From Herminiimonas contaminans (GTDB taxonomy: Bacteria; Pseudomonadota; Gammaproteobacteria; Burkholderiales; Burkholderiaceae_D), in NCBI RefSeq assembly GCF_015645465.1, contig NZ_JADOEL010000002.1, forward strand, positions 124,001-188,000: 64,000 bases of DNA, in the 5' to 3' direction. Position numbers and translations under genes: made by a program. Shown in pieces: positions 1 to 64,000 of the stretch. The first letter of the stretch is position 1. The number at the start of each line of letters is the position of its first letter. Below the pieces are notes generated by a model, which saw only the letters and a program-made list of their open reading frames with translations, did not search any database and was not told the origin of the DNA.

Positions 1-170
1 TCATCACCTGACTCTGCCGCCAGTTCACTTTCAGCCGAAGCATCCAGCCCGGGCTCGCATATGCGCACCGTGTAATCCCATAGCTGGGGCGGATCTTCTT
101 TGCGCAACGCGGTGACATGCACTTCCAATCCTTGGTACAACTCGGTACTCCAGTTCTGCTGCTTTTCCAT
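1..170 (-). CDS. hypothetical protein, N-terminal part only (runs off the window)
   Basis: Open frame on the minus strand starting with ATG at 170 and still open at position 1, so only about 56 N-terminal residues are visible. A gggag Shine-Dalgarno-like stretch lies just upstream of the start. The visible protein begins MEKQQNWSTELYQGLEVHV and is acidic towards the cut end. I do not recognise a domain. It starts 33 nt after the stop of the small proline-rich ORF on the same strand, so the two may be cotranscribed. Confidence 0.55.
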   Translation of the reverse strand, partial: MEKQQNWSTELYQGLEVHVTALRKEDPPQLWDYTVRICEPGLDASAESELAAESGD

Positions 171-202
171 ATGCACTCCCTGGGGTTGAATACAGCGTGT
201 GA

Positions 203-412
203 TTAGTGACAGCTATTAGCGTTTGCCTTGCGTGTGGGCTTAGGGTCATCAATCTCGGGATTCGGAGAAGGTACCGGATCTTCCTGCGGCACAGGATGCT
301 CACCCGGCAACGGATCTTCTATCGGCTCCGGTACTGGTGCGGTATGTGCCGACAGAGGAATATGCAATGAAGATGCGCTGCGACGATGACAGCTGGCGAT
401 CAGATTAAGCAT
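203..412 (-). CDS. small proline-rich hypothetical protein (69 aa)
   Basis: The ATG at 412 is preceded at 8 nt by an aaagga ribosome-binding site; an upstream in-frame ATG at 421 sits directly against that site and is less likely. The N-terminus MLNLIASCHRR could be a short hydrophobic or degenerate signal segment. The middle is a low-complexity Pro/Glu/Asp tract made of repeated PVP-x-x-DP units (for example QEDPVPSPNPEIDDP), and the tail is basic. No family recognised. The good RBS and biased composition argue for a real gene, but the function is unknown. Confidence 0.5.
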   Translation of the reverse strand: MLNLIASCHRRSASSLHIPLSAHTAPVPEPIEDPLPGEHPVPQEDPVPSPNPEIDDPKPTRKANANSCH

Positions 413-600
413 GAGATGCATCCTTTACGGTTAGGCTGATGAAATGCGTTCATGCACGTTGGAACAACAAGAGAACCATAAGATCCCCTGATCGGAATAT
501 TGTGCAAAAAACGTAAGAACTAGCGTTGAAACGCAGAACCAGATGCGGGAAGAATTGCTGCAGACATTCCACTGAACAGTAGAAAGATAATAGACGAAAA

Positions 601-628
601 AAAGGACTAGCGATTAGGCTAGTCCTTT
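601..628 (-). terminator. intrinsic terminator after tRNA-Pro
   Basis: Perfect 10-bp inverted repeat aaaggactag (601-610) / ctagtccttt (619-628) with an 8-nt loop. On the minus strand the second arm runs into a T-tract (TTTTTTT). It lies just downstream of the tRNA on that strand, so it is a rho-independent terminator for the tRNA transcript. Confidence 0.85.
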
Positions 629-634
629 AAATTC

Positions 635-711
635 TGGTCGGAGTACAAGGATTCGAACCTTGGACCCCCTGGTCCCAAACCAGGTGCGCTACCGGGCTGC
701 GCTACACTCCG
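635..711 (-). tRNA. tRNA-Pro (anticodon UGG)
   Basis: Read on the minus strand the sequence begins CGGAGTG and ends with the matching acceptor strand, discriminator A and an encoded CCA (635-637). The anticodon loop reads TTTGGGA with anticodon TGG flanked by a CCTGG/CCAGG stem, and the T-arm contains GGTTCGAATCC. Length is 77 nt with CCA. It lies downstream of glmM on the same strand and is followed by a clear terminator. Confidence 0.95.
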
Positions 712-786
712 AAAGAAAGAGATTATATTGAATGTTCTGGAATCGGTCAATATCTAAAATGCTTTTACTTCAATAATTTTATAAAT

Positions 787-2124
787 TTATTCAGTCAGCT
801 TGGCGGCGATCCGTCGTGCCATTTTATCAGCGACATCCGCTTCTTTGGCCTCCACCATTACACGGATTAAAGGCTCGGTGCCGGAGGCACGTATCAGCAC
901 CCTGCCCTTGTCGCCCAACTCGGCTTCGACTACTTCTTTTTCTGCCAATAATTCCTTGTTTTTCTTCCAGTCAAAACCGGGCGCGACTTTCACATTAATC
1001 AAGGTTTGCGGGAACATCTCAATGTCTTGCGTCAACTGCGCCAGGCTCAGTCCGCTACGCTTCAATGCCGACAGAATTTGCAACGCAGAAATAATGCCAT
1101 CACCGGTAGTATGTTTATCCAGGCACAACATATGTCCCGAACCTTCGCCCCCAACCTGCCAGCCACGTTCACGCAAGGTTTCCAGTACATAGCGATCGCC
1201 GACGTTTGCACGTGCAAATCCTATACCCATTTCCTTGAACGCAACTTCGAGCGCCATATTTGTCATCAAGGTACCGACTGCACCTTCAATCGGACGCACC
1301 CGCATGCGATCCTTGACCATGATGTATAAGAGCTCGTCGCCGTTATAAATGCGACCTGCTGCATCCACCACCAGCAAACGATCAGCATCACCATCCAAGG
1401 CGATACCAAGATGCGCCTGATTCGCACGCACTGCTTCGACCAGTGCTTCCGGCGCAGTTGCACCATAGCCTTCATTGATATTAAAGCCGTTAGGCTGGTT
1501 ACCTATCGCAATGACTTCAGCGCCCAGCTCGTGAAACACATCAGGTGCAATATGGTAAGCCGCCCCGTGCGCGCAATCGACGACCAGCTTGGTGCCGCGC
1601 AAATCCAGCTCATGCGGGAAAGTGCTTTTGCAGAATTCGATGTAACGTCCGCGTGCATCTTCCAGACGCTTCGCACGCCCCAGTTTTTCAGAGGCGACAC
1701 AAGACATAGGCTCGTTCAGTGCCGCTTCAATTTCCAGCTCTATCGCATCCGGTAATTTGTTACCCGATGCAGAGAAGAATTTGATGCCGTTATCTTCGTA
1801 TGGATTATGAGAAGCAGAAATCACTACACCAGCGGACAAACGCAAGGCGCGAGTCAGGTAAGCAATCGCCGGTGTCGGCATAGGGCCGGCCAGCATCACA
1901 TCGACGCCAGCAGCGGAAAAACCTGCTTCCAGTGCGGCTTCCAGCATGTAGCCGGAGATACGCGTGTCTTTGCCGATCAGTACTACCGGGCGGCTGGTCT
2001 TGGTACGTGACTTGGTCAGCACGGTACCGGCCGCATAGCCAAGGCGCATGACGAAATCAGGGGTGATTGGGGAAGTACCTACTTTGCCGCGCACGCCATC
2101 GGTGCCGAAATATTGTCGTTTCAT
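787..2124 (-). CDS. glmM: phosphoglucosamine mutase GlmM
   Basis: Converts glucosamine-6-phosphate to glucosamine-1-phosphate on the way to UDP-GlcNAc, the precursor of peptidoglycan and LPS and of the UDP-GlcNAc-derived sugars made later in this window. At 445 aa it is full length. The phosphoserine loop ISASHNP is at about residues 102-108 (catalytic Ser about 105), the metal loop DGDADR at about 244-249, and a C-terminal phosphate-binding [12 protein letters not shown] segment is present. It starts with ATG 29 nt after the folP stop on the same strand, in the standard ftsH-folP-glmM order. Confidence 0.97.
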
Positions 2125-2152
2125 TGTTGTTCTTTTTAAGTTTTGTGTTTAA

Positions 2153-2989
2153 TCAGGATACTGCATGCCAAACCCGCAACGCGTCTACTGTTTCTGCCAC
2201 ATCATGCACACGTACAATACGTGCGCCGTGCGCAACAGCTGCTAACGCTCCGGCTAAGCTGCCGGCCAGGCGTTGCTCGATTGGTCGGTCCGTCAGTGCA
2301 CCTATCATTGTTTTACGCGATAAACCAATTAGCATCGGCGCTTGCAGGAATGCCTGCATTTGCCTGGTATTTTTCAACAATGCGATATTGTGCGCAAGCG
2401 TTTTCCCAAAACCCAGGCCCGGATCTATGCATATGCGCTCGCGGTCAATACCGGCTTGTTCCATCTGACCGATACGCTCACGTAAAAATTCCCCGACCTC
2501 AGCAACGACATCATCATATTCTGGTTGCAGCTGCATACTTTGCGGATCATTTTGCATATGCATGACGCACAAGGCGCAGTCTGCATCTGCGACTGCCTGC
2601 AAGGCACCCGGCGCACGGAAACCATTGATGTCATTGATCATATCGGCACCCGCCGCAATGGTTTCGCGCATCACTTCCGGCTTATACGTATCTATCGACA
2701 AGGGCTTGCCGCAATCGCGCAAGGCGTAGACCAGAGGCATGACACGATCCAGTTCATCCTTCAGGGAAACCGCGAGTGAGCCGGGACGGCTGGATTCACC
2801 GCCAATATCGATGATGTCCACACCTGCGGCGATCATTTCTTCTGCGTGCGACAAGGCCGTATCCAGCATATGGTACTTGCCGCCATCAGAGAATGAATCA
2901 GGCGTGATATTGAGGATACCCATGACCAGGGGACGCGCTGCGGCGTCGACGGAAAGGCGGTAACGACCGCATTGCAGGTGAGTTTGCAT
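2153..2989 (-). CDS. folP: dihydropteroate synthase
   Basis: Condenses p-aminobenzoate with 6-hydroxymethyl-dihydropterin pyrophosphate in folate synthesis; the target of sulfonamides. The MGILNITPDSFSDGG signature is near the N-terminus, with DIGGESSRPG and the pterin-binding GFGKT segment further on. I chose ATG 2989 (278 aa). A TTG six codons upstream (3007) would give 284 aa, and neither start has a strong ribosome-binding site. It lies between ftsH and glmM on the same strand, 86 nt after ftsH, with a hairpin in that gap. Confidence 0.95.
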   Translation of the reverse strand: MQTHLQCGRYRLSVDAAARPLVMGILNITPDSFSDGGKYHMLDTALSHAEEMIAAGVDIIDIGGESSRPGSLAVSLKDELDRVMPLVYALRDCGKPLSIDTYKPEVMRETIAAGADMINDINGFRAPGALQAVADADCALCVMHMQNDPQSMQLQPEYDDVVAEVGEFLRERIGQMEQAGIDRERICIDPGLGFGKTLAHNIALLKNTRQMQAFLQAPMLIGLSRKTMIGALTDRPIEQRLAGSLAGALAAVAHGARIVRVHDVAETVDALRVWHAVS

Positions 2990-3013
2990 TGTTTTGTCTG
3001 GGTACAAATAGAA

Positions 3014-3039
3014 AGGGGTGAGGATTTCTCCCCACCCCT
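3014..3039 (-). terminator. weak hairpin between ftsH and folP
   Basis: Inverted repeat aggggtg (3014-3020) / cacccct (3033-3039) with a 12-nt loop. On the minus strand it is followed by TTTCTATTTG, a broken U-rich tract. It may be a partial terminator or attenuator reducing transcription from ftsH into folP-glmM. It is not strong enough to call a full terminator. Confidence 0.4.
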
Positions 3040-3075
3040 GTATTAAAACATGTTCGTCAGATCTGAAGTGATCTA

Positions 3076-4959
3076 TCAGGCCGGTGCAGTTGCATTCGGC
3101 GCCACATCGGTAGGATTATCCGGTGGGCTGCGTTTGACAGGAACGCCAGCTTTCGGTGGACGTGGCTCACGTCCTTCCATGATGTCGTTGATTTGATCCG
3201 AATCGATGGTTTCCCAATCCAGCAGGGTTTTCGCCATCAATTCAACCTTATCGCGATTCTCCTCGATCAGTTTGCGCGACAACGCATACTGGGTGTCCAG
3301 GATCGTGCGGATTTCAGTATCGACCTTTTGCTGTGTCGCTTCCGACACTGTCTTCGCAGACGAGCGTCCGAAGTAGGCATCTTGCTCGGTGTCTTCGTAG
3401 ACCATGGTACCCAGGCTTTCCGACATACCGTAGCGCGTCACCATCGCACGCGCCAGCTTGGTCGCACGCTCAAAGTCGTTCGAAGCACCGGTCGACATTT
3501 GATGCATAAACACTTCTTCCGCAATACGGCCACCGAACAGGATAGAGATCTCTTCCAGCATCTTGTCCTTATACATATTGACGCGATCATGCTCAGGTAA
3601 CTGCCAGGTCAGACCCAGCGCGAAACCACGCGGCATGATGGTGACTTTATGTACTGGATCAGCCTTAGGCAAGAGTTTGGCAACCACTGCGTGACCGGAC
3701 TCATGGTAAGCAGTATTGCGACGCTCTTCTTCACGCATGACAGCCGACTTACGCTCAGGGCCCATCACGATCTTGTCTTTGGCATCCTCGAAGTCCTGCA
3801 TCTCAACCAGGCGCTTGTTACGGCGTGCGGCAAACAAGGCTGCTTCGTTGACCAGGTTGGCCAGATCAGCACCGGAGAAACCAGGCGTACCACGTGCCAG
3901 GATATCTGCCTGTACATCGGTACCAATAGGTACTTTACGCATGTGGACCAGCAAGATTTGCTCACGACCACGGATGTCAGGCAAGCCAACGATCACTTGG
4001 CGATCGAAACGACCTGGGCGCAGCAAAGCTTTATCGAGTACGTCAGCACGGTTGGTTGCTGCGATCACGATCACGCCTGCGTTAGGCTCAAAGCCGTCCA
4101 TCTCAACCAGCATCTGGTTCAGCGTCTGTTCGCGCTCATCGTTACCACCACCCATACCGGCACCACGATGGCGACCAACTGCGTCGATCTCATCGATGAA
4201 GATGATGCAAGGTGCGTGTTTCTTCGCGTTGTCGAACATGTCGCGTACACGGGATGCACCGACACCGACGAACATTTCAACAAAGTCCGAACCGGAAATC
4301 GTGAAGAACGGTACTTTTGCTTCGCCTGCAATCGCACGCGCCAGCAAGGTTTTACCGGTACCTGGAGGACCAACCATCAAGACGCCGCGCGGGATACGAC
4401 CGCCCAGTTTCTGGAAGCGGGTAGGATCACGCAGGAAGTCGACCAGCTCGCCGACTTCTTCTTTCGCTTCATCGCAACCTGCGACGTCAGCGAAAGTGAC
4501 CGGGTTGTTGGTGTCATCCAGCATGCGTGCCTTCGACTTGCCGAACGAGAATGCCCCGCCCTTGCCGCCGCCCTGCATTTGACGCATGAAGAAGATCCAG
4601 ACGCCGATCAGCAACAGCATCGGGAACCAGGATATGAATACTTGGGAAAGGAAAGATTGCTCTTCCGGTTGTTTAACGTCGAATTTCACGCCGTTATTGA
4701 CCAGATCGCCAACCAGGCCGCGATCCAGATAGGTAATCGCGGATTTAATTTTTTTGCCGTCGGTCGTAGTCGCAACGATGCTGCGATCTTCGATCGTCGC
4801 TTCCTTGATGCGCTTACTTCTTACTTCGTCCAGGAAATCCGAGTAGGCGATCGCCGTGGCTGAGCCCGACGCACTGCGGCCGTCGAACTGTTTGAACACG
4901 GTGAAAAGCACCATCCCGATGACCACCCATATGGCGGCCTTGGAAAACATATTGTTCAC
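3076..4959 (-). CDS. ftsH: ATP-dependent zinc metalloprotease FtsH
   Basis: Membrane-anchored AAA+ protease that degrades misfolded membrane proteins and regulatory targets. There are two N-terminal membrane segments (about residues 5-23 and 107-126) around a periplasmic loop. The AAA domain has Walker A GPPGTGKT (197-204) and Walker B IIFIDE (252-257), followed by the second region of homology. The zinc-binding HESGH is at 419-423. Length 627 aa is normal, and the C-terminus is a proline-rich tail. It follows rlmE on the same strand, 138 nt apart, the usual proteobacterial pairing. Confidence 0.98.
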
Positions 4960-5097
4960 TAAAACTCCTTGGACACAGAACGCGTCTTTTTTACTAAAAA
5001 TGTAATTTCGATTCTACTCGTAATACTCAAGGCTTGCAGTATCGAATATCAGGCTAAAAACGGCATTAACAAGGGTCAATTCAGAGTTAATTACGCA

Positions 5098-5742
5098 TTA
5101 AAGCGGATTTTTTAAGGTTTTCCCAAGTAAAAATATCTCAGACGATTTGTCGCGGCTGGCTTTGGGCTTCTTTTGTACGACCGTTTTGAATTCGTCCCTG
5201 AATTTTTCCACTATATAGCTATATCCGGAACCATTAAAGCACTTTACGAGCAAGGAGCCTGAAGGTTTCATGTGATGTTGCGCAAAATCAATTGCCAAAT
5301 CGATCAGATCGATCATGCGCGCAGCATCAGCCACGGCGATACCTGACAAATTGGGTGCCATATCCGATATCACAAGATCAGCCTTGCGGCCCTGCAGTAC
5401 CTGCTCCAGCTGGTCCAGCACTTCCTGTTCGCGGAAGTCACCTTGTATAAAATGCACGTCGGCTATCGGCTCCATCGGCAACATGTCCAAACCGATAATC
5501 GTGCCGTTAATACCACCGCCGACGCTGCCCGATAGCTTATTGCGCACGTATTGCGACCAGCTGCCCGGTGTTGCCCCCAGATCAACAATCACCTGCCCCG
5601 GCTTGATCAACTTCTCGGTTTCATCTATCTCTTTGAGCTTGTAGACCGCACGGGCGCGATAGCCTTCTTTCTGCGCCAGCTTCACATACGGGTCGTTAAT
5701 ATGGTCATGCAGCCAGTTTTTGTTTAATTTCTTCTTTGCCAT
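5098..5742 (-). CDS. rlmE: 23S rRNA (uridine-2552-2'-O)-methyltransferase RlmE (RrmJ/FtsJ)
   Basis: SAM-dependent 2'-O-methyltransferase of the 23S rRNA A-loop. The SAM motif [13 protein letters not shown] is present, with the catalytic Asp in SDMAPN and the later Lys in LLVKCF typical of the K-D-K-E family. Length 214 aa matches the family. It is divergent from the yhbY-like gene across a short intergenic region and lies upstream of ftsH on the same strand. Confidence 0.96.
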
Positions 5743-5838
5743 TCGCGTAGAATACTAGTTTTAAATACTGTGGGACAAAGTTTGTCAGGTTCGCGCTGCG
5801 TGCCGAAGCAATCCTGCCCCCGAACACCATCACAATTT

Positions 5839-6309
5839 ATGTTGAAACTTACACCGGCCGAGCGCAGTTCCTTACGCGCTGAAGCGCATGCTCTCAGCCC
5901 TGTCGTCATTATCGGGGAAGCCGGCTTGACGCCAGGCGTACTCAAGGAAATCGACGCCAGCCTCAATTCCCATGGTTTGATCAAAGTACGCGTATTCGGC
6001 GATGACCGCGAAGCACGTGTCACTATCTACGACACCATCTGCGAAAAACTCGATGCTGCGCCTGTACAGCACATCGGTAAATTGCTGGTTGTTTATCGCC
6101 CGAAAAAAGAAGCGGTAAAAGCACCGAGCGAAACCCGCGGCCGTGGCATGCGTGAAGTCACCATCGTCAAACCGAGTCCTAGCGGCACCAAACGTCCGAC
6201 CGTGACTAAAGTAATGGTCAAGGGAAATGAGCGTGTCACCCAGGGTGGCTCGATCAAACGCGCCAAGCCGCGTCAAACCAGCCCAAAGAAATCGTCACTC
6301 GGACGATAA
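5839..6309 (+). CDS. YhbY-like (CRM domain) RNA-binding protein with basic tail
   Basis: The CRS1/YhbY (CRM) domain occupies the first ~97 residues (LTPAERSSLRAEAH start, IGEAGLTPGV loop with the GxxG-type turn). In E. coli YhbY associates with pre-50S ribosomal particles. I chose ATG 5839 because it starts exactly at the family N-terminus; a GTG at 5770 would add 23 residues unlike the family. The protein is 156 aa, with about 60 extra C-terminal residues that are Lys/Arg/Pro/Ser-rich and probably disordered. Divergent from rlmE, and convergent with the DUF4149 gene 10 nt away. Confidence 0.88.
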   Translation: MLKLTPAERSSLRAEAHALSPVVIIGEAGLTPGVLKEIDASLNSHGLIKVRVFGDDREARVTIYDTICEKLDAAPVQHIGKLLVVYRPKKEAVKAPSETRGRGMREVTIVKPSPSGTKRPTVTKVMVKGNERVTQGGSIKRAKPRQTSPKKSSLGR

Positions 6310-6319
6310 TCTCCCCTAC

Positions 6320-6781
6320 TCAGCGCAGCTTGAGTATCAGTGCAGCGCCTAACAGGCTCTGCACTATATAAAACCCGGTTGAAACAGCATGCAGGATGCC
6401 GAATTGCTTACGCACGTCGGCCAGTGCAGCAATATTGCTGTCCGCTACGCTATGCAATACCAGGCGTAGCTCAGCCATTTGCGGTTGCAATGCAAAGTAA
6501 CCGATCAGCGTACATGCAACCATGCCTGCGATCAGGTAGTAATTGATCTTCGCAGGCTGGGCTTGCGCACCGCGACCGGCCTGGAACAACAAAGCCAGCA
6601 GTGCCGCTGCACAAAACAGCGACAACCACGCGACGATATTGAACAGGCTACCGGCGATGGTGCCTGCCAGCGCACGATCACTCAGGGTGGAAAACAGGGT
6701 TGGTGCGACCACAAAGCCCACCGCCCACAGGGTTCCCACCCAGAAGGTTGCTATCAGCAATCGTACGCGTGTGAGGAACAT
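6320..6781 (-). CDS. DUF4149 integral membrane protein
   Basis: A 153-aa hydrophobic protein with about four membrane segments (about residues 8-30, 45-68, 80-100 and 130-150). The N-terminal FWVGTLWAVGFVVAPTLF pattern is typical of DUF4149 (TMEM205-like) proteins found beside greA in betaproteobacteria. Its ATG overlaps the greA TGA (ATGA), so translation is coupled to greA. Function unknown. Confidence 0.8.
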   Translation of the reverse strand: MFLTRVRLLIATFWVGTLWAVGFVVAPTLFSTLSDRALAGTIAGSLFNIVAWLSLFCAAALLALLFQAGRGAQAQPAKINYYLIAGMVACTLIGYFALQPQMAELRLVLHSVADSNIAALADVRKQFGILHAVSTGFYIVQSLLGAALILKLR

Positions 6782-7254
6782 CAGATGTAGCGTACTTGCA
6801 GGATTTCGTATTCACGCAGACCGGCCGGTGCTTCCACCGCGACGATATCGCCTGCGTATTTACCTATCATCGCACGCGCGATAGGCGACGTAATCGATAC
6901 TTTCTTTTCCTTCAGATCAGCTTCATCGATACCAACGATCTGGTACGTCACTTTTTCGCCGTTTTCCAGATCTTCCAGATCCACGGTCGAGGCAAACACC
7001 ACGCGGCCTTCTGCTTCCAGTGTGGTCGGGTCGATGATTTGCGAAGTACCCAGTTTGCCTTCGAGATCAGCGATACGACCTTCGATAAAGCTTTGTTTCT
7101 CTTTCGCCGCATCGTAGTCGGCGTTTTCCGACAGGTCACCTTGTGCACGTGCTTCAGCAATAGCATTAATGACCCATGGGCGTTCTTTTGTTTTCAAACG
7201 GTGCAGCTCTTCTTTCAAGAGGTTTGCGCCATAGGGGGTAATTGGTGTGCTCAT
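6781..7254 (-). CDS. greA: transcription elongation factor GreA
   Basis: Stimulates RNA polymerase to cleave backtracked transcripts. The N-terminal coiled coil carries the acidic tip (AQGDLSENADYDAAKEKQ) and is followed by the C-terminal globular domain. I chose ATG 7254 (157 aa, family length about 158). Further extension would read through a hairpin-forming stretch and give a cysteine-rich N-terminus foreign to GreA. Downstream of carB, as in many betaproteobacteria, and translationally coupled to the DUF4149 gene. Confidence 0.95.
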   Translation of the reverse strand: MSTPITPYGANLLKEELHRLKTKERPWVINAIAEARAQGDLSENADYDAAKEKQSFIEGRIADLEGKLGTSQIIDPTTLEAEGRVVFASTVDLEDLENGEKVTYQIVGIDEADLKEKKVSITSPIARAMIGKYAGDIVAVEAPAGLREYEILQVRYI

Positions 7255-7277
7255 AGCTTCTATCTTCAAAAGTGGAA

Positions 7278-7334
7278 AACCACAGAGGTCGCAAAAGGCA
7301 CCGGAATCCGGCACCGCCTGTGACCTCTGTGGTT
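7278..7334 (-). terminator. long hairpin between carB and greA
   Basis: Perfect 13-bp inverted repeat aaccacagaggtc (7278-7290) / gacctctgtggtt (7322-7334). A smaller ccgg/ccgg stem lies inside the loop. On the minus strand it is followed by TTTTCC, and it lies 20 nt after the carB stop. It may be a terminator, an attenuator or an mRNA-stabilising structure. The ccacagagg arm resembles a motif I recall in dispersed intergenic repeats, which I cannot confirm here. Confidence 0.6.
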
Positions 7335-7354
7335 AGATTTTTAACGCTGTGGGC

Positions 7355-10300
7355 TTAGTGTAAGGTTTTATGCAGGCCTTGTAAATCATAGACGTGCAAC
7401 TCGTCCAGATGGGCCATGCCTTCCACTGCTGCTTCTGCGCCAGCTATCGTTGTGTAAGTTGTGACGCGTGCTGCCAGAGCGGATGTACGGATGGTACGGG
7501 AATCCACGATGGCACTACGCTTCTCTTCCACAGTGTTGATAACAAGTGCAATCTCATTGTTTTTGATCATATCGACAATATGTGGACGTCCTTCTGCCAC
7601 TTTGTTGACTGACTGCACTTCGATACCGGCCGCGCTGATAGCTGCAGCCGTACCTTTGGTCGCCACCACCGAGAAACCGATTTCAACCAGATCCTTGGCA
7701 ACCTGCACTGCACGCGGCTTGTCGCTCGCCTTGACGCTGAGGAACACTTTGCCCGAACGTGGCAGCTTGATGCTGGCGCCGAGTTGCGATTTGACAAAGG
7801 CTTCACCAAAGGTTTTGCCTACGCCCATCACCTCACCGGTCGATTTCATTTCAGGGCCGAGGATGGTGTCCACGCCTGGGAACTTGACGAACGGGAACAC
7901 AGCTTCTTTGACGCTGAAGTATTCCGGTACCACTTCGTTGATGATGCCCTGGCTGTCCAGCGACTGACCAACCATGCAGCGTGCTGCAATCTTGGCCAGT
8001 TGCAAACCGGTTGCTTTCGAAACATACGGCACGGTACGCGACGCACGTGGATTCACTTCCAGCACGAAGACGACGTCTTGTTGCTTGCCGTCGATTTCCT
8101 GCTGCTGGATCGCGAACTGCACGTTCATCAGACCCACCACGTTCAAGCCTTTGGCCATCAGCGAAGTCTGGCGTTTCAATTCATCAATGGTTGCTTGCGA
8201 CAGCGAATATGGTGGCAACGAGCAAGCCGAATCACCGGAGTGCACACCCGCTTGCTCGATATGTTCCATCACGCCGCCGATGAAAGTACGCTGACCATCG
8301 GACAGGCAATCGACGTCGACTTCAATCGCGTCGTTCAGGAAGCGATCCAGCAATACTGGCGAGTCATGCGAGACCTTGACCGCTTCACGCATATAGCGTT
8401 CGAGGTCACGTTGCTCGTGCACGATTTCCATCGCACGACCACCCAATACATACGACGGACGCACAACCAGCGGATAACCGATTTCCTGCGCCAGGCGCAA
8501 TGCATCTTCTTCGGTACGCGCAGTACGGTTAGGCGGCTGACGCAGTTTCAGGTCGTGCAGCATTTTTTGGAAACGTTCGCGATCTTCTGCGGCGTCAATC
8601 ATGTCTGGCGAGGTGCCGACGATAGGCACGCCGTTGGCCTCCAGGTCGAGCGCCAATTTCAAAGGTGTCTGACCACCGTACTGCACGATCACACCGTATG
8701 GTTTTTCCTTGTCGACGATTTCCAGCACGTCTTCCAGGGTCAGCGGTTCGAAGTACAGACGATCCGAGGTGTCGTAATCGGTAGAAACTGTTTCCGGATT
8801 ACAGTTGACCATGATGGTTTCGTAGCCGTCTTCGCGCATTGCGAGCGCAGCGTGGACGCAGCAGTAATCGAATTCAATACCCTGGCCGATACGGTTAGGA
8901 CCGCCGCCGAGGACCATGATTTTTTTCTTGTTGGTCGGCTGCGATTCGCACTCTTCTTCATAGGTCGAATACATGTATGCGGTGTTGGTAGCAAATTCAC
9001 CGGCGCAGGTATCAACGCGTTTGTAGACAGGACGAATATTCAGCGCGCGACGCTGTTCGCGTACTTCCTTGTCGGTCGTTTTCAGCAATTTAGCCAGGCG
9101 GCGATCCGCGAAACCTTTTTGCTTCAGCTTGAACAATGTGTCTTTGTCGATCGCGCTCAGGGTCTGGGTTTCCAGCCACAGTTCGATATCAACGATTTCC
9201 TTGATTTGTGCGAGGAACCACGGATCGATGTGCGTCAATGCATGCACTTCGTCCAGCGAGAAACCTTGAGCAAACGCATCGCCGACGTACCAGATACGTT
9301 CCGGACCTGGCTCGCCCAGTTCTTCTTCGATGGTTTCGCGGTCGGTGGTTTTTTCATTCATGCCATCGACGCCCACTTCCAGGCCGCGCAAGGCTTTCTG
9401 GAAGGATTCCTGGAAGGTACGGCCGATCGCCATGACTTCGCCTACCGACTTCATTTGCGTGGTCAGATGGCTATCCGCTTGCGGGAATTTTTCGAATGCG
9501 AAACGTGGAATCTTGGTGACGACATAATCAATCGATGGCTCGAACGAAGCCGGGGTCGCGCCGCCGGTAATTTCGTTGCGCAACTCATCCAGTGTGAAGC
9601 CGACTGCCAGCTTGGCTGCGATCTTCGCAATCGGGAAACCGGTTGCTTTCGATGCCAGTGCCGACGAACGCGATACGCGCGGATTCATTTCGATGACGAT
9701 CATGCGGCCATCAGCCGGATTGATCGAAAACTGCACGTTGGAACCGCCGGTATCAACACCGATTTCACGCAGCACCGCGATCGATGCATTACGCATGATC
9801 TGGTATTCCTTGTCGGTCAGCGTTTGCGCTGGCGCGACCGTGATCGAGTCACCGGTGTGCACGCCCATAGGATCCAGGTTTTCGATGGAGCAGACAATGA
9901 TGCAGTTGTCGGCCTTGTCGCGCACGACTTCCATCTCAAATTCTTTCCAGCCGATCAGCGATTCTTCGATCAGCAATTCGCTGGTCGGCGATGCTTCCAG
10001 ACCGCGTTTGCAGATAGCTTCGAATTCTTCGGCGTTGTAGGCAATACCGCCACCACTACCACCCATCGTGAACGATGGACGAATGATGACCGGGAAGCCG
10101 AGTTCTTTTTGCACTGCCCACGACTCTTCCAGCGTGTGCGAGACACCGGAACGTGCCGAACCGAGACCGATTTTGGTCATCGCATCTTTAAACTTGGAAC
10201 GGTCTTCTGCCTTGTCGATCGCTTCTGGTGAAGCCCCGATCAGTTCGCACTTGTATTTGGTCAGTACGCCGTTGTGATGCAGGTCGAGTGCGCAGTTCAG

Positions 10301-10585
10301 CGCGGTCTGGCCGCCCATGGTCGGCAGGATCGCGTCTGGACGCTCTTTGTCGATAATGCGCTCAACGGCTTGCCAGGTGATCGGCTCGATGTAGGTTACA
10401 TCCGCCATTTCCGGGTCGGTCATGATGGTCGCAGGGTTGCTGTTGACCAGAATGACGCGATAGCCCTCTTCGCGCAATGCTTTACAAGCTTGTGCACCGG
10501 AATAATCGAATTCGCAAGCCTGGCCGATCACGATAGGACCGGCGCCAATAATCAGGATGCTTTTAATGTCGCTGCGTTTAGGCAT
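7355..10585 (-). CDS. carB: carbamoyl-phosphate synthase large subunit
   Basis: Makes carbamoyl phosphate from bicarbonate, ATP and ammonia delivered by CarA, for pyrimidine and arginine synthesis. At 1076 aa it matches the E. coli enzyme (1073). Two homologous ATP-grasp halves are visible (for example [10 protein letters not shown] and [28 protein letters not shown] and [16 protein letters not shown]). The C-terminal MGS-like allosteric domain occupies about 940-1076. Its ATG lies inside the end of carA (8-nt overlap), so the two are coupled. Confidence 0.98.
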
Positions 10586-11732
10586 TTTTATTCTTCTCCA
10601 TCATCGCCACGAAGCGATCAAACAAGGGGGCGATGTCATGCGGGCCAGGCGATGCTTCCGGGTGACCCTGGAAGCAGAACGCTGGCTTGTCGGTACGTTC
10701 AAAACCTTGCAGCGAACCGTCGAACAGCGAGACGTGCGTCACGCGGCAGTTCGCCGGCAAGGTTGCTGCATCTACTGCGAAACCGTGGTTTTGCGATGTG
10801 ATCAGCACTTTTTTGCTGTCCAGATCCTGCACCGGATGGTTGGCGCCGTGATGGCCGAATTTCATCTTGAGTGTTTTAGCACCGGAAGCCAGCGCCATGA
10901 TTTGGTGACCCAAGCAGATACCGAAAGTCGGGATGCCACGATCGATCAATTCTTTGGAAGCCGCAATCGCGTAATCGCATGGCTCCGGATCGCCAGGACC
11001 GTTCGACAGAAAGATGCCGTCCAGATTCAGCGCCAACGCTTCGGCAGCGGATGCCTGGGCAGGCAATACCGTCACTTTGCAACCGCGCTCTGCGAGCATG
11101 CGCAGGATGTTGAATTTGACGCCATAGTCGAAAGCGACGACATGGTACTGGGGAGCGGTCTGCTGACCGTAACCCTTGCCCAGTTTCCATTCAGTTTCAG
11201 TCCATGGGTAGGATTGCTTGGTCGAGACGACTTTCGCCAGATCGAGACCAGCCAGGCCGCCGAAGGACTTGGCCAATTCCAGTGCTTTCTCTGAAGTTGC
11301 ATCCTCACCTGCCAGGATGGCACCGCTTTGCGCACCTTTTTCGCGCAGGATACGCGTCAGCTTGCGGGTATCAATACCGGCAATGCCGACGACGTTTTCC
11401 GACTTGAGGTAGTCGGACAGTGTCTGGGACGAACGGAAATTGGAAGTCAGGATCGGCAAATCCTTGATGATCAGGCCGGCCGCGTGAATTCGGGTCGACT
11501 CCACATCCTCGACATTGACGCCGGTATTACCGATATGAGGATAGGTCAGTGTGACAATTTGATTGCTATAGCTTGGATCGGTGAGGATTTCCTGATAACC
11601 GGTCATCGAGGTGTTGAATACAACTTCACCGATCGTATGACCCGGTGCACCTATCGAAAAACCTTTGAAAATCGACCCGTCCGCTAGCGCTAGGATGGCC
11701 GGAACTGTAGGGCCAGAAAAGAATGGCGGCAA
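10578..11732 (-). CDS. carA: carbamoyl-phosphate synthase small subunit (glutaminase)
   Basis: Class I glutaminase subunit that channels ammonia to CarB. The catalytic Cys lies in [12 protein letters not shown], and the His/Glu pair in [11 protein letters not shown] chose the TTG start at 11732 because an AGGAG site lies 7 nt upstream and it gives 384 aa, close to the 382 aa of E. coli. An open frame upstream adds 32 unlike residues. The first gene of carA-carB, with about 280 bp before the GlcG-like gene to hold its promoter. Confidence 0.95.
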
Positions 11733-12016
11733 GGGGTAACTCCTGATGTGTGTTACCGCCGCTGCGCTGCGCCAGAATGACCGTCGAAACCCGCGCGCAA
11801 CTTTGCGCGCTGCTTGCTGGAGATACACTCGAACAAGGCGTCGTACAGGTCGTATTTAGACGATGGGAAATGGGTATGCGCTACGGCGGAATAAAATTAG
11901 CTAAACCGCCGAATTATAGCGCAAAGCACCCTCGACTGGCAACCGAATCCGGTAGTTTCCGGTGTGCCGAAGGTGTTTTATTTGAATGTCAGAGTGTTAA
12001 ATCCAAACTACCCGGC

Positions 12017-12424
12017 TCAACCGCCGATGGCGATGATGCCAGCCTTGGCGATTTGTACGTCCTCCGTCGATTTCACGCCAGAAACGCCAACCGCGCCCAG
12101 GCACTGACCATTGATGACGATAGGTACGCCGCCTTCCAGCATGCCTTCCAGCGTAGGTGCTGTGATAAACGAGAAACGACCATTGTTGATGATGTCTTCG
12201 TAGACTTTCGATTCACGGCGACCGAGCGCGGCTGTTTTGGCCTTGGCTGGTGCAATGTGCGACGAAATTGGTGCAGCACCGTCCAGACGCTGCAACCACA
12301 GCAAATGACCACCATCATCGACGATAGCGATCGTAACGCACCATTTGTGCAGGTTTGCTTCGGTTTCTGCCGCCGCAGCGATTTTTTTAACGTCTTCCAG
12401 CGTCAGTACTTGTTTGGTTTGCAT
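12017..12424 (-). CDS. GlcG/HbpS-like (DUF336) protein
   Basis: A 135-aa single-domain protein of the GlcG/HbpS family. The pattern IAIVDDGGHLLWLQRLDGA, followed by AKAKTAAL and the C-terminal GAVGVSG, is characteristic. Some relatives bind heme or act beside glycolate oxidase, but the role of this one cannot be told. An AGGAGG ribosome-binding site 5 nt before ATG 12424 fixes the start. Same strand as carA but separated by about 280 bp, so probably its own unit. Confidence 0.85.
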   Translation of the reverse strand: MQTKQVLTLEDVKKIAAAAETEANLHKWCVTIAIVDDGGHLLWLQRLDGAAPISSHIAPAKAKTAALGRRESKVYEDIINNGRFSFITAPTLEGMLEGGVPIVINGQCLGAVGVSGVKSTEDVQIAKAGIIAIGG

Positions 12425-12625
12425 GGTGCCTCCTGTCATAGAAGAATGAATTGTACGACATCACAGTAGTGCTGAACTGCGACAACATTGATTTTGTTTA
12501 CATTGTTTAACTATCATTTTGGCAGATCCGGCGTACTATGATTCAAGACTGAAACATTTACTGTCGGCAAACTAAGTCGTTTGGGCAATGTTAGGTCTGA
12601 GTCCATTTGAGTTTAGGGAGGAGCT

Positions 12626-12976
12626 ATGTTCTTCAATCGTTTTTCAAAAAAAACTGCCACCCCGACTCCCGCTAAAGAAACTTCGAAGAAGAAAGCCAAA
12701 GTTTCAGCAGAAGCCAGCCTCGCCCATTCCACCCTGTATCAGTTCAAGCGCAATGTACTTGAGTTGGTCGCTCGCATGAACCACGGCGTCCATCACGTGG
12801 ATTGCGAAGTCATCAAGCGACAAACCATGTTTGTACAATCGCAGCTACTACACGCCATAGCGAATGACCCGCAATTGCCCGAGCACCTGAAAATCATGCT
12901 GATGCAGTATCACGCAAAAAGCATACGGGCCACGCTGACCGAGCGACGTGGCGAGCATTTACGACGCGTTGCCTGA
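12626..12976 (+). CDS. hypothetical protein (116 aa)
   Basis: ATG at 12626 follows a strong gggaggagct ribosome-binding site. The first ~30 residues are Lys/Thr-rich (probably flexible). The rest looks helical, with HVDCEVIKRQTMFVQSQLL and a basic C-terminal end. No family recognised and no signal peptide. Stands alone on the plus strand, convergent with the response-regulator gene. The strong RBS and amphipathic helices support a real gene. Confidence 0.7.
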   Translation: MFFNRFSKKTATPTPAKETSKKKAKVSAEASLAHSTLYQFKRNVLELVARMNHGVHHVDCEVIKRQTMFVQSQLLHAIANDPQLPEHLKIMLMQYHAKSIRATLTERRGEHLRRVA

Positions 12977-13013
12977 TCTGCACCGATTTTATTTCCTTTC
13001 AGCATCTTGCCCG

Positions 13014-14186
13014 TCAGGGCATGCCAGCCTTTTGTCGCGATAAAAGCAAATTCAGCAAAGGCTGCAGCTCGACGGACAATTTATTGATGTGGAGCAATAC
13101 CTGCTCTTCCTTGCCCTCCTTGATCCAGCGTAGCAAAGTCGCCAGATCGATAGCCAGATCCGCCGCTTTTTCTTGCTGCTCAAGCAGGGATTGCGTCAAT
13201 AAACTCTCGCCTTGTTGCAACAAGCGCTCTTCTTCGTTGCCGATGACACCTGTCACGCCTTTTTGCAAACCCAGCAAAGCACGCTCACCGGCCAATTGAC
13301 GCATGTCATTCAGCATGTCTTCAGCCGCAGCGGAAGCGCACTCGGCTATCGATACCACGCCACAGCTGGCAATCAAATCCATTTGCCCGTCACCGATCAG
13401 GTTGGCATTGGCAATCGCGCGGCAGACACGCTCGGCGAAATTGCGTGCCGAATCAAAATGTATGCTGCCAGTCGCAATTGTGAATTCGTTCTCGCCGGTA
13501 CGCGCCACACAATCGGTCTGCCGCACCGTACGATGCAGAAGCTGACCTATCGCATTAATCACACTGAAGGGTGGCGAAGCTGGATAACCATCCAGCTCAG
13601 GATGCTTCAGCCCTATGCATGCATTCAGGATGACGAAATTCCGGTTCTGGCGCGCCGCGTTGCTGCGCATTTCTTCGGCCCGCTGCGCCCATTCCTGCGG
13701 TGAAGGTAATTCAACATGATCGCCGACATCGCTGCTGTGAACCAGCGCTTCCAGTCCACGTTCGAATTCGTTCTGGGTACTGACCAGTTTGGAGAGGATA
13801 TCCAGGCGCGACAGCAATTGCGCGGTGCCTATGCCCTTGGTAATGAGATCCGTCGCGCCTGCCGCTTTGGCGCGATCACGCTCGGCTTGCTCATCGCTGC
13901 CAGAGACCACCACCACCGGCATATTGCGGATACGGCCGATTTTGGATGCGCGTATGCGTTTGAGCAAACCGTAGCCATCCAGCTTGGGCATGGTCAGATC
14001 AGAGATGACTACCCGGATGCTGGGATCGATCAGCAATGCCTCCCATGCCTGCTCACCATCCAGCGCCTCGCGGAATTCAAACATGCCTTCTATGTGCTTG
14101 ATCAGGGTGGCACGGACTATGCGTGAGTCATCGGCAATCAGAATTCGAGGTTTTAGGGAAAGGGCGGCGGGTGTATCTGTCAGCAT
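13014..14186 (-). CDS. response regulator with a degenerate GGDEF-like output domain
   Basis: The N-terminal receiver domain (about residues 12-130) has the acidic pair D19/D20, phosphoacceptor D63 in ISDLTMPKLDG, S95 and K117. After a linker, residues about 180-330 resemble a diguanylate cyclase fold, but the signature reads GENEF (231-235) in place of GGDEF and other active-site residues are not recognisable. It is therefore probably not a cyclase and may bind a ligand or partner. The C-terminal ~60 residues are helical. No partner kinase adjacent. 390 aa. Confidence 0.8.
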   Translation of the reverse strand: MLTDTPAALSLKPRILIADDSRIVRATLIKHIEGMFEFREALDGEQAWEALLIDPSIRVVISDLTMPKLDGYGLLKRIRASKIGRIRNMPVVVVSGSDEQAERDRAKAAGATDLITKGIGTAQLLSRLDILSKLVSTQNEFERGLEALVHSSDVGDHVELPSPQEWAQRAEEMRSNAARQNRNFVILNACIGLKHPELDGYPASPPFSVINAIGQLLHRTVRQTDCVARTGENEFTIATGSIHFDSARNFAERVCRAIANANLIGDGQMDLIASCGVVSIAECASAAAEDMLNDMRQLAGERALLGLQKGVTGVIGNEEERLLQQGESLLTQSLLEQQEKAADLAIDLATLLRWIKEGKEEQVLLHINKLSVELQPLLNLLLSRQKAGMP

Positions 14187-14298
14187 GTAAATCTAACCTT
14201 TTTGATGTTAGTAACAGCATAACGCCAGCGAATAAATTTTGACAGCACTTCCAGATTGACATACATTTCGTCAGTTCCATTGAAGGAAATCGCATCCG

Positions 14299-14850
14299 AT
14301 GACATTTTTGCAACCCACCTTACGCACAGCTCAACTGGCACGCTCAGCCGTATTAGCGTTCAGCCTGTTGGCGGGTTCTGCGTGGAGCGCCGAAGCGCCG
14401 CCACCAGAGCAAAATGCGCAAGTCAGCAAGTTGCAAAGCATCTCCAACCACGCATCAGAACTGGCCATGCAGGCCATGGGCATGCTGGGCATCCATTACA
14501 AATACGGCGGTAATACCCCAGAAAGCGGTCTCGACTGCAGCGGTCTGGTACGTCATATTTTCAAGGAAACCTGGGGCATGATCCTGCCCCGCACCTCAGT
14601 GGAAATCAGCCATGTCGGCAAACATGTCGACAAAGACGATTTACAGCCGGGTGACCTGGTTTTTTACAATACGCTGCGCAAGGGTTTTTCCCACGTCGGC
14701 ATTTACCTGGGTGACCGCAAATTCATCCACTCCCCATCTGCCGGTGGCCAGGTCCGTATAGAAAGCATGGACATCGCGTACTGGAAGAAACGCTTTAATG
14801 GCGGCAGACGCATCAGTGAACCGGAACAGGACTTCCCACCGATCAAATAA
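14299..14850 (+). CDS. NlpC/P60 family cell-wall hydrolase (C40 peptidase), secreted
   Basis: Sec signal peptide (about 1-30, ending AWS/AE). The NlpC/P60 domain has the catalytic triad Cys80 (LDCSGLV), His132 (FSHVGIY) and a polar His144 (FIHSP). Such enzymes cut peptidoglycan stem peptides (gamma-D-Glu-diaminopimelate). 183 aa, a minimal Spr/NlpC-like form. The gaaggaa ribosome-binding site supports ATG 14299. Followed at once by a strong bidirectional terminator shared with the convergent patatin gene. Confidence 0.9.
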   Translation: MTFLQPTLRTAQLARSAVLAFSLLAGSAWSAEAPPPEQNAQVSKLQSISNHASELAMQAMGMLGIHYKYGGNTPESGLDCSGLVRHIFKETWGMILPRTSVEISHVGKHVDKDDLQPGDLVFYNTLRKGFSHVGIYLGDRKFIHSPSAGGQVRIESMDIAYWKKRFNGGRRISEPEQDFPPIK

Positions 14851-14879
14851 AAAAAACGCACCCTCAGGTGCGTTTTTTT
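14851..14879. terminator. bidirectional intrinsic terminator
   Basis: A/T runs flank the GC-rich stem cgcacc (14857-14862) / ggtgcg (14867-14872) with a ctca loop. It has T7 on the plus side and the matching A-run for the minus side. It lies between the convergent NlpC/P60 and patatin-like genes and can serve both. Confidence 0.92.
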
Positions 14880-14889
14880 ATGGACTGGA

Positions 14890-15804
14890 TTATTGCTCGC
14901 GTCTGCTGGCAAGCTTTTTCTTCAGTTCCGGCATCAGCGCCATTGCTGCCTGCTCACCCGCCAGTACCGCGCGGTTACGGCCATTGAAGTCATTCCCCTT
15001 CATATCGCCCAGGTTGGGACGGACCACGATGTCGGCATCTTTCAGCTCAAAGCGATTCAGGCTTTGCCCCATGATGGCGAAGGTCTGCAGCAAGACATCC
15101 AGCGAACTCGACGCCAGTTGTACTTCCGGTTGCACCGAGATATTCACCGCGATAATGAAGTCAGCGCCCATTTCCTTCGCAAAATGTACCGGTACTGGTG
15201 CAACCAGGCCGCCATCCACATACATGCGCTCACCTATCTTCACAGGCTGGAACAAGCCCGGCACCGCTGAAGAGGCGCGTACCGCCAGCCCCGTATTACC
15301 TCGCTGAAATAAAACGGGCTGACCGCTATTCAAATCCGTCGCCACTGCAGCAAACGGGATTTTCATCTTCTCTATCGGTACATTCTTGACTGCCTTGTTC
15401 ACATAGTTTTGCAGCGCATCGCCTTTCAAGACACCGCTGGATTTGGCAAAGAACGGGACTGACCAGTCAGAAATCGCTGCTTCATCCATCGCCAGCGCCA
15501 TCTGCTGCAAAGCGAAACCATTGTTACCGGCGGCATAGAGCGCGCCGACTACACTGCCCGCGCTGGTGCCAACCACCATGTCCGGCACGATGCCTTGCGA
15601 CTCCAGCGCTTTGATAACGCCGATATGGGCAAACCCGCGCGCTGCGCCGCCGCCAAGTACCAGTGCAATCTTGACTGGTGCAGCGGATTTAGGCGTGACC
15701 ACTACCGGTGTCACTGGTTCGGATTTGCCAGGAAGGAAGCTACATGCTGCCTGCAGTACCAGCAGGCCAGCCAGGAGGATTTTGCTGGAATAACTTTTCA
15801 ACAT
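14890..15804 (-). CDS. patatin-like phospholipase, lipoprotein
   Basis: Lipoprotein signal with lipobox LQAAC (lipid-modified Cys21). Patatin fold: oxyanion-hole GGGAARG (51-57), nucleophile elbow GTSAG (Ser81), and catalytic Asp197 in DGG, forming the Ser-Asp dyad. RssA/YchK-like, 304 aa. Probably anchored to a membrane on the periplasmic side and acting on phospholipid or acyl esters; substrate unknown. Divergent from the iron-binding protein gene. Confidence 0.88.
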   Translation of the reverse strand: MLKSYSSKILLAGLLVLQAACSFLPGKSEPVTPVVVTPKSAAPVKIALVLGGGAARGFAHIGVIKALESQGIVPDMVVGTSAGSVVGALYAAGNNGFALQQMALAMDEAAISDWSVPFFAKSSGVLKGDALQNYVNKAVKNVPIEKMKIPFAAVATDLNSGQPVLFQRGNTGLAVRASSAVPGLFQPVKIGERMYVDGGLVAPVPVHFAKEMGADFIIAVNISVQPEVQLASSSLDVLLQTFAIMGQSLNRFELKDADIVVRPNLGDMKGNDFNGRNRAVLAGEQAAMALMPELKKKLASRREQ

Positions 15805-15896
15805 TGCGGACCAATTTTTTTCAAAGAACGAAGATTACCCTTTTTCCGTCGGCATGGTTGTTACGTAACGTAAGCAAGGAAAAAGCTCACTACAAT

Positions 15897-15911
15897 TGAG
15901 AATCGTTTTCA
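15897..15911 (+). promoter_or_regulatory. putative Fur box
   Basis: tgagaatcgttttca fits the 7-1-7 Fur consensus (TGATAAT-N-ATTATCA) with few mismatches and near-dyad symmetry. It lies about 65 bp before the start of the iron-binding protein gene and also within the divergent region for the patatin-like gene. Predicts iron repression of the transporter protein. Confidence 0.75.
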
Positions 15912-15977
15912 TTCTTAACGAAATCCTACTATACTTCCTGCAGCGAAAATCCCAACTACCGACAAACAAGGATGCAT

Positions 15978-17015
15978 ATGAGACTAGCAAGTACCCTACT
16001 CGCCGCAATTTCCCTGATGGGCACTGTTTCGATCGCGCAAGCGCAGGAAAAAGTATTGAACCTGTACTCGGCACGCCATTATCAGACGGATGAATTGCTG
16101 TACTCCAATTTCACCAAACAGACCGGCATCAAAATCAATCGTATCGAAGCTGATGACAATGCGCTGTTTGAGCGCCTGAAAAACGAAGGCAAGAACAGCC
16201 AGGCTGACGTCATCGTCATGGTTGATGCAGCACGTATCTGGCGCGCAGAGATAGAAGGATTCTTCCAACCGGTCAAATCGGCGGTCCTGAGCAAACGCAT
16301 CCCGGCCAATTTGCACGGCAAGGATGATGGCCAGGGTCCTGAGTGGTTTGGTTTCTCGACCCGTGCTCGCGTAATCGTCTACAACAAAGCTGCTGTCAAT
16401 CCGGCCGACGTCGCGACCTATGAATCACTGGCTGATCCGAAAAACAAAGGCAAGGTCTGCACCCGCTCTGGCTCCCATCCATACAACTTGTCGCTGATCG
16501 GCTCGATGATAGAACGCAATGGTGAAAAAGCGACCGAGCAATGGGCCAAAGGCATGGTTGCGAACTTTGCCCGCCCACCACGCGGCGGCGACACCGATCA
16601 GATCAAAGGCGTCGCTTCGGGTGAGTGTGGCGTCGCAATTGCCAATTCCTACTACTACGCACGCATGCTGCGCTCGACCAAACCGGAAGACGTCGCCGCC
16701 ATGAAAAACGTCGGCTTCATCTGGCCTAACGCTAAAACCAGCGGCACCCACTTCAACATTGCAGGCGGTGGCGTAGCGAAGAATGCGCCGCACCGCGAAG
16801 CAGCGGTTAAATTCCTCGAGTACCTGGCCAGCGACGAAGCACAAACCTACTTCGCGGATGGCAATAACGAATGGCCAGCGGTTAAAAGTGTCCGTGTGAA
16901 GAACGAAGCACTGGAGTCACTGGGCGCTTACAAGATGGAAAACATCTCCATCGCCGCGATCGGTAAAAACCAAATCGCAGCCCAAAAGATACTTGATCGC
17001 GTAGGCTACAAATAA
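15978..17015 (+). CDS. periplasmic Fe(III)-binding protein (FbpA/FutA-type ABC substrate-binding protein)
   Basis: Signal peptide ending AQA/QEK, then a type II periplasmic binding fold beginning LNLYSARHYQTDELLYSNF, characteristic of FutA/IdiA/FbpA. The C-lobe NSYYYARML carries the tyrosines that usually bind ferric iron. I chose the second ATG (15978, 345 aa) because the aagg site is properly spaced from it but abuts the first. A Fur box lies upstream. No permease or ATPase gene is adjacent, so the rest of the transporter must lie elsewhere. A strong terminator follows. Confidence 0.9.
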   Translation: MRLASTLLAAISLMGTVSIAQAQEKVLNLYSARHYQTDELLYSNFTKQTGIKINRIEADDNALFERLKNEGKNSQADVIVMVDAARIWRAEIEGFFQPVKSAVLSKRIPANLHGKDDGQGPEWFGFSTRARVIVYNKAAVNPADVATYESLADPKNKGKVCTRSGSHPYNLSLIGSMIERNGEKATEQWAKGMVANFARPPRGGDTDQIKGVASGECGVAIANSYYYARMLRSTKPEDVAAMKNVGFIWPNAKTSGTHFNIAGGGVAKNAPHREAAVKFLEYLASDEAQTYFADGNNEWPAVKSVRVKNEALESLGAYKMENISIAAIGKNQIAAQKILDRVGYK

Positions 17016-17028
17016 ACTGAAGGTCATA

Positions 17029-17078
17029 AAAAAACTGCCGGAACATCGCAAATGTACGCGATCTTCCGGCAGTTTTTT
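17029..17078 (+). terminator. strong intrinsic terminator after the iron-binding protein gene
   Basis: A long hairpin pairs the stretch ctgccggaacatcgc with gcgatcttccggcag (one mismatch) around a short loop, followed by TTTTTT. An A-run before the stem may let it act for the convergent rfbD as well. Confidence 0.9.
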
Positions 17079-17097
17079 ATTGTCCCAGATGGTTGTT

Positions 17098-17994
17098 TTA
17101 CATCCCGTCCTGACAAAGCTTCAAAGCTTCATCCCAGCCAGGCAAGCCGCAGAATGTCTGCATAAAGTGTTCACACGATAAGGATGAATTAGCCGGACGT
17201 TTGGCTGGCAACGGATAATCCTGCGTACCTATCGCTGTCAGCCGCGGCTTCTTCGTAACCGATGGATGTTCCAGAATAGCTTGCGTCAAACCATGCCAAC
17301 TAGTCCGCCCTTGCGCGGTCAAGTGGTACAAACCGCCACGACTTTGCCAGACTTCATGGTCCAGTTCGGCATCTGGCTGCGTACCTGAATACCTCTGCAT
17401 CTGTATCAATGCATGCGCTGTCGCCTCAGCTATCGTCCGGCACCAGGTCGGCGCGCCAAACTGATCAGCGACTATGCGCAACTCATCCCGCTCCTGCGCC
17501 AGTCGACGCACGGTCAGCAAGAAATTCTTTCCTCTTGCACCATATACCCAGCTCGTACGCAAAATCAGATGTGGAATCCCTGCAGCCTGTATCGCCTGCT
17601 CACCTGCCAGCTTGCTACGGCCGTAAACACTTTGCGGATTCGGCAAATCGTCTTCGGTATAGCTGTCGGCTTGCGAGCCATCGAACACGTAATCTGTCGA
17701 ATAGTGAATCATCGCAGCGCCCAGCTTACGTGCTTCCTGTGTCATCACTTCGGGCGCTTGCGCATTGATACGCATCGCCAGTTCAGATTCGCTCTCTGCC
17801 AGATCGACCGCGGTATAGGCCGCCGGATTCACAATCAACTGCGGCTTTACTTCACGGATGACAGTACGTACCTGATTCAGGTCGGACAAATCCATATGCG
17901 AACGATCAAGCGCTATCACCTGCCCCAAGCCCTGCAAGGTACGCTGCAGCTCGTAACCGACCTGCCCGCTGCGCCCTGTCAGCAGGATCTTCAA
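17098..17994 (-). CDS. rfbD: dTDP-4-dehydrorhamnose reductase
   Basis: Last step to dTDP-L-rhamnose. SDR fold with N-terminal LLTGRSGQVGYEL and an STDYVFDG segment with the catalytic YGRSK. 298 aa. The start is TTG at 17994, embedded in TTGA with the rfbC stop, so translation is coupled. Last gene of rfbBACD and convergent with the iron-binding protein gene across a terminator. Confidence 0.95.
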   Translation of the reverse strand: MKILLTGRSGQVGYELQRTLQGLGQVIALDRSHMDLSDLNQVRTVIREVKPQLIVNPAAYTAVDLAESESELAMRINAQAPEVMTQEARKLGAAMIHYSTDYVFDGSQADSYTEDDLPNPQSVYGRSKLAGEQAIQAAGIPHLILRTSWVYGARGKNFLLTVRRLAQERDELRIVADQFGAPTWCRTIAEATAHALIQMQRYSGTQPDAELDHEVWQSRGGLYHLTAQGRTSWHGLTQAILEHPSVTKKPRLTAIGTQDYPLPAKRPANSSLSCEHFMQTFCGLPGWDEALKLCQDGM

Positions 17995-18536
17995 GCAAAC
18001 ACCTCGGCCTCTGCCAGGGAAACGCCTTTTTGGTCTTTGACTGACAGCGTGGGCATGCCGTTGATAGGCCAGTCGATGGCAATGGCAGGATCATTCCAGG
18101 CGATGCAGCGCTCGTGTTCAGGCGCCCAATAGTCAGTTGTCTTGTAAAGGAATTCTGCAGTATCGCTGGTGACGACGAAGCCGTGCGCGAATCCTTCGGG
18201 GATCCACATTTGGCGTTTGTTTTCTGCGGATAGGACTGCGCCTACCCATTGGCCGAATGTGGGAGAGCTTTTGCGGATGTCTACGGCTACGTCGAAGACT
18301 GTTCCTGATACTACGCGCACCAGTTTGCCTTGCGATTGCTGTATCTGGTAATGCAAACCGCGCAGTACACCGTGCGCCGATTTGGAGTGATTGTCTTGTA
18401 CAAACCTGACTGTTTTACCTGTGACCTCAGCAAATTTTTTTTCGTTGAAACTCTCAAAGAAAAAACCTCTTTCGTCACCGAAAACTGTCGGCTCTATCAA
18501 TAAAACATCTGGGATTGATGTGGCGATAGCTTTCAT
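17991..18536 (-). CDS. rfbC: dTDP-4-dehydrorhamnose 3,5-epimerase
   Basis: Cupin-fold epimerase acting on dTDP-4-keto-6-deoxyglucose. Conserved RGLHYQ (catalytic His) and IPEGFAHGF segments are present. 181 aa, normal length. It lies 2 nt after rfbA and overlaps rfbD by 4 nt. A more divergent paralog sits in the CDP-sugar cassette at 35199. Confidence 0.96.
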   Translation of the reverse strand: MKAIATSIPDVLLIEPTVFGDERGFFFESFNEKKFAEVTGKTVRFVQDNHSKSAHGVLRGLHYQIQQSQGKLVRVVSGTVFDVAVDIRKSSPTFGQWVGAVLSAENKRQMWIPEGFAHGFVVTSDTAEFLYKTTDYWAPEHERCIAWNDPAIAIDWPINGMPTLSVKDQKGVSLAEAEVFA

Positions 18537-18538
18537 AC

Positions 18539-19429
18539 TTACAGCACTTTATCGTCGAGAATACGCAGCAAGTACTTGCCATAAGCTGTATTTTTCAGCG
18601 GCTCAGCCAATCGCTCCATTTGGCTCGCATTTATGTACCCCTTGCGGAAAGCCGTTTCTTCCGGACAGGCGATTTTCAATCCCTGACGATGTTCGATGGT
18701 AGCAATAAATTGCCCGGCTTCCAGCAAAGACTCGTGCGTGCCGGTATCCAGCCAGGCCATACCGCGCCCCATTAATTCAACATTCAGTTCACCCCGCGCC
18801 AGATAAGCGCGATTTACGTCTGTAATTTCCAGCTCTCCACGTCCGGACGGCAGAATCGATGCAGCGATATCACACACTTGATTGTCGTAGAAATACAGGC
18901 CCGTAACTGCATAATTTGATTTGGGTACTAATGGCTTCTCTTCTATGCTGACAGCTTGATGTTGCGCATCAAACTCAACCACGCCATAACGCTCCGGATC
19001 CTGCACATGATAAGCAAATACGGTTGAGCCCTGGAGACGTTCTGATGCCTGCATCAATTGCCGGTCAAAAGCATGACCGTAGTAGATGTTGTCTCCCAAT
19101 ATCAAGGCCGAAGGATCGTTCCCGATAAAATCACGACCAATGATGAAAGCCTGCGCCAGACCGTCAGGCGAAGGCTGCACTGCATACGACAAGTTAACAC
19201 CCCATTGGCTGCCATCGTTGAGCAACTGTTGAAAACGTGGAATATCTTGCGGGGTAGAAATCAGCAGAATGTCACGTATGCCAGCCAACATCAGGGTCGT
19301 CAGCGGATAGTAAATCATCGGCTTATCGTAGACCGGCAACAACTGTTTGGATATAGCCACGGTCGCCGGATACAAGCGCGCACCAGAACCTCCTGCGAGG
19401 ATAATCCCTTTGCGGTTGCCCGGATTCAT
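18539..19429 (-). CDS. rfbA: glucose-1-phosphate thymidylyltransferase
   Basis: Makes dTDP-glucose from dTTP and glucose-1-phosphate. The nucleotide-binding [16 protein letters not shown] motif is at the N-terminus, with [12 protein letters not shown] further on. The start ATG 19429 overlaps the rfbB stop (ATGA), giving 296 aa, the family length; an in-frame extension upstream would add seven unlike residues. Confidence 0.96.
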
Positions 19430-20424
19430 GGGTGAGTATCCAGATACCACTGCACCGTTTTACGAATTCCGGTATCAAACGCCTCAAGCGGTCTCCAGCC
19501 AAGCTCACGTTCGATTTTGCTTGCGTCTATTGCATAACGGCGATCATGACCAGGACGGTCTGCTACGTACACAATCTGTTGCCTATAGCTTTTGCCAAAA
19601 GCTAATGGCTTCAATTCATCCAATATATCGCATAAGGTAAATACCACATCGAGATTGGTTTTTTGATTTTGCGCACCGATGTTATATGTTTCACCAGGCA
19701 CGCCATCTGCAAGAACCAGACGCAGTGCAGCACAATGATCGCCAACATAAAGCCAATCACGTATCTGCTGCCCGTCACCGTAAATCGGCAAATCCTTTCC
19801 TGCCAGGGCATTCGCTATCATCAACGGAATCAACTTTTCCGGAAAATGATTAGGACCGTAATTGTTGGAACAATTCGTTGTCAGTGTCGGCAGGCCGTAG
19901 GTATGGAAATAAGCACGTACCAAATGATCCGATGCCGCTTTGGAGGCTGAGTATGGACTGTTGGGCGCGTAGGCGGTTGCTTCAGAAAATGGGGCATCGC
20001 CCGCCTCGAGCGAACCATAGGCCTCATCAGTCGAAACGTGCAGGAAACGGAACTGTTCCTTCTCCTGATTTTCCAAGCCAGACCAATAGGCGCGCGCGGC
20101 CTCCAACAGCTTGAATGTTCCGTTGATATTCGTACGGATGAATTCCGCTGGCCCCTGGATAGAGCGGTCCACATGGCTTTCGGCGGCGAAATGCGCAATG
20201 GCTGTCGGCTTGTATGCATTCAGCAAAGCACTCATTTTTTCACCGTCACAGATATCGGCGAGTACAAATGTATGGCGGATATCACCTTTGAGTGACACCA
20301 AATTGTGCAGATTGCCAGCATAAGTCAGCTTGTCAACATTCAATACTGCAGCATTGCCGCGTGCCAGCCAGTCCAACACGAAATTAGAGCCTATAAAGCC
20401 AGCCCCACCAGTGACGAGGATCAT
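19426..20424 (-). CDS. rfbB: dTDP-glucose 4,6-dehydratase
   Basis: First committed step after dTDP-glucose, giving dTDP-4-keto-6-deoxyglucose. Extended SDR with [12 protein letters not shown] at the N-terminus, STDEAYGS, and the catalytic YSASK in [13 protein letters not shown]. 332 aa. First gene of the rfbBACD operon, divergent from the RfaH-like gene across 415 bp. Confidence 0.96.
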
Positions 20425-20518
20425 GATCGCCGCTCACTAGATAAATGATGAGCGACTATTTGAGTGTGTACTTGTGTATGCAAATACATCGTTGTCGTAC
20501 AGAGAAACAAGAATGTTG

Positions 20519-20533
20519 ACATTAAATTAATGT
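20519..20533. promoter_or_regulatory. 15-nt palindrome, possible operator
   Basis: acattaa-a-ttaatgt is a perfect 7-1-7 dyad in the rfbB/rfaH-like intergenic region. The size and symmetry suit a dimeric DNA-binding regulator. AT-rich sequence makes chance dyads more likely, so this is tentative. Confidence 0.3.
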
Positions 20534-20765
20534 TGGAATTGCCCAGCCCTACTCTGGGTACACGGGATTGCACTATAATTATGGCTAAAATTGACTATGA
20601 GCAACATATTGCCAAAACAATAAGCTCTCGTCGTCATAGGCCATTTTTAATCGAAGTTCGATAAAAATTTGCACATATATACATTCACTCTATCAGCCGA
20701 AATTGTAATATTCGCAAACAAAAGCGACGCTCCGATTTTCACACGACGTATAGTATGTGCATAAA

Positions 20766-20801
20766 GCCGTATTACCGCCTATAAAAAATTTATAATACGG
20801 C
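20766..20801. promoter_or_regulatory. dyad around a possible -10 of the rfaH-like gene
   Basis: Perfect 9-bp inverted repeat gccgtatta (20766-20774) / taatacggc (20793-20801) with a nested tataaa/tttata pair. TATAAT at 20791-20796 would put the transcription start about 35 nt before the ATG at 20840. The dyad could be an operator over the promoter or, if transcribed, a 5' hairpin. Confidence 0.4.
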
Positions 20802-20839
20802 GACATTCAAAGAAATAAAACATAGAGCGAGAGGTTGGG

Positions 20840-21343
20840 ATGAATATGGACTGGTATCTTATCCATACAAAACCAAGACAAGAAAATCGTGCTTTGCAAA
20901 ACCTTGAACAGCAAGGTTATGAGTGCGATTTGCCGACATTGCGAGCCGAAAGATTGCGGCAAGGCATGTTGGAAGTGGCAGATGAGGCATTATTTCCCCG
21001 TTACCTATTTATCCGGCTCGGACAAGGCGATTCTGCCAAGAGCTGGGCCCCGATACGCTCCACCGTCGGCGTCAGCCGCTTGGTAAGCTTTGGCAAGGAG
21101 CCCGCCAAGGTCGCGGAAAGCCTGATTAATTTGCTCCAGGCACAAGAGAACTCAGTCCGAATTGAACCCAAGCGCTTGTATACGGCTGGCGAACGCGTGC
21201 GGCTGACAGAAGGTGCTTTTGCCGGACTCGAAGGCGTTTACCAGATGGCCGATGGCGAACATCGCGCCATGGTGCTCATTGAGTTATTGAGCAAGTCAGT
21301 GACTTTACGCGCCACCACTAACAGCTTGCGAAAAGTCAATTAA
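20840..21343 (+). CDS. rfaH: RfaH-like specialised NusG paralog (transcription antiterminator)
   Basis: A 167-aa protein with an NGN domain (about 1-100, starting WYLIHTKPRQENRALQNLEQ, with FPRYLFIRL) and a C-terminal KOW-type domain (about 112-165, TAGERVRLTEGAFAGLEG). RfaH-type factors are recruited to RNA polymerase at ops DNA and suppress pausing and Rho termination in long operons. Here an ops core lies 131 bp downstream, before the 37-kb polysaccharide operon. The gagagg site 5 nt before the ATG supports the start. It could instead be another NusG subfamily; the ops element favours RfaH-like. Confidence 0.87.
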   Translation: MNMDWYLIHTKPRQENRALQNLEQQGYECDLPTLRAERLRQGMLEVADEALFPRYLFIRLGQGDSAKSWAPIRSTVGVSRLVSFGKEPAKVAESLINLLQAQENSVRIEPKRLYTAGERVRLTEGAFAGLEGVYQMADGEHRAMVLIELLSKSVTLRATTNSLRKVN

Positions 21344-21402
21344 GCCCTTGTCGCTGCTTTACAAAAGGGTTTTCAAAGCTTACCCATTGTGTCAAAATTG
21401 AT

Positions 21403-21431
21403 ACACACTCAGAGGCGTCATTTGAGTGTGT
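21403..21431. repeat. inverted repeat upstream of ops
   Basis: acacactca (21403-21411) and tgagtgtgt (21423-21431) form a perfect 9-bp dyad with an 11-nt spacer. The left arm can also pair in part with tgtgt at 21388-21392, so two mutually exclusive hairpins are possible. A single copy of the right arm with three extra bases (atttgagtgtgt) occurs at 20458-20469. Confidence 0.5.
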
Positions 21432-21473
21432 CACTAGCCACGCCACCAGCGCTTGCCGATCGTAAAACGGCAC

Positions 21474-21484
21474 GGCGGTAGCGT
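21474..21484 (+). promoter_or_regulatory. ops element (RfaH recruitment site)
   Basis: ggcggtagcgt matches the enterobacterial ops core exactly, as I recall it. It sits on the plus strand in the noncoding leader of a long polysaccharide operon and next to an rfaH-like gene. In E. coli, polymerase pauses at ops and the exposed non-template strand recruits RfaH. That this copy works the same way is inference. Confidence 0.8.
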
Positions 21485-21891
21485 GCTTGATTTAGTACAA
21501 AAACAATTAAAGAATCAATCAAAATTCTCCCCCTATCGAAGCCTGCTTTTCACCCCACCCTCATTGCGAGGCCGACGCCTTGTGCAAGCGTCTTTTGCAA
21601 TGTTGACAGTGGTATCATCCTTGGTTTTCTCAATTTGATTCACGTTGCAGCGCTGCAATTCGTACCGAACACGGGCTTACCCGTTAGTCCGAATGTTTTG
21701 ATGCGCTCCGTGCTTGAAATGACAGCCAAGTGCTTGAACGTCCACTTTCCTGAATACCTGAGAGCAAATTATTTCCGCACGATGTGCGTGCGGCGCTCTG
21801 ATTTAATCAGTAAAACTGGCGCAGTGAACAAAGTAGCGCCATTCGGTAGTTTGGGTCTAACCAATCATTGACTTTACAGCTGGGAATAACT

Positions 21892-23187
21892 GTGACCTTA
21901 AAGGATAAAAAAATAGCCATCATTGGCTTAGGATACGTTGGCTTGCCATTAGCAGTTGAATTCGGCAAAACCAGACCCGTTCTGGGCTTCGATATCAATG
22001 AGGGCAGGATACTCGAATTACGTTCCGGCAAAGACAGTACACTGGAAGTGACTCCCGAAGAACTCGTCACAGCCAAACAACTTACTTATAGCAATAAATT
22101 GGAAGCTCTTAGCGACTGTGACATCTTCATCGTCACGGTCCCGACTCCAATTGACAAGGCCAATCGCCCTGACCTGACGCCGCTGATCAAAGCCAGCGAG
22201 ACCGTGGGTAAAGCGATGAAGGCTGGCGCACTCGTAATTTACGAATCGACGGTTTACCCCGGCTGCACAGAAGAGGTATGCGTACCAGTACTGGAAAAGA
22301 CTTCCGGACTTAAATTTAATAGTGATTTCTTCTGCGGATATAGCCCGGAACGTATCAATCCGGGTGACAAGGTCAATACCTTGACCAAAATTCGCAAGAT
22401 CACCAGCGGCTCGACACCGGAAATAGCCAAGGAAGTCGACGCCCTCTATTCAAGCATCATCACGGCCGGAACATTCCCGGCAACCAGTCTTAAGGTCGCT
22501 GAAGCAGCCAAGGTAATCGAGAATACGCAACGTGACCTGAACATCGCCTTGGTCAACGAACTCTCCGTTATCTTCGAACGCCTGGACATAGACACTATCG
22601 AAGTCCTGGAAGCTGCGGGTAGCAAATGGAACTTCCTCCCGTTCCGCCCCGGCATGGTTGGAGGTCACTGTATCGGCGTTGATCCGTATTACCTCACGCA
22701 CAAGGCAGAGGAAGTCGGTTATCACCCGCAAGTCATTCTTGCCGGACGTCGCATCAACGACAACATGGCCCGCTACGCAGCACGCAGCACTATCCGACTC
22801 ATGCTGAAAAACGGCATCGACGTCGCACGCAGCACCGTCGGCGTTCAGGGGATTACCTTCAAGGAAAACTGCCCTGACATTCGTAACAGCAAAATTGCTG
22901 ATCTTGTCCAGGAACTCCAAAACTGGGGCGTCAATGTTGTCGTGAGCGATCCTTGGGCCGATGCCGAAGAAGTATTCCACGAATACGGCATTCGCCTGGG
23001 CACCATAGATGCCGAACATCCGGTCGATTCTTTAATTGTCGCAGTGGGTCACAATGAATTCCGACGCGAAAACGTCGCTGAATTACGCAGCCTCTGTCGT
23101 GGCGACAAGCCAGTACTCGGCGATCTCAAAGCATTATTCGACCGACATGCCAGTGCAGCAGCCGGCTTCACAGTTTTCAGGTTCTAA
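21892..23187 (+). CDS. wbpA: UDP-N-acetyl-D-glucosamine 6-dehydrogenase (WbpA/TviB type)
   Basis: NAD-dependent double oxidation of UDP-GlcNAc to UDP-GlcNAcA. N-terminal Rossmann motif IAIIGLGYVGLPLAVEFG, central domain, and catalytic Cys in GMVGGHCIGVDPYYL. I chose GTG 21892 (431 aa) because ggga lies 8 nt upstream and it starts just before the Rossmann strand; a TTG eight codons earlier is possible. First enzyme of the wbpA-B-D-E-I set. Confidence 0.92.
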   Translation: MTLKDKKIAIIGLGYVGLPLAVEFGKTRPVLGFDINEGRILELRSGKDSTLEVTPEELVTAKQLTYSNKLEALSDCDIFIVTVPTPIDKANRPDLTPLIKASETVGKAMKAGALVIYESTVYPGCTEEVCVPVLEKTSGLKFNSDFFCGYSPERINPGDKVNTLTKIRKITSGSTPEIAKEVDALYSSIITAGTFPATSLKVAEAAKVIENTQRDLNIALVNELSVIFERLDIDTIEVLEAAGSKWNFLPFRPGMVGGHCIGVDPYYLTHKAEEVGYHPQVILAGRRINDNMARYAARSTIRLMLKNGIDVARSTVGVQGITFKENCPDIRNSKIADLVQELQNWGVNVVVSDPWADAEEVFHEYGIRLGTIDAEHPVDSLIVAVGHNEFRRENVAELRSLCRGDKPVLGDLKALFDRHASAAAGFTVFRF

Positions 23188-23197
23188 GGAGAACACG

Positions 23198-24253
23198 ATG
23201 AGAAATTATCCTACCATCACTGATCGCAAGATCCGCATGGCACTCGTCGGCTGCGGCCGCATCGCGGCCAATCATTTCAATGCGATGAAACAACATGCAT
23301 CGAACATTGAAATCGTCGATGTATGCGACGTCAACAGCGATGCGCTCAAGAACGCAGTAGAACTGACCGGTGCCAAAGGCCATCTCAGCCTCACCGAAAT
23401 GTTGAAAACGACTACGGCTGACATCGTCATTCTGACCACTCCAAGTGGCTTGCACCCGGATCAAGCAGTCGAGGTTGCCAAATCGGGACGTCATGTCATG
23501 ACTGAAAAACCAATGGCGACACGCTGGGAAGATGGCTTGCGCATGGTCAAGGCTTGCGACGATGCAGGCGTACGCCTCTTCGTTGTGAAGCAAAATCGTC
23601 GCAATTCGACACTGCAACTCCTTAAACGCGCAGTTGAACAGAAGCGTTTTGGCCGCATACATATGGTCAACATCAACGTCTTCTGGACCCGTCCACAGGA
23701 ATACTACGATGCCGCAAAATGGCGCGGTACCTGGGAGTTCGATGGCGGCGCTTTCATGAATCAGGCCAGCCACTATGTTGACTTGCTGGATTGGCTGATC
23801 GGCCCGGTAGAAAAAATTCAGGCGATGATGAGCACGACCCGTGACATCGAAACTGAAGACACCGGCGTCCTGAACGTCAAATGGCGTAGCGGTGCACTGG
23901 GATCCATGAGCGTGACCATGCTCACCTATCCGCAAAATCTGGAAGGCAGCATCACCATCCTCGGCGAAAAAGGTACCGTACGCGTCGGCGGTGTTGCGGT
24001 AAACGATATACAACTGTGGCAATTCGCAGATGTACAAGACTATGATGCCCAGATTAAAGATGCCAACTACCAGACTACTTCAGTGTATGGCTTTGGCCAT
24101 CCGCTCTACTACAACAATGTAGTAGAAGTCATGCGTGGTGTAGCTGAGCCGGAAACAGACGGACGCGAAGGCCTCAAATCGCTGGAACTGCTGATAGGTG
24201 CCTATCTCGCTGCGCGTGACGGTAAGACTGTGTCGCTCCCACTGGAGTATTGA
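23198..24253 (+). CDS. wbpB: UDP-GlcNAcA 3-dehydrogenase (WbpB/WlbA-like)
   Basis: Gfo/Idh/MocA-fold NAD-dependent oxidoreductase that oxidises C3 of UDP-GlcNAcA. N-terminal [17 protein letters not shown], then [10 protein letters not shown] and EKPMA segments typical of the family. ATG 23198 has an aaggag site; 351 aa. The 3-keto product is the substrate of WbpE downstream. It follows wbpA by 10 nt. Confidence 0.92.
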
Positions 24254-24255
24254 GC

Positions 24256-24837
24256 ATGGCTGTAACCATTCATCCAAGCGCCATTGTCGATGAAGGCGCA
24301 CAAATCGGTGACGGTAGCCGCGTATGGCATTTTGTCCATGTGTGTGGCGGTGCCCGAATTGGCAAAGGCGTGTCCCTGGGACAAAACGTTTTTGTCGGCA
24401 ACAAGACAGTGATCGGTGACTCCTGCAAAATTCAGAACAATGTCAGCGTGTATGACAATGTGACCCTCGAAGAAGGCGTTTTTTGCGGCCCCAGCATGGT
24501 GTTTACCAACGTATACAACCCACGTTCCTTAATCGAACGCAAAAGCGAATATCGCGACACCTTGGTCAAGAGAGGTGCAACCTTGGGCGCAAACAGCACG
24601 ATCGTTTGTGGCGTCACGATTGGTGAGTTTGGCTTTGTTGGCGCAGGCGCTGTCGTCAACAAGGATGTGCCTGCTTACGCTTTAATGGTGGGCGTACCTG
24701 CTCGACAAATTGGCTGGATGAGTGAATACGGCGAACAAATCGAATTACCACTTTCCGGCGACGGGCAATATATCTGCCCTCACGATGGCTCCACCTATAC
24801 GTTGGAAGGCCAGACTCTTACGAAAGCAAAAGGATGA
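24256..24837 (+). CDS. wbpD: UDP-2-acetamido-3-amino-glucuronate N-acetyltransferase (WbpD/WlbB-like)
   Basis: Left-handed beta-helix acyltransferase with hexapeptide repeats throughout ([27 protein letters not shown] and so on) and a [22 protein letters not shown] end. Acetylates the 3-amino group made by WbpE. ATG 24256 gives 193 aa, a normal size. It overlaps wbpE (ATGA). Confidence 0.92.
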
Positions 24838-25937
24838 CGATTCCCTTTATCGATCTGAAAACACAATACAAGGCTCTCCAACCTAAAATTCAGCGGCGGA
24901 TCAACCAGGTACTGGAACACGGCCAGTACATCATGGGGCCTGAAGTCAAGGAACTGGAAGAAAAGCTAGCGGCATACACAGGTGCAAAATATTGCATCAC
25001 CGTGGCCTCTGGTACGGAAGCCTTGCTCATCTCCTTAATGGCCCTCGGTATCAAGACCGGAGATGAAATCATCACTACGCCATTCACGTTCGTAGCAACC
25101 GCCGAGGTCATTGTGTTACTCGGTGCCATACCGGTATTCGTGGACGTTGAACCCGATACCGGCAACATCGACGCCAAGCTGATCGAAGCCGCGATTACTC
25201 CGCGAACCAAAGCCATCATGCCTGTCAGCCTGTATGGCCAACCAGCAGACATGGATGAAATCAACGCCATCGCAGCGCGCCACGGCAACATTCCCGTCAT
25301 TGAGGACGCCGCACAAAGTTTCGGCGCCGAATACAAAGGCAAGAAAAGCTGCAACCTCTCCACAATAGGATGCACCAGCTTTTTCCCGAGCAAACCCTTG
25401 GGTTGCTACGGTGATGGCGGAGCCATCTTTACCAATGACGACGCCATTGCTTTAGCCTGCAAGGAAATTCGCGTTCACGGACAAAGTCAGCGCTACGTAC
25501 ACACACGTATTGGTGTTGGTGGGCGCATGGATACGCTCCAATGCGCAATCGTGCTGGCCAAACTGGATCGCTTTGACCACGAAGTAGAACAACGCCTGCT
25601 GATAGGCCAACGCTATAACAAAATTCTGGGTGAAGCAGGTGTCACGACCATCGTTCAACGCTCGGATCGCACCAGCATTTTTGGTCAATACACCGTGCGT
25701 GTTCAAGATCGCACTAATCTGCAAAAATATCTGAACGAATGCGGGGTCCCTACGGCCGTCCATTATCCTGTTCCACTCGACGAACAACCTGCATATCGAG
25801 ACTTATGCAAGGCGGGACACACCCCAGCATCCAAAAAAATTGCTGGTGAAGTAATGAGTCTACCGATGAGCCCAGACCTCACCATTGATGACCAGGACAA
25901 AATTTGTGCGGCTCTTTTGGCCGGGATTAAGCAATGA
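24834..25937 (+). CDS. wbpE: PLP-dependent 3-aminotransferase (WbpE/WlbC-like)
   Basis: DegT/DnrJ/EryC1/StrS fold. PLP lysine in [15 protein letters not shown], substrate loop [16 protein letters not shown], and acidic [11 protein letters not shown]. Converts the 3-keto-uronate to UDP-GlcNAc3NA. 367 aa. Start and stop codons overlap both neighbours (ATGA at 24834 and 25934), a tightly coupled group. Confidence 0.93.
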
Positions 25938-27031
25938 TCAAAATTGCGACTATCGTCGGTGCACGCCCACAATTCATTAAAGCAGCAGCGGTATCGCGTG
26001 TCGCCAGAGAAAGCTACTCCGGTCAGTTGAGTGAATTCATCATACATACTGGTCAGCATTACGATGAAAACATGTCGCAAGTCTTCTTTGAAGAACTTGA
26101 CATTCCTTGCCCGGAATACAATCTCGAGATCGCTGGTGGCAGCCATGGTGCTATGACGGGGCGCATGCTTTCAGGGATAGAAAAAGTGCTTCTCGACGAA
26201 AAGCCGGATTGGTTGTTGATATACGGCGACACCAATTCGACACTTGCCGGCGCACTTGCCGCTGCCAAGCTGCATATCCCGGTAGCCCATGTAGAAGCTG
26301 GTTTGCGCTCATTCAATATGCGCATGCCAGAAGAAGTCAATCGCATTCTTTCAGACCGTGTATCAAACCTGCTGTTTTGTCCTACGGATATTGCTGTCCG
26401 TAATTTGGCCTCCGAAGGGATTACTCGCGGTGTGCACAACGTAGGTGATGCCATGTATGATGTGGCGCTTTACTATCGCGACAAAGCTCGTCAGAAAAGT
26501 ACCGTACTGCATCGACTCGGGTTGACTAAAGGAGAATTTGCGCTAGCGACCTGCCATCGTGCGGAGAACACGGATGATCCGACGCGTCTTGAGGCTATCT
26601 TGACAGGTTTGGCAACAGTTGCGGAAAGTATGCCGGTAGTGATACCACTACATCCTCGCACGCGAAAGATCATCGAAGAGCGTGAGCTCTCCTCCTGCTT
26701 GAATCGTTTAGTTGTTGTCGATCCCCTTCCATTCCTGGACATGATTGCACTTGAGCAAGCTGCACGTCTCATCCTGACAGATTCAGGCGGGGTTCAAAAG
26801 GAAGCCTTTTTTTATCAGGTACCTTGCATCACTATGCGTGAAGAAACGGAATGGCTGGAGACGGTCGAATCAGGATGGAATTGCCTGGTCGGTGCTGATG
26901 CTGAGTTGATCGCATCGGCGGCAAGCAAGGCAATTCAAGGGGAGCATGGTAGAAAAACAGTGACTCCCTATGGAAACGGCAACGCTGCAGAGAATATATT
27001 GGCGCAATTGGTTCGACAACATGTCGGCTGA
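25934..27031 (+). CDS. wbpI: UDP-2,3-diacetamido-2,3-dideoxyglucuronate 2-epimerase (WbpI/WlbD-like)
   Basis: GT-B fold UDP-GlcNAc 2-epimerase family: VGARPQFIKAAAVSR at the N-terminus, HTGQHYDENMSQVFFEEL, and HVEAGLRSFNMRMPEEVNR. In this context it should invert C2 to give UDP-ManNAc3NAcA rather than act on UDP-GlcNAc. 365 aa. Completes the five-enzyme set. Confidence 0.9.
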   Translation: MIKIATIVGARPQFIKAAAVSRVARESYSGQLSEFIIHTGQHYDENMSQVFFEELDIPCPEYNLEIAGGSHGAMTGRMLSGIEKVLLDEKPDWLLIYGDTNSTLAGALAAAKLHIPVAHVEAGLRSFNMRMPEEVNRILSDRVSNLLFCPTDIAVRNLASEGITRGVHNVGDAMYDVALYYRDKARQKSTVLHRLGLTKGEFALATCHRAENTDDPTRLEAILTGLATVAESMPVVIPLHPRTRKIIEERELSSCLNRLVVVDPLPFLDMIALEQAARLILTDSGGVQKEAFFYQVPCITMREETEWLETVESGWNCLVGADAELIASAASKAIQGEHGRKTVTPYGNGNAAENILAQLVRQHVG

Positions 27032-27065
27032 TTAGAAATTAACGACTGTTATTAAGGAACAAAAC

Positions 27066-28007
27066 ATGAAAGTAGTGGTTACTGGCGGTCTTGGACAAAT
27101 TGGTTCGCATGTGGCTGAAATGCTGTTAGAGCGCGGCGACTCAGTTCTTGTAATCGACAATCTGGCAACAGGTCGGCGTGAACACTTGGCCGACCATCCA
27201 AATCTCAAAATTGTCATCGACACGATTGCTGACAAAGGACTTGTCGACCGCCTTGTAGGCGATTTCAAGCCAGATGCTGTTGTGCATACCGCAGCTTCCT
27301 ACAAGGATCCTGACGATTGGTACAACGACTCCCTGACCAATTGCGTTGGCGGATCAAACATTGTGGACGCTGCCAAGAAGTTCGGCGTCAAGCGCTTTGT
27401 TTATTTTCAAACTGCTCTGTGCTATGGACTTAAGCCTAGCCAGTCGCCGATTCGCCTGGACCATCCACGTAACCCAGGCAGCAGCAGCTACGCAATTTCC
27501 AAGACGACCAATGAGTACTATCTCGAACTGTCCGGCGTCGACTTCGTCACTTTCCGACTGGCAAACGTCGTGGGCCCTCGCAACGTCGCGGGGCCTCTGC
27601 CCATCTTCTATCAGCGCCTGAAAGACGGTAAGCAATGCTTCGTTACCGAAGCTCGCCGCGATTTTGTGTTCGTCAAGGATCTTGCTCGCGTAGTATTGAA
27701 GGCGATCGACGGCGTCGGTCACGGTGCATATCACTTCTCCTCCGGTAAAGATGTGGCGATCCAGGAACTCTACAATGCTGTCGTGAATGCGATGGGTTTC
27801 ACCGGTGAAAAACCACAGGCCGAAGTTAAGGCGCTGGGTCCCGACGACGTGTTTTCCATTTTGCTGGATCCGAGCCGCACTTTCGCTGACTTCGGCGACA
27901 TCGAGTTCACCTCGATGCAAGAAACCGTGTCAGCTGCCATCGACTACTATAAACAGCACGGCACACTTGGTGAGTACACCCACCTGCGCCTGCAAGACAA
28001 GAAGTAA
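27066..28007 (+). CDS. NAD-dependent epimerase/dehydratase (extended SDR), paralog 1
   Basis: Rossmann motif VTGGLGQIGSHVAEML, YKDPDDW motif, and catalytic YAISK in SSSYAISKTTNEYY. The usual Ser/Thr position lies in QTALCYG. 313 aa with an aaggaac ribosome-binding site. It shares the YKDPDDW and FQTAL-YG blocks with the next gene, so the two are paralogs. I recall related SDR enzymes (WbmF/G/H) in the Bordetella O-antigen locus, where diamino-uronic acids are also made. Possibly a C4 or C5 epimerase of a UDP-uronic acid; the substrate is inference. Confidence 0.85.
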   Translation: MKVVVTGGLGQIGSHVAEMLLERGDSVLVIDNLATGRREHLADHPNLKIVIDTIADKGLVDRLVGDFKPDAVVHTAASYKDPDDWYNDSLTNCVGGSNIVDAAKKFGVKRFVYFQTALCYGLKPSQSPIRLDHPRNPGSSSYAISKTTNEYYLELSGVDFVTFRLANVVGPRNVAGPLPIFYQRLKDGKQCFVTEARRDFVFVKDLARVVLKAIDGVGHGAYHFSSGKDVAIQELYNAVVNAMGFTGEKPQAEVKALGPDDVFSILLDPSRTFADFGDIEFTSMQETVSAAIDYYKQHGTLGEYTHLRLQDKK

Positions 28008-28011
28008 AGCC

Positions 28012-28947
28012 ATGCGTATTCTCATTACTGGCGGAGCCGGTTGCCTGGGTTCGAACTTGATCGAGCATTGGTTGCCACAGGGGCATGAAATATATGTCAT
28101 AGACAATTTTGCCACCGGCAAACGGGAAGTTGTGCCTGAAGTTCCCGGCCTGACCGTTAAGGAAGGAAGCATCACCGATCCGGCACTTGTCGAGGCTTGC
28201 TTTCAACAATTCAAACCGGAGCTGGTCGTGCATTCCGCAGCGGCATATAAGGATCCGGATGATTGGGTTGAAGACGCTTGCACCAACGTCATTGGTAGTG
28301 CGTATATTGCCAAGGCTGCCAAGGCTCATGGTGTGAAACGTCTGATCAATTTCCAGACGGCGTTGAGCTACGGCCGACCAAACCAACTGCCGATCCCTGC
28401 AAGCCATCCAAGCGCGCCATTTACCAGCTACGGGATTTCCAAAACGGCAGGCGAACAGTACATGCTCTTATCCGGAATTCCGACGTTGTCGCTGCGGATC
28501 GCAAACGTTACCGGCCCTCGCCTCGCTATCGGCCCAATCCCGACGTTTTATAAACGACTGAAGGCGGGGCAAAGCTGCTTCTGCTCGGATACTGCGCGTG
28601 ACTTCTTGGATATGTCCGACTTTCTGGCGTTTATGGACTTGGCCATCAGCGAAAATGCACCTACAGGCGTGTTCAACGTTTCCAGTGGCGAAGCTCACAC
28701 GATCAAGGAAATTTTCGACATTGTGACGGACTACCTCGGCCTTGGCCGTCAGGAAGTACCAATCACTCCACCAGCAGCTGATGACGTCCCAGTCGTCGCG
28801 CTCGACTCGAACGAAACGCTCAAAGCCTTTGGCTGGAAGCCTAAGATCGGCTTCGTCGAAACAGTGAAACGCCAGATGGCTTGGTATGATCAATACGGCA
28901 TCACAGATGTGTATTCGCATCTTAAGGCCCCTACGACATCCAAGTGA
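28012..28947 (+). CDS. NAD-dependent epimerase/dehydratase (extended SDR), paralog 2
   Basis: ITGGAGCLGSNLIEHWL Rossmann motif, YKDPDDW block, FQTALSYG, and catalytic YGISK in TSYGISKTAGEQY. 311 aa, starting 4 nt after paralog 1. The two proteins align along their length by eye but have diverged clearly, so the duplication is old. They may act as a pair or on successive intermediates. Confidence 0.85.
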   Translation: MRILITGGAGCLGSNLIEHWLPQGHEIYVIDNFATGKREVVPEVPGLTVKEGSITDPALVEACFQQFKPELVVHSAAAYKDPDDWVEDACTNVIGSAYIAKAAKAHGVKRLINFQTALSYGRPNQLPIPASHPSAPFTSYGISKTAGEQYMLLSGIPTLSLRIANVTGPRLAIGPIPTFYKRLKAGQSCFCSDTARDFLDMSDFLAFMDLAISENAPTGVFNVSSGEAHTIKEIFDIVTDYLGLGRQEVPITPPAADDVPVVALDSNETLKAFGWKPKIGFVETVKRQMAWYDQYGITDVYSHLKAPTTSK

Positions 28948-28966
28948 TGCATGTGGAGATATGTAA

Positions 28967-30025
28967 ATGACTAATAGCAGCTTTAAAGGAAGCAAGGTTC
29001 TTGTAGTTGGCGGTGCCGGTTTTATCGGCAGCAATCTGGTCCATCAAATTCTGGAGCAAGATCCAAGTGAAATTATCATTGTCGATAACCTGCTTTCATC
29101 GGATGTAGCCAATATCCCTGGCGATTCACGAGTCAAGTTCGTATTCGGCTCAATTACCAGCGATAGAATACTGGCAGACCTTCCCCAAGATCTTGACTAC
29201 GTATTTCACCTGTCTTGCTTCCATGGCAATCAGTCTTCAATTGCCGATCCGTTTGCCGATCACGACAACAACACGTATACATCCCTTAAGCTATTCGACC
29301 GCCTGAAGGATATAAAAAACCTGAAGAAGGTTGTTTATGCCGCTGCCGCTTGTGCTGTCGCGGAAAAAACTTTCGACCAGCCAACCGCCACCACCGAAGA
29401 ACAGCCTGTTACGCTTTACCACGACAGTCCCTACTCCATCTCCAAGATCATCGGGGAACTGTATGGAAATTATTATTTCCAGCGTTATCAACTGCCGTTC
29501 GTAAAAGCGCGCTTCTCCAACGCATATGGTCCTAGAGAAATCCTTGGCGCCGGTCAATGGCGAGGCACCGTTCACACAGTATGGCGCAATGTGACACCAA
29601 CCTTTATTTGGCGTGCGCTTAATGGTGAGGCCTTGCCTTTGGACAATGGCGGTAATGCAAGCCGAGACTTTCTTTTTGTTGAAGACATGGCCCGTGGACT
29701 AATGGCGTGCGCGCTCAAGGGCGAATCTGGCGAAGTGTATAACCTTGCGACAGGCAAAGAAACAACCATCCTCGATCTTGCAATGCTGATCAATGAATTC
29801 ACGGGTAACACCACACCGCTCGATCTGAAGCCAGCACGAGATTGGGACAGATCCGGTAAGCGCTTTGCATCTACCGAAAAATCGGAAAAGCAACTTGGCT
29901 TTACCGCGCAAGTTGATATCCGTGAAGGGGTTCGCCGTACCGTGGAATGGACCAAGGCGAATGCTGAATTGATCAAGCGCAGTATTGCCAAGCACGACAA
30001 GATGATGTCTCAGGCTAAATCATGA
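28967..30025 (+). CDS. NAD-dependent epimerase/dehydratase (extended SDR)
   Basis: [17 protein letters not shown] Rossmann motif, and catalytic YSISK in SPYSISKIIGELYGNYY. The third catalytic position is unusual (AAACAVAE where most have SSxxVYG). 352 aa, longer than its neighbours, with inserted loops (GAGQWRGTVHTVWRN). A ggagata ribosome-binding site supports the start. Probably acts on a nucleotide sugar of this locus; substrate not identifiable. Confidence 0.82.
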   Translation: MTNSSFKGSKVLVVGGAGFIGSNLVHQILEQDPSEIIIVDNLLSSDVANIPGDSRVKFVFGSITSDRILADLPQDLDYVFHLSCFHGNQSSIADPFADHDNNTYTSLKLFDRLKDIKNLKKVVYAAAACAVAEKTFDQPTATTEEQPVTLYHDSPYSISKIIGELYGNYYFQRYQLPFVKARFSNAYGPREILGAGQWRGTVHTVWRNVTPTFIWRALNGEALPLDNGGNASRDFLFVEDMARGLMACALKGESGEVYNLATGKETTILDLAMLINEFTGNTTPLDLKPARDWDRSGKRFASTEKSEKQLGFTAQVDIREGVRRTVEWTKANAELIKRSIAKHDKMMSQAKS

Positions 30026-30035
30026 CGAAATCGGC

Positions 30036-31028
30036 ATGGATTTAACTGGGAAAAAATTGGTGGTCATAGGTGGAGCCGGCTTGATCGGATCTCACACCGT
30101 TGATCACCTATTAAAAGAGAATGTCAGAGAAATTGTCATCTATGACAATTTTGTTCGCGGCAGCAGAGAAAATTTGTCGGCGGCTCTCAAGGATCCGCGC
30201 GTACGCATTTTCGAAGCGGGTGGCGACATCATGCAAAGCGACGTCTTGCACGCCGCACTAAGCGGCGCAGATGGCGTTTTTCATCTGGCTGCCCTTTGGC
30301 TGCTTCAGTGCCACGAGTATCCGCAAACCGCCTTCGATGTGAACATTCGAGGCACGTTTAATGTAATGGAGGCGTGCGTAGCGCAAGGTGTAAAACGGCT
30401 AGTGTACTCGTCCTCTGCCTCGGTCTACGGCGATGCTGTAAGAGAACCAATGGATGAAGAGCATCCTTTCAACAACAAAAATTTTTACGGTGCGACAAAG
30501 ATAGCTGGTGAAGCGATGCTACGTTCATTCCATCACCGTTACGGCCTGAACTATGTCGGCTTACGCTATATGAATGTATACGGTCCTCGGCAAGATTATC
30601 GAGGGGCATATATCGCTGTTATTATGAAAATGCTTGATGCAATAGATAACGGAGAAGGCCCCACAATTATGGGAGACGGCTCCGAAGCATTCGATTTTGT
30701 TGCCGTAGAAGACTGTGCCTTAGCCAATATACGTGCCATGCAAGCAGATACAACAGACAATTTTTACAACGTAGGAACAGGTACGCGTACGTCGCTTAAA
30801 GAGCTCGCCGAAATACTGATCGATATCACCGGTTGCGACAAACCAATCCAATACGCGCCTCGCAGCCAAGCAACCTTAGTACGCAATCGTATTGGGTGCC
30901 CCAAAAAAGCTCGTAAAGAAATTAACTTCACGTCGGAAGTCAGCCTAAGAGAAGGATTGCACAGGTTAATTGCCTGGCGCCTCGACCATAAAAAATCGCA
31001 CTTCTCCAAATCGGAAACTGTTAGCTAA
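30036..31028 (+). CDS. NAD-dependent epimerase/dehydratase (UDP-glucose 4-epimerase-like SDR)
   Basis: VIGGAGLIGSHTVDHLL, canonical YSSSASVYGDA, and catalytic YGATK in NFYGATKIAGEAM. 330 aa. Of the four SDR genes this one has the most standard GalE-like active site, so it is the best candidate for a C4 epimerase. A 187-bp AT-rich gap separates it from wzm. Confidence 0.84.
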   Translation: MDLTGKKLVVIGGAGLIGSHTVDHLLKENVREIVIYDNFVRGSRENLSAALKDPRVRIFEAGGDIMQSDVLHAALSGADGVFHLAALWLLQCHEYPQTAFDVNIRGTFNVMEACVAQGVKRLVYSSSASVYGDAVREPMDEEHPFNNKNFYGATKIAGEAMLRSFHHRYGLNYVGLRYMNVYGPRQDYRGAYIAVIMKMLDAIDNGEGPTIMGDGSEAFDFVAVEDCALANIRAMQADTTDNFYNVGTGTRTSLKELAEILIDITGCDKPIQYAPRSQATLVRNRIGCPKKARKEINFTSEVSLREGLHRLIAWRLDHKKSHFSKSETVS

Positions 31029-31215
31029 CTGAGTATTACGTCAGGAATGCTGAAAAAATTTGACTATCAACACGCAATAAATTGCAACGCGTATTAATTA
31101 TTGAAAATAAGGATAAAAGCTCTAACGTAACGCTTTCTGGATATTGCTTCCCGCAGATCGAAATGTTCGTAGAGTGTCACCAATTTTTACGCCCACATTG
31201 GGTGTTAGGTATTTA

Positions 31216-32058
31216 ATGAATCAATCCTCAACAGAAAAACACCACTTAATCCTAACTCCAGGTGCCACGCAAAAAAAATACTGGCGTGACCTGTGGACAT
31301 TCCGGGAGCTGTTCCTGATCCTGGCATGGCGTGATATTTCAGTTCGTTATAAACAAACTGTTATAGGAGCCCTATGGGCAGTACTTCGCCCGCTACTAAC
31401 AATGATTGTATTCACAATTGTCTTTAGCCGCGTAGCGGGATTGCCAAGCAGCGGTGATGCACCTTATGCCTTAATGGTTTTGGCAGGCATGTTGCCTTGG
31501 ATGCTGTTTTCAGCGTCGTTGGGAGATACATCAAATAGTTTGATATCAAATGCCAATCTGATCAGTAAAGTTTACTTCCCTCGCATGATTATTCCTGCGG
31601 CAACAATCATCGTGTCTGTTGTTGATTTTTTGGTGAGCTTTTTTGTTCTGCTTCTAATGATGTTGTACTACCAATATTGGTCTGGCTGGCAAATACTTTG
31701 GCTCCCGGCTTTTGTTTTATTAGCTGTACTAGCTAGCTTAGGCCCCGGATTATTAGCTGCTTCACTCAATGTAAAATATCGGGATTTTCGCTTTATTGTT
31801 CCTTTCATCGTTCAATTTGGCATTTATATTTCTCCAGTTGGATTTAGCAGCACTGTAGTGCCTGAAAAGTGGCGTCTACTTTATTCAATCAACCCCATGG
31901 TCGGAGTAATCGATGGATTTCGATGGTGCATTCTTGGGGGTGATAGCCCAATATACTGGCCCGGTTTTGTTGTTTCTCTAGCCGTCGTCATGCTTTTCTT
32001 ATACCTCGGAGTACGGACGTTCAGAAAAACTGAAAGAAAATTTGCAGATATAATATGA
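31216..32058 (+). CDS. wzm: O-antigen ABC exporter, permease subunit
   Basis: ABC-2 type membrane protein. The N-terminal cytoplasmic segment YWRDLWTFRELFLILAWRDISVRYKQT is the Wzm/KpsM hallmark, and it is followed by six hydrophobic stretches. I chose ATG 31216 (280 aa) with agg 7 nt upstream; an upstream in-frame start adds 24 residues unlike the family. It overlaps wzt (ATGA). Notably more AT-rich than the flanking genes by eye. Confidence 0.93.
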   Translation: MNQSSTEKHHLILTPGATQKKYWRDLWTFRELFLILAWRDISVRYKQTVIGALWAVLRPLLTMIVFTIVFSRVAGLPSSGDAPYALMVLAGMLPWMLFSASLGDTSNSLISNANLISKVYFPRMIIPAATIIVSVVDFLVSFFVLLLMMLYYQYWSGWQILWLPAFVLLAVLASLGPGLLAASLNVKYRDFRFIVPFIVQFGIYISPVGFSSTVVPEKWRLLYSINPMVGVIDGFRWCILGGDSPIYWPGFVVSLAVVMLFLYLGVRTFRKTERKFADII

Positions 32059-33371
32059 CAACTTCTGAATTCGCAATACGCGTCCAAGGCCTAGGAAAAA
32101 AATACACAATCGGTCATCAGGACAAAAGTGAGGGTTACCTCTCATTGAGGGATTCACTTACCCAAGGAACTCGACAATTAGCGCAACAAGCATTCAATAT
32201 CATTTCTGGTCGGCAGCATGCTCCCCGCACACGAAACGAAGATATATGGGTGCTTGATGATGTGAGCTTTGACATCACACCTGGTGAAGTCGTTGGGATT
32301 ATTGGAAAAAATGGTGCAGGCAAGAGTACCTTGCTTAAGGTACTCACGCGCATCACAGATTTATCACGTGGACGAATCGAGATCAACGGCCGCGTAGCAA
32401 GCTTATTAGAGGTTGGAACTGGCTTTCACCCTGAACTAACAGGCAGGGAAAATATTTACCTCAATGGCAGTATTCTCGGGATGAGTAGAGCCGAGATTAA
32501 AAAGAAATTTGACACTATCGTGGATTTCGCTGGCGTCGAAAAGTTTCTTGATACTCCCGTAAAGCGATATTCAAGTGGCATGTATGTCCGTTTGGCATTC
32601 GCTGTTGCCTCCCATCTTGATCCAGAAATTCTTTTAATCGATGAAGTATTGGCAGTGGGTGACATGGAATTTCAGAAAAAATGTCTGGGCAGGATGGATG
32701 AAGTAGCAAAAGATGGAAGAACTGTCCTATTTGTCAGTCATAGTCTTCCTATGGTTTCTTCGTTGTGCTCTAGCTGCATTCTTTTGGATTCAGGGCGTGT
32801 AGTTGCACAAGGCTCCACATCCGATATCGTACTAAGATATCAAACAGGTGCTGACGTCAACTCTTCCAAAATTGATTTTGGAAACAAAACAAACCCTCCG
32901 GGTGATGAATATGTGACTTTGGATTCGGCTTGGGTGGAAAATTCAGCTAATGCACAAACTTTAGAATTCTCCATCTTTGAACCGATTCGACTTTGCATAC
33001 GATTTAGAGTTAATAAAACTCTTTCCAAATCGCCGCTACCAAACGTTCACGTTACAGACAGTGCTGGCAACTATGTTTTTGTCGCATCCCCGCATAATTG
33101 GAACGAACAAACCGCCATTGCACCTAACGAGTACACCGCGTGCTGTGTTATCCCCGCTCATCTATTGAACGACGGAATGTTTTCTGTCGGAATTGCGGTA
33201 AATCATTTTCAAAACGGACTGTCTACCGCCTTCTTCATACAGCATGCTCTTAGCTTCTATGTTTTAGATCGAATTGAACAAAATCCTTTACGCCAAGAAT
33301 CAGGCTGGGCGGGTCGCATCCCAGGGGTAATTCGACCTTTGCTTGATTGGAATATTGTGGGGGGACGATGA
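32055..33371 (+). CDS. wzt: O-antigen ABC exporter, ATPase with C-terminal glycan-binding-type domain
   Basis: The ATPase domain (about 1-260) has Walker [10 protein letters not shown] (84-92), signature [12 protein letters not shown], and Walker [13 protein letters not shown]. The C-terminal ~170 residues form a separate beta-rich region like the Wzt-C domain, which in E. coli O8/O9a binds the capped chain end before export. 438 aa, the long form. Overlaps wzm and rfbF by ATGA junctions. Its presence suggests that export needs a recognised terminal group. Confidence 0.93.
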
Positions 33372-34141
33372 AGGCCGTTATTCTTGCAGGTGGCTTGGGC
33401 ACCCGTATTTCTGAAGAAACACATCTCAAACCTAAACCCATGATCGAAATCGGCGGTAAGCCGATCCTGTGGCACATCATGAAGATGTATTCGGCACATG
33501 GCGTAAACGACTTTGTGATTTGTTGCGGATACAAGGGTTACGTTATCAAGGAGTACTTCGCCAACTACTTCCTGCACATGTCCGACGTTACTTTCGACAT
33601 GGCTCACAACCAAATGGAAGTGCATCAGCAAAAGGCTGAACCTTGGCGTGTAACGCTGATCGATACCGGCGAAGAGACACTTACCGGGGGACGTTTGCGC
33701 CGTGTGGCCGAGTATGTAAAAGACGAAGAAGCCTTTTGCTTCACCTATGGCGATGGCGTTTCCGATCTGGACATCAGCAAGGGAATTGCCTTTCACAAAC
33801 AACATGGCAAACTCGCTACTGTTACTGCCGTACAACCTCCCGGTCGCTACGGAGCGCTCCAACTAAACGGTCACAGTGTCAGCGGTTTTTCGGAAAAACC
33901 ACGAGGCGATGGCGGCCTTATCAATGGCGGCTTTTTTGTTCTGTCGCCCAAGTGTATTGATCTCATCGAAGGCGACCATTCCAGTTGGGAAGGAAAACCG
34001 TTGATGCGCTTGGCTGCCGATGACCAACTGAGAGCTTTTGAACACAAAGGTTTCTGGCAACCCATGGATACGTTGCGCGAGAAGAATATGCTGGAAGATT
34101 ACTGGGCTTCAGGTAAAGCGCCGTGGAAAGTATGGCCTTAA
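33368..34141 (+). CDS. rfbF: glucose-1-phosphate cytidylyltransferase
   Basis: Makes CDP-glucose. N-terminal [23 protein letters not shown], then [13 protein letters not shown] and the RYGALQL segment typical of RfbF/DdhA. ATG 33368 overlaps the wzt stop; 257 aa is the family length. Opens the CDP-sugar cassette. Confidence 0.96.
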
Positions 34142-35202
34142 ACCGTTCATTCTGGCGTGGCAAACGCGTTTTCCTGACCGGGCATACTGGCTTCAAGGGC
34201 GGCTGGCTAGCGTTATGGCTCAGCGAAATGGGGGCAGAAGTACACGGCTATGCGCTTGCTCCTTCGACTCATCCAAGCTTTTATACTGCGACTGGCCTGG
34301 AGGAGCGCCTCTCTTCCAGTACGATCGCCGACATTCGCGACAGCAGTACGCTGCAGGCCAAGTTGCTCGCTGTAGCACCAGACATAGTCATGCATTTGGC
34401 CGCTCAGCCGCTAGTCCGCTACTCCTACGCGTCTCCCGTGGAGACCTACGCAGTCAACGTGATGGGCACTGTGAATCTTCTCGAAGCCATACGTTACTCA
34501 GCTGGAGTCAAGGCCGTGTTGAACGTCACGACCGACAAATGTTACGAGAACCGCGAGCGAAATCTACCTTACGTCGAGGATGAGGCGCTCGGTGGCTACG
34601 ACCCTTATTCGAGCAGCAAGGCATGCTCGGAACTGGTGACCTCCGCCTATCGCCGCTCTTTCCTCGCCGCCCAAGGCATTGCTCTCGGTAGCGCCCGTGC
34701 CGGCAATGTGATCGGCGGAGGTGACTGGTCAGCGGACCGTCTTTTGCCCGATTTCCTGCGCGCTATCGATGCTGGTGAGACGCTGACCATTCGCTATCCC
34801 CAGGCAATCCGTCCGTGGCAGCACGTGCTGGAGCCGCTGTCGGGTTATCTTCAACTGGCTGAAAAACTGTATACCGAAAACAGCGCTTTTGCAGAGGCCT
34901 GGAACTTCGGCCCTGAAGAAACCGATTCACGCCCAGTCGAATGGCTGGTCGAAAATCTTTGTGCGCGCGTACCAGGCGCTAGTTGGCAGTGCGAACAAAC
35001 ACTTCAGCCACACGAGGCTGGTCTGCTCAAACTGGATAGCAACAAGGCCAAACAACGCCTGCACTGGCGCCCACGCTGGATACTCGAGCAAGCGCTGGCA
35101 CACACGGTCGATTGGCACTTGGCTTGGCGCGAAGGCGCCGACATGCGTGCGTTCAGTCTGCAACAGATCGCTACCTACGAAACGGCAATGAGCATCGCAT
35201 GA
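34132..35202 (+). CDS. rfbG: CDP-glucose 4,6-dehydratase
   Basis: Forms CDP-4-keto-6-deoxyglucose. SDR with [28 protein letters not shown], and catalytic YSSSK in [16 protein letters not shown] 34132 lies 10 nt inside rfbF with ggaaag just upstream; a GTG three codons earlier is the alternative. 356 aa, standard size. Confidence 0.95.
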
Positions 35203-35762
35203 GCAACCGTTTCGATATCCAGACGACGCAGTTAGCAGACCTCAACGTGCTCGTACGCAAACCGCTGGGAGATAGCCGCGGCTATCTCGAACGCATGTTT
35301 TGTGTGAACGAGCTGCAGGATATTTTCGGTGCACGCCGTATCGTGCAGATCAACCATACGTTAACGCAGAACAAGGGCACTGTGCGCGGCATGCATTTCC
35401 AATACGCCCCACACGCCGAAATGAAATTTGTATCGTGCCTGCAAGGATCGGTATTCGACGTAGTGATCGATCTGCGTAAGGGCTCCCCCACTTTTCTTCA
35501 ATGGCATACCGAACTGTTGAGCGCCGACAACCACAAGACCCTTGCGATCCCGGAAGGTTTCGCGCATGGATTCCAAACCCTGACAGACAACTGTGAAATG
35601 CTCTATCTGCACACTGCCGCCTACGCCGCCGACTCCGAAGCCGGCTTGAATCCGCTAGACACCAAACTGTCGATTCCATGGCCTATGCCCATCACTGAAA
35701 TGTCGCAACGCGATGCAGCACATGCTCTCATCACCACCGGTTTCGAAGGAGTGATGCCATGA
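35199..35762 (+). CDS. dTDP-4-dehydrorhamnose 3,5-epimerase-like protein (RfbC family)
   Basis: Cupin epimerase with RGMHFQ (catalytic His) and IPEGFAHGFQT. 187 aa. It differs clearly from the true rfbC at 17991. Between rfbG and a C-methyltransferase, with ATGA overlaps on both sides, it is more likely to act on CDP-4-keto-6-deoxyglucose (3- and/or 5-epimerisation) than on the dTDP sugar. Confidence 0.88.
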   Translation: MSNRFDIQTTQLADLNVLVRKPLGDSRGYLERMFCVNELQDIFGARRIVQINHTLTQNKGTVRGMHFQYAPHAEMKFVSCLQGSVFDVVIDLRKGSPTFLQWHTELLSADNHKTLAIPEGFAHGFQTLTDNCEMLYLHTAAYAADSEAGLNPLDTKLSIPWPMPITEMSQRDAAHALITTGFEGVMP

Positions 35763-36985
35763 AGTGTCGCCACTGTGCAAACGAACTGAAGCTGCCGCTG
35801 GTCGATCTCGCTAGCGCCCCTCCATCGAACGCCTATCTCACGGAACAATCCCTACATGCACCGGAAAAATGGTTCCCATTGCGGGTGTTGGTATGCGAAC
35901 AATGCTGGTTGGCACAAACTGAAGACTTCGCCCAAGCAGACGAATTATTTGATGCAGACTACGCCTATTTCAGCGGATTCTCCACAAGCTGGCTAGCGCA
36001 CTCGGAACGGTATGTCACCGACATGAGTACTCGTTTCGGCCTCGATGCACAATCGCATGTCGTCGAAGTTGCAGCCAATGACGGTTACCTGCTTCAATAC
36101 GTGAAGGCGCGCGGCATTCCGTGCACTGGCGTGGAACCCACCGCAAGTACCGCTGCCGTCGCACGTGCCAAGGGCATCGATATCGTTGAGGCTTTCTTCG
36201 GCGTTGAACTAGCCAAGATCCTGGTCGCGGAAGGCAAACAGGCCGACCTGACGGCAGCCAACAATGTCCTCGCCCACGTGCCAGACATCAATGATTTTGC
36301 CGCTGGCTTTGCACTATTGCTCAAAGAACGGGGCGTTGCCACCTTCGAGTTCCCACATCTGTCGAAGTTACTCGCGGAAACGCAATTCGATACTATTTAT
36401 CACGAGCACTTTTCATATCTATCTCTAACAGCGGTGCAGCGTATATTCGCCGCCAATGGTTTGGCCGTATTCGATGTCGAGGAGTTGCCCACTCATGGCG
36501 GCAGTCTGCGCGTCTACGCGCAACGCGCCGATACCGGCCAGCACGCGACATCTGCGCGCGTAGCTCAGGTACTGACTGCCGAAAAGGCAAGCGGCATGTT
36601 GAGTACTGAGCACTATCGTGACTTTCAAGTGCGCACCGATCGTATCAAGTACGAACTGATCCGCTTCCTACTCGACGCAAAACGCGATGGCAAGCGTGTT
36701 GCAGCGTATGGTGCCGCTGCCAAGGGCAATACCTTGCTCAACTATGCAGGTATTCGCGCTGATCTCATTGATTTCGTAGTAGACCGCAATCCAGCCAAGC
36801 AAGACAAATACATGCCGGGTAGCCGCATTTCCATAGTTTCCGAGGAACGTCTAAAGCAGGAAAAGCCCGACTATGTATTAATCCTGCCGTGGAATTTGAA
36901 GGCCGAACTGGAAGTCCAGCTAGGCTACGTCAAGGAATGGGGTGGCAAGCTCGTGACCGCGATTCCGCGCCTGGAGATCGCATGA
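35759..36985 (+). CDS. SAM-dependent C-methyltransferase (TylC3 type)
   Basis: 408 aa with three parts: an N-terminal zinc-site domain (CRHC and CEQC), a central class I methyltransferase (EVAANDGYLLQY), and a C-terminal GAAAKGNTLLNYAGI domain. This is the layout of TylC3/NovU-type enzymes that methylate C3 of 4-keto-6-deoxy sugars to make branched sugars. Overlap-coupled to the epimerase and the aminotransferase. The exact sugar is unknown. Confidence 0.88.
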   Translation: MKCRHCANELKLPLVDLASAPPSNAYLTEQSLHAPEKWFPLRVLVCEQCWLAQTEDFAQADELFDADYAYFSGFSTSWLAHSERYVTDMSTRFGLDAQSHVVEVAANDGYLLQYVKARGIPCTGVEPTASTAAVARAKGIDIVEAFFGVELAKILVAEGKQADLTAANNVLAHVPDINDFAAGFALLLKERGVATFEFPHLSKLLAETQFDTIYHEHFSYLSLTAVQRIFAANGLAVFDVEELPTHGGSLRVYAQRADTGQHATSARVAQVLTAEKASGMLSTEHYRDFQVRTDRIKYELIRFLLDAKRDGKRVAAYGAAAKGNTLLNYAGIRADLIDFVVDRNPAKQDKYMPGSRISIVSEERLKQEKPDYVLILPWNLKAELEVQLGYVKEWGGKLVTAIPRLEIA

Positions 36986-38100
36986 GCCAGCGCATCTACT
37001 ACACCAAACCATCGATTACCGAACTGGAAATCGAGTATGCCAACGACGCCGTTCGCAACGGTTGGGGAGATCACTGCTACGAATACATCGTACGCTTCGA
37101 GGAGGCATTTAAGCAGCACCTCGGCGTCAAGTACGCAATTGCTACCTCGAGTTGTACCGGCGCGCTGCACATGGGCATGGCTGCGCTTGGCATCGGCCCT
37201 GGCGACGAAGTGATTATGGCCGATACCAACTGGATCGCGTCTGCTGCACCTATCGTGCATCTGGGCGCCAAGCCGGTATTTGTGGACATCAAGTCAGACA
37301 GTTGGTGCCTCGATCCGGACAAGGTCGAAGCAGCCATTACACCAAAAACCAAGGCCATACTGGCAGTACATATCTACGGCAATCTATGCGACATGGATCG
37401 TCTCTTGGCTATTGGTGCCAAGCACGGCATTCCGGTCATCGAAGATGCTGCGGAAGCGATCGGCTCGCAGTATCAGGGCAAACGCGCTGGCAGCATGGGT
37501 GCGTTCGGCAGCTTCTCTTTCCACGGCACCAAGACTATGACCACCGGCGAAGGTGGCATGTTCGTGACCAACGATGCCGCACTTTACGAGACGGTACTGA
37601 CACTTTCAAATCACGGTCGTGCACGCGGGCAAACCAAGCAGTTCTGGCCCGACATGGTCGGCTTCAAGTACAAAATTTCGAATGTGCAGGCCGCCATCGG
37701 TTGCGCTCAAGTAGAGCGAATCGATGATTTGATCACACGAAAGCGCGAAATTATGGCTGTGTATCGAGAGATATTAGCGCCAATTGCGGGCGTTTCGCTG
37801 AATCCCGAGCCTGCTGGTGTAGTGAATGGTGCCTGGATGCCGACTGTCGTTTTTGCCGACGAAATGGGCGTTACCCGTGAAATCCTAATGAAAGCATTTG
37901 CCGAACAAAACATTGATGCCAGGGTGTTTTTTCATCCGCTTTCGAGCCTGCCAATGTTCAAGTCCGAGATTGCAAATCACTTCGCTTGGAGCATTCCGGA
38001 AAGGGCTATCAATTTGCCAAGTTATCACGAAATCAGCAAAGGTGAGTTGGGCCGGGTAACGGCAGTGATTCATCGCTTACTCGACACTGTCCGAAACTAA
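36982..38100 (+). CDS. PLP-dependent sugar aminotransferase (PerA-like)
   Basis: DegT/DnrJ fold with PLP lysine in SFHGTKTMTTGEGGMF, close to GDP-perosamine synthase and other 4-aminotransferases. RfbH, the 3-dehydrase of CDP-3,6-dideoxyhexose pathways, has His at this position, so this is a true aminotransferase. ATG 36982 overlaps the methyltransferase stop; 372 aa. Predicted to add a 4-amino group to the methylated 4-keto sugar (inference). Confidence 0.88.
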   Translation: MSQRIYYTKPSITELEIEYANDAVRNGWGDHCYEYIVRFEEAFKQHLGVKYAIATSSCTGALHMGMAALGIGPGDEVIMADTNWIASAAPIVHLGAKPVFVDIKSDSWCLDPDKVEAAITPKTKAILAVHIYGNLCDMDRLLAIGAKHGIPVIEDAAEAIGSQYQGKRAGSMGAFGSFSFHGTKTMTTGEGGMFVTNDAALYETVLTLSNHGRARGQTKQFWPDMVGFKYKISNVQAAIGCAQVERIDDLITRKREIMAVYREILAPIAGVSLNPEPAGVVNGAWMPTVVFADEMGVTREILMKAFAEQNIDARVFFHPLSSLPMFKSEIANHFAWSIPERAINLPSYHEISKGELGRVTAVIHRLLDTVRN

Positions 38101-38131
38101 CGTGCTCAATAATTTTTAAGGAAAGAAAGCT

Positions 38132-38983
38132 ATGCGCGATACACTGACTCAAAGTGAAATCAAAGCCTATCACCGGGACGGATTCGTAGTTCTCCGAAAT
38201 TGTTACGATCTTGAAACAGAGATTCTGCCTATTCAGCGCGCAATCGGAGAGCTCATCTGTCTCATCCGCGAGCACAATGGTTACGAAGTCACCGTCCCCG
38301 AAAACTGGGCGAGCTTCGACCATCAGTTCGCTGATCTGATTTCACATGACCGCCGCCTGGGTGGAGTCGTGTATGACGCCATTAAACAAATCCCCGCTTT
38401 TGTCCGCCTAGTATGCTCCAGCGGCCATGAAAAGTTATACAACCAGTTGATCAAAGCTGAGTTGATCGGTATCGCTGCCGGCGGTTACGGCATCCGTATC
38501 GACAATCCAAGCGAAGAGCGTTTCCGCGTAGATTGGCATCAGGAATACCCGGCTCAACTCCGCAGCGTTGATGGAGCTGTATTTTGGAGTCCCTTGGTGC
38601 CGATAGAAGAAAATATGGGGCCAGTACGTATTTGCCCAGGATCTCAAGTAGAAGGGCTAGTGCCGGTGCATACCACCGACCCAGAGAACCCTGGTAAAGC
38701 CGGTGCGTATGCACTCATTCTTGAAAATCGTGAAGAGCGTATCGCTCGTTATGAACAAGTTGCCCCTTTGTTGAATCCTGGTGATCTATTAGTCATGGAT
38801 TTTCTCACCCTGCACGCCTCGGGCTGTAATGTGAGTCAAAGGTCGCGCTGGTCCATGCAAAGCCGCTTATTCAATTTTCGCGAAAAGACAGGAATTTCGC
38901 ACGAGTGGAGCGGCTCCTATGCCGCAGGTAAAGACTTCAGCAAAATCCACCCTGAACTGGTCGTCAAAACAGGTGCTTTATGA
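38132..38983 (+). CDS. phytanoyl-CoA dioxygenase (PhyH) family protein
   Basis: Fe(II)/2-oxoglutarate dioxygenase-like fold. Probable metal ligands are His136 and Glu138 (DWHQE, HxE rather than the more common HxD) and His228 (LTLHASG), with a later Arg in RWSMQSR for 2-oxoglutarate. 283 aa, strong aaggaa site. Could hydroxylate or oxidise a sugar or its acyl substituent; substrate unknown. Overlaps the next gene (ATGA). Confidence 0.82.
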   Translation: MRDTLTQSEIKAYHRDGFVVLRNCYDLETEILPIQRAIGELICLIREHNGYEVTVPENWASFDHQFADLISHDRRLGGVVYDAIKQIPAFVRLVCSSGHEKLYNQLIKAELIGIAAGGYGIRIDNPSEERFRVDWHQEYPAQLRSVDGAVFWSPLVPIEENMGPVRICPGSQVEGLVPVHTTDPENPGKAGAYALILENREERIARYEQVAPLLNPGDLLVMDFLTLHASGCNVSQRSRWSMQSRLFNFREKTGISHEWSGSYAAGKDFSKIHPELVVKTGAL

Positions 38984-40119
38984 GTAAAATCTGCAATGTA
39001 TGCGGGGGAGCCTTATCTCCTTGCATATATGAGTCGGGAGGCGAGACATCCGTAGATTCATTGTGCCGAATTGTCAAACTAACGACCTATGTACATATGT
39101 GTCCGGTATGCGCGCACGTTCAAACGCAGGAGCAGCTTGACACTGACGCTTATTATGATAAGGGCTACGACATCCTCATGGAAAGCGAGGACGAAGACCA
39201 GATCTATGAGGTCATCGACGACAATCCCGTTTATCGGACCGAACATCAGGTAAAAACACTACTGGACAAGTTAGACCTGAAGCCAGGTACTGTGATGCTC
39301 GACTACGGATGCGCAAAAAGCAGCACTTATCGGACACTTAGCAATCTTCGTCCAGATTTGCAACTCCATCTATTCGATGTAAGCGAGCGCTACGTTCCGT
39401 TCTGGTCCACGTTTTCATCTGCGGATAATTGGTCAACTTACACACCGCGTCCAGAATGGGAAGGAAAATTTGAAGTCATCACCTCTTTCTTCGCATTTGA
39501 GCATATTGTTGAGCCAAATCATGCGTTAGCGAATGTCGCCAAACTCCTGAAACCAGGTGGCAAGTTCTACTGTATTGTCCCGAATATCTTCACGAACATC
39601 GCCGATTTCGTAGTGGTCGACCATATCAACCATTTTACGGAAGCATCTCTGCTCTATTTGTTTTCTAGCGCCGGATTCAATACGGTGGAGATTGATACTC
39701 ACTCGCATCGTGGTGCATTTGTAATTATCGCCGAAAAATCATCCGACAAGTTTCAGCAAACGGATGTCAGTCGCTTTGTGAAAAATATTCAGGATATAGC
39801 CACCTTCTGGTCAACTGCCGCAACGAAAACCCGAGAATTCGAACGCACATTAGCAGCTGACGAAGTACTGGCCATCTACGGGGCAGGTTTTTACGGCACA
39901 TTTCTGTACACGGCACTTGAATCGCCTGAGCGCGTGACTTGCTTCCTTGATCAAAATCCTTTCCTAGTAGGGCATTTGATTCAAAGCAAACCCGTCATCA
40001 AACCGGCAGACATAAATGTTGATGTAACTACCCTGCTTGTCGGGCTGAATCCGGTCTCTGCTAAAGGGATTTTGAAAAAAATGCCCGACTTGGATAACCT
40101 ACGCAAGTTCTTCCTATAA
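38980..40119 (+). CDS. SAM-dependent methyltransferase with N-terminal cysteine cluster
   Basis: 379 aa. The N-terminal zinc-ribbon-like Cys pairs (CNVC, CPVC) are followed by a class I methyltransferase core (VMLDYGCAKSSTYRTL, with ITSFFAFEHIVEP). A C-terminal domain with IYGAGFYGTFLY may bind a nucleotide. Related in build to the C-methyltransferase at 35759 but clearly different in sequence. Probably C- or O-methylates a sugar. Confidence 0.75.
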   Translation: MSKICNVCGGALSPCIYESGGETSVDSLCRIVKLTTYVHMCPVCAHVQTQEQLDTDAYYDKGYDILMESEDEDQIYEVIDDNPVYRTEHQVKTLLDKLDLKPGTVMLDYGCAKSSTYRTLSNLRPDLQLHLFDVSERYVPFWSTFSSADNWSTYTPRPEWEGKFEVITSFFAFEHIVEPNHALANVAKLLKPGGKFYCIVPNIFTNIADFVVVDHINHFTEASLLYLFSSAGFNTVEIDTHSHRGAFVIIAEKSSDKFQQTDVSRFVKNIQDIATFWSTAATKTREFERTLAADEVLAIYGAGFYGTFLYTALESPERVTCFLDQNPFLVGHLIQSKPVIKPADINVDVTTLLVGLNPVSAKGILKKMPDLDNLRKFFL

Positions 40120-40127
40120 GGGTCACA

Positions 40128-40808
40128 GTGACGACTTTGGCAACAACAGTACGACTTGGCATCATTGGTTCAAGTGGTGGTAGCGCCTTGATCGCTGCCG
40201 ATGCGTGCCTGCGTGCAGCCGGACTCAAGATCGAATGGATCGTCGTTACAGATAGGGAATGTGGTCTGGAACAGTGGTCGCGTGAAGTTGGTCACCCTAC
40301 GTATCGGCTGCAATACGAAAGTGCTGCAGCATTCTCGGCGGAGGCACATGCGCTGTTTAAAACCTCCGGTTGTAAGGATGTACTCATGTTTTATACACGA
40401 CGTGTGACAGCACCTCTGATTGATGATCTACGTGTCTGGAACATCCATCCATCTTTGTTGCCGGCCTTTGCTGGCTTGCGGGGAGTGGAAGACGCGTGGA
40501 AGGCTAAAGTCGCGATTTTCGGCGCAACACTGCACCGTGTCGATGCAGGACTTGATACAGGGGAAATCCGGGCGCAGGTAGCCGCGCCATTACGACAAGA
40601 CCACGATCTGCAAAGACTACAGCGGCTCAGCTATCTACAAAAGACCTGGCTGACCTTAGTTTGGTTTTACATGGTAAGAGGCATCGATGTAGTGATGGCC
40701 AATATGCCTTGCGAACCTGGTGTGGCTTTAGCTTGGCCCGGCCTCCCCGAGCCCCTCTACACAGCTTACTGTAACTGGGTTTCACGTGAAGAAAAGATCG
40801 GCGTATGA
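40128..40808 (+). CDS. formyltransferase family protein (probable sugar N-formyltransferase)
   Basis: Fold of methionyl-tRNA and GAR formyltransferases with the catalytic Asn-His in NIHPSLLPAFAGLRG and the Asp in DAGLDTGEI, the N10-formyltetrahydrofolate triad. GTG start with an aaggg site. 226 aa, too short for Fmt. In polysaccharide loci such enzymes N-formylate 4-amino-4,6-dideoxy sugars, which fits the aminotransferase upstream. Overlaps the next gene (ATGA). Confidence 0.82.
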   Translation: MTTLATTVRLGIIGSSGGSALIAADACLRAAGLKIEWIVVTDRECGLEQWSREVGHPTYRLQYESAAAFSAEAHALFKTSGCKDVLMFYTRRVTAPLIDDLRVWNIHPSLLPAFAGLRGVEDAWKAKVAIFGATLHRVDAGLDTGEIRAQVAAPLRQDHDLQRLQRLSYLQKTWLTLVWFYMVRGIDVVMANMPCEPGVALAWPGLPEPLYTAYCNWVSREEKIGV

Positions 40809-41524
40809 AGGTAGTCATTTCACAATCTATGTATTTTCCTTGGGTCGGTCTGCTGGAACAGATTCGTCAGGCTGATATATTTACGCATTACGACGATGTG
40901 CAATTTACTCGTGGCTTTTACAACCGGGTTCAGGTAAAAACCGCCCGAGGGATGCAATGGCTTACAGTTCCATTACGTGACCAACATCGAGGCCAGTTGA
41001 TCAGTGAGGTCATGGTGGACGAGAGCAGCGATTGGCGCTCACGGCACCTTGATGTGCTCAAACAAGCGTATGTGAATGCGCCGTATTGTGAAGAGATGTT
41101 GACTTTAGTCGAAGGAGTGTTTAAGCGACCCATCAGTTCACTGGCCGACGTCTCACGCAATTCCATCGTTGCTTTGGCAGAATACTTCGAGCTAACTCAG
41201 AGTACCCGCTTCGTTTGTTCCCAAGAGACTGGCGTATTCGGGAGTAGCAGCCAGCGGCTGTGCGATTTGTGTGTCGCACTCGACGGAGATATTTACGTTA
41301 CGGGACATGGTGCTCGCAACTATCTTAACCACCAGATTTTCGAGAACAAGGGCATCGAAGTGCGATATATGAAGTACAACTGTGCGCCTTATCCGCAATT
41401 AAACGGGGCTTTCACCCCTTATGTAACCGGTCTAGATTTAGTGGCGAATTGTGGCAAGGAAGGTCGCCGCGTCATTCAATCTGAGGCCATCAACTGGAAA
41501 GCATTCATCAATGGATCCGATTAA
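40805..41524 (+). CDS. WbqC-like family protein
   Basis: 239 aa beginning KVVISQSMYFPWVGLLEQI, the typical WbqC-family start, then YDDVQFTRGFYNRVQVK and YVTGHGARNYLN. The family occurs in O-antigen loci, but its reaction is not established as far as I know. Coupled by overlap to the formyltransferase and to the following CmcI-like gene, suggesting one modification module. Confidence 0.85.
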   Translation: MKVVISQSMYFPWVGLLEQIRQADIFTHYDDVQFTRGFYNRVQVKTARGMQWLTVPLRDQHRGQLISEVMVDESSDWRSRHLDVLKQAYVNAPYCEEMLTLVEGVFKRPISSLADVSRNSIVALAEYFELTQSTRFVCSQETGVFGSSSQRLCDLCVALDGDIYVTGHGARNYLNHQIFENKGIEVRYMKYNCAPYPQLNGAFTPYVTGLDLVANCGKEGRRVIQSEAINWKAFINGSD

Positions 41525-42290
41525 ACAATTTCAAGAAGAAGTTCAGGAAAACATCGCCAGCCTCGGCCGCGACTTAGATTTGCAAGCATTGTCCCGAATC
41601 TGGACTCGGGAAATTTCTCCACACAAGTGGGCGTACAATTTTTCTTGGATGGGACGCCCCGCGATTCAGTTCCCTAACGATGCCTGGGCGCTGCAAGAAT
41701 TGATCTGGGAAATTCGCCCTGACCTCATTATCGAGACCGGCATTGCACACGGTGGCTCGCTAATGTTTAGTGCCTCCATGTTGGCGTTGCTGGATATGTG
41801 TGACGCGATAGAGTCAGGACAGAACCTTGATCCTAAAGTTTCTAAGCGAAAAGTGCTAGGTATCGACATCGATATTCGTGCGCACAATCGCACCGCGATC
41901 GAAGCCCATCCTCTGGCATCCCGCATCCAGATGATTCAAGGATCTAGTATTGCCGCCGAAACCATCGAACAGGTTCACCAAATTGCGAGCAACTACAAGC
42001 GCGTACTCGTCTGCCTAGATAGCAACCACACGCACGAACATGTATTAGCCGAATTAAATGCATATGCACCGTTGGTTAGTAAAGGCAGCTACTGCATTGT
42101 TTTAGATACTATTGTCGAAGACATGCCAGACGATTTTTTCCCCGACCGTCCTTGGGGGCCTGGTAACAATCCAAAAACTGCAGTATGGGAATACTTGAAG
42201 TCACATAACGAATTTTCCATTGATAAATCAATTGATCACAAGTTATTGATTTCAGTAGCACCTGATGGATTCTTAAAAAGAACCAGTTAA
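41511..42290 (+). CDS. CmcI-family protein (cephalosporin hydroxylase fold, probable sugar O-methyltransferase)
   Basis: 259 aa with IIETGIAHGGSLMFSASML and LGIDIDIRAHNR, the SAM-binding pattern of the CmcI family. Members in glycolipid and polysaccharide pathways, such as mycobacterial rhamnosyl methyltransferases, are O-methyltransferases despite the 'cephalosporin hydroxylase' name. ATG 41511 lies 14 nt inside the WbqC-like gene. Substrate unknown. Confidence 0.8.
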   Translation: MDPIKQFQEEVQENIASLGRDLDLQALSRIWTREISPHKWAYNFSWMGRPAIQFPNDAWALQELIWEIRPDLIIETGIAHGGSLMFSASMLALLDMCDAIESGQNLDPKVSKRKVLGIDIDIRAHNRTAIEAHPLASRIQMIQGSSIAAETIEQVHQIASNYKRVLVCLDSNHTHEHVLAELNAYAPLVSKGSYCIVLDTIVEDMPDDFFPDRPWGPGNNPKTAVWEYLKSHNEFSIDKSIDHKLLISVAPDGFLKRTS

Positions 42291-42299
42291 ATTTTTCTG

Positions 42300-42327
42300 T
42301 TGCGAATCTAATCAGTTAGATTCGCAA
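42300..42327. other. perfect 12-bp intercistronic hairpin
   Basis: ttgcgaatctaa (42300-42311) / ttagattcgcaa (42316-42327) with a tcag loop, in the 91-nt gap before the glycosyltransferase gene. No U-tract follows on the plus strand, so it is not a standard terminator for the operon. It could be an mRNA processing or stability element. Confidence 0.6.
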
Positions 42328-42381
42328 AAATAAAAGTAAAAATAAATTTTGACCGGATAGAAAAAATTAAGGTAAGAAAAT

Positions 42382-43626
42382 TTGAAGTTCTCATTGATCT
42401 ATCCGACTAGACATCGCCCCAAGTTTATTGAGGCTGCATTGGCGTTTCTGGAGCGTGAAACATATAACGATTTCGAAATAATTGTTTCCGACAATTACAC
42501 GAATCCAGCATTATCGTGTGAAACTTATTGCCGGAAGTCTCTATTAAAAAATATTAAATATGTTAGGCCGCCCGCCCCTCTCGGCATGGTTGCCAATTGG
42601 AACTATGCGCTTCAGTATGCGACCGGCGACTATGTCTGTTTTTTCACAGACAAAATGTTTTTGTTGCCCGGAACGCTCGCATATGTAGCGGAGATTCTGC
42701 AAAAAAATCCAACTGAAATCCTAAACTGGGTTGACAGTAAATTCACGCCATTAAAGTTTCCAGATTATTTTGGAATGGGAGATTACGTAAGAGGTGTTTC
42801 CGAGATTTCACCGAACAAACACTTTGAAGAATTTGACCCCAAAGAAGAGCTTAGAAAAAAAGCCTTCGCCACGGTATCAAGGCACGAACAGGGATCATCT
42901 CATTATGTTCGCGGAAAAATTTGTTTTGGTGCTTACGATAGACATCTAATAACGCGCATTATGGAGAATACAGGCCAACTTTTTTACAACGTTAGTCCTG
43001 ATTACACATCCATGATTCTCGGGTTATCGTATGCGAATTCTGCAATGGAAATCAATCGACCAGGAATCGTCCACATAAACACTGATTTAAGCAACGGTGG
43101 TCAATCGAACATACGGGACGAACATGCTCTTTCTTATTTAAACAGCCTGAGTGAGTCTGAGCAGCTTTTTGAAGAAATGCTCGTTCCATATTTGTATTCA
43201 AGTCCACACAATATTGTTGCTCGCGACTACGTGTCGCTTAAACATAGGTTCGATCTTAAATATGAATTAAATCGAATCAACTGGCTTGTCTACGTCACCG
43301 AGGATTTGGATATCTCCGGGCGCATTTGGTCATCTCCCCAAATAGCGCAGAAGCATAGGGAACTCCTTGCATGTTTTGTTAATGAAAAACTAAATGAATC
43401 GGAGCGGGAGCAATATTTTTCCAGGTTAAAACAGCGCTTACCTGTAGAGGAAACGACTGCGATGCGGAGGACAGCAATTAAAAATAAGGTAAAGGTCCTC
43501 TTAAGACAATTGATTCCAGAGTTTGCTCTGGAAATGCGCAGAAAATACCATGGTCCCGAACAACGAACACGTCCAACATCTGTCCGGCTTCGTTTGCAAG
43601 ATCTTTTAGAAAGAGATAAGTACTGA
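42382..43626 (+). CDS. glycosyltransferase family 2 protein
   Basis: 414 aa, TTG start preceded by aaggtaag. N-terminal GT-A region: FSLIYPTRHRPKFIEAAL, DFEIIVSDNYTNP, and GDYVCFFTDKM in the position of the DxD metal site. Base composition by eye is clearly lower in G+C than the neighbours, with many AAA, ATA and TTT codons, suggesting separate acquisition. The sugar transferred is unknown. Confidence 0.85.
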   Translation: MKFSLIYPTRHRPKFIEAALAFLERETYNDFEIIVSDNYTNPALSCETYCRKSLLKNIKYVRPPAPLGMVANWNYALQYATGDYVCFFTDKMFLLPGTLAYVAEILQKNPTEILNWVDSKFTPLKFPDYFGMGDYVRGVSEISPNKHFEEFDPKEELRKKAFATVSRHEQGSSHYVRGKICFGAYDRHLITRIMENTGQLFYNVSPDYTSMILGLSYANSAMEINRPGIVHINTDLSNGGQSNIRDEHALSYLNSLSESEQLFEEMLVPYLYSSPHNIVARDYVSLKHRFDLKYELNRINWLVYVTEDLDISGRIWSSPQIAQKHRELLACFVNEKLNESEREQYFSRLKQRLPVEETTAMRRTAIKNKVKVLLRQLIPEFALEMRRKYHGPEQRTRPTSVRLRLQDLLERDKY

Positions 43627-43876
43627 GTGGCGACTTATTAGAATAGCGTTAGATTTTGATTAACGCTCTCGCCCCCGTCTTGGATTAAGGTCTTCGAATC
43701 AGGGCAATATAAATACCAACAGGCCCAGTTTGTTGTCGGTATTAAATGAAGGTTGGGTATGTTGAAGCTTTGTGTTTCATTGTTTGTAATATGACCACAT
43801 AATCCGGAGCCCCCTGTATCGGTTCGCCCTATACGCATTAAGTGAAACGGGCTCTTGCATTGAGAGGACAATAGTT

Positions 43877-45766
43877 GTGTGCGGAATCTTCGGTTTTGTA
43901 ACAAAGGCACCGCTAAGTATTGAGGCGGCAAGCAAATCGCTTCATGATGGCATGGAACGAATTAGACATCGTGGCCCCGATGGTTCGGGTACTTGGGTCA
44001 GTCGCGACGGCTTCGCAGGTTTAGGGCATGTGCGACTGGCAATTATTGATATCGAATCGGGTACGCAGCCCATGTCGAGTGAAGATGGTCGCTATACGAT
44101 TATTTTCAACGGCGAGGTCTATAACTACATCGAGCTGAGGGAAGAACTCGGCGGTGAGTTTCGGACACGATCGGATACAGAAGTGGTCCTGCGTGCTTAT
44201 CAACGTTGGGGGGCCGCCAGCCTCGGACGATTGCGCGGTATGTTTGCAATCGCCATTTGGGATGCCCTCGAACAAAAACTGTTTCTCGCAAGAGATCGGT
44301 TCGGTATTAAACCCCTATACTGGGCGAATACAAAAAATGGGCTGTACTTTGGTTCTGAGCTGAAGGCTCTGCTGCCCTTCCTGGACAGTCGCACGGTGAA
44401 TGGCAAGGCGCTATCGGATTACTTCACTTTTCAATTCTGTTTGGGTGAGAAGACCCTGGTAGACGGGGTATCGCAATTGCCGGCCGCTCATTACGCCACC
44501 ATAATCCCGGGGCAAGAGCCACGCCAAACACGTTACTGGGAAGTCCATTACAACATTGACTATGAACATACCGAGCGCTGGTTCTCGGAACGTTTACGCG
44601 AGTTGTTGGAGGATTCTGTACGCATGCATCTTCGCGCCGACGTTGAAGTTGGTAGTTACGTCAGCGGAGGTGTTGATTCCAGCCTGCTTGCCGCGCTAGC
44701 TCGGGATGCGCGTCCTGATGAACGTTTCCAGGCATTTAATGGGCGCTTCAGCGAGGGAGCGGATTTTGATGAGTCTCGATATGCAGCAGCACTGGCAGAT
44801 GAGCAGAATATGCAGTTGCATGTTGCCGATATCGGCGAACAAGACTTTGTCGATCACATTGCCAAGGTAATCTGGCACCTCGATCAACCCACCGCAGGCC
44901 CAGGTGCGTTTCCGCAATACATGGTGTCAAAGCTGGTTGGCAAAAACGTGAAGGTTGTAATCGGCGGCCAGGGTGGCGATGAGATATTCGGCGGCTATGC
45001 TCGCTACCTCGTGGCTTATTTTGAGCAGTGTATCAAGGGGGCTATCGAAGGCACTCTTCATAGCGGCAATTATCTCGTGACCTACGAATCAATCATTCCC
45101 AATCTCGAGACCTTGCGGCAATACAAGCCGATGCTAAAAGAATTCTGGGCCAACGGAGTATTCGGAGAGCGTGATGATCGTTATTGGCGCTTGGTTAATC
45201 GGGCGAATACCTTTGGCGGCATATTAAATAGTGAGGCTATGGATCAACGCGCAACCATGGCTGAATTCAAGAGTATCTTCTGGGGCGAAAATGTTGGCAA
45301 GGAATCATATTTTGATGCTATGACTCATTTCGATTTCAAGACACTGTTACCAGCATTGCTTCAGGTGGAAGACCGAATGAGCATGGCACATGGAGTGGAA
45401 GCTCGCGTCCCCTTCCTTGACCACCCGCTTGTCGAATTCGCCGCCACTATTCCCGCGGATATCAAGTTCAAAAACGGTGAGTTGAAGCGTCTTCTCAAGA
45501 CGGTGTTTTCCAATCGGCTACCGCAGGCGATCACGAACAGAAAAGACAAAATGGGCTTTCCTGTTCCAATCAATCTATGGCTCAAGCGTGGTGGTAAGGC
45601 ACGCGATCTGATTGGTGACATTCTAGGTTCGGAGCGAGCCAAATCCCGCCCCTATTTGGCCCCCGGCATGTCAGTCGACGCGCTACTGGATTCGCAGAGC
45701 ATTTACGGACGTAATCTCTGGGCTTTGTTAAGCCTTGAGCTTTGGCACCAACAATTTATTGACTAA
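43877..45766 (+). CDS. asnB: AsnB-like glutamine amidotransferase 1
   Basis: GTG start leads directly to Cys2, the N-terminal nucleophile of a class II glutaminase (MCGIFGFV, with RHRGPDGSGTW). The synthetase domain has the ATP-pyrophosphatase loop SGGVDSS (263-269). 629 aa. In O-antigen loci (for example WbpS of P. aeruginosa O6, as I recall) such proteins amidate uronic acids to uronamides, which suits the uronic acids made here better than asparagine synthesis. Confidence 0.9.
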   Translation: MCGIFGFVTKAPLSIEAASKSLHDGMERIRHRGPDGSGTWVSRDGFAGLGHVRLAIIDIESGTQPMSSEDGRYTIIFNGEVYNYIELREELGGEFRTRSDTEVVLRAYQRWGAASLGRLRGMFAIAIWDALEQKLFLARDRFGIKPLYWANTKNGLYFGSELKALLPFLDSRTVNGKALSDYFTFQFCLGEKTLVDGVSQLPAAHYATIIPGQEPRQTRYWEVHYNIDYEHTERWFSERLRELLEDSVRMHLRADVEVGSYVSGGVDSSLLAALARDARPDERFQAFNGRFSEGADFDESRYAAALADEQNMQLHVADIGEQDFVDHIAKVIWHLDQPTAGPGAFPQYMVSKLVGKNVKVVIGGQGGDEIFGGYARYLVAYFEQCIKGAIEGTLHSGNYLVTYESIIPNLETLRQYKPMLKEFWANGVFGERDDRYWRLVNRANTFGGILNSEAMDQRATMAEFKSIFWGENVGKESYFDAMTHFDFKTLLPALLQVEDRMSMAHGVEARVPFLDHPLVEFAATIPADIKFKNGELKRLLKTVFSNRLPQAITNRKDKMGFPVPINLWLKRGGKARDLIGDILGSERAKSRPYLAPGMSVDALLDSQSIYGRNLWALLSLELWHQQFID

Positions 45767-45768
45767 GC

Positions 45769-47061
45769 ATGGATCGACTAAGCATTCTCGTTCTACATAG
45801 CCTCGGGGATCCTGCCTTTGCGCCGGCCTTTTTAAGCCATCACGTGTTTGCGCTGCAGAGAAATTTCCCGGAGCACGACTACCTCTATCACGATGCTACG
45901 CTCCCACTGCCGGAGTACGTAACAGAACAGGACTTCGATGCAATCGTGCTGGACGTTACGTTCCTGACAGCACGCTGGGCTTCGCTTGATTTTCTGCAGG
46001 CGAGGAAAGATGCATATGCTTTTGTTCGCGAATCAGGCGCCGTCAAGATTGCATTCCCGCAAGATGAGTACGATTGCAATGTTTTGCTGGATGACTGGAT
46101 GTGCGAGTGGAATATCGACGTGGTGTTCTCCGTAATCGCATCTGGTTGGGACGTCCTATATCCCCGCTATCACAAGCATGGCACCATACGCCTCGGTTAT
46201 ACCGGTTACATTGATGAAAGCTTGATCGATAGACCAACCCAACCTTTTCAGGCAAGAACCATTGATATTGGCTACAGGGCAAAAAAATTGCCACCGTACT
46301 TTGGCAGAGTCGGACAGACAAAATGGACGATTGGGAGAGATGTCGCCCGACTTGCAACACATACGGGATTGAATGTCGATATTGAACTGGGGGATAAAGG
46401 AACTTTGTTCGGAGACGCGTGGTTGAAGTTTATCGATAACTCCAAATTTACGCTGGGTGCGAATAGTGGCAGCAGTCTTCTGGATCCTACCGGCGAAATT
46501 CAACGTCACGTTCGGACTTATATTGCGACCAATCCAGATGCAACATTCGAAACGGTCGAAGCCGCATGTTTTGCCGGACAGGAAGGGTTATACAGTTTTA
46601 CTGCGATCTCTCCGCGCGTCCTTGAAGCGGCCCTCCTGGATAGCGCACAAATACTTGTAGATGGTGACTACAGCGACATCATAAAACCGGGAGAACACTA
46701 TATCCCCATACGCCAGGATGCAAGCAACTTCGAAGAAGTGCGCGCCGCCATGTCTGATACCACTGAGGTAATCAAGATGATCAAGCGTTGCAGGGAAACC
46801 ATCCTAAGCGTCGACGCCCTGCGCTATCGTAACAAAGCCAAAATGACGCTGGAATTGATAGGGGATCTGGCTGCCCGCAAGAACCTTGCACCCAACCGCG
46901 AACGCGCCCGCAGCAACATTACCCGTTACATGACGGAGATGCCGGCCAAGTATAAATCCCGCTGGCGCAGCCAACAATTCCGTGCAAGGGTGGCAAATGC
47001 TGTTGCCCCCTATCCTGTGCTGCATAGTGCACTCAGGTCGGCGGCACGGATTTTTCGTTGA
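45769..47061 (+). CDS. glycosyltransferase-like protein (CgeB-like, uncertain)
   Basis: 430 aa, starting 2 nt after asnB1. The N-terminal half has Rossmann-like alternation (ILVLHSLGDPAF, DFDAIVLDVTFL, VKIAFPQDEYDC). The C-terminal half has GANSGSSLLDPTGEIQ and, near 300-320, DGDYSDIIKPGEHYIPI, resembling the GT-B donor region of CgeB-type transferases. No signal peptide. Between two amidotransferase genes in the operon, it is probably a glycosyltransferase, but I cannot place it firmly. Confidence 0.6.
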   Translation: MDRLSILVLHSLGDPAFAPAFLSHHVFALQRNFPEHDYLYHDATLPLPEYVTEQDFDAIVLDVTFLTARWASLDFLQARKDAYAFVRESGAVKIAFPQDEYDCNVLLDDWMCEWNIDVVFSVIASGWDVLYPRYHKHGTIRLGYTGYIDESLIDRPTQPFQARTIDIGYRAKKLPPYFGRVGQTKWTIGRDVARLATHTGLNVDIELGDKGTLFGDAWLKFIDNSKFTLGANSGSSLLDPTGEIQRHVRTYIATNPDATFETVEAACFAGQEGLYSFTAISPRVLEAALLDSAQILVDGDYSDIIKPGEHYIPIRQDASNFEEVRAAMSDTTEVIKMIKRCRETILSVDALRYRNKAKMTLELIGDLAARKNLAPNRERARSNITRYMTEMPAKYKSRWRSQQFRARVANAVAPYPVLHSALRSAARIFR

Positions 47062-47076
47062 GTATTAATTAGACAT

Positions 47077-48960
47077 ATGTGCGGAATACTTGGTGGAGTG
47101 TGGCGAGGAACATCGCCTTTAGCATCTCAATTTGACAAAGCTCTCGAAGCCCTGCGTTTTCGGGGCCCGAATGACAGCGGCATAGAACGATTCGAATGCG
47201 GCCCATCGCAGGTAGTGCTCGGACATACAAGACTCTCGATCATCGATTTGAGTTCGGCGGGCCATCAACCAATGGAAACCCCGGATGGCCGCTATTCGAT
47301 CATCTTCAATGGAGAGATATATAACTATCTTGAGCTGCGCACCGAGCTTAAGACTTTAGGGCATACATTTTCTTCCGACTCTGACACGGAAGTGTTACTA
47401 GTCGCATGGCGCCAATGGGGTGCTGAATGCCTGCAAAAACTCGTCGGCATGTTCGCTTTTGTCGTTCTCGATAAAGCAGCCCTTACGCTGACCTGCGTTC
47501 GTGACGCCTTCGGAATCAAGCCGTTTTTTTACACCCAAGAGCAAGAAACGTTTCTTTTTGCGTCTGAAATCCCCGCAATCAAATCGCTAAAGCGAGAGAA
47601 ATTGACGGTGAACTGGCAGCGTTCATACGACTATCTTGTACATGGAGAATACGACAGTCGAGCTGAGAGCTTTATTGAAGGCATAGCGCATCTACAAGCT
47701 GGACATTTGCTCCAGGTCGATTTGACTACGGGAAAACACTCCGAGCCCCGTAAATGGTGGATACCTAGTGTCACCGAACGAACAGACTTGAGTTTCGGGC
47801 AGGCTGTCGAACTTGTCAGAGAACGCTTTCTCGACAGCATACGTTTGCATTTACGTAGTGACGTTGCGATCGGCGCCGCCCTTTCCGGCGGCGTGGATTC
47901 ATCTGCTGTCGTTTGCGCGATGCGCTATTTAGAACCAGACTTACCGATCAATACCTTCAGCTTTATCGCGGCAGACAGTCGGGTAAATGAAGAAAAATGG
48001 ATAGATATTATTAACAGGCATGTCGGTGCAAAGGCTCATAAAGTTAGCATCACAGCAGATGAGCTTGTACGTGATATCGATACTCTGATTCATGCTCAGG
48101 GCGAGCCGTTTGGCAGCATGAGTATTTACGCACAGTATCGGGTCTACCAGTTGGCCAAAGAGAATGGCGTGACCGTAACGCTGGATGGCCAGGGGGCGGA
48201 TGAAGCGCATGGCGGCTATACCGGTTTTCCTGGAGAACGGATTCGTAGCTTGCTCGATCGCGGGCATTTCGGTGAGGCCGCAACGTTTCTTGCCAATTGG
48301 GCCAAGTGGCCCGGTCGCAGCGTGAAAACCGGCTTACGTGCTGCTCTCGCAGAACTCAGCACCGGTCTGTCGCATGAAATGATGCGTGCGCTGGCAGGAA
48401 TGAACCAGGTACCTGACTGGATACGCAGCGATGTCGCTAAAGATATGGGAATTGTCGGCAGAATAGAACGCTACCGTTCGGGCCATGAGGCCTCTGGCCG
48501 ACGCGTGGTAGCTCAGATGTCTAACATGCTGACCCGTCACGGCCTGCCTGCCTTGCTACGTCATGGCGACCGAAACTCAATGCGCTTCTCTGTAGAGAGC
48601 CGGGTGCCTTTCCTGACATTGGATCAGGTTGAACTCATGCTTTCAATGCCTGAACGCTTTCTTGTTTCGCCATCGGGTGAAACCAAGCATCTGTTTCGCG
48701 CAGCGATGAAGGGTATTGTCCCTGACGAGGTGTTGTTCCGGAAAGATAAAATCGGCTTCGAACCCCCTGAAAAAGAATGGATTCTTTCCATTGCCGGCCA
48801 AGCCCGGACCTGGTTGAGCGAGGACATGCAGATCCCATTTATACGCAGGGACATGCTGCTGGCACAGTTCGATGACGTCATTGCAGGTCGGCGAGCCTTC
48901 TCCTGGCAAGTCTGGCGTTGGATCAATTTTTACAGATGGAAAGCCTGTGTTGCCGACTAA
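47077..48960 (+). CDS. asnB: AsnB-like glutamine amidotransferase 2
   Basis: ATG then Cys2 (MCGILGGVWRG), RFRGPNDSGIE, and the pyrophosphatase loop SGGVDSS at 270-276. 627 aa. Clearly diverged from asnB1, so probably a different uronic acid or position is amidated. The RBS is weak. The following glycosyltransferase gene starts inside its 3' end. Confidence 0.9.
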   Translation: MCGILGGVWRGTSPLASQFDKALEALRFRGPNDSGIERFECGPSQVVLGHTRLSIIDLSSAGHQPMETPDGRYSIIFNGEIYNYLELRTELKTLGHTFSSDSDTEVLLVAWRQWGAECLQKLVGMFAFVVLDKAALTLTCVRDAFGIKPFFYTQEQETFLFASEIPAIKSLKREKLTVNWQRSYDYLVHGEYDSRAESFIEGIAHLQAGHLLQVDLTTGKHSEPRKWWIPSVTERTDLSFGQAVELVRERFLDSIRLHLRSDVAIGAALSGGVDSSAVVCAMRYLEPDLPINTFSFIAADSRVNEEKWIDIINRHVGAKAHKVSITADELVRDIDTLIHAQGEPFGSMSIYAQYRVYQLAKENGVTVTLDGQGADEAHGGYTGFPGERIRSLLDRGHFGEAATFLANWAKWPGRSVKTGLRAALAELSTGLSHEMMRALAGMNQVPDWIRSDVAKDMGIVGRIERYRSGHEASGRRVVAQMSNMLTRHGLPALLRHGDRNSMRFSVESRVPFLTLDQVELMLSMPERFLVSPSGETKHLFRAAMKGIVPDEVLFRKDKIGFEPPEKEWILSIAGQARTWLSEDMQIPFIRRDMLLAQFDDVIAGRRAFSWQVWRWINFYRWKACVAD

Positions 48961-50146
48961 AGAATCTTCAAACCTGAAAACGGATAAGAAGTCGCGCCCT
49001 CCGGTCAGGATCTTGCACCTGACGCATACCGATATCCCTTCGGACAATCGTATCCTGAAGGAAATCTTGGCGTTGGCAGACGTTCCCCATTTTGAGTTGC
49101 ATGGCATCGGGATTCGTCTGCGCCTGGGAGCCAAAGACACGAATGTGTCGCCGCGAGCGAAAATCACATCATTGGCACTGGCGACACGCAAATTGCGTTT
49201 CCTTCCCGGCCCGGTCAGGCATCTGATTGTTGCTATTGAAATGATGGCGCGTCTGTTTTTTCAGGGGTTGAAAGTACGACCTCATGTTATCCACTGTCAC
49301 GACACACCTGCACTTCTGGTCGGCGTTTTGCTCAAACACTGTTTCAAGGCCCGGCTTATCTATGATGCCCATGAATTGGAATCGAACAAAAATGGGCAAT
49401 CGCGCGCAATTGCCAGACTGACATTATGGGCAGAACAAGTTGCGTGGTCCTCCATCGACCATCTCGTCACAGTAAGTCCCTCGATCATTGCATGGTATGA
49501 ACAGCATCTTGGTCCGAAACCAAGCTCTTTAATCCTGAATTCGCCACTTTTTGCAGCGGCTGGAGAGCAAGAAAAAGGTTCAGGCACACCGCGCTATTTT
49601 CACGAGAAATTTGGCATTCCCCAAAGCGCAAAAGTTTTTCTGTATCTGGGCCTATTAGTGAACGGTCGTGGCATCGAAAAAATGCTGGCTGCGTTCTCGA
49701 GAGAGAATGTGGCTTCGCATCTCGTATTCGTGGGCTATGGTTCGCTTGAGAATGAAATTCAGTCGGCGGCTCAAACTTTCAGCAACATACATCTGCATCC
49801 GCCGGTGCCGCATGAAGAAGTCGTCGCCTTGTCGAGGAGCGCAGATTACGGTTTGTGCATTATCGAGAACGTCTCCTTGAGCGACTACTATTGCCTGCCG
49901 AACAAACTCTTTGAGTATGCATTTGCGGGCATTCCCGTGCTGGCATCGGATTTTCCGGATATAGCCCATACGGTGCAGCAGTATGGATTGGGCGAATGCT
50001 GTGAGGTCAATATTAATTCTATCGTCGCAGCAATTGACCGCATCGAAGCTGGAAAATCCGTGCATCTGCCTCAGGACTTGCACGCATTAGGCTGGCAAAC
50101 CCAAAGCGCACGGTTGCAGCAGGCCTATACATCTCTGATTGGGTAA
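48947..50146 (+). CDS. glycosyltransferase family 4 protein
   Basis: GT-B fold. N-terminal ILHLTHTDIPSDNRILKE, DAHELESNKNG, and a C-terminal donor site YCLPNKLFEYAFAGIPVLASDFPD. I chose GTG 48947 inside the end of asnB2 because ggaaag lies just upstream; TTG 48950 is equally possible. 399 aa. Cytoplasmic retaining transferase; donor unknown. Confidence 0.87.
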   Translation: MLPTKESSNLKTDKKSRPPVRILHLTHTDIPSDNRILKEILALADVPHFELHGIGIRLRLGAKDTNVSPRAKITSLALATRKLRFLPGPVRHLIVAIEMMARLFFQGLKVRPHVIHCHDTPALLVGVLLKHCFKARLIYDAHELESNKNGQSRAIARLTLWAEQVAWSSIDHLVTVSPSIIAWYEQHLGPKPSSLILNSPLFAAAGEQEKGSGTPRYFHEKFGIPQSAKVFLYLGLLVNGRGIEKMLAAFSRENVASHLVFVGYGSLENEIQSAAQTFSNIHLHPPVPHEEVVALSRSADYGLCIIENVSLSDYYCLPNKLFEYAFAGIPVLASDFPDIAHTVQQYGLGECCEVNINSIVAAIDRIEAGKSVHLPQDLHALGWQTQSARLQQAYTSLIG

Positions 50147-50155
50147 TAACGAAAC

Positions 50156-51286
50156 ATGCCGCCCTCCACTATCAGAATTGCACATCTCACTTCGGCACAT
50201 CCCAGAGATGATGTGCGTATTTTCCACAAGGAATGCAAGAGTCTGGCCGTAGCCGGATATGAGGTTCATCTCGTGGTGGCCGACAATCTTGGTGCCGAGC
50301 AGCAAGGCGGAGTCGCCATTCATGACGTCGGCAAACGGGGGGGACGCCTCGCACGCGTGGCAGGCGCTACCCGGCGGGTTCTTAAGCAGGCTTTAGCTTT
50401 GGATGCCGATATTTATCACCTGCATGACCCGGAGCTGTTGTGGGTTGGTCTGGTGTTATCGATGAAAGGTAAGGCTGTTATCTTCGACGCGCACGAAGAT
50501 GTATCACTACAGCTTTTGAATAAGCCATACCTGACGCCATTTATTTTGAAAATCGCTGCCCGGGTCTATTCAGCCGTAGAGCGTTTTGCCTGTAAAAGAC
50601 TCACAGGTGTGGTGGCTGCAACCCCGTTTATTGGAGCAAAGTTCAGGACGATCAATCCGGACACCGTAGAAGTATGCAACTATCCAATTCTTGTAGAATT
50701 TTCGCCTAGTGAAAATTGGGATACCAAACCCGATGAAGTCTGTTACGTCGGCGGCTTGTCTGGTGTTCGTGGCATTCGACAAATTGTCACCGCCATGTCG
50801 TCCGTAAAAAGCGATGCCCGATTAAATCTCGCGGGTGGTTTCTCTGAAGCCGACCTCAGGATTGAGGTGCAATCGATTCCTGGCTGGGAACGAGTTAATG
50901 AGTACGGAGTTCAAAACAGGCTCGGTGTCAGTCAAATTTATGAACGATCGCGCGCCGGCCTGGTGACTTTATTGCCCATCCCCAATTATCTGGACGCGCT
51001 ACCGGTCAAAATGTTTGAATACATGTCGGCAGGCATTCCTGTGATCGCCTCAAATTTTGCATTGTGGCGGGGTATCGTCGATGAAAATGCTTGTGGGCTA
51101 TGCGTAGACCCTGAAAACCCCACAGAAATTGCTTCCGCCATCGACTATTTACTGACGCATCCTGCAGAAGCAAAACAAATGGGCGACAACGGCCGACGTG
51201 CCGTTTTATCCCGCTATAACTGGCTCAATGAGGAAACACAACTACTCGATTTCTATCGATATGTGGTATCTACTCATGTTCACTAA
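50156..51286 (+). CDS. glycosyltransferase family 4 protein
   Basis: GT-B fold, 376 aa: IRIAHLTSAHPRDDVRIFHKE, YHLHDPELLWVG, DAHEDVSLQ, VCYVGGLSGVRGI, and the donor motif LPVKMFEYMSAGIPVIASNF. This pattern is common among transferases for N-acetylated sugars in O-antigen loci. It follows the previous GT4 gene by 9 nt and has low overall identity to it. Confidence 0.88.
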   Translation: MPPSTIRIAHLTSAHPRDDVRIFHKECKSLAVAGYEVHLVVADNLGAEQQGGVAIHDVGKRGGRLARVAGATRRVLKQALALDADIYHLHDPELLWVGLVLSMKGKAVIFDAHEDVSLQLLNKPYLTPFILKIAARVYSAVERFACKRLTGVVAATPFIGAKFRTINPDTVEVCNYPILVEFSPSENWDTKPDEVCYVGGLSGVRGIRQIVTAMSSVKSDARLNLAGGFSEADLRIEVQSIPGWERVNEYGVQNRLGVSQIYERSRAGLVTLLPIPNYLDALPVKMFEYMSAGIPVIASNFALWRGIVDENACGLCVDPENPTEIASAIDYLLTHPAEAKQMGDNGRRAVLSRYNWLNEETQLLDFYRYVVSTHVH

Positions 51287-51311
51287 ATCACCTAACTAAC
51301 AGGCAACTCAA

Positions 51312-53123
51312 ATGTGCGGAATTTTTGGCATCGTCTCACCGGTACCGGTACTCGAAAGCGAACTCGATATCCTGGTCAGACATTCTCAACAACGCGGCCG
51401 TGATTCCAGTGGCCTGCTTGTATACAGCAAAGATGCATATAGCGCGTATCGAGCAGACTATCCAATTACCAGACTGCTGAATGAAGTACGCCCATTTTCG
51501 AATCATATCGTGATGGGCCATAGCAGACTTATCACAAATGGTTTAGGCGACAACCAACCTGTGATCCGCGAAGGAATTTGCGTACTTCATAACGGCATTG
51601 TCGTAAACGATGAGGCTATCTGGCCGCAGATCGGTAAAGAACGCGAGCTGCAAATTGATACCGAGGCAATTGCCGCCATCGCATCCGCACACCTGGATGC
51701 GGGCAAATCATTGGAAACGCTACCGGCAAGTATTCTTGATCTGTGTCGAGGCGTCGTCGCATGCGCATTATCAGTTCCAAGATTGGGCAAGCTTTGTCTC
51801 TTTTCGAACAACGGCAGTCTTTATACAGGCACCAAGAATCACGCCATTTACTTTGCGTCTGAGCGCTATCCATTAACAGTGATCGGCTGCGAGAATATCG
51901 AACAGGTGCGTGAGGCCGTATTTGTAGACATTCCATCCTCTGCAACAGACATCACAATCTGTGATCGCAGAGAGCGCACGACCAACCTGATTCCGGGCCT
52001 TTCCTTGTCCGGAGAAGAAGAAAAGCTGCTCGTCTATCGTCGCCACAATTTACGTCGCTGCACAAAATGCATACTTCCAGAAACTATGCCTTACATCAGC
52101 TTTGACGCCGATGGTGTCTGTAATTATTGCAAACATTACAAACCGCGAAATAAGCCAAGACCGAAAGAGGAATTGTTCGAGTTGGTGGAGTCATATCGAC
52201 GCAAAAATGGCAACGATTGTATCGTGCCGTTTTCCGGTGGACGCGACAGTTGTTATGGTTTGCACCTGATTGTCAAAGAACTGCAAATGAAACCGATCAC
52301 CTATACCTATGATTGGGGCATGGTGACGGATCTGGGGCGACGTAATATCAGCAGAATGAGCGCCGAACTTGGTGTCGAAAACATTATTGTCGCGGACGAT
52401 ATCGATCAAAAACGCAGAAATATTAAAAAAAACCTGGCGGCATGGCTCAAATCACCTCATCTTGGAATGATCAGCATTCTTACTGCCGGCGATAAGCATT
52501 TTTTCCGGCATATCGAGACAGTCAAAAAACAAACCGGGGTTAGCCTGAATCTCTGGGGCGTGAATCCGCTCGAAGTCACCCATTTCAAATCGGGATTTTT
52601 AGGGGTCCCTCCGGATTTCGAGGAAAAACGCGTTTATTCACATGGCGCGCTCAAGCAATTGCGCTATCAGTATCTGCGCGTCAAGGCCATGCTAGCCAGT
52701 CCTGGATACTTCAATTCATCCTTATGGGACACGCTGTCTGGAGAGTATTACCGCAGCTTTGCAGAGAAAACCGATTACTTCCATATTTTTGATTATTGGC
52801 GTTGGGATGAGCGTCAGATCGATGACACGCTGGCTGAATATGATTGGGAAAGAGCCCCCGACACCAACACGACATGGCGCATCGGCGATGGAACTGCCGC
52901 ATTCTACAATTACATCTACTACACCGTTGCAGGCTTTACAGAACACGATACCTTCCGCAGCAACCAGATCCGCGAGGGTGACTTGTCCCGGGAAGAAGCC
53001 TTGGCCTTGGTGGATGATGAAAATCGCACAAGATATCCCAACATTAAATGGTATCTGGATGCAGTAGGCATGGACTTTAAGGAAGTCATTTCCGTAGTTA
53101 ATAATATTCCACGGATGTATTGA
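51312..53123 (+). CDS. fused class II glutaminase / WbpG-like N-acetyl-sugar amidotransferase
   Basis: Two domains in 603 aa. Residues 1 to about 210 form an N-terminal-nucleophile glutaminase (Cys2 in MCGIFGIV; QQRGRDSSGL; HSRLITNG), GlmS/PurF-like. Residues about 245-603 match the WbpG/PseA/LegG N-acetyl sugar amidotransferase family: Cys pairs C250/C253 and C270/C273 (CTKC, CNYC) and the PP-loop FSGGRDS (307-313). WbpG normally works with a separate HisH-type class I glutaminase; here ammonia is presumably supplied in cis. With wbpA-B-D-E-I present it may convert a 3-acetamido to a 3-acetamidino group. Ends overlapping the next gene. Confidence 0.85.
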   Translation: MCGIFGIVSPVPVLESELDILVRHSQQRGRDSSGLLVYSKDAYSAYRADYPITRLLNEVRPFSNHIVMGHSRLITNGLGDNQPVIREGICVLHNGIVVNDEAIWPQIGKERELQIDTEAIAAIASAHLDAGKSLETLPASILDLCRGVVACALSVPRLGKLCLFSNNGSLYTGTKNHAIYFASERYPLTVIGCENIEQVREAVFVDIPSSATDITICDRRERTTNLIPGLSLSGEEEKLLVYRRHNLRRCTKCILPETMPYISFDADGVCNYCKHYKPRNKPRPKEELFELVESYRRKNGNDCIVPFSGGRDSCYGLHLIVKELQMKPITYTYDWGMVTDLGRRNISRMSAELGVENIIVADDIDQKRRNIKKNLAAWLKSPHLGMISILTAGDKHFFRHIETVKKQTGVSLNLWGVNPLEVTHFKSGFLGVPPDFEEKRVYSHGALKQLRYQYLRVKAMLASPGYFNSSLWDTLSGEYYRSFAEKTDYFHIFDYWRWDERQIDDTLAEYDWERAPDTNTTWRIGDGTAAFYNYIYYTVAGFTEHDTFRSNQIREGDLSREEALALVDDENRTRYPNIKWYLDAVGMDFKEVISVVNNIPRMY

Positions 53124-54376
53124 TGTCTGTACAAAGCAATCGTTGTGTCTGGTACATATCGAAATACGTATCGCCACCGTCGAAAGGCAGTTCAGGCGCA
53201 CGCGGCTATCTCATCATGCGCGAATTTTCTCGCATGGGCTATCGCAGTTTGATCATCACGTCTGACTCCAATCAGCTTGCAGAAGTACCGAAACTCGAGC
53301 AGTCACATCTTTTACAGCACGTCGATGGTATGCAGTTGCTCTGGGTACGGACCATGAAGTACGCCGTCGCCAAATCGCTCAAACGAATCCTGAGTTGGCT
53401 GGATTTCGAATGGCGACTTTTGCGCCTGCCGAAAGAGTCACTGCCCCGCCCGGATGTCATCATCGTTTCGAGTTTGTCACTACTCACGATTCTTAACGGC
53501 TTCCTTTTACGAGCACGCTATAAATGCCGTCTGATTTTCGAAATCCGAGATATCTGGCCCCTGACAATTACCGAAGAAGGTGGATTTAGTCGCTGGAATC
53601 CCTTGGTAATCGGTCTGGGCGCTATTGAAAAGCTAGGCTACCGATATGCAGATGCCATCGTCGGCACCATGCCCAACCTTGGAGAACACGTCGCCCGCGT
53701 TCTGGGCAAGGATAAGAAAACCTACTGTATTCCAATGGGAGTCGACGAAGCGACCTTGGCTGCCCGTGATGAACTGCCTGCAAATTACGTCGAAAAACAC
53801 ATTCCAAAAGATAAATTCATTGTCACGCACGCTGGGACTATCGGCATCACCAATGCACTAGACACCATGCTTGATTGCGCAGAGTCGATGAAAGACGATC
53901 CGCGCATCCATTTCCTCGTCGTTGGCGAAGGAGATCTGCGCGCGTATTACGAGGACAAGTATGCTCATTTATCAAATCTGACGTTCGCGCCGCGCGTGCC
54001 CAAACAACTGGTTCAGGCTGTACTTGCACGCTGCGATTTATTGTATTTTTCGGTGCATGTATCCAAAGTATGGCAATACGGACAATCCTTGAACAAGGTA
54101 ATTGACTACATGCTGGCAGGCAAACCCATTGTTGCCTCCTACACCGGCTATCCTTCCATGATTAATGAAGCGGAATGTGGCACCTACGTTCCTGCCGGTG
54201 ATCTTGCTGCATTACGCCAGGAAATCCTTAAATACGCGGCGATGGATCAGACCCAGCGCATCACCATAGGAAGCCGTGGCCGCGAATGGATACTGGCAAA
54301 TCGCCGCTACGAGAAATTAGCGGAAAACTATCTGGATATATTGTTTGATCAACCAACCAAGCGACCACAGGAATGA
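53123..54376 (+). CDS. glycosyltransferase family 4 protein (WbpZ/WbnK-like, uncertain)
   Basis: 417 aa GT-B enzyme: WYISKYVSPPSKGSSGARGY at the N-terminus, IFEIRDIWPLTITEEGGFS, and donor site LNKVIDYMLAGKPIVASYTG. This subgroup often adds the second sugar after a PglC-type initiation, which fits its place just before pglC. ATG 53123 overlaps the previous stop (TGATG). Confidence 0.86.
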   Translation: MSVQSNRCVWYISKYVSPPSKGSSGARGYLIMREFSRMGYRSLIITSDSNQLAEVPKLEQSHLLQHVDGMQLLWVRTMKYAVAKSLKRILSWLDFEWRLLRLPKESLPRPDVIIVSSLSLLTILNGFLLRARYKCRLIFEIRDIWPLTITEEGGFSRWNPLVIGLGAIEKLGYRYADAIVGTMPNLGEHVARVLGKDKKTYCIPMGVDEATLAARDELPANYVEKHIPKDKFIVTHAGTIGITNALDTMLDCAESMKDDPRIHFLVVGEGDLRAYYEDKYAHLSNLTFAPRVPKQLVQAVLARCDLLYFSVHVSKVWQYGQSLNKVIDYMLAGKPIVASYTGYPSMINEAECGTYVPAGDLAALRQEILKYAAMDQTQRITIGSRGREWILANRRYEKLAENYLDILFDQPTKRPQE

Positions 54377-54966
54377 AACGCCTGTTTGACCTCATGGTAT
54401 CGGCGGGCTTACTGCTCGCGCTCAGTCCCATATTGCTTGTATTGTATGGCCTGGTTCATTTCAAACTAGGTGCTCCCGCACTGTTTCGCCAAATTCGCCC
54501 TGGCCTGCATGGTGAACCTTTCACGATGGTGAAATTTCGCACCATGACCGACGCCCGGGACGAAAAAGGCGAGTTACTTTCAGATAGTGAGCGCCTCACG
54601 AATTTCGGACGTTTTCTGCGTGCAAGCAGTTTGGATGAGCTACCAGAGTTATGGAATGTTCTGAAAGGTGAGATGAGCCTTGTCGGACCTCGCCCGTTAC
54701 TCATGGAGTATTTACCGCTGTATTCAGCAGAACAAGCACGACGCCACGAAATGCGTCCAGGCATTACGGGATGGGCACAAATCAACGGACGCAACGCGGT
54801 CAGTTGGAGTGACAAGTTTCGATTAGATGTCTGGTATGTAGACCATCAATCGTTCTGGCTCGACATACGTATTTTGATACTTACAGTGAAAAAGGTATTG
54901 GTGCGAGATGGCATCAATGCAGCTGGAGAAGCAACCACTTCCAAATTCGATGGAGACAAGAAATGA
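54373..54966 (+). CDS. pglC: initiating sugar-1-phosphate transferase (PglC-like)
   Basis: Bacterial sugar transferase family, small PglC form (197 aa) with one N-terminal re-entrant or membrane helix (residues about 5-28). Motifs MVKFRTMTDARDEKG, SSLDELPELWNVLKGEMS, LVGPRPLL and RPGITGWAQINGRN. Moves a sugar phosphate, probably diNAcBac-1-P, from UDP to undecaprenyl phosphate at the inner membrane. Overlaps both neighbours by ATGA. Confidence 0.93.
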   Translation: MKRLFDLMVSAGLLLALSPILLVLYGLVHFKLGAPALFRQIRPGLHGEPFTMVKFRTMTDARDEKGELLSDSERLTNFGRFLRASSLDELPELWNVLKGEMSLVGPRPLLMEYLPLYSAEQARRHEMRPGITGWAQINGRNAVSWSDKFRLDVWYVDHQSFWLDIRILILTVKKVLVRDGINAAGEATTSKFDGDKK

Positions 54967-55598
54967 AGCGACTTGCCTTGCTGGGCGCCAGCGGCCATGG
55001 GAAAGTTGTGGCAGAGGCCGCCCTGGACAGCGGATGGGAATCGATCATTTTTTTTGACGATGCGTGGCCATCGGTCAAACAAAATGGCAGATGGCCGGTT
55101 GAAGGAAACACCGCTACCCTGCTTGAAAAGCTGAAGAGTTTTGATGGCGTCATAGTCTCAATCGGCAACTGCAAAATACGTTGGCAAAAGTATCTAGAGC
55201 TCGCTTCACTCAATGCTCCCCTTGCAACAATCATTCATCCGTCCGCAACCGTCAGTCAGTATGCATCGATTGGGAGCGGCAGCGTCGTACTCGCAGGCGC
55301 ATGCATCAACATCGATGCAGTAATTGGGCAAGCCGGGATCATTAATACCGGCGCGACAGTTGATCATGACTGCGAACTTGCAGATGCCGTACACATATGT
55401 CCAGGCACACATCTATCCGGTAACGTCTCTGTCGGTCATCAAAGCTGGGTTGGAGTTGGCGCAACAGTAAAGCAAGGGATAACTATAGGCGCTGATGTGA
55501 TGGTAGGTGCCGGTGCTGTGGTAATCGCACCTATCCCTGATTCCTGCACAGTTGTTGGCAATCCAGCCCGGCCAATACACGGCAAATCCAATTCATAA
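54963..55598 (+). CDS. pglD: UDP-4-amino-sugar N-acetyltransferase (PglD-like)
   Basis: N-terminal Rossmann-like LALLGASGHGKVVAEAAL and a C-terminal left-handed beta-helix with hexapeptide repeats including the catalytic His in VDHDCELAD. 211 aa. Acetylates the 4-amino group made by the PglE-like enzyme, giving UDP-diNAcBac. Confidence 0.92.
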   Translation: MKRLALLGASGHGKVVAEAALDSGWESIIFFDDAWPSVKQNGRWPVEGNTATLLEKLKSFDGVIVSIGNCKIRWQKYLELASLNAPLATIIHPSATVSQYASIGSGSVVLAGACINIDAVIGQAGIINTGATVDHDCELADAVHICPGTHLSGNVSVGHQSWVGVGATVKQGITIGADVMVGAGAVVIAPIPDSCTVVGNPARPIHGKSNS

Positions 55599-55610
55599 AA
55601 AGAAACTCCG

Positions 55611-56786
55611 ATGCTCAATACTCCTTTTTCGCCTTGGCCGTCCTTTACGGAAGAAGAGGCTCAAGCGGTTCAGCGCGTACTACTTTCCAATCGCGTCAAT
55701 TATTGGACCGGAAATGAATGTCGCGAATTTGAGCAAGAGTTCGCAAGCTGGTGTACGACAGAATATGCCATTGCACTTGCGAATGGCACTGTCGCATTAG
55801 ATCTTGCCCTTAAGGGACTGGGTATCGGTGCCGGTGACGAAGTTATTGTCACACCCCGCACATTTATCGCAAGCGCATCATGCGTAGTCAATGCAGGAGC
55901 GATCCCCGTTTTTGCCGATGTTGACGCAGAAAGTGGCAACCTCTCTGCTGACACAATCAAGAATTTCATCACGCCTCGTACCAAAGCGGTTATTTGCGTT
56001 CATCTTGCCGGCTGGCCATGTGACATGGATCCAATCATGGCATTGGCGAACCAACATGGTTTCAAGGTGATTGAAGATTGCGCTCAAGCACACGGCGCTC
56101 TTTACAAAGGACGGCGGGTCGGCAGTATCGGACACGTAAGTGCCTGGAGTTTTTGTCAGGACAAAATCATGACGACCGGCGGCGAAGGCGGCATGGTGAC
56201 GACTAACGATGAGGCGCTATGGCGTACGATGTGGGCCTTTAAGGATCACGGAAAAAGCTTCCACGCGGTTTATGAAAAGGAACATCCTCCGGGCTTCCGC
56301 TGGGTGCATGAAAGCTTCGGTACCAATTGGCGCATGCTGGAGATGCAAGCGGTCATCGGGCGCATTCAATTGCGCCGGATGCAGGCATGGACCATGCAGC
56401 GCACCGAACATGCAGCAGCCATTCTGCAGGCATGTCGCAAATTCGAAGCACTACATGTTCCCACTTATCCATCATCAGATACACACGCGCATTACAAATG
56501 CTATGTACAAGTGGTACCAGAAAAGCTAGCTCTGGGCTGGAGTCGGGATCGCATAGTTGCCGAAATCAATCAGCGAGGTGTTCCTTGCTATCAAGGTTCA
56601 TGCTCAGAGGTCTATCTGGAAAAGGCATTTGAAGGAAGTACGTTTATACCGCAGCCACGCCTTCCCACTGCAAAGAAACTAGGTGAAACCAGTCTGATGT
56701 TTCTTGTTCACCCGACCCTGACTGCAGAAGAGATAAGCAAAACATGTGATGTCATTCATGATGTATTAAGCGCTGCTGGTAGTTAA
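55611..56786 (+). CDS. pglE: UDP-sugar 4-aminotransferase (PglE-like)
   Basis: DegT/DnrJ aminotransferase, 391 aa. PLP lysine in SFCQDKIMTTGGEGGM, acidic VIEDCAQAHGA. The QDK-type active site and its position between pglD and a 4,6-dehydratase match bacillosamine 4-aminotransferases. Acts on UDP-4-keto-6-deoxy-GlcNAc. Confidence 0.92.
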   Translation: MLNTPFSPWPSFTEEEAQAVQRVLLSNRVNYWTGNECREFEQEFASWCTTEYAIALANGTVALDLALKGLGIGAGDEVIVTPRTFIASASCVVNAGAIPVFADVDAESGNLSADTIKNFITPRTKAVICVHLAGWPCDMDPIMALANQHGFKVIEDCAQAHGALYKGRRVGSIGHVSAWSFCQDKIMTTGGEGGMVTTNDEALWRTMWAFKDHGKSFHAVYEKEHPPGFRWVHESFGTNWRMLEMQAVIGRIQLRRMQAWTMQRTEHAAAILQACRKFEALHVPTYPSSDTHAHYKCYVQVVPEKLALGWSRDRIVAEINQRGVPCYQGSCSEVYLEKAFEGSTFIPQPRLPTAKKLGETSLMFLVHPTLTAEEISKTCDVIHDVLSAAGS

Positions 56787-56846
56787 TCATGATTTCCAAA
56801 CACAGACGATCAATCTATAAAACGAAATATGTTTCGAGGTTAGACA

Positions 56847-58787
56847 ATGAATAAACCTCTATTTGCTATTCCCATACTGGCCCTGCCACGCTCGGCTAAA
56901 CGCGTTGTGGCCTTATTGGTAGACCTGGGTCTGTGTGTGCTCACGGTGTGGCTTGCCTACTATTTGCGATTGGGAGAGCCGGTACCTTTGTCCGGTAATG
57001 CTCTTATTGCGGTAATAGCATCGATAGCCATAGCACTTCCTATTTTTATCGTTTCCGGTTTATATCGTGCCATTTTTAGGTATAGCGGTTGGCCAGCGTT
57101 ACTGGCCGTGGCACGTGCGGTAACTATCTATGGCTTGCTATACGCATCTATTTTTACAGCCATAGGAATCACCGATGTCCCTCGCACTCTGGGAATTATT
57201 CAACCCATCCTGCTGCTGCTATTCGTAGGTGCATCCCGCGCATTGGCGCGATTATGGCTCGGTGATCAGTACAAAAGCATACTCAAGCAAGCGTCGCGTC
57301 CCAAAGCACTTATTTATGGTGCAGGCGGAGCGGGACGGCAACTAGCCACTGCGATGGCAAATATTCAGGAGATGCAAGTCATCGGTTTTATGGATGATGA
57401 TGATCGCTTGCATGGCCACGTGCTCAACGGCCTGCCTATCTACAATCCGGTAGATTTGTCGAGTCTCATTTCTTCGTTGAACATCGTTACGGTACTGCTC
57501 GCAATACCAAGCATTGGTCGCAAGCGCCGCAATGAAATACTCAGTCAGATCCGCGATGCACATGTATCCGTCCGTACCCTGCCAAGTCTTACCGAGTTAG
57601 CTCAGGGGAAGATCAGTATTTCAGATTTGCGAGAACTTGGTATTGATGACATTCTTGGGCGTGAACCCGTTGCTCCGAACCATATTCTTCTCACAAAAAA
57701 TATCATCAATAAAGTTGTCCTGGTAACAGGCGCAGGTGGATCGATCGGTAGTGAGCTGTGCCGCCAGATTCTTGCCATTGGACCAGCAAAGCTTTTATTG
57801 ATTGAGCACAGTGAATTCGCGTTGTATGCAATTCATCAGGAATTGGAAAAGAAACTGGACGACCAGCAGAAAGTGCTCGTCCCGCTGATGGCCTCAGTGC
57901 AAGATCAAGAGCGTATGCGTGAGATCATGTCCACTTGGCACCCTAATACCGTCTATCACGCCGCGGCATACAAGCATGTTCCACTGGTCGAACATAATCC
58001 TTCGGAGGGAATAAAAAATAACGTGCTGGGCACTTTGCGCACAGCACTTGCTGCTGCGGAGAACGGTGCCACCGATTTTGTACTGATTAGCACGGACAAA
58101 GCTGTACGTCCGACCAACATCATGGGCGCAAGTAAACGCCTTGCAGAGATGGTCTTACAAGCATTGGCAGAAGATCATCCGGAAACCAAATTCTCCATGG
58201 TGCGCTTCGGTAATGTACTGGGTTCTTCCGGTTCGGTCGTTCCGAAGTTTCGACAGCAGATTCGCGATGGCGGCCCGGTTACCCTTACCCATGTTGACGT
58301 CACCCGTTACTTCATGACAATTCCTGAAGCGGCTCAACTTGTCATACAGGCTGGCGCAATGGCCAAGGGTGGTGACGTATTTGTATTAGACATGGGGCAG
58401 TCAGTAAAAATCATAGACCTGGCTAGAAGGATGATCGAGCTATCCGGCCTGAGTGTCAAAGATGAGCAGAACGAGGATGGTGATATTGAAATACAAATCA
58501 CTGGCTTGCGTCCAGGTGAGAAACTCTATGAAGAGCTCCTAATAGGAAACAATCCACAAACGACATCACATCCAAGGATTATGAAAGCCAATGAGGATTT
58601 TTTGCCGTGGCCTGAATTGGATAGCAAACTCCAGGCTCTGACAATTTCCCTTAACCTCAACGACGTCAACATTATCCGAAGAATGATGGAGCAGCTCGTC
58701 TCTGGCTATATTCCAAACGAAGAAATCGTTGACTGGGTGTATATGGAACAAGAGGCGGAAGCAACTGCTCTCGGCTTACCTAAATAA
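56847..58787 (+). CDS. wbpM: membrane UDP-GlcNAc 4,6-dehydratase (WbpM/PglF type)
   Basis: 646 aa, the long membrane form: about four N-terminal membrane helices (residues ~20-135), a first Rossmann domain (IYGAGGAGRQLA), and a catalytic SDR domain with VTGAGGSIGSELC (GxxGxxG 295-301), STDKAVRPTN, and Met in place of Tyr in the MxxxK pair (MGASK). Makes UDP-4-keto-6-deoxy-GlcNAc for pglE/pglD. gagg 8 nt before the ATG. Last gene of the operon. Confidence 0.93.
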   Translation: MNKPLFAIPILALPRSAKRVVALLVDLGLCVLTVWLAYYLRLGEPVPLSGNALIAVIASIAIALPIFIVSGLYRAIFRYSGWPALLAVARAVTIYGLLYASIFTAIGITDVPRTLGIIQPILLLLFVGASRALARLWLGDQYKSILKQASRPKALIYGAGGAGRQLATAMANIQEMQVIGFMDDDDRLHGHVLNGLPIYNPVDLSSLISSLNIVTVLLAIPSIGRKRRNEILSQIRDAHVSVRTLPSLTELAQGKISISDLRELGIDDILGREPVAPNHILLTKNIINKVVLVTGAGGSIGSELCRQILAIGPAKLLLIEHSEFALYAIHQELEKKLDDQQKVLVPLMASVQDQERMREIMSTWHPNTVYHAAAYKHVPLVEHNPSEGIKNNVLGTLRTALAAAENGATDFVLISTDKAVRPTNIMGASKRLAEMVLQALAEDHPETKFSMVRFGNVLGSSGSVVPKFRQQIRDGGPVTLTHVDVTRYFMTIPEAAQLVIQAGAMAKGGDVFVLDMGQSVKIIDLARRMIELSGLSVKDEQNEDGDIEIQITGLRPGEKLYEELLIGNNPQTTSHPRIMKANEDFLPWPELDSKLQALTISLNLNDVNIIRRMMEQLVSGYIPNEEIVDWVYMEQEAEATALGLPK

Positions 58788-58806
58788 GCACAATACAGAG
58801 CTGCTC

Positions 58807-58830
58807 CCCCACTTTCTTCCGCGAGTGGGG
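58807..58830 (+). terminator. possible terminator hairpin after the operon
   Basis: ccccact (58807-58813) / agtgggg (58824-58830) with a 10-nt loop, 19 nt after the last operon stop. No T-run follows, so it is at best a weak or Rho-assisted end. Confidence 0.35.
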
Positions 58831-58877
58831 CATCAGCCCCCTTTACTCAGAAATCAACGCCATCCGTATTCTGAGCA

Positions 58878-58954
58878 TCAATCTTTACTCCCATCCTCTG
58901 GCTGCGATTCAATCGCCAGCCCCGCCCCATCCCTGAACAGCACCGGATAGGCAA
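58878..58954 (-). pseudogene. decayed copy of the phoR 3' end
   Basis: On the minus strand a short frame ends VLFRDGAGLAIESQPEDGSKD-stop. The real phoR C-terminus contains VLLRHEAVLAIESQPEMGST. At DNA level 58900-58943 matches 59060-59103 with 7 differences in 44 bases, same orientation, 160 bp apart. It has no start codon or rest of the gene. Looks like a scar of a partial tandem duplication or of recombination at the operon boundary. Confidence 0.75.
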
Positions 58955-58969
58955 CAAAAGTTGCCTATC
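58946..58969. other. perfect 10-bp hairpin after phoR
   Basis: gataggcaac (58946-58955) / gttgcctatc (58960-58969) with an aaaa loop, 9 nt after the phoR stop on the minus strand. No U-tract follows, so it probably stabilises or processes the pho transcript rather than terminating it by itself. Confidence 0.5.
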
Positions 58970-58977
58970 TAGCAATC

Positions 58978-60297
58978 TCAATGGTTTTTAAGCAAACCCA
59001 GTGCGTCGTTGTCGACCACGCTATTGTCAAATTTGACAATAAAGGTACTCCCCATCTCCGGCTGCGACTCTATCGCCAGCACCGCCTCATGCCTGAGAAG
59101 CACGTGTTTAACAATAGCCAACCCTAACCCAGTACCTTGGGTTTCACGGGAGCGGCTCTTGTCGACCCGGTAGAAGCGCTCGGTCAGGCGGACGATATGC
59201 TCGGCACGTATCCCTATGCCGCTGTCCTTGACCGAGAATTGTGGTCCGTTACCGAGATCCTGCCATTTGATGTCGATACGGCCGCCTTCCGGCGTGTAGC
59301 GCACCGCATTCGATACCAGGTTGCCAAAGGCGCTACGCAGCTCATCAGTGCTGCCCTGGATGTCCGGGCCTTCCACCGTCAATGAAATGGTATGACGGCC
59401 ACCGGATAAGGCTTCCGCTTCCTGTAGGATTTGGCGTAACAGGTTGCCGATATTGACGTGCTCGGGGCGCAGCGGGTAGTCGATAGACTCCAGGCGCGTC
59501 AGCGTCAGCATGTCTTCGACCAGGTTTTGCATGCGCTTGCCCTGCTCTATCATCAGGTTCAGATGCGACATCCGTACGTCCGGATCCAGGTTCGGCTGGC
59601 CCTGTGCGATTTCCAGGAAGCCGTTGATTACTGTCAACGGTGTACGCAATTCATGCGAAGCATTGGCGATGAAGTCCCTACGCATCATTTCGATACGGTC
59701 GGATTCTGTCGCATCATGCGTGACCAGGATTTGGCGGCGGTTTTCAAACGGGATGATTTGCACGATGAGCTTGCGGTCTTTCAAGCTCAGCGTCAGTGGC
59801 TGCTCGTAACGCCCCAGGATGATGTAGTCGATGAAGTCGGGATTACGGATCAGGTTGGTGACCCGCATACCTTTGTCACGACCATTGTTCAGGCCCAGGT
59901 GTTTTTCCGCGGCCGGGTTGCACCATTCGAGGAAGAGCACGTCATCCATGATGACGACGCCATCCGGCAAGAGACTCATCGCCTGGCGAAAGCGCGCCAG
60001 CCATTCAGTCAGTTCGGCGCGATTGCGCTCGTCGTCACGGCGCAAGCGATACAGGCGAGAAAAGATATCGGTCCATGCACCCCAGCCATCCGGCAGCTTT
60101 TCGCTATCCGGATGATCGAGCCAGGCGCTGAGCAGGTATAGATAATTGAGTTGTACGACGATCAGGGCGATCATCAGCACCAATGCGGTAGCCAAGCCTA
60201 TAGACCAGCCGAAGAAATATCCGACAACACCTGCAAATATCAAGATGATGGATAGTCGCAGGCTTGCGGGTACCCAGAACAACAACTGAGGATTCAT
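58978..60297 (-). CDS. phoR: phosphate regulon sensor histidine kinase PhoR
   Basis: 439 aa. Two membrane segments (about 13-55), a PAS domain (about 105-195), dimerisation/phosphoacceptor NASHELRTPL with His215, then ATPase N- and G-boxes (FGNLVSNAVRYTPEGG, GTGLGLAIVKH). Phosphorylates PhoB when phosphate is low. 16 nt after phoB on the same strand. The region downstream holds the decayed copy of its 3' end. Confidence 0.96.
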   Translation of the reverse strand: MNPQLLFWVPASLRLSIILIFAGVVGYFFGWSIGLATALVLMIALIVVQLNYLYLLSAWLDHPDSEKLPDGWGAWTDIFSRLYRLRRDDERNRAELTEWLARFRQAMSLLPDGVVIMDDVLFLEWCNPAAEKHLGLNNGRDKGMRVTNLIRNPDFIDYIILGRYEQPLTLSLKDRKLIVQIIPFENRRQILVTHDATESDRIEMMRRDFIANASHELRTPLTVINGFLEIAQGQPNLDPDVRMSHLNLMIEQGKRMQNLVEDMLTLTRLESIDYPLRPEHVNIGNLLRQILQEAEALSGGRHTISLTVEGPDIQGSTDELRSAFGNLVSNAVRYTPEGGRIDIKWQDLGNGPQFSVKDSGIGIRAEHIVRLTERFYRVDKSRSRETQGTGLGLAIVKHVLLRHEAVLAIESQPEMGSTFIVKFDNSVVDNDALGLLKNH

Positions 60298-60313
60298 AGA
60301 CAGGTTGGTCGGC

Positions 60314-61003
60314 TTATTTCGTAGAAAGCATATAGCCTACACTACGCACCGTTTTGATCAAGTGTTCCGCGTCTTTCAGGGCTTTACGCAAACGCAGCAC
60401 GTGTACGTCCACCGTGCGCTCCTCGATCACGACGTGATCGCCCCATACCTTGTCCAGCAACTGGCTGCGCGAAAATACGCGGTCCGGATGCGCGAGGAAG
60501 AATTTCAACAGTTTGAATTCGGCATGGCCAATGTCGATCTTTTCATCGTTCATGCTGACACTGCAGCTGACCGGGTCCAGGCTGATATTCCCTGCAGTCA
60601 TCAGGGTCTGCGAATGCTCAGGCGTCTTGCGACGCAGCAGTGCATTGATACGTGCCGTCAGTTCGCGTGGTGAGAACGGCTTGGTGACGTAATCGTCGGC
60701 GCCATTGTCGAGACCGGCGATTTTGTCTTCTTCCATGCTTTTTGCAGTCAGCATGATGATAGGCAGTTCATTGAACTGGCGATCAGCGCGGATGCGCGAT
60801 AACAGGCGCAAACCGCTCTGATCAGGCAGCATCCAGTCGAGCAGGATCAGTTGCGGCAGGCGTTGCTGGATAAAGTCCCAGGCATCGCCTGCGTTCTGTA
60901 CCGCAGCGACATTCCAGCCCGCCCCTTTCAGGGTGAATGTCACCAGCTCGATAATTGGCGGTTCGTCTTCAACAATCAGAATGGTAGGTTTTTCAGCAGC
61001 CAT
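60314..61003 (-). CDS. phoB: phosphate regulon response regulator PhoB
   Basis: 229 aa OmpR-family regulator. Receiver with E12/D13, phosphoacceptor D56 (ILLDWMLPDQSG) and Lys in DDYVTKPFSP, then the winged-helix DNA-binding domain (SRSQLLDKVWGD, VDVHVLRLRKAL). Activates pho boxes under phosphate limitation. Six nt after phoU. Confidence 0.97.
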   Translation of the reverse strand: MAAEKPTILIVEDEPPIIELVTFTLKGAGWNVAAVQNAGDAWDFIQQRLPQLILLDWMLPDQSGLRLLSRIRADRQFNELPIIMLTAKSMEEDKIAGLDNGADDYVTKPFSPRELTARINALLRRKTPEHSQTLMTAGNISLDPVSCSVSMNDEKIDIGHAEFKLLKFFLAHPDRVFSRSQLLDKVWGDHVVIEERTVDVHVLRLRKALKDAEHLIKTVRSVGYMLSTK

Positions 61004-61009
61004 AATCGC

Positions 61010-61720
61010 TTAGTTAGTGGTGCGCTCGTCCAATTGCGTAGCAGCGTAATCAGTATGGCGAATATCCTTGCCTTCGACAATGTAGATCACGTATTCCGCA
61101 ATATTTTTTGCATGGTCACCGATGCGCTCGATCGCCTTCGCTACCCACAGGGTATCCAGTGCGGTCGAGATAGTGCGTGGATCTTCCATCATGAAGGTGA
61201 TGAGGGTACGCATGATCGAACGGAATTCGTGATCCACTGCTTCATCCTGGGCAATCAGTTTGATCGCTTGCTTGCCGTCCAGGCGCGCAAATGCGTCCAG
61301 TGCATCGTGCAGCATGTTGCTGGCGCTGGTTGCCATCACACGGATGGTTTCGTAGTGATTGATGGTGGTGACGCCACGCTCGGTGATGTTTTTGGCAGCA
61401 CGTGCGATTTTGGTCGCTTCGTCGCCGATACGCTCGAGGTCGGTGATGACCTTGATGGTTGCCATGACGGTACGCAGGTCGTTCGCGGCCGGTTGACGTT
61501 TGACGATCAGGTGGCTGCAAGCATCGTCCAGCGATACTTCGAGGGTATTGACGTTTTCATCCGACTTGATGACGGTTTCGGCCTGGCCGATGTTACCGCT
61601 TCTAAAACATGCCACTGCATCGTGAAACTGGCTTTCTACGAGGCCGCCCATCAACAATACTTTGGAACGGATGGTTTCCAGATCCATGTCGTATTGCTTG
61701 GAAGAGTGTTCGCCTGACAT
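61010..61720 (-). CDS. phoU: phosphate signalling protein PhoU
   Basis: 236 aa, two three-helix PhoU repeats with metal-binding acidic motifs such as ERIGDEATKIA and ERIGDHAKNIAEYV. Links PstSCAB activity to PhoR repression. Strong aggaga ribosome-binding site. Between pstB and phoB on the same strand. Confidence 0.97.
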   Translation of the reverse strand: MSGEHSSKQYDMDLETIRSKVLLMGGLVESQFHDAVACFRSGNIGQAETVIKSDENVNTLEVSLDDACSHLIVKRQPAANDLRTVMATIKVITDLERIGDEATKIARAAKNITERGVTTINHYETIRVMATSASNMLHDALDAFARLDGKQAIKLIAQDEAVDHEFRSIMRTLITFMMEDPRTISTALDTLWVAKAIERIGDHAKNIAEYVIYIVEGKDIRHTDYAATQLDERTTN

Positions 61721-61790
61721 CAGGTTTCTCCTAAATAAATTCAGTTAAATGGCTGTGTGCAGCAGGCTGCACGTTCTTATTCTTGTTCAA

Positions 61791-62576
61791 TCAACCGAAA
61801 CGACCAGTGATGTAGTCCTGTGTATCTTTCTTGTTCGGGTTCATGAAGATCTGATCGGTTTCACCGAATTCGACCAATTCACCGAGGTACATATAAGCTG
61901 TGTAGTCCGAGCAGCGTGCTGCTTGTTGCATGTTGTGCGTCACGATAGCAATGGTGTAGTCACCTTTCAGTTCGCTGATCAGCTCTTCGATTTTCGCCGT
62001 AGAGATAGGATCCAGCGCCGAGGTAGGCTCATCCAGCAGCAAGACGTCCGGTTTGACTGCTACACCGCGGGCGATACACAGACGTTGTTGCTGACCACCC
62101 GACAGGCTCAAGCCGCTCTTGTTCAGCTTGTCCTTGACTTCGGTCCACAGCGCTGCCTTGTTCAGCGCCCATTCAACGCGCTCATCCATTTCGCCTTTAG
62201 GCAGGTTTTCATACAGACGCACACCGAAAGCGATGTTGTCATAGACCGACATCGGGAACGGCGTCGGCTTCTGGAACACCATGCCGACCTTGGCACGCAG
62301 CATGTTCACGTCCTGACCTGGTTCCAGGATGTTTTTACCGTGGTACATGATCTTGCCTTCCGCACGTTGGCCTGGGTACAGGTCATACATGCGGTTGAAG
62401 GTGCGCAGCAAGGTCGATTTACCGCAGCCCGATGGGCCGATGAATGCCGTTACCTTTTTATCGTGAATATCGAGATTGATATTCTTCAGGCCCTGGAAGG
62501 AGCCGTAGTAGAAATTCAGGTTGGCAATTTCGAGGGTCTTTTTATTGGTCATGTCCACAGACGTTTGAGTAGTCAT
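61791..62576 (-). CDS. pstB: phosphate ABC transporter ATP-binding protein
   Basis: 261 aa ABC ATPase: Walker [10 protein letters not shown], signature LSGGQQQR, Walker [13 protein letters not shown]. The [14 protein letters not shown] start is typical of PstB. The start may be ATG 62576 or an in-frame ATG at 62552; neither has a strong RBS. Energises phosphate import through PstC/PstA. Confidence 0.97.
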
Positions 62577-62596
62577 AGCGTTCGCTTGGATTAAAT

Positions 62597-63457
62597 TCAG
62601 TTATGGATTTTTTGATTGAACAAAGAACGCGACAGGATATTCAGTGCCAGTACGCTGAAGGTAATCAGCAGTGCACCGCCCCATGCCAGCGAACGCCAGT
62701 TATCGTAAGGACTCATCGCAAACTGATAGATCACCACTGGCAAGTTGGCCATAGGCGCATTCATGTTGGCGCTGTAGAACTGGTTGTTCAACGCAGTAAA
62801 TAACAATGGTGCTGTTTCGCCCGAGATACGCGCTACCGCCAGCAGGACGCCGGTAATGACACCCGCCTTGACTGCACGCAGACGCACAAAGGTGGCAACA
62901 CGCCAGCGCGGTGCACCGAGTGCGAAAGCTGCTTCACGCAGGCTGGTCGGTACCAGGTTCAACATATTGTCGGTAGTACGCACCACGACCGGGATTGCAA
63001 TCAGCGAGATCGCAAAGCTACCGGCCCAGCCGGAGAAGTGCTTCACGTTTGCCACGTAGACTGCATAGATAAACAAGCCAATCACGATCGAAGGTGCAGA
63101 CAGCATGATGTCAGTCACGAAGCGCGTGATTTTGGCGAACCAGCTGACTTCACCGTATTCCGCCAGGTAGATACCTGCCAGGATGCCGATAGGTGTGCTG
63201 ATAAAGACAGCCGCACCGACCATCAGCAAGCTGCCGACGATGGCATTCATCAGACCGCCGCCTTCGCTACCAGGCGCAGGCGTGGTTTGCGTGAAGATCG
63301 CCAGGTTGATCGCCCCTACGCCTTTGATCACCAGTGTGAACAGGATCCACATCAGGAAGAACAAGCCCAGCAACATCGCCAGGAAGGACAGCGCAATACC
63401 GACGCGATGGATAAACAAGCGTTTCCGATAAACCGGATTCATGGTTTCGGTTTTCAT
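62597..63457 (-). CDS. pstA: phosphate ABC transporter permease PstA
   Basis: 286 aa with six membrane segments and the permease EAA loop [18 protein letters not shown]. Partner of PstC in the inner membrane. Its ATG overlaps the pstC stop (ATGA). Confidence 0.96.
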
Positions 63458-64000
63458 TTAGCGCCCTCCTTGCGGGACATGCCCATCAACATCAGCTTCG
63501 CGGCCGAGAGGACGAGGAAAGTAATCACGAACAGGATCAGGCCGAGGGCAAACAGTGACGATACGTGCAACACCGATTCCGCTTCAGCGAATTCATTTGC
63601 CAGTGTCGAAGCGATACTGTTGCCAGCCGCAAACAGTGACCACGACAATTTATGCGCATTACCAATGACGAAGGTAATCGCCATGGTTTCACCCAGTGCA
63701 CGCCCCAGTCCCAGCATCACACCACCGACTACACCGATACGGGTGTATGGCAATACGACTTTGCGTACCACCTCCCACTTGGTGCAACCCAGTGCGTAGG
63801 CTGATTCTTTCAGGACTGGCGGCACGATTTCAAAGACGTCGCGCATCACGGAAGCGATGAACGGGATGATCATTACTGCCAGGATGATGCCCGCAGCCAG
63901 GATACCGATACCCATCATCGGACCCTTGAACAGATTGCCGATGACCGGCAGCTGGCCCAGAGTCGCAGCCAGTGCCGGCTGGATGTAATCCGAGAACAAT
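63454..64000 (-). CDS. pstC: phosphate ABC transporter permease PstC (C-terminal part)
   Basis: About 180 C-terminal residues; the start lies beyond the window. Membrane segments and the EAA-type loop [19 protein letters not shown] identify PstC, and the order pstC-pstA-pstB-phoU-phoB-phoR is conserved. Ends coupled to pstA. Confidence 0.95.

Follow-up and report, generated by a model that had tools for sequence, protein, structure and literature searches.

The window analysed here is a stretch of 64,000 nucleotides from Herminiimonas contaminans. It carries on its forward strand an rfaH-like gene (20840-21343, 167 codons), whose true start may be at 20846 because the alignment of its relatives begins at residue 3. 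The product scores 162.6 bits against the NCBIfam profile TIGR01955 (cut-off 144.5) and 134.3 bits against NF006534 (cut-off 124), and by these curated models the open reading frame is an RfaH. It stays below the cut-offs for UpxY (67.2 bits against 100), for LoaP (41.8 bits against 125) and for the NusG model, and the solved structures closest to it are chains of E. coli RfaH (E about 3e-24). A Pfam search of the protein returned the NGN domain only, the KOW domain being backed by the full-length RfaH models and by a predicted beta barrel; on these grounds the NusG paralog with both domains, proposed in the first-pass annotation, is upheld. Searching the proteins of the genome with the window RfaH gave two matches, the gene itself and a second one taken to be the housekeeping NusG.

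Downstream on the same strand lies the putative target operon, which runs from 21892 (or from the listed TTG start at 21868) to 58787 and comprises 33 open reading frames over about 37 kb, mostly with polysaccharide functions, in agreement with the earlier count of about 33 genes on one strand. Among the best matches are nucleotide-sugar enzymes (a TviB-like dehydrogenase, Gfo/Idh, WecB, epimerases and DegT-type aminotransferases), a Wzm/Wzt-like ABC exporter, glycosyltransferases, a PseB/FnlA-like dehydratase, two CDP-glucose enzymes (glucose-1-phosphate cytidylyltransferase and CDP-glucose 4,6-dehydratase) and two amidotransferases, one asparagine-synthase-like and one WbuX-like; in the NCBIfam search four frames of one batch and one of another were without a match. 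This content suggests a cluster of the O-antigen or capsule type. It is followed by phoR/phoB/phoU/pstB, and the upstream flank, outside the pair of rfaH and ops, is formed by divergent rml-type genes of the dTDP-sugar pathway (17098-20424, reverse strand).

Between rfaH and the first gene of the operon there is a noncoding leader of about 550 nt (21344-21891, with GTG 21892 taken as the start), and all features described in it are on the forward strand. The 11-mer core of the ops element, GGCGGTAGCGT, occupies 21474-21484 and starts 130 nt past the rfaH stop, which confirms the perfect 11-nt match that had been reported downstream of the paralog; the identity extends further to the 13-mer GGCGGTAGCGTGC (21474-21486). 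A predicted RNA hairpin, TGCCG-ATCGTAAAA-CGGCA (21454-21472), has a stem of five Watson-Crick pairs and ends one nucleotide (C) before ops (shuffle p 0.044). The U11 pause position lies about 12 nt from the base of this hairpin, close to the distance of the his pause hairpin. Both features belong to a JUMPstart-like conserved element of 50 nt (21438-21487, our model R1), of which this is the sole match in the genome at E 0.001. An inverted repeat, ACACACTCA / TGAGTGTGT, is found at 21403-21431, and a 12-nt direct repeat, ATTTGAGTGTGT, stands on both sides of rfaH (20458-20469 and 21420-21431), its second copy overlapping the inverted one; the direct repeat may mark a binding site or form part of a structure in the transcript. 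A sigma-70 promoter scan found no promoter, and a scan for an intrinsic terminator as a target gave 1 against 1.5 in shuffles, so that no terminator target is claimed.

The 11-mer occurs once in the window against 0.13 expected, at least one copy being present in 11 of 100 shuffles, and the 4.04-Mb genome holds 14 copies against 44 of the pattern read backwards; the bare 11-mer therefore proves nothing. Twelve of the other 13 copies overlap stop-to-stop open frames of at least 200 aa in sense or antisense orientation, and the remaining one (C8:147256) is only antisense to a frame of 107 aa. A genome-wide enrichment of the 18-mer with one mismatch was considered and rejected (59 sites, the backward control giving about 70). 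It is only the position and the full element that discriminate, the bare string does not. Scattering of ops copies over the genome, which had been named in advance as an argument against the pair, is accordingly what the bare 11-mer displays (14 copies) and what the full element does not (one copy).

Recurrence among relatives was followed by protein searches that covered 300 genomes of the order, one named-genome collection and, with a limit of E 1e-20, 369 genomes of the class. The combined set comprises 125 rfaH-like genes, 51 from the window, the order genomes and the named collection and 74 from other orders of the class; its rows are not dereplicated by species, second paralogs are retained and some loci are shorter than 1.4 kb. 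Matches were left out if they spanned no more than about 120 query residues (for instance L093, the second L050 copy and the L068 pieces), and Enterococcus matches of 24-30% identity (L094-L132), taken as housekeeping NusG, were removed before the counts. The exact 12-mer GGCGGTAGCGTG is found within 1.4 kb on the same strand at 43 of the 125 genes including that of the window (39 downstream, 4 upstream; 19/51 and 24/74 in the two subsets), and on the opposite strand, within the same distance, at 0/125. Shuffled patterns give means of 0 to 0.025 per category, about 0.05 copies being expected over all same-strand places. All 39 downstream copies fall outside same-strand open reading frames of at least 150 aa, compared with 48% of control positions. 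Exact ops is absent from the vicinity of the other 82 genes, among them those of close relatives such as L048 (67% identity) and L085. In a FastTree phylogeny of 126 proteins 27 changes of the label "ops-linked" are required (at least eight of them forced by well supported branches), against a mean of 36 in shuffles, one of 500 of which was as low; the pairing is thus scattered over the RfaH tree, yet somewhat clustered.

Several individual loci of the survey may be mentioned in their own right. At L085 (6634-6683) the element is retained beside an intact-looking rfaH with the ops core altered, which is perhaps a natural case of loss. One-mismatch forms of ops occur at L254 on the opposite strand and at L224 and L239 on the same strand, none of them among the 43. 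Three divergent rfaH genes (L070, L074, L077) are followed after 136-197 nt by TGCGGTAGCCTGC in place of ops, which may be another ops type. At L045, L082, L084, L085 and L086 a further rfaH paralog lies about 4.3-4.4 kb upstream of the first; it lacks an exact ops and shares 51-52% identity with the window protein. At L092 ops with the same hairpin occurs twice in one locus (about 6602 and 8064, 1.46 kb apart).

About 35 nt on the 5' side of ops are conserved in close relatives as well, and R1 is a 50-nt covariance model built from 18 such sequences. According to our search of 399 genomes of the order, 16 have one match each at E 0.001, the match here being the copy in the window; nine of the 16 had supplied sequences for the model and seven had not, and as the 15 best first-look candidates were scored per genome under strict filters, weaker copies could be missed. 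An RfaH-like protein is encoded in all 16 (that of G063 is fragmented, and one fragment carries a stop). Among the 300 genomes of the order that were searched by protein, R1 is present in 13 of the 34 with an RfaH-like match over 60 bits (9/13 had supplied model sequences) and in none of the 266 others. With this co-occurrence and with the strand bias (43/125 against 0/125), the view that regulator and site would act as a functional pair, already implied by the first-pass annotation, is strongly supported.

The gene and the element are adjacent (130-503 nt) in 8 of the 16 genomes, and in G390 they are 1.4 kb apart with an open reading frame between them. In 6/16 the two stand apart: in G339 they are separated by 514 kb on one contig, and in G320, G245, G018, G109 and G063 they are on different contigs, with no rfaH in the 8 kb upstream of the element. 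Linkage is therefore usual and not obligatory. In G134 (L050) the element comes 14 nt after a truncated second copy of rfaH, the full-length rfaH there having no ops nearby.

Two Agrobacterium plasmids (L195 and L196, 12001-24492) encode an RfaH 63% identical to that of the window before a similar polysaccharide operon with tviB, acyltransferase, DegT, asnB and formyltransferase genes, Gfo/Idh being annotated in one of them. No exact ops was found in the four plasmid stretches examined, out of 195 plasmid records with a match. These plasmids support lateral movement of the regulator together with the operon, and of the exact site less so. The earlier idea that the antitermination system travels with the locus stands only in part: the RfaH-operon pairs on plasmids speak for it, the missing exact ops on these plasmids and the six unlinked genomes limit it, and the pairing is scattered over the tree, though somewhat clustered. 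In L195 and L196 a variant ops, TGCGGTAGCTTG, was spotted by eye in one long gap.

The hairpin requires a separate consideration. In the 18 core elements all hairpin cells pair, yet the sequences vary too little to demonstrate a structure: none of the pairs has both partners substituted, and the covariation score was reached by 190 of 500 shuffles; because covariation inside these elements is uninformative, the hairpin was then assessed on dissimilar sites, which had been selected for exact ops. In 30 upstream regions less than 70% alike it ends 0-1 nt before ops in 28 and 3 and 6 nt before it in the others, compared with 31% in shuffles, and the mean energy z-score is -1.6. The ops-side arm forms at least five pairs with its own upstream sequence in 24 of the 30, compared with 29% when sequences are swapped between loci. 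Taken site by site the difference from shuffles is weak (14 of 16 at p 0.04-0.4, one at 0.003 and one, L185 with two pairs, at 0.95), and the hairpin evidence is strong only for the set of sites as a whole.

Conserved stem-loops have been reported for JUMPstart elements of gamma-Proteobacteria (PMC2864571), and the window likewise has a stem-loop directly before ops. The match of the window to the Rfam JUMPstart family RF01707 (21447-21485) reaches 19.9 bits, below the gathering score of 35, and the element would be best described as JUMPstart-like in layout, yet outside RF01707. The near-fixed geometry of hairpin and ops observed here contrasts with the account given in PMC11001881, where the ops-paused complex of E. 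coli and a hairpin-stabilised one are presented as different things.

E. coli RfaH contacts ops through the side chains of K10, H20, R23 and R73, as described in PMC5995543. At these positions the alignment with E. coli RfaH places K, N, Q and V in the window protein, which retains K10 only and so does not possess the E. coli contact set. These residues are outside the criterion of the curated RfaH models, and their replacement makes it less likely that the protein reads ops in the E. coli manner, with no bearing on its scoring as an RfaH. Among the 43 ops-linked genes position 10 is K in 41, position 23 is R in 31, position 20 is N in 35 and position 73 is R in only 10, Q24 and T72 being invariant; at position 70, where E. 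coli has N, R occurs in 42/43, and also in 79 of the 82 others. As the 82 others are similar, contact residues do not separate ops-linked genes from the rest. The DNA signal stays constant, and the residues that would read it are unlike those of E. coli.

The closed form of RfaH is held by the E48-R138 pair, R138 being one of the autoinhibition residues. Such residues also include E48, I93 and F130 (PMC7593976), and L142 is added to them in PMC13015549. The window protein has E, I, Y, R and L at positions 48, 93, 130, 138 and 142, four of the five being identical and F130 replaced by Y. With 24 sequences AlphaFold2 predicted the C-terminal domain to be a NusG-like beta barrel (mean pLDDT 85.4, pTM 0.67), and a further run, on 16 close homologs, was of low quality (mean pLDDT 71.3) and gave no defined C-terminal fold, so one of two structure models favours a NusG-like, non-autoinhibited domain. 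The top TM-scores of the predicted model are to recruited RfaH (6c6s, 0.74 over 162 columns; 8phk, 0.73 over 168 columns), and free (2oug) and ops-DNA-bound (5ond) RfaH were aligned with it over 114-120 columns.

What the analysis shows is an rfaH gene, an ops site and the hairpin layout, all of them conserved, together with the strand bias and the low copy number; we consider, with a probability of roughly 0.8, that these are best explained by a cis-encoded RfaH/ops antitermination cassette. Binding, pausing and antitermination at this leader are modelled on E. coli RfaH: RNA polymerase transcribing the leader would pause at ops, a short RNA hairpin having just formed behind it, RfaH made from the gene directly upstream would bind the exposed non-template ops bases with its NGN domain, remain on the polymerase, exclude NusG and Rho and probably couple ribosomes, and the 37-kb polysaccharide operon would be transcribed to its end. 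For this reading speak the RfaH cut-offs that were passed, the strand bias, the restriction of R1 to genomes with RfaH and the hairpin layout. Against it count the replacement of three of the four E. coli contact residues, the beta-barrel prediction, the lack of a covariation signal, the 82 genes without exact ops, the six genomes where gene and element are apart, the sigma-70 scan that found no promoter and the statement in PMC13015549 that RfaH relatives predicted to be monomorphic are ops-independent in E. coli.

A rival reading is a constitutively open, monomorphic RfaH which loads in cis during translation and does not read ops, so that ops and hairpin provide only a pause for loading or ribosome entry; the predicted beta-barrel domain, most similar to recruited RfaH 6c6s and 8phk, the changed contact residues and the statement in PMC13015549 are in its favour. 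We regard it as unlikely, given that G4, G5, A7 and G8, needed for recruitment and not for pausing according to PMC5995543, are within the 12-mer preserved at 43/125 genes, that E48 and R138 are retained in the window protein and that in G339 as much as 514 kb lies between element and gene. A hairpin kept despite unrelated sequences and at near-fixed spacing might instead be an RNA antiterminator by itself, to which the adjacency of RfaH is incidental, but the RfaH-like protein in 16/16 element genomes and the many rfaH-linked sites (selected for exact ops) which keep ops with quite different hairpin letters make this very improbable. As to a common 11-mer falling after rfaH by chance, the genome does contain 14 copies, which are fewer than in the backward control, and the recurrence at 43/125 genes with complete strand bias, the 39/39 downstream copies outside frames of at least 150 aa and the conservation of 50 nt around ops reduce such a coincidence to a negligible probability.

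Beyond the cassette itself, we may tentatively suggest, while holding it rather less probable than the opposite, that many cis-encoded RfaHs, including open (non-autoinhibited) ones, load at ops using a set of residues other than that of E. coli, for instance R at position 70, and that the landing signal has two parts, ops and a nascent-RNA hairpin directly abutting it, of which the hairpin may keep the polymerase in register for recruitment.

Compared with RfaH/ops of E. coli (waaQ leader), the locus shares an RfaH equivalog, a polysaccharide operon, the identical 13-mer and, as is possible for waaQ too, a hairpin 0-1 nt before ops; it differs in that the gene adjoins the site, that the genome has a single match to the element, that H20, R23 and R73 are replaced and that the hairpin sequence is not that of waaQ. 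With RF01707 it has in common the ops core, the position upstream of polysaccharide genes and the stem-loop, and it is set apart by its score (19.9 bits versus 35) and by another hairpin sequence. As with UpxY, LoaP and TaA, a NusG paralog is encoded with a long envelope or metabolite operon, though UpxY and LoaP are the models whose cut-offs the protein misses. It resembles the predicted-monomorphic beta-RfaH of PMC13015549 in lying beside an LPS-type operon, in missing the E. coli contact residues and, by one of two predictions, in a beta C-terminal domain; unlike that group, treated there as ops-independent, it has an exact ops and a hairpin beside the gene.

The adjacency of NusG paralogs to their target operons is already known, and PMC7593976, where many RfaH clusters are shown to lie beside polysaccharide genes, calls the recruitment of operon-encoded paralogs unknown. 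A cis mechanism proposed as ancestral is described in PMC7819879, and PMC13015549 proposes that predicted-monomorphic RfaHs adjoin their operons and act without ops; in its accessible text we found no mention of ops beside their genes. In mainly open-access papers no description was found of rfaH genes accompanied by an ops next to them. As far as can be seen, three points are new: the hairpin-ops layout reaches into this order, it is linked to an rfaH gene alongside, and its spacing is nearly fixed.

The pairing hints at the way in which such locally encoded regulators locate their target: for a large group of them the locus and its relatives offer a concrete and testable answer, a classical ops next door. 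They likewise question the need for the E. coli residues, or for autoinhibition, in the reading of ops. Were the tentative suggestion true that open RfaHs too load at ops, autoinhibition and the recognition of ops would be separable, whereas PMC7593976 proposes that the two were acquired together.
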